Position numbers and translations under genes: made by a program. From positions 1 to 13,217 of the forward strand of contig JAUQXD010000776.1 in NCBI GenBank assembly GCA_030834835.1: a stretch of 13,217 bases of DNA. Reading direction: 5' to 3'. The notes below the pieces were generated by a model. The model saw nothing but the letters and a program-made list of their open reading frames with translations, had not been told where the DNA came from and made no database searches. Below, piece by piece: positions 1-13,217 of the stretch (the first letter of the stretch is position 1; each line of letters opens with the position of its first letter). The stretch is from Thermoflexales bacterium (lineage in GTDB: Bacteria > Chloroflexota > Anaerolineae > Fen-1058).

Positions 1-1
1 A

Positions 2-487
2 CCGCACGGCGGCTGGGTGGCCGGCTCCGGCTGGGCGGCCATCGATTTCATTCCGGCCGGCCCAATTTTGGGCTGCCAGCCCGCTGAACAATGGGAGTTA
101 GCCATCGCGCCGGGCATCATCGTGCGCAGTGAAAACGGCGAGGTACTGCAAGACCTGGACGGCGACGGCGATGAGCGCACGGGTTGGGTGGTGTTTTACA
201 TGCACACGGGCAGCGAGGGGCGCGTGGCTGTTGGCACGCAAGTCAAGGTGGGCGATCAGATCGGGCATCCCAGTTGCGAGGGCGGCCTGTCGTCAGCCAC
301 GCACTTGCACATCGCGCGCAAGTACAACGGCGAATGGATTCCGGCCGCCGGACCTGTGCCGATGGTGCTGGACGGTTGGCGCATAACAGGCGAGGCCACC
401 GAATATGACGGCGGCATGGTGAAGGACAATCAAGTGAAGGTTGCGTGCGAGTGTCGTGAAGATGTAAAGAATGGAATAGTCCGATAG
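2..487 (+). CDS. M23 (LasA-type) metallo-endopeptidase, 5'-truncated
   Basis: This is the C-terminal part of a secreted zinc endopeptidase of the LytM/LasA (M23) group, which cleaves peptide cross-links in peptidoglycan or similar substrates. The frame is open to the left edge, so the true start lies outside the window; a GTG at 17 is internal. The visible zinc ligands are His at 5-7 and Asp at 44-46, exactly 13 residues apart. This matches the wide His-Asp spacing I recall for LasA rather than the HxxxD of lysostaphin. The HLH motif (302-310) supplies the third ligand, and a His in FYMHTG (about residue 67) is the likely second catalytic His. The Gly-rich strands around VAVGTQVKVGDQIGHP are typical of the family. 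The stop codon lies inside a degenerate 8-bp repeat array. Export signal and any linker are upstream and unseen. Family assignment is firm; substrate is unknown. Confidence 0.85.
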   Translation, partial: PHGGWVAGSGWAAIDFIPAGPILGCQPAEQWELAIAPGIIVRSENGEVLQDLDGDGDERTGWVVFYMHTGSEGRVAVGTQVKVGDQIGHPSCEGGLSSATHLHIARKYNGEWIPAAGPVPMVLDGWRITGEATEYDGGMVKDNQVKVACECREDVKNGIVR

Positions 488-532
488 TCACGTAGTCGAA
501 CAGTCGATTGGTCGATCAGTCAACTGGTCGAC
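485..532. repeat. degenerate 8-bp tandem array
   Basis: Six consecutive 8-bp units of the form YRGTCRAN run from 485 to 532: tagtcacg, tagtcgaa, cagtcgat, tggtcgat, cagtcaac, tggtcgac. The first unit supplies the TAG stop of the M23 gene. The units differ from each other, so this is not a recently slipped microsatellite. Confidence 0.7.
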
Positions 533-537
533 AGCAA

Positions 538-570
538 AACGAGGATCAGGCTCATCACCTGATCCTCGTT
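538..570 (+). terminator. hairpin between convergent genes
   Basis: A perfect 13-bp stem (538-550 with 558-570) closes a 7-nt loop, about 50 bases after the M23 stop. There is no strong T-run after it (gttgtcc), so it is a weak intrinsic terminator or a 3'-end stabilising hairpin. It lies between the converging M23 and phosphoribosyltransferase genes and could serve both strands. Confidence 0.6.
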
Positions 571-587
571 GTCCATACTGAACTGAC

Positions 588-690
588 CGCCAGTTACCGA
601 TTGACCCCTCACCAGTTACCGATCAGCCGATTGACCAATCTACCCATTTACCGATCCTTAATTTACCAATCCCCAATTTACCATTACCCC
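588..690. repeat. degenerate ~8-bp tandem array (minus-strand GGTMRATY units)
   Basis: Read on the minus strand, this stretch splits at GG into units near 8 bp: ggtaaatg, ggtagatt, ggtcaatc, ggctgatc, ggtaactg, and again ggtcaatc, ggtaactg. A few units of other length are mixed in. The TAA stop of the phosphoribosyltransferase gene (684-686) is formed by this array. Confidence 0.6.
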
Positions 691-1181
691 ATAGGAGCAT
701 TTTCCAGGAGCCGGGTGTCGAAGGTGCTGCGCTTGGTTTCCCACGGATAGACGATGAAGGCGTCGGTGACGGCGGCGAAGTAGTCGGGCTTCTTGGTCTT
801 GAACAGCGATTCGGCCGGCTTGTAATGCAGCACGGCCACCTGCGGATACGCGCCAGCCGATTCAACCCGGCCGCGCACAGTGTTGATGGTGCGCGCGCTG
901 CCCCACACATCATCCACGATCAACACGCGCCGATCGCGCAACAGTTCATCTTCGGGAAATTGCAGAAACGTGGGCCAGGCCAGCATCTTCTCTTCAAAGG
1001 CCGGAAAGCGCACCGCGGCGGTAAGCACGTGTTTGATGTCGAGCGCCTCGGCCAGAATGCCGCCGGGCACCAGCCCGCCGCGCGTGATCATCAGCATTGA
1101 ATCGAACGAGTTGCGAATCTGAGGCAGCAGCTCGTCGATCAACTTGTCCACCTCGGTCCACGTCAGCACCTCTTGCCGCAT
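684..1181 (-). CDS. phosphoribosyltransferase (purine/xanthine PRT-like)
   Basis: This 165-residue type I phosphoribosyltransferase would couple PRPP to a nucleobase in salvage, in the cytoplasm. The PRPP-binding signature VLIVDDVWGSART is at about residues 86-98, with the adjacent acidic pair. The pyrophosphate loop is ITRGGLVPGG at 32-41. A C-terminal YPWE resembles bacterial xanthine/guanine or hypoxanthine PRTs. The ATG at 1181 is chosen because GGAGG stands a few bases upstream and the next in-frame start (1223) lies upstream of the likely -10 box. The gene converges on the M23 gene, and its stop lies in a short-period array. The base (xanthine, guanine or hypoxanthine) cannot be decided here. 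A regulatory PRT-like role is a less likely alternative. Confidence 0.85.
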   Translation of the reverse strand: MRQEVLTWTEVDKLIDELLPQIRNSFDSMLMITRGGLVPGGILAEALDIKHVLTAAVRFPAFEEKMLAWPTFLQFPEDELLRDRRVLIVDDVWGSARTINTVRGRVESAGAYPQVAVLHYKPAESLFKTKKPDYFAAVTDAFIVYPWETKRSTFDTRLLENAPMG

Positions 1182-1211
1182 CGCGCCCTCCGCCTGATCT
1201 GAGATAGCTCG

Positions 1212-1217
1212 ATTATA
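1212..1217 (-). promoter_or_regulatory. -10 element of the phosphoribosyltransferase gene
   Basis: The minus strand carries a perfect TATAAT 30 bases before the ATG at 1181. No good -35 hexamer is seen 16-18 bp upstream, where the sequence is a CGTGRTG heptad array. Confidence 0.5.
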
Positions 1218-1223
1218 CCGCAA

Positions 1224-1295
1224 CGTGGTGCGTGATGCGTGGTGCGTGAAGATTCACTCGTCATTTGTCATTGATCATTGAACATTGTTCATTGT
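1224..1295. repeat. two adjacent 7-bp tandem arrays
   Basis: Four heptads run from 1224 to 1251 (cgtggtg, cgtgatg, cgtggtg, cgtgaag). After 9 bases, five more run from 1261 to 1295 (tcatttg, tcattga, tcattga, acattgt, tcattgt). The stop codon of the upstream secreted-protein gene (1295-1297, minus) begins at the last base of the second array. The two arrays have unrelated units but the same period. Confidence 0.75.
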
Positions 1296-2083
1296 CATCT
1301 CCCTTGCCACCAGTCCTTCCGCGAGCGCGGATCGAGAAACGATCCGCCATCGCGCACGGCCACGCCGATCTCATTGCCCGACGCGCGGCCCAGCGGCTGA
1401 CCCGGCCACAGCGCGGGCAATTCGCCGCGCCCGGCAGCATTAAGCTGTTGATATAGCGCCAGCAGATTGGGATCGACGCACAGGTTTTCGAGATGAATCG
1501 TGTAGCCCACCACCACATCATCTTCGCTCGTGTACTTCAACGTCAGACGGCGCTGCTCGGCGTACAGCACCAGCGCGCCATAACCGCCGCCGATGTCATA
1601 GCCCGCTACCGGCAGGCGAATGATCTCACCCGGCGTTGTGGCGAGTCCGGCCAGCGTCACATCCCATTTCGTAATCAGGCCGGCGCGACAGTTGCACGTC
1701 CAATCCCAGCGATAGACCTTGTGGGCACTGCGAAACGTCGCAGTGCGATTGTTGGCAAACAGACTGGGAAATTGGGGCGCCGCCGGATCGATCGAGCCGG
1801 CGTAGTCCACCAGGCCCAGATAGGCCGTCGTCGGTTCGTAGCCGCGCACCGCCAGATTCATATCCGGATGCGCCGACACATCGCCGTCATAGGGATTGGA
1901 CGGCGACCACCTACCATAACTTTCACCCGTCGCCCCGCACGCTTGAGATTTCACGATCAACGGCAGTCGCGCGCGTGGTTTCAAGGCCAGCGGCGCATTA
2001 TCTGCCCGGCCCGGCTGCGGCAGGCCGATCAGCAACAGGCCGCCCAGCAGGCCGAGCAACAGCCAGCGTTTCATGGTTTTCAT
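1295..2083 (-). CDS. secreted protein of unknown function
   Basis: This 262-residue protein starts with MKTMKRW and a strongly hydrophobic stretch to about residue 20, followed by a polar PGRADNAP region, so it is probably exported by Sec and cleaved near residue 27. Cysteines at about 49, 130, 132 and 202 could form disulfides outside the cell. The C-terminal part (from about 165) is better ordered, with GGGYGALVLYA, YTIHLENLC, LYQQLNAAGRGELPAL and a closing DPRSRKDWW. I do not recognise a named family. The region around IHLEN recalls the end of M23 beta-folds, but the zinc-ligand pattern is not complete, so no function is given. The first ATG has GGGAGG 4-5 bases upstream; the second ATG (residue 4) would be 9 bases further away. 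The gene is divergent from the C39/TPR gene. Confidence 0.8.
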   Translation of the reverse strand: MKTMKRWLLLGLLGGLLLIGLPQPGRADNAPLALKPRARLPLIVKSQACGATGESYGRWSPSNPYDGDVSAHPDMNLAVRGYEPTTAYLGLVDYAGSIDPAAPQFPSLFANNRTATFRSAHKVYRWDWTCNCRAGLITKWDVTLAGLATTPGEIIRLPVAGYDIGGGYGALVLYAEQRRLTLKYTSEDDVVVGYTIHLENLCVDPNLLALYQQLNAAGRGELPALWPGQPLGRASGNEIGVAVRDGGSFLDPRSRKDWWQGR

Positions 2084-2100
2084 AGTCCCTCCCGCTGTTC

Positions 2101-2106
2101 ATTGTA
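2101..2106 (-). promoter_or_regulatory. likely -10 element of the secreted-protein gene
   Basis: TACAAT is read on the minus strand 17 bases before the ATG at 2083. No consensus -35 is visible at 17 bp spacing, so the call is tentative. Confidence 0.4.
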
Positions 2107-2166
2107 CAGGGCAATCGTCAGCCAGACAGCGGCTAAGGGTACAGTACCGCACCCCCCTTCATCGGT

Positions 2167-2172
2167 TATAAT
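2167..2172 (+). promoter_or_regulatory. -10 element abutting the C39/TPR gene start
   Basis: A perfect TATAAT is followed by only 8 bases before the ATG at 2181. There is no Shine-Dalgarno sequence in those bases, so transcription would start at or within about two bases of the ATG (leaderless). The -35 region is not consensus. Confidence 0.55.
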
Positions 2173-2180
2173 GACCCGCG

Positions 2181-3542
2181 ATGAGAAACACACGTTCGTT
2201 AGTGCTGGGTTGGGGCGTCATGTTCTTCGTGGTGGCGCTGATCGCGTGCGCAGGCGGCCTGTTCATGCTGAAGGTGCTGCCGCCGATCGACGCCGATCGC
2301 ATTCTGCGCCGCTTGCCCGCCCCCGCCCGCCAGGCCATCAACTCGGTGCTCTTTCCCCATCCCGATCAGCTGCCCACGCCCGCCGCGCCGATCGTGAACG
2401 TGGCGTCGCTGCTGACGCCCGTGCCCACGCGTCGGGCCACTTGGACGCCGACCACTACATCAACACCCGTACCATCGCTCGCGCCCTCTATCGCGCCGTC
2501 TCTCAGTCCCTCCATCGAGCCGACCGCGACGCCCGTTCCCGCCGGGGCAGTTGCCATCCCAACGGTACGCGCGCCCGGCCCCACGCAGGCGGCGCGCAGC
2601 ACACCCGCCGCGAACGAGGGCATTGACGTGCTGTTGACGACCGCCAGGCAAGAATATCAAGGCTGGAACAACTGCGGTCCGGCGACCCTGTCGATGAATT
2701 TGAGTTTCTTCGGCTGGTCGGGCAATCAATATGAAGCGGCCAAATTCCTCAAGCCCGATCAAGAAGATAAAAACGTCAGCCCGGATCAGATGGCGGCCTA
2801 TGCGCGATCGGTGGGCTTTCACGCCCTGCATCGCGTCAACGGCACGCTCGATGTGCTCAAGGCGTTGTTGCGTGCGGGTCTGCCCGTGCTGGTTGAAAAG
2901 GGCTTTGAGCCGGAAGACGACCTCGGCTGGATGGGCCACTACGAACTGATCGTGGGTTTTAACGATCTCAAACAAGAATTCATCGCCATGGATTCCTATT
3001 TAGGCCCGTATCAGTCCGTGCCCTATGGCGATCTCGATCGCTACTGGCGGCAGTTCAACCGAACCTACCTGATCATTTATCCAGAGTCGCAGGCCGACAC
3101 GGTTGCGCAGGTGTTGGGCAATCAACTTGATGACGCGACCATGTGGGCGGATGCGCTGGCGACCGCGCAAATGGAAGCCGCCGCCGCCCCCGATGATGCT
3201 TTCGGTTGGTTCAACCTGGGCACCAATTATGTGGCGCTCAACGATTTCGCCAGTGCGGCCACCGCGTACGATCGCGCGCGACAGATCGGTTTGCCGTGGC
3301 GCATGACGTGGTATCAGTTCGGCCTGTTTGACGCCTACCTGGCGACGGGCCGCTACGAGGATGTGCTGGCGCTGGCCGATGCCACGCTTAAGGTGACGCC
3401 CAACATCGAAGAGATGTACTACTACAAAGGGCTGGCGCTGAAGGCGCAGGGCAACGTGAGCGGCGCGCGCAGTCAACTGGAACTGGCGCTGAAGCGCAAC
3501 GCCAATTTCGAGCCGGCCAGAGCGGCGCTGGCTACACTCTGA
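2181..3542 (+). CDS. membrane-anchored C39-like cysteine peptidase with TPR tail
   Basis: This 453-residue protein has an uncleaved N-terminal anchor (about residues 9-33). A Pro/Thr/Ser-rich linker with TPVP, PTATP and similar runs spans about 63-140. A papain-like C39 domain follows, with Cys165 in NNCGPATLSMNLSFFGW, His253 in GHYELIVGF and Asp271 in MDSYLG as the expected catalytic set. From about 335 to the end there are three to four TPR-like helical repeats. The domain most likely acts outside the membrane on a peptide bond. Stand-alone C39-like domains of this type are common in Chloroflexota and Firmicutes, and their substrates are mostly unknown. The stop overlaps the murJ start (TGATG), so the two are probably translationally coupled. 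The start has no Shine-Dalgarno and follows a TATAAT by 8 bases. Confidence 0.82.
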   Translation: MRNTRSLVLGWGVMFFVVALIACAGGLFMLKVLPPIDADRILRRLPAPARQAINSVLFPHPDQLPTPAAPIVNVASLLTPVPTRRATWTPTTTSTPVPSLAPSIAPSLSPSIEPTATPVPAGAVAIPTVRAPGPTQAARSTPAANEGIDVLLTTARQEYQGWNNCGPATLSMNLSFFGWSGNQYEAAKFLKPDQEDKNVSPDQMAAYARSVGFHALHRVNGTLDVLKALLRAGLPVLVEKGFEPEDDLGWMGHYELIVGFNDLKQEFIAMDSYLGPYQSVPYGDLDRYWRQFNRTYLIIYPESQADTVAQVLGNQLDDATMWADALATAQMEAAAAPDDAFGWFNLGTNYVALNDFASAATAYDRARQIGLPWRMTWYQFGLFDAYLATGRYEDVLALADATLKVTPNIEEMYYYKGLALKAQGNVSGARSQLELALKRNANFEPARAALATL

Positions 3543-4894
3543 TGAATCTATCAAAGACTAATCGGCGCGTCTTTATTTCAGCCATCATTGTGGGCTTCGG
3601 CTTCCTCGTCAGCAAAGTCACCGGCATCCTCGACGATCTGATTCTTGCGAAAATCATCGGCCCCGGCCCGCAGCTCGATGCGTACTACGCGGCCTTCGGT
3701 TTGCCCGATCTGCTCTTCACGCTGATCGCGGGCGGCGCATTGGCCGCTGCCTTCATCCCGATGTTCTCCGGCTTTCTGGCGCGCGAGGATCGATCGGGCG
3801 CGTGGCGGCTCGCCAGCGCCGTGATCAATACGGCGTTTCTCGCCGCCGCGATCGCATCTTTGATCTTAGCAATCTTCGCGCCGTTGATCGTGTCGCAAAC
3901 AGTCGGCTCCGGCTTCACGCCTGAACAGCAAGAACTGACGGCGAACTTGATGCGCGTCATCTTGCTCTCGACGGTGCTGTTCTCGATCAGCGGCATCGTG
4001 ATGAGCGCGCTGCAAGCCAATCAGCATTTTTTCCTGACCGCGCTCGCGCCCATCATGTACAACCTGGGCATTCTGGGCGGCGTGATTTTTCTCGGCCCGA
4101 CGATCGGTGTGTGGGGGCCGACGATCGGCGTGGTGATGGGCGCGCTGCTGCATTTGCTCGTGCAAGTGCCGGGGTTGATCAAATACAAAGCGAAGTGGTC
4201 GCCGCGCCTGGGCTGGCGCGATCCCGATCTGCGCCGCGTGATTCGACTGCTGCTGCCGCGCGTCGCGGGGATGGGCGTGGTGCAGCTCGCGGCCCTGGTC
4301 ACAACCAGCCTCGCCTCGCATTTGAGCGCGGGCAGTGTCACCGCCTTGAGTTACGGTTGGCGTGTGATGCAGCTGCCCGAGACATTGATCGCAACCGCAA
4401 TTGCGACGGCAGCTTTTCCAACGCTGAGCGAATTCGCGGCGCGCGGCGATCTCGATCGGCTGCGCGGCACACTCGTCACCACCTTGCGCGCGATTCTGGC
4501 CCTGACGATTCCGGCGACGATCGGGCTGTTGATCTTCGGTCGATTGGCGGTTCAACTCTTGTTTGAGCGCGGCGAATTCACGCCGGAATCAACGACGCTC
4601 GTCACGTGGGCGGTGCACGGCTATGCGCTCGGGTTAATCGGCCATTCTATGCTGGAAGTGGGCGCGCGCACGTTTTACGCACAGCAAGACACGCGCACGC
4701 CGCTGTTGGTCGCCGTCGGCGCGATGACCATCGGCATAGCGGCCAGTTTGATCCTGCGCGACGTGCTGGGCGTGGGCGGACTGGCGCTGGCCAACTCCAT
4801 CGGCGTTACGGTCGAAGTCTCCGCTTTGCTGATCTTGCTGCGCCGTCGTTTGATCCCCGTCACTCAGCCCCAATCACAGACGGTTGAAGCCTGA
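3542..4894 (+). CDS. murJ: lipid II flippase MurJ (MviN family)
   Basis: This 450-residue polytopic protein of the MOP superfamily would flip lipid II across the cytoplasmic membrane for peptidoglycan synthesis. Family marks are VSKVTGILDDLILAKIIG in TM1, LDAYYAAFGLPDLLFTLIAGGALAAAFIPMF in TM2 (written here as the region at residues 45-75), and LSYGWRVMQLPETLI near residue 275. About 12-14 hydrophobic segments are visible. Compared with E. coli MurJ as I remember it, Arg18 and Arg24 correspond here to Lys and Asp, and Arg52 to a non-charged residue. The TM8 Arg and the Asp of the DAxxxAF motif remain. The ATG overlaps the stop of the C39/TPR gene by one base. A 56-bp heptad array begins 10 bases after the stop. 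Confidence 0.9.
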   Translation: MNLSKTNRRVFISAIIVGFGFLVSKVTGILDDLILAKIIGPGPQLDAYYAAFGLPDLLFTLIAGGALAAAFIPMFSGFLAREDRSGAWRLASAVINTAFLAAAIASLILAIFAPLIVSQTVGSGFTPEQQELTANLMRVILLSTVLFSISGIVMSALQANQHFFLTALAPIMYNLGILGGVIFLGPTIGVWGPTIGVVMGALLHLLVQVPGLIKYKAKWSPRLGWRDPDLRRVIRLLLPRVAGMGVVQLAALVTTSLASHLSAGSVTALSYGWRVMQLPETLIATAIATAAFPTLSEFAARGDLDRLRGTLVTTLRAILALTIPATIGLLIFGRLAVQLLFERGEFTPESTTLVTWAVHGYALGLIGHSMLEVGARTFYAQQDTRTPLLVAVGAMTIGIAASLILRDVLGVGGLALANSIGVTVEVSALLILLRRRLIPVTQPQSQTVEA

Positions 4895-4904
4895 CACAGC
4901 CTGC

Positions 4905-4960
4905 CCTGCATCTTGCCTCTTGCATCTTGCCTCTTGCATCCTGCCTCTTGCCGCATGCCT
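4905..4960. repeat. 7-bp tandem array CYTGCMT x8
   Basis: Eight consecutive heptads fill 4905-4960: cctgcat, cttgcct, cttgcat, cttgcct, cttgcat, cctgcct, cttgccg, catgcct. It lies between the murJ stop and the promoter of the next gene. It contains no start codon with a credible frame. Confidence 0.85.
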
Positions 4961-4973
4961 CTCTTTTATTGCC

Positions 4974-5002
4974 TTGACGAGTCTTTAAGGTTAGACTAAA
5001 AT
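4974..5002 (+). promoter_or_regulatory. sigma-70 type promoter of the 66-residue membrane protein
   Basis: TTGACG (4974-4979) and TAAAAT (4997-5002) are separated by exactly 17 bp. The ATG at 5030 lies 27 bases downstream and has its own GGAGG at about 5019-5023, so this transcript has a normal leader. Confidence 0.75.
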
Positions 5003-5029
5003 CCTTCGCACTCAAGCGGAGGGAATACT

Positions 5030-5230
5030 ATGACGGCTAAGCGTGTGGCAGTTATGCTGATGGGGTTGTTGGTGGGGGCGGGGATTACCCTGGGCATCAT
5101 GGCGGCCTTTGCTGATGAAGGCCTGCGGAATTACGGTTTGCCCAATTTCTTGTTGACATCGTTTTGCTTTGGCGCGGCGGCCATCATCGCGCTCGATTAT
5201 TTGCTCAATACCGGTCTGCTCAAGCGTTAG
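5030..5230 (+). CDS. small two-helix membrane protein, unknown function
   Basis: This 66-residue protein has two predicted membrane helices (about residues 5-27 and 39-60) joined by a short acidic and polar turn (ADEGLRNYGLPN). It ends in a basic LLKR. The N-terminal MTAKR and C-terminal KR suggest that both ends face the cytoplasm. The start is well supported by GGAGG 6 bases upstream and a promoter with consensus spacing. It is a single-gene unit between murJ and the response regulator. I do not recognise a family. Confidence 0.75.
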   Translation: MTAKRVAVMLMGLLVGAGITLGIMAAFADEGLRNYGLPNFLLTSFCFGAAAIIALDYLLNTGLLKR

Positions 5231-5326
5231 GCGCAGCCGGTCAACCTGAAGTCCAAACGGCTGAGGACGCCGGACACAACCGCACGTGCCCGGAATTCAC
5301 TGTTGTACCGTGCCGGATGCCACCGC

Positions 5327-5998
5327 ATGTCATTATCCTCTATGATCCTGCTCGTTGAAGGCGCCCGCCCTGCCTCTTCTCTGGCTCCCGTGCTGGAGGA
5401 TAAAGGCTATGTCGTCGCGCTGGCCTCCAACGTAAAAGAAGCGTTGAATCAGGTCCGCGAAGCAGCTCCGGCGCTGACCGTGGTCAACGCCGCCACGCTG
5501 CACACCGACGGGCAGCGTATCTGTATCGATCTGCGCGAGGCCAGCCCGCTGCTCCCGATCGTGATGGTGGTGCGGCATGGCATCGATCCCGATAAGATCG
5601 ACTGCGCCGACGTGGTCCTGGTGCGACCCTTCACCACGCGCAAACTGCTCAATCGCATCGGCCGGCTGCTGCCCGATACCGCCGGCGAAGTGTTGTGCGT
5701 TGACAACCTGGTTCTCAATCTGAATACGCACCTGCTGCGCGTGGGCCGGGCCGAACATCGCCTGACACCCATGAAAGCGCGGCTGCTGGAAGAGTTCCTG
5801 CGGCATCCCGGCGAAACACTCAGCCGTGAATATTTGATGAAGAGCGTGTGGCAGACGAACTATACTGGCGACACACGCACCATCGAAGTGCATGTGCGCT
5901 GGTTGAGGCAGATCATCGAGGTGGATGCCGCGCAGCCCAAATTGCTGAGGACCGTGCGCGGCGTCGGGTATCGATCGACCATCGGGGTGAGTGCCTGA
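5327..5998 (+). CDS. OmpR/PhoB-type regulator with degenerate receiver
   Basis: This regulator of about 223 residues has a receiver-like N-terminal domain (about 6-118) and a winged-helix DNA-binding domain (about 125-220). The DNA-binding domain is well preserved: LTPMKARLLEEFLRHPGE, LSREYLMKSVW, GDTRTIEVHVRWLRQ and LRTVRGVGYR. The receiver is not: the phosphoacceptor Asp is Asn54 (LTVVNAATL), the switch Lys is Arg100 (VLVRPF), the Thr/Ser position is Val, and the acidic pair is reduced to Glu-Gly (LLVEGA). It is therefore probably not activated by the usual Asp phosphorylation. No kinase gene is adjacent. The start is uncertain: ATG 5327 and ATG 5342 are both possible and neither has a clear Shine-Dalgarno; 5342 would begin at MILLVEG, the usual receiver start. 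A TTG at 5303 is less likely. The stop lies inside the terminator hairpin. Confidence 0.85.
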   Translation: MSLSSMILLVEGARPASSLAPVLEDKGYVVALASNVKEALNQVREAAPALTVVNAATLHTDGQRICIDLREASPLLPIVMVVRHGIDPDKIDCADVVLVRPFTTRKLLNRIGRLLPDTAGEVLCVDNLVLNLNTHLLRVGRAEHRLTPMKARLLEEFLRHPGETLSREYLMKSVWQTNYTGDTRTIEVHVRWLRQIIEVDAAQPKLLRTVRGVGYRSTIGVSA

Positions 5999-6013
5999 CT
6001 CACCCCGATTTTT
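5981..6013 (+). terminator. intrinsic terminator of the regulator gene
   Basis: A perfect 12-bp stem (5981-5992 with 5998-6009) with a 5-nt loop is followed by TTTTTATT. The stop codon of the regulator gene (5996-5998) falls in the loop and stem. The convergent membrane-protein gene ends at 6012, within the T-run. Confidence 0.85.
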
Positions 6014-6365
6014 ATTCGTCAACGTCAAAGCCGGTCTGGCCGATGATGTTGAGCGGCCGGGCAGCCGGCGCCGCCGATCGAGGTTGCGGCAGCCGCGCAC
6101 TGATGGGCTGCGATCCAACCACGGTTGGTTGAGGCGGCCGGGTCACATAGATCACAGGCAATGATGCCGCAGGTTGATCGCGCCGCCGCCGGCCCGCCAC
6201 CAACCCACCGACGACCACCCCCACCGGCACCGCCACACCGATGCCGCACACTACACCCGCCAGCAGCGCCACTTCCTCGGCGTTCAGCCGGTTGGCAATG
6301 AACACCACCAGGGCCGCTGCAAAGCCCACCACAGATAGCGTAACGATCAACAAGGCTTGTTTCAT
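6012..6365 (-). CDS. small membrane protein behind a LexA-like operator
   Basis: This 117-residue protein has two hydrophobic helices (about 4-24 and 32-57), then RRRR at 59-62, then a Pro/Ala-rich tail of about 55 residues ending in GFDVDE. By the positive-inside rule the tail faces the cytoplasm and the two helices form a hairpin. No family is recognised. The ATG at 6365 is chosen because the promoter's TATAAT ends 9 bases before it; starting further upstream would begin inside the promoter. With so short a spacing the mRNA is probably leaderless or nearly so. The promoter has consensus -35 and -10 boxes, and the spacer holds a GAACATATGTTC palindrome. This suggests silence until DNA damage. 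SOS genes in several phyla encode small membrane proteins that halt division, but this assignment is only an inference. Confidence 0.72.
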   Translation of the reverse strand: MKQALLIVTLSVVGFAAALVVFIANRLNAEEVALLAGVVCGIGVAVPVGVVVGGLVAGRRRRDQPAASLPVIYVTRPPQPTVVGSQPISARLPQPRSAAPAARPLNIIGQTGFDVDE

Positions 6366-6374
6366 GATACCTGC

Positions 6375-6403
6375 ATTATATGGAACATATGTTCTGATGT
6401 CAA
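6375..6403 (-). promoter_or_regulatory. consensus sigma-70 promoter
   Basis: On the minus strand, TTGACA (6403-6398) and TATAAT (6380-6375) are separated by exactly 17 bp. Both hexamers are perfect consensus, the strongest promoter seen in the window. It drives the small membrane gene starting at 6365. Confidence 0.85.
6382..6395. promoter_or_regulatory. LexA-like operator in promoter spacer
   Basis: GAACATATGTTC (6383-6394) is a perfect 12-bp palindrome lying wholly between the -35 and -10 boxes. With its flanks, AGAACATATGTTCC on the minus strand, it matches the Bacillus-type SOS box CGAACRNRYGTTYC at 13 of 14 positions. Bound protein there would block RNA polymerase. Confidence 0.65.
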
Positions 6404-6410
6404 GATACAA

Positions 6411-6440
6411 GAAACCCGGCTTCTGGTGAAGCCGGGTTTC
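6411..6440 (-). terminator. rpsT terminator hairpin
   Basis: A perfect 13-bp stem (6411-6423 with 6428-6440) has a 4-nt loop. On the minus strand it is followed by TTTCTTGTATCTT, a moderate U-rich tract. It ends rpsT transcription and shields the promoter of the small membrane gene just downstream. Confidence 0.8.
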
Positions 6441-6466
6441 CGTGTTGGGTTAATTCAACGGGTCGA

Positions 6467-6736
6467 TTACTTTTGGGCGGTCTTAGCCGCGGCCTTCATC
6501 AGACGCGCCTTGCGGCGAGCCGCGTTGCGCTTGTGAACGACGCCCTTGACAGCGGCTTTGTCGAGCGCGCTGGCGGCAGCGTTAACGGCCACCGACATGT
6601 CTTTGGCCTCACCGGCCTCGATCGCTTCACGCGCCGTGCGAACGGCGCCGCGCGCGTTAGTGCGCACTGTCTTGTTGCGGACGGCCCGACGATTGCTGCT
6701 ACGAATACGCTTGATTGCAGATTTAATGTTAGCCAA
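6467..6736 (-). CDS. rpsT: 30S ribosomal protein S20
   Basis: This 89-residue basic protein is S20, a primary 16S rRNA binder in the 30S subunit. The N-terminal ANIKSAIKRIRSSNRR is the family signature, and KGVVHKRNAARRKARLMK near the C-terminus matches the second helix region. Translation starts at TTG (6734-6736): GGAGG lies 8 bases upstream, and M-ANIKSAIKR is the canonical S20 start. An upstream ATG at 6751 would add five residues and overlap the ribosome-binding site. The gene stands alone with its own promoter and terminator. S20 genes in other bacteria often use a rare start codon and are autogenously controlled at translation; the TTG start here fits that, but it was not tested. Confidence 0.95.
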   Translation of the reverse strand: MANIKSAIKRIRSSNRRAVRNKTVRTNARGAVRTAREAIEAGEAKDMSVAVNAAASALDKAAVKGVVHKRNAARRKARLMKAAAKTAQK

Positions 6737-6794
6737 CGGTGTTTCCTCCAACAGAATTGTTGCTTGATTACTCTAGTTTCATCAGCGGGGCGAG

Positions 6795-6824
6795 AGTATA
6801 CACGAGTCTAAGCGATTTGTCCAA
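6795..6824 (-). promoter_or_regulatory. rpsT promoter
   Basis: On the minus strand TTGGAC (6824-6819) and TATACT (6800-6795) are separated by 18 bp. The transcript would carry a leader of about 50 bases before the TTG start. The -35 overlaps the -35 of the divergent TPR gene. Confidence 0.65.
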
Positions 6825-6845
6825 TGCGAATCCTGCGTCTATAAT
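6817..6845 (+). promoter_or_regulatory. promoter of the TPR gene, leaderless spacing
   Basis: TTGTCC (6817-6822) and TATAAT (6840-6845) are separated by 17 bp. Only 6 bases lie between the -10 box and the ATG at 6852, so the transcript should start at or next to the start codon. Confidence 0.7.
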
Positions 6846-6851
6846 CCGCGC

Positions 6852-7310
6852 ATGCCGCCCACCCGATTGGCCTTCTGCCCCCGCTGGTTGATCTTTGTGC
6901 ACTCACGCCTGCTCGTGCTGCGCGGCAACTTTCATCGTCACTTCGGCAACCTCAGCGGCGAACGGCGTGAGTATCAGTGGGCCGTCGATCGGTTCAGCCG
7001 CGCCATCGAGATCGATCCGAAATATGTCGCCGCCTATTACAGCCGTGGCGTTTTATACTGGCGCGAACTGGAGAACTGGCATCGCGCCATCAACGATTTG
7101 ACCCGCGTGATCGAACTGGCGCCGCACTGGACGGAAGCGTGGCTCAATCGGGCAATTGCCCAACAGCGGCGCGGCAACTTCGAAGCCGCCATCGCCGATC
7201 TGGAAACCTATCTGACGCTGGCAACCGATCCGGGCTGGCGAGCGAATGCTGAACGACAGTTGGAGCTCATGAAAGCGGTGAATGCGGAGAAAACTTCGAA
7301 GCAAGCGTAG
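6852..7310 (+). CDS. TPR-repeat protein
   Basis: This 152-residue protein is mostly tetratricopeptide repeats. Clear repeats run from about residue 40 to 140: WAVDRFSRAIEIDPKYVAAY, RAINDLTRVIELAPHWTEAW and AAIADLETYLTLATDPGWRA carry the usual spaced small, aromatic and Pro residues. Residues 1-35 (hydrophobic, Arg-rich) may hold a degenerate first repeat rather than a signal peptide. TPR proteins are binding scaffolds; the partner is unknown. The ATG has no Shine-Dalgarno and follows a TATAAT by 6 bases, so the message is probably leaderless. It is divergent from rpsT and convergent with rimI. Confidence 0.8.
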   Translation: MPPTRLAFCPRWLIFVHSRLLVLRGNFHRHFGNLSGERREYQWAVDRFSRAIEIDPKYVAAYYSRGVLYWRELENWHRAINDLTRVIELAPHWTEAWLNRAIAQQRRGNFEAAIADLETYLTLATDPGWRANAERQLELMKAVNAEKTSKQA

Positions 7311-7330
7311 GGCAAGTTGACAACTTGCCC
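7310..7330. terminator. hairpin between convergent genes
   Basis: GGGCAAGT and ACTTGCCC form an 8-bp stem with a 5-nt loop (7310-7330), starting at the last base of the TPR gene's stop codon and ending 3 bases before the rimI stop. No T-run follows on either strand, so it may be a REP-like or processing hairpin. Confidence 0.5.
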
Positions 7331-7333
7331 CGA

Positions 7334-7933
7334 CTACCGGTCTTCACCCCGCCGCAAACGATCTTCTAACGCGGCGCGCAGGTCGCGCAACTTCGCACGA
7401 TACGCCTCGCTCTGAATCTGATCGACCGTCATCAAATCCGCGTCTTCGTCGTTATCGCGATAATAGCGCGGGCGGCGGCCCACCACTTGAAAGCCGTACT
7501 TGTGATAGAGATTCTGCGCCACCGTATTCGACACGCGCACTTCCAGCGTCACCATCACCGCGCCCAGTTCGATACTGCGCTCCACCATCGCCAGCAGCAT
7601 CAACTCGCCGATGCCGCGCCCGCGCCATGACTCGCCGGACGCGATGGTGCTGATGTGCGCTTCGTCGACGACGAGCCAGAAACCGCCATAGCCAATGACG
7701 GGCGACTGACGCGATCTTTGAAATAAGCGCTTGAGCCAGTTCGCGCGTCCCGCCGCCTGACCGTTGGTGTACCGCGCCACATAGTAATGCGAGTGGTTGT
7801 TTTCCAGAATCTCGTGCTGATAAGTGTAGTCCGACCACGGCAGCGTAAACGACTGCCGCTCGATCGTCATCACTTCCGGCACGTCGTCCCACTGCATCGG
7901 CTCGACGCGGTACGGCGGCACCGATTCGATCAT
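7334..7933 (-). CDS. rimI: ribosomal protein S18-alanine N-acetyltransferase (RimI-like GNAT)
   Basis: This 199-residue GNAT-fold enzyme would transfer acetyl from acetyl-CoA to the N-terminal Ala of ribosomal protein S18 in the cytoplasm. Visible marks are IERQSFTLPWS near residues 24-34, the acetyl-CoA loop ESWRGRGIGELML at 101-113, LEVRVSNTVAQNLYHKYGF at 130-148, and RPRYYRDNDEDA at 154-165. It is longer than the usual 145-160 residues, because of a basic insertion at about 57-78 and a C-terminal charged tail. It is the last gene of tsaE-tsaB-rimI; its ATG overlaps the tsaB stop by 4 bases (ATGA). The S18 substrate is inferred from family and context; another N-terminal acetylase specificity is possible. 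Confidence 0.85.
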   Translation of the reverse strand: MIESVPPYRVEPMQWDDVPEVMTIERQSFTLPWSDYTYQHEILENNHSHYYVARYTNGQAAGRANWLKRLFQRSRQSPVIGYGGFWLVVDEAHISTIASGESWRGRGIGELMLLAMVERSIELGAVMVTLEVRVSNTVAQNLYHKYGFQVVGRRPRYYRDNDEDADLMTVDQIQSEAYRAKLRDLRAALEDRLRRGEDR

Positions 7934-8601
7934 GCCGTCACCTGCTGATCGGGCGAGAGATAGATCGGCTGCAGGGCCGCGACATCATCGACATCACCGC
8001 CCTGAATGCGCTGCCAGGCCAGCTCGGCCAGGAAGCCGGCGCGCCGCAGACTGAACGCACCCGGCGACAACGACACGCGCTCACCCAATCGTTGTTCAAG
8101 CAACGTGCGTTCTTGATCGGATAGTTCGCCGCACACGGTCGTGGGCTTTTCCCACGTCTCGCCCATGCGATCGGGCGTGGTCAACCAGAAATCGCCGTCG
8201 CGTTTCCAATCGGTGCGCGACTTGAGATACCGCGCGGCGATCCATCGACCGCGCCCGGCGCGCACTACCACGACGAGCGGCGGCCTGGCCCAGCGATGCG
8301 CATACGCGAGAATATCCGGCGTCTGCACGCCGACGATAGGCAGGTCGCGCGCCATCGCCAGGCCCTTCGCCGCGGCCACGCCCACGCGCACGCCCGTGAA
8401 AGAGCCGGGACCGATCGAGACGCCAAGACCCGTAAGCTGTTCGATCGGCACATCGATCTGCCGCAGCAGATCGGCAATACGCGGCATCAACTCGACGGTG
8501 TGATGATCGGCGGTGTCCCAACTGTATTCGGCGCGCACGACCGCGCCGTCATAGACGGCCAGGCTGGCGCTGCGAGTGGCGGTATCGATGGCTAAGATCA
8601 T
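7930..8601 (-). CDS. tsaB: tRNA t6A biosynthesis protein TsaB
   Basis: This 223-residue ASKHA-fold protein is the partner that, with TsaD and TsaE, transfers the threonylcarbamoyl group to A37 of ANN-decoding tRNAs. The N-terminal MILAIDTATRSASLAVYDG and the segment SIGPGSFTGVRVGVAAAKGL (about 62-81) are diagnostic. The length is typical. It overlaps tsaE upstream (ATGA at 8598-8601) and rimI downstream by 4 bases each. tsaD, often the next member, is not in this window. TsaB lacks catalysis of its own; it stabilises TsaD. Confidence 0.93.
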   Translation of the reverse strand: MILAIDTATRSASLAVYDGAVVRAEYSWDTADHHTVELMPRIADLLRQIDVPIEQLTGLGVSIGPGSFTGVRVGVAAAKGLAMARDLPIVGVQTPDILAYAHRWARPPLVVVVRAGRGRWIAARYLKSRTDWKRDGDFWLTTPDRMGETWEKPTTVCGELSDQERTLLEQRLGERVSLSPGAFSLRRAGFLAELAWQRIQGGDVDDVAALQPIYLSPDQQVTA

Positions 8602-9104
8602 GATCGGATTCCAAAGACTTCGCGCTTGAGCGCAGTGAGCAATGCTTGATGTTGCGCGTCGGTAGGCTTAAACGTCAGGCGGCGGCGGGTATCGTCGACG
8701 AGTTCCAGTGTAATCCACAACCGATCGGTTGGCAGCAGTGACAGCGCACGCTCCGGCCATTCGATCAGCACCGTCGAAGTTGAGTCCATCAGATCACTCA
8801 GGCCCAGCATCCACGCCTCGCGTTCGGATTCCAGCCGATAGAGATCGACATGGTACAGGTGTTTGCGATCAGCCTCGCGGCGCAGTTCGTGGATTAGCGT
8901 GAACGTGGGGCTGGTGAGATCATCGGTGGCGCCCCAGCCGCGGCCCAGGCCCTGCGCAAAGCACGTTTTGCCCGCGCCCAATTGGCCTTCCAGGCAAATG
9001 ACTTCGCCGCCCTTCAGCAGCTTACCTAAGCGTTCGCCGATGCGCGCAGTCTGGGCAGGACTGCCGCTCAAGAATTCGACGGTGGTGGAATCTAGGATTG
9101 GCAT
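8598..9104 (-). CDS. tsaE: tRNA t6A biosynthesis ATPase TsaE
   Basis: This 168-residue P-loop ATPase supports the turnover of the TsaB-TsaD complex in t6A synthesis. The Walker A GQLGAGKT is at 40-47, SPTF at 65-68, HVDLYR at 85-90 and IEWPE at 114-118, all family signatures. The ATG at 9104 is chosen because MPILDSTTVEF begins the family's usual N-terminus and a TATAAT lies 9 bases upstream. The frame stays open far upstream only because it reads through the tRNA genes in antisense. The C-terminal 30 residues follow the usual beta-strand. There is no Shine-Dalgarno, so the message is probably leaderless or nearly so. It is the first gene of tsaE-tsaB-rimI. Confidence 0.93.
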   Translation of the reverse strand: MPILDSTTVEFLSGSPAQTARIGERLGKLLKGGEVICLEGQLGAGKTCFAQGLGRGWGATDDLTSPTFTLIHELRREADRKHLYHVDLYRLESEREAWMLGLSDLMDSTSTVLIEWPERALSLLPTDRLWITLELVDDTRRRLTFKPTDAQHQALLTALKREVFGIRS

Positions 9105-9113
9105 GGCGCCGCG

Positions 9114-9142
9114 ATTATACCGCTTGCGTTTACGCGCGGCAA
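9114..9142 (-). promoter_or_regulatory. promoter of tsaE-tsaB-rimI
   Basis: On the minus strand TTGCCG (9142-9137) and TATAAT (9119-9114) are separated by 17 bp. The -10 box ends 9 bases before the tsaE ATG. Confidence 0.65.
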
Positions 9143-9170
9143 GCAGTTCGCGCCACGACCAATGGCGCCG

Positions 9171-9277
9171 GGCGATTGAAATCGCAGCAACAACTGCACG
9201 AAGTCGGCCTGCGCCGACTGAAAACCCGGCCGACGGAGGTCGGCTTTGTGTAGTCTGTAGGCGCGATTTTAATCGCC
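9171..9277. repeat. nested inverted-repeat element (REP/MITE-like), ~107 bp
   Basis: The outer arms 9171-9185 (ggcgattgaaatcgc) and 9263-9277 (gcgattttaatcgcc) are inverted copies matching at 14 of 15 bases. Each arm is also a palindrome (GCGAT/ATCGC). Inside are two further hairpins, AGTCGGC-ctgc-GCCGACT and GCCGAC-ggag-GTCGGC. No ORF lies within. The design is that of a small non-coding mobile or REP-type element; copy number in the genome is unknown. Confidence 0.65.
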
Positions 9278-9326
9278 AGCCATTGCGTGAGTCGAAATGT
9301 GCGTTGCTGGAACCGTTCAAACTTGC

Positions 9327-9355
9327 TTGACACTCCCGCGTCAATCGGGTACAAT
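9327..9355 (+). promoter_or_regulatory. promoter of the tRNA-Ala pair
   Basis: TTGACA (9327-9332) and TACAAT (9350-9355) are separated by exactly 17 bp. The first tRNA begins 15 bases after the -10 box, leaving a precursor leader of about 8 bases. Confidence 0.8.
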
Positions 9356-9369
9356 CTTGTCCGCTGGAC

Positions 9370-9442
9370 GGGCCTGTAGCGCAGTTGGGAGCGCGCCTCA
9401 ATCGCACTGAGGAGGCCGTGGGTTCGAATCCCACCAGGTCCA
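9370..9442 (+). tRNA. tRNA-Ala (anticodon CGC)
   Basis: A full 73-nt cloverleaf is present. The acceptor GGGCCTG pairs with CAGGTCC and includes the G3-U70 wobble that AlaRS recognises. The D stem is GCGC/GCGC. The anticodon stem CCTCA/TGAGG holds loop ATCGCAC, giving anticodon CGC. The T arm has GTGGG-TTCGAAT-CCCAC. The discriminator is A. CCA is not encoded (ACT follows), so it must be added enzymatically. Confidence 0.95.
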
Positions 9443-9467
9443 CTGTAGTCGCCTTAAGAATTAGGAT

Positions 9468-9540
9468 GGGCCTATAGCGCAGTTGGGAGCGCGTCTCAAT
9501 GGCATTGAGAAGGTCGTGGGTTCGAATCCCACTAGGTCCA
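9468..9540 (+). tRNA. tRNA-Ala (anticodon GGC)
   Basis: A full 73-nt cloverleaf is present. The acceptor GGGCCTA pairs with TAGGTCC, again with G3-U70. The anticodon stem TCTCA/TGAGA holds loop ATGGCAT, giving anticodon GGC. It differs from the preceding tRNA at only seven positions, four of which are two compensated base pairs. CCA is not encoded. It lies 25 bases after the first tRNA, probably on the same transcript. Confidence 0.95.
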
Positions 9541-9548
9541 CACAATAG

Positions 9549-9569
9549 GGGCAGGCACACGGCCTGCCC
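9549..9569 (+). terminator. hairpin after the tRNA pair
   Basis: GGGCAGGC and GCCTGCCC form an 8-bp stem with a 5-nt loop 8 bases after the second tRNA, followed only by TTACA. Without a T-run it may be a weak terminator or a dispersed hairpin repeat. Confidence 0.45.
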
Positions 9570-9692
9570 TTACACATTCAGGTGTTAAGCCGGAGTAGTA
9601 GACCATCTGCCAGAGAGCGAGGTGCAAGGGTGTGAGCCTCGCGGGCACCATGCAGAGTGCGTCAGATCGAACTCGCCGGGGAATTCAAATAG

Positions 9693-9722
9693 GACGCAGA
9701 TTCACGCGGATTACGCTGATTT
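9693..9722. repeat. 9-10 bp direct repeat inside the T-box leader
   Basis: Three copies of ACGCRGATT-like sequence follow each other: acgcagattc, acgcggatt, acgctgattt. They sit in the linker between stem I and stem III, where stem II would be expected. Confidence 0.6.
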
Positions 9723-9847
9723 TGAGTCGATTTGAGTTGCGCTCTGTGGATGAACCGATCGGTTGGTAAGTCTACAGCGGGTCAGCCCGATACAGCGTCA
9801 CGAGCGGCATCGACGCAAGTTGATGCAAGCAGGGTGGTACCACGGAG

Positions 9848-9881
9848 TCCCCTTCGTCCCTGATCGGATGAGGGGGATTTT
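9848..9881 (+). terminator. T-box regulated terminator
   Basis: TCCCCTTCGTCC (9848-9859) pairs with GGATGAGGGGGA (9866-9877) over 12 bp, including two G-U pairs, with a 6-nt loop. TTTTGTATTTGTG follows. Its 5' arm shares bases with the antiterminator, so the two structures exclude each other. Confidence 0.85.
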
Positions 9882-9912
9882 GTATTTGTGTCGAAGGATC
9901 GTAGAGGTTACC

Positions 9913-10740
9913 ATGAAGCAAGGTGTCTTTGCATGTTTCTTGGGCGTTATGATGCTGTTGGCCGGGTGTAGCCCGAATGCGACTGTTCTACTGCCTACAC
10001 CGGCAACGGTTGTTCCAACCGAGACGTCGATTCCGACGGCAGTTCCATCGCCAACTGAGACACTTGTGCCGACAGCAACGCCTGTGCCGACGATAACGCC
10101 GACACAGGTGCCAACTGCTACACCTGATCCAAGACCGACATTTCCAGAAAGTGGCACAATGCGCAGTGAGCACTTTACCGCAGCGCTGAGCCAACAGTGG
10201 ATGGACGTTGCAAGTATCGCAGAAATTGCCATAGACCCTGAAACACTTGAAAACGCACGAAGAGTCATGCTTGTTCGCTTGGCCTGGCGCTTGTCTCAAT
10301 ATTCAAAAGATCCGCGACTCAATCTGTTTAAGAACGCCGACGATCCTGAGCCGAAAGATCTATCTTATAGCGAACGACTTAAGGGGGTGCTCACTGCGTA
10401 TGAACAAAATGCTCAATTGGGCAACGAAGGTTTTCAATATGAATTTGATTTTGGCGAAGGAGTGAAGGGAAAGATTGTTAACTTCGATGTTAGGGCACTT
10501 GCTACTCAAGCTGAATGGGATGCCGTTATCAGCATGCTTAAAAAGACGACGTATGTCATGCGAGTCGCTAAAGCATTTAACCTTGATTCCAAGTCGATGA
10601 TCTACTTTGATGACCAAGGTGTATTCCACGCTTATTCTTTAGGTCCAACCCCTTATAAGCCCCCTGCCGTATTTAGCCACTCGCGGCATTGCGCTTCAAT
10701 TATTGGCCGATCTATTTTCTGCTCCAACGGTTCAGAGTGA
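9913..10740 (+). CDS. lipoprotein of unknown function, probably frameshifted
   Basis: The 275-residue product begins with a signal peptide and lipobox (MKQGVFACFLGVMMLLAGC), with Cys19 as the lipidation site. A linker of Pro/Thr repeats (TPxPT type, about 25-80) follows, then a soluble domain that I do not recognise. A modest AGAGG lies 5 bases before the ATG, and the ATG is 35 bases after the T-box terminator hairpin. The last 25 residues look like out-of-frame sequence (Ser, His, Arg, Cys-rich). A coherent continuation exists in the next frame from about 10643 to 10912. Base composition from about 10200 is clearly more AT-rich than its neighbours, and the motif CGATCG, frequent elsewhere, is absent. 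It may be a recent arrival between the T-box and leuS. A sequencing error is the main alternative to a true frameshift. Confidence 0.65.
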   Translation: MKQGVFACFLGVMMLLAGCSPNATVLLPTPATVVPTETSIPTAVPSPTETLVPTATPVPTITPTQVPTATPDPRPTFPESGTMRSEHFTAALSQQWMDVASIAEIAIDPETLENARRVMLVRLAWRLSQYSKDPRLNLFKNADDPEPKDLSYSERLKGVLTAYEQNAQLGNEGFQYEFDFGEGVKGKIVNFDVRALATQAEWDAVISMLKKTTYVMRVAKAFNLDSKSMIYFDDQGVFHAYSLGPTPYKPPAVFSHSRHCASIIGRSIFCSNGSE

Positions 10741-10912
10741 ATACGTAATTGGATCCACTATCGCGAGGAATCAAAACGGTGTGTCAACTAGTAGCGCACT
10801 TTTTGAAGCGTTAGGGTGCGGTAGCGAAGAATGCTCCCGCTACGGCAAAACTCACGGATATTTCGACATTGTTCTTAAAGATGGAACACGGCTTGCGCCA
10901 ATAAATAAGTAG
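10643..10912 (+). pseudogene. 3' part of the lipoprotein gene in the shifted frame
   Basis: Frame +2 opens after a TAG at 10640-10642 and runs to the TAG at 10910-10912. It reads plausibly as protein from about YLATRGIALQLLADLFSAP onward and ends TRLAPINK. There is no start codon with a ribosome-binding site for it. Removing one C from the run at 10660-10664 joins it to the upstream frame, giving a lipoprotein of about 332 residues. I therefore read it as the tail of the same gene, not a separate gene. Confidence 0.6.
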
Positions 10913-10982
10913 GCTGGCCCGACCCACCTAAGAATGCACCTCAGCGATGCTTAATTCATAGGGCCCCTTGAGGAGAAGAATC

Positions 10983-13217
10983 ATGGCTACGACATCGAAG
11001 AAGACAACGCCTAAGAAGTCGACTACGGCCAAGCCTGCATCGAAGGCTAAACCGGTGGCTAAAGCGAAGGCTGCACCCAAGCCAGCCGCGCCAAAGAAAG
11101 CGGTTGCCAAGCCAAAGGCTGCGCCGAAGGCCAAAGTCGCTGCTAAGCCAGCAGCGAAGAAGCCGCCTGCTAAGCAGCCCGTCGCCAAGAAAGCAACCCG
11201 CACGGCTCGCACGGGCATCAATCGCGTCGTCGTGACGGATGGCAAGATCAACGCGAAGGTCAGTGTTGCGCCCGCCGCCGCGCCGATCAAAACCGTACCT
11301 GCGCCCTCACCGATCAAAGAATACAAGCCGGACGTGATCGAATCGAAGTGGCAGGCACAGTGGGAGCAGGACGAACTGTATCGCGCCGTGATCGATCCGT
11401 CGCGCCAGAAATATTACGCGCTGACGATGCTGCCCTATCCCAGCGGCGATCTGCACATCGGCCACTGGTATGCCATGACGCCGTCGGATGCGCGCGCCCG
11501 CTACATGCGCATGAACGGCTACAACGTCATGTTCCCCATCGGCTTCGATGCGTTTGGCCTGCCCGCCGAAAACGCGGCCATCAAGCGCGGCGTGCATCCC
11601 AAGACGTGGACGTATGCCAACATCGATCGGATGCGAAAGCAGCTGCGCTCGATGGGTGCGATGTGGGATTGGGAACGCGAGGCGGTCTCGGCTGATCCCG
11701 AATACTACAAGTGGACTGAGTGGTTCTTCGCGCAGTTCTTCAAGCACGGGCTGGCTTACAAGAAACTGTCGCCCGTCGATTGGTGCCCCAACTGCAACAC
11801 GACGCTGGCGCGCGAGCAGGTGTGGGGCGAAGATCGCCACTGCGAACGCTGCGGCACGCCTGTGATCAAGAAGAATCTGGATCAGTGGTACTTCCGCATC
11901 ACCAATTACGTGGAAGAACTGCTGGACTTCACCACCATCGATTGGCCGGAGCGAGTGAAGGTGCTACAGACCAATTGGGTGGGCAAGAGCGAAGGCGCGC
12001 ACGTTACCTTCAAGACCGAGCGCGGCGATGACATCGTCGTATTCACAACGCGGCCCGATACGCTGTGGGGCGCGACCTTCATGGTACTGGCCCCGGAGCA
12101 TCCGCTGGTCGATCAGCTGACCACGCCCGATCAGCGCGGCGAAGTCGATGAGTATATCGTGTCGGCCACGCGCCAGACGGACATTCAACGCGAGTCCGCC
12201 GACAAGGAAAAGAGCGGCGTGTTCATCGGCGCATACGCGATCAATCCCGTGAACGGCGCGCGCACCCCGATCTGGATCGCCGACTACGTGCTGATGACGT
12301 ACGGCACAGGCGCGATCATGGCCGTGCCCGGTCACGACAAGCGCGACTTCGAGTTCGCGCTGAAATTCGGCCTGCCGGTGCTGCCCGTGATCGATCGGAC
12401 CGACGGGCTGACCAAATCGTTCGCGCTGGGCGGCACGATGAATGAGGGCTTTGCGCAGGCGCTGAAAGATGCCGAGATTCCGTTCTTCGATCGGCTGGGG
12501 TCGCTGTACATTACGATCCCGTTTGAGAAGGTCGATCGGTATATCGAGATCGCCAGGCACTTCGTGCGGGCGGATTCTTGGAACGAGATCGTCGGCACGC
12601 GCTGGCTGTTCATCTTTGCGGACGGCATCAAAGCGTGGAACTCGGTCGAGGCGGGTCGCGGCATCTTCACGCGCTGCAAGGAACTGGAACCCGATGTCCG
12701 CAGCAAGCGCACCATCATGGAGATGCTGTGGTCAGTGGAGTTCTATCACGACGCGCTGTATCACGACGAATACGGCACTATCATCAACTCGAATGAATTC
12801 ACGGGCACGCCCGGTGATGTCGCCAAATCGAAGGTCATCAAGTGGCTGGAAGAAAAAGGGATTGGCAAAGGTGCGGTGAACTATCGGCTGCGCGATTGGC
12901 TGATCTCGCGTCAACGCTATTGGGGCGCGCCTATCCCGATCGTGTATTGCCCCGAACACGGCCAGGTTGCCGTGCCGGATGATCAACTGCCGGTGCTGTT
13001 GCCCGATGACGTCGAATGGAAACCGACGGGCGAGAGTCCGCTGAAACTGCATCCGACGTGGAAGCACACGACGTGCCCGATCTGCGGCCAGCCCGCCGAG
13101 CGCGATACCGACACGATGGACACGTTCATGTGTTCGTCGTGGTATCACCTGCGCTACCTCAGCCCGAAGTACGATAAGGGGCCGTTCGATCCTGCTGAGT
13201 ACAACTACTGGATGCCG
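10983..13217 (+). CDS. leuS: leucyl-tRNA synthetase with H1-like N-terminal tail, 3'-truncated
   Basis: This class I synthetase charges tRNA-Leu; 745 residues are visible and the frame is open at the right edge. GAGGAG stands 7 bases before the ATG. Residues 1-80 are a low-complexity Lys/Ala/Pro tail like bacterial histone-H1-like proteins. The normal start is near residue 113 ([12 protein letters not shown]). Catalytic marks are [11 protein letters not shown] with HIGH at 158-161. Cys268/271 and Cys287/290 form a zinc knuckle. The CP1 editing domain has TTRPDT at 355-360 and [13 protein letters not shown] ending at 455. About 115 residues (roughly 473-590) are inserted in CP1 before the [10 protein letters not shown] strand. 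[16 protein letters not shown] (from 633) returns to the catalytic core. KMSKS and the anticodon domain lie beyond the window. A T-box with a Leu specifier lies 1.1 kb upstream, across the lipoprotein gene. Confidence 0.93.

Follow-up and report, generated by a model that had tools for sequence, protein, structure and literature searches.

Escherichia coli ftsK is SOS-inducible through dinH, and its product consists of a membrane part, a long linker and a motor (PMC4080785). Small membrane proteins under SOS control form another described group, which comprises YneA, SosA, ChiZ and SidA; YneA is a single helix with an extracellular LysM domain (PMC13396833). The operator GAAC-N4-GTTC is stated to be that of LexA in Bacillus subtilis, Mycobacterium tuberculosis and Gram-positive bacteria (PMC3323433). 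SOS-induced FtsK and SOS membrane proteins are each already known, but in the open-licence literature we found no description of a LexA-controlled pair in which a soluble FtsK motor has a dedicated membrane protein.

Here we describe a gene for a small membrane protein in the window, by which we mean the whole stretch of 13,217 nucleotides that was analysed, from a bacterium of the Chloroflexota. Relatives of this gene regularly accompany a gene for an FtsK-like motor. As in FtsK and SpoIIIE, the partner gene encodes the FtsK alpha and motor domains, but its motor has no gamma domain and no membrane part, and a separate two-helix protein with a Pro-rich linker is encoded beside it. In contrast to E. 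coli FtsK, the membrane-plus-linker and the motor are here separate genes, with LexA predicted to act over both, and the window's protein is a candidate partner of FtsK, not FtsK itself. With YneA, SosA, ChiZ and SidA the protein has in common that it is small, membrane-located, predicted to be under SOS control and without shared sequence; it differs in its two predicted helices, its conserved and probably cytoplasmic tail and its linkage to an FtsK-like gene. The YneA-like layout of one helix plus an extracellular domain was not found, since two helices are predicted and searches of Pfam and NCBIfam returned no LysM or other extracellular domain; that layout is itself not universal among the SOS membrane division inhibitors. 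Gram-positive LexA regulons use the same GAAC-N4-GTTC operator, which the LexA of Dehalococcoides reportedly also binds. The differences are that many of the sites described below lie inside or just behind perfect TTGACA-N-TATAAT promoters, and that FtsK-like/membrane pairs are among the targets.

A consensus promoter with a putative LexA operator precedes the membrane gene

The features of the locus are collected in Table 1. The sequence-only reading of this DNA had described a perfect TTGACA-17-TATAAT promoter with a palindrome in its spacer, and every element of that description is exact: TTGACATCAGAACATATGTTCCATATAAT (minus strand, 6403-6375) consists of perfect -35 and -10 hexamers separated by 17 nt, and GAACATATGTTC lies within this spacer. 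Its match of 13 out of 14 positions to the Bacillus-type SOS box likewise holds against CGAACRNRYGTTYC, which we take to be the Bacillus consensus. When the window was shuffled 200 times, TTGACA-N16-18-TATAAT occurred at a mean of 0.01 per shuffle, with a match in one shuffle. GAACATATGTTC is the sole exact GAAC-N4-GTTC of the window; with one mismatch allowed, 6 sites were found against 4.66 expected, and the bare palindrome was not enriched in the window's own genome (45 exact sites versus 45 for a control pattern). Because these counts are close to expectation or control, the box alone means little and its combination with a promoter is what counts; given the lack of enrichment across the genome, only promoter-coupled boxes were weighed.

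The promoter lies directly 3' of the terminator-like hairpin behind rpsT. The ATG at 6365 begins 10 nt past the end of the -10 box, which suggests that the mRNA is leaderless or nearly so.

Table 1. Features of the membrane-gene locus, with positions in the window
Feature	Position	Strand	Basis
OmpR-type response regulator gene, convergent neighbour, kept in relatives L082 and L083	5303..5998	plus	Pfam PF00486, PF00072
Terminator-like hairpin between response-regulator gene and membrane gene	5981..6009	plus	Sequence inspection
Gene for predicted two-helix membrane protein, 117 aa, stop included	6012..6365	minus	ORF; ATG start backed by paralogue and 24 homologues
C-terminal tail motif core, residues 103-110 (RPLNIIGQ)	6036..6059	minus	Homologue alignment
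Membrane hairpin, residues 2-60 (predicted helices 2-26 and 29-60)	6186..6362	minus	Low-confidence AlphaFold2 model; family hydropathy
-10 hexamer TATAAT	6375..6380	minus	Exact match
GAACATATGTTC, proposed LexA operator inside promoter spacer	6383..6394	minus	Box scan and composite promoter survey
-35 hexamer TTGACA	6398..6403	minus	Exact match
Terminator-like hairpin between rpsT and promoter	6410..6441	minus	Sequence inspection
rpsT (ribosomal protein S20), syntenic marker	6467..6736	minus	Pfam PF01649

The gene encodes a predicted membrane hairpin with a conserved tail

An ORF of 132 aa runs from a TTG at 6410 through the promoter. The ATG at 6365 is backed as the start both by a paralogue in the same genome, which also begins MKQA, and by 24 homologues that align from MKQ. 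Two membrane helices, an RRRR sequence and a Pro/Ala-rich tail had been proposed from the sequence alone, and this description holds. AlphaFold2 predicted the two helices listed in Table 1 and a tail without regular structure, in a model of low confidence (mean pLDDT 61.2, pTM 0.29). RRRR comes after helix 2, and Pro and Ala abound in the tail that follows; judged from the charges, both ends of the hairpin would be inside. The protein is a member of an orphan family and matched no Pfam, NCBIfam or PADLOC family, no FtsK domain was detected in it with these three collections, and a PDB search returned a single match, at an E value of 0.24.

Members of the family have two helices, connected by a short loop in which an Arg is conserved; basic residues, a PPVVIV-like stretch and a Pro-rich linker come next, and the C-terminus carries an R-x-F/Y-x-I/V-I/V-G motif. 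A regular expression found this tail motif in 44 of the 49 members first extracted; among the five misses, two carry REFTTIGEE, one is cut off, one differs and one is not of the family. Among the close homologues, the mean majority share was 0.93 in the tail core, compared with 0.71 in the linker (23 of 25 aligned rows, P0144 and P0145 being omitted because their C-termini do not align). Relatives of the protein were found in 62 of 100 related genomes at E ≤ 0.01, weak matches included (our sets of 100 related genomes include the window's own), and the family numbers 1604 at E ≤ 1e-3 among 7999 candidates scored.

The same composite promoter precedes lexA and a repair-type gene

Contig C1035 of the window's own genome (6.48 Mb, 90.7% complete, 7.0% contamination) carries lexA twice, in tandem. 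lexA1 has the promoter TTGACA-CCGAACAATTGTTCGAA-TATAAT, again with a 17-nt spacer, and a further composite promoter, TTGACA-CACAAGAACACATGTTC-TATAAT, the third in the genome, precedes a radical-SAM gene that is followed by a DUF6504 gene. The best model for the radical-SAM gene is TIGR03916, "putative DNA modification/repair," at 284 bits, below the cut-off of 343.5. Two more boxes are not in the exact composite design, namely that of lexA2, GAACGGGCGTTC, and GAACACCCGTTC, which precedes an IMS-family gene and then a PHP/DNA_pol3_alpha gene, a pair that we read from its domains as imuB and dnaE2. recA has no exact box within 400 nt upstream, and its best two candidates have 2 mismatches. A recA gene under a LexA operator is not known to be required in every lineage.

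The sequence-only reading had proposed that the palindrome is a LexA operator and the gene an SOS gene, with the box to be sought at other SOS promoters of the host. The composite promoter shared with lexA1 and the TIGR03916-like repair gene supports this proposal; of the host genes named in that reading, lexA and an imuB/dnaE2-like pair carry the box and recA does not. Its sequence context makes the GAACATATGTTC box a very probable LexA operator.

The centre of the lexA2 box is rich in G+C in genomes G000, G001 and G004, and so is that of the imuB-like box, whereas more A+T is found at the centre of the boxes before lexA1, the TIGR03916-like gene and the window's gene. Together with tandem LexA paralogues (L080 2730-4217; L084; L085), the two box types perhaps reflect two sub-regulons.

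In the related genomes, the composite of promoter and box was found at 113 sites in 55 of 100 genomes, and the reversed control at none. At 25 of the 30 composite loci listed, the gene reached within 2.6 kb is lexA, an FtsK-like gene, a TIGR03916-like gene or the window's gene, with an intervening gene in two of the 25; the other five lead to unrecognised genes. A wider set of 61 promoters is biased, its loci having mostly been taken for their FtsK-like genes, and the 30 survey loci give the fairer count. The five loci with unrecognised genes (L276, L286, L287, L289 and L291) may hold further SOS genes of the class. The TIGR03916-like gene (L020 2034-3717) begins 6 nt after the -10 box, and the same spacing in L277, L279 and L280, where the matches start at base 36 of the promoter stretch, brings this to four genomes, which suggests leaderless SOS mRNAs. 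A DUF6504 gene comes next in three of these four loci.

Members of the membrane family follow a short FtsK-like motor gene

On contig C1035, lexA1 is followed by lexA2, an FtsK-like ATPase gene, a paralogue of the window's membrane gene and a DUF6504 gene, and the ATG of the paralogue overlaps the stop codon of the ATPase. The FtsK-like protein, of 378 aa, consists of an FtsK_alpha domain from residue 2 and an FtsK_SpoIIIE motor, and it matches solved FtsK chains, e.g., 2iuu, over alpha and beta. Both domains are present in all 13 aligned motor members, the Walker motifs are invariant in the alignment, and no gamma domain was matched in any of the 13 at E ≤ 0.001. The genome encodes two other FtsK_alpha proteins besides; only the C1035 motor copy reaches E ≤ 1e-60.

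At this threshold, 69 FtsK-like genes of the short type were found in 62 of the 100 genomes, and 38 genomes gave no match. With a profile of the membrane family, 65 of the 69 loci proved to have a member downstream of the motor gene and in its orientation, and no locus had one upstream or on the opposite strand. Since the profile was built from 44 sequences of these same loci, 21 of the 65 matches are independent. An earlier count by a simple hydropathy rule (49 of 69 loci, of which one, L123, is not of the family) is superseded by that of the profile.

The exact box occurs at most 300 nt upstream of the FtsK-like gene in 34 of 68 stretches (43 sites), and each of seven control patterns in 0 or 1 locus; the 68 count L102, where the gene is truncated and the stretch is not genuine upstream sequence, but not L104, which sits at a contig edge. 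A lexA gene lies upstream in 23 more (14 of these at up to 300 nt and on the same strand, nine at 345 to 957 nt), so that an exact box or a lexA gene is found upstream in 57 of the 69 loci. The remaining 12, three of them with shortened stretches, have neither. DUF6504 follows in 17 of the 69.

In named records, the best 80 of 162 relatives include 28 Chloroflexota loci (45 to 71% identity), 25 with the membrane gene and 18 with the box, and some of these contigs are the same as loci already in the place-based set. The other 52 of these 80 loci, at 36% identity or less, have no membrane gene and no box; with frames of about 500 to 960 aa, we read them as ordinary FtsK. In a sample of 201 genomes across the phylum, the motor was found in six, the window's own included, one of which lies outside the class. 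On these sequence comparisons, it is well supported that a membrane gene directly behind the short FtsK-like ATPase is the rule in this class, which places these hypothetical proteins in a likely setting.

A role in anti-phage defence was considered and rejected: PADLOC matches the motor only as FtsK/HerA-type (SspH, mad8, HerA) and gave no match for the membrane protein. Apparent motor-less membrane genes in G022, G024, G047, G048 and G084 were not counted, as they lie close to a contig end, where in G022 a fragment of the motor gene is visible. Candidate members in G096 and G061:C49 were unconfirmed by the family profile.

The window's copy has no adjacent motor gene and appears to be maintained

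In the relatives G003 (L082) and G004 (L083), the matching place can be recognised from MurJ and the convergent response regulator, to which L082 adds rpsT. This place holds the promoter with its box, an FtsK-like gene, which in L082 lies between rpsT and the membrane gene, and the membrane gene. The box, whose conservation at the relatives' locus had been put forward as a check, is kept in both, upstream of the FtsK-like and membrane genes. In the window, the FtsK-like gene is absent from this place and the promoter abuts the membrane gene. A second motor-less copy was found in G017 (L248), where lexA is followed by the membrane gene behind a composite promoter. These two copies without an adjacent motor gene indicate that pairing in cis is not obligatory; each of the two genomes also has a full motor-membrane pair.

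Twenty-four other proteins are 50 to 90% identical to the window's, and all except two are full length. Two residues of the window's tail differ from the class consensus, L standing for F/Y and Q for E/D. Both changes belong to the homologue group's own tail consensus, RPLNIIGQNxFDxD, which argues against a loss of constraint. Judged from their sequences, the 24 close homologues show that the membrane protein is maintained. Two of the proteins have over-long starts, P0127 with MKPGFLYLDTRTYVPYN... and P0143 with MKPGFLYLDNRTYVSYN..., which match the window read through its promoter, FLYLDIRTYVPYN. As these starts read through such a promoter, at least two further sequences have promoter and gene in this order; the P0127 start is compatible with an exact box, and the codons of P0143 imply one mismatch.

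A proposed split, damage-induced FtsK and its alternatives

We consider it somewhat better than an even chance that the window's gene is a LexA-repressed SOS gene whose membrane protein works with an FtsK-like DNA motor, as the tether of a split FtsK. The predicted regulation and the linkage to the motor are well supported by the comparisons above; contact through the tail, tethering of the motor and its supply in trans in the window's lineage are what we infer from them. Upon DNA damage, cleavage of LexA would let the promoter fire fully, and a nearly leaderless mRNA would yield abundant membrane hairpins, each with its two ends inside. The Pro-rich cytoplasmic tail, ending in R-x-F/Y/L-x-I/V-I/V-G, could then dock the soluble alpha-beta FtsK motor at the membrane. 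Tether and motor together would make a split FtsK for moving or clearing DNA during the time in which repair and division are held. The window's lineage would have lost the adjacent motor gene, and the motor would be supplied by the operon of lexA2, FtsK-like gene, membrane gene and DUF6504. Against this reading we count the box-less recA, the lack of genome-wide enrichment of the bare palindrome, the copies in the window and in G017 that stand without an adjacent motor gene, the 38 genomes with no motor match, the 12 FtsK-like loci with neither box nor lexA, the five composite promoters that lead to unrecognised genes and the weak AlphaFold2 model of the membrane protein.

A fuller account, which we advance tentatively and at rather less than an even chance, is that a two-piece damage-induced FtsK, made of a gamma-less soluble motor and a hairpin with a Pro-rich linker and docking tail, is common in one Chloroflexota class and wired into its lexA operons, and that in the window's lineage the anchor has turned into a free-standing SOS effector with a strong promoter, recruiting the motor in trans. 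If the tether reading is true, FtsK can be divided into a membrane half and a motor half, each a part of its own that can be tuned independently of the other. The gene pair, the tail motif and the promoter offer handles on post-damage chromosome handling in a little-studied lineage.

Although the locus had been read as a possible division checkpoint, tethering of a DNA translocase is better supported, because the regular companion of the family is an FtsK-like motor and its conserved non-membrane part is a probably cytoplasmic tail motif. An SOS cell-division inhibitor that targets FtsW or some other component of the divisome from within the membrane, with the FtsK-like neighbour serving a separate SOS function, is unlikely, if still a serious alternative. 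LexA control, small size, a very strong promoter and the lack of shared sequence, which is expected of such inhibitors, all fit it, as does the window's copy standing without a motor gene, and small late-division membrane inhibitors are described as widespread (PMC13396833). However, 65 of 69 short FtsK-like genes have a family member downstream of them, the conserved tail is probably cytoplasmic whereas YneA has one helix and an extracellular LysM domain (PMC13396833), and we found no link to the divisome.

We regard as improbable a role as membrane regulator, in which the protein would hold, inhibit or gate the FtsK-like motor or ordinary FtsK and its surplus copies in the window's lineage would keep DNA pumping off during repair. 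The linkage data are the same for a regulator as for a tether, and sequence by itself does not separate the two; a stand-alone copy under a perfect promoter would exceed the motor, and the two other FtsK_alpha proteins of the genome also fit regulation. On the other hand, the two helices, linker and putative docking motif resemble the membrane-plus-linker part that the motor lacks in comparison with FtsK. That the window's copy is a non-functional remnant left by loss of the FtsK-like gene is very improbable: the motor gene of L082 and L083 is indeed absent beside it and its tail departs twice from the class consensus, but 24 proteins at 50-90% identity, the share of 0.93 in the tail core, the intact promoter and the same promoter-gene order behind the starts of P0127 and P0143 speak against it. 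Least credible is that the palindrome is a chance occurrence or another repressor's site, which we set aside because, despite the unenriched bare palindrome (45 versus 45) and the recA gene without a box, the composite promoter occurs 113 times versus 0 for its control and precedes lexA itself and repair genes.

Other observations

A GAACNNATGTTC palindrome contains the start codon of mraZ, with which the division cluster begins (G000:C1081:5076-5098, in L019 near 5087; relatives in L295-L302). This palindrome is found at the mraZ start in 8 of the 100 genomes, including all five of the window's order in the set, and a second pattern at the mraZ start occurs in 13 genomes, 7 of them among the 8. 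It is possibly a LexA site on the division gene cluster, or else a coincidence.

Two adjacent tRNA-Ala genes, with anticodons CGC and GGC, lie at 9370-9541 of the window. A long ORF opposite them (8598-9560) starts with the peptides GIRTHDLLNAIETRSQLRYRP and VGFEPTASSVRLRRAPNCATGP, which we take to be peptides common in false proteins over tRNA genes.
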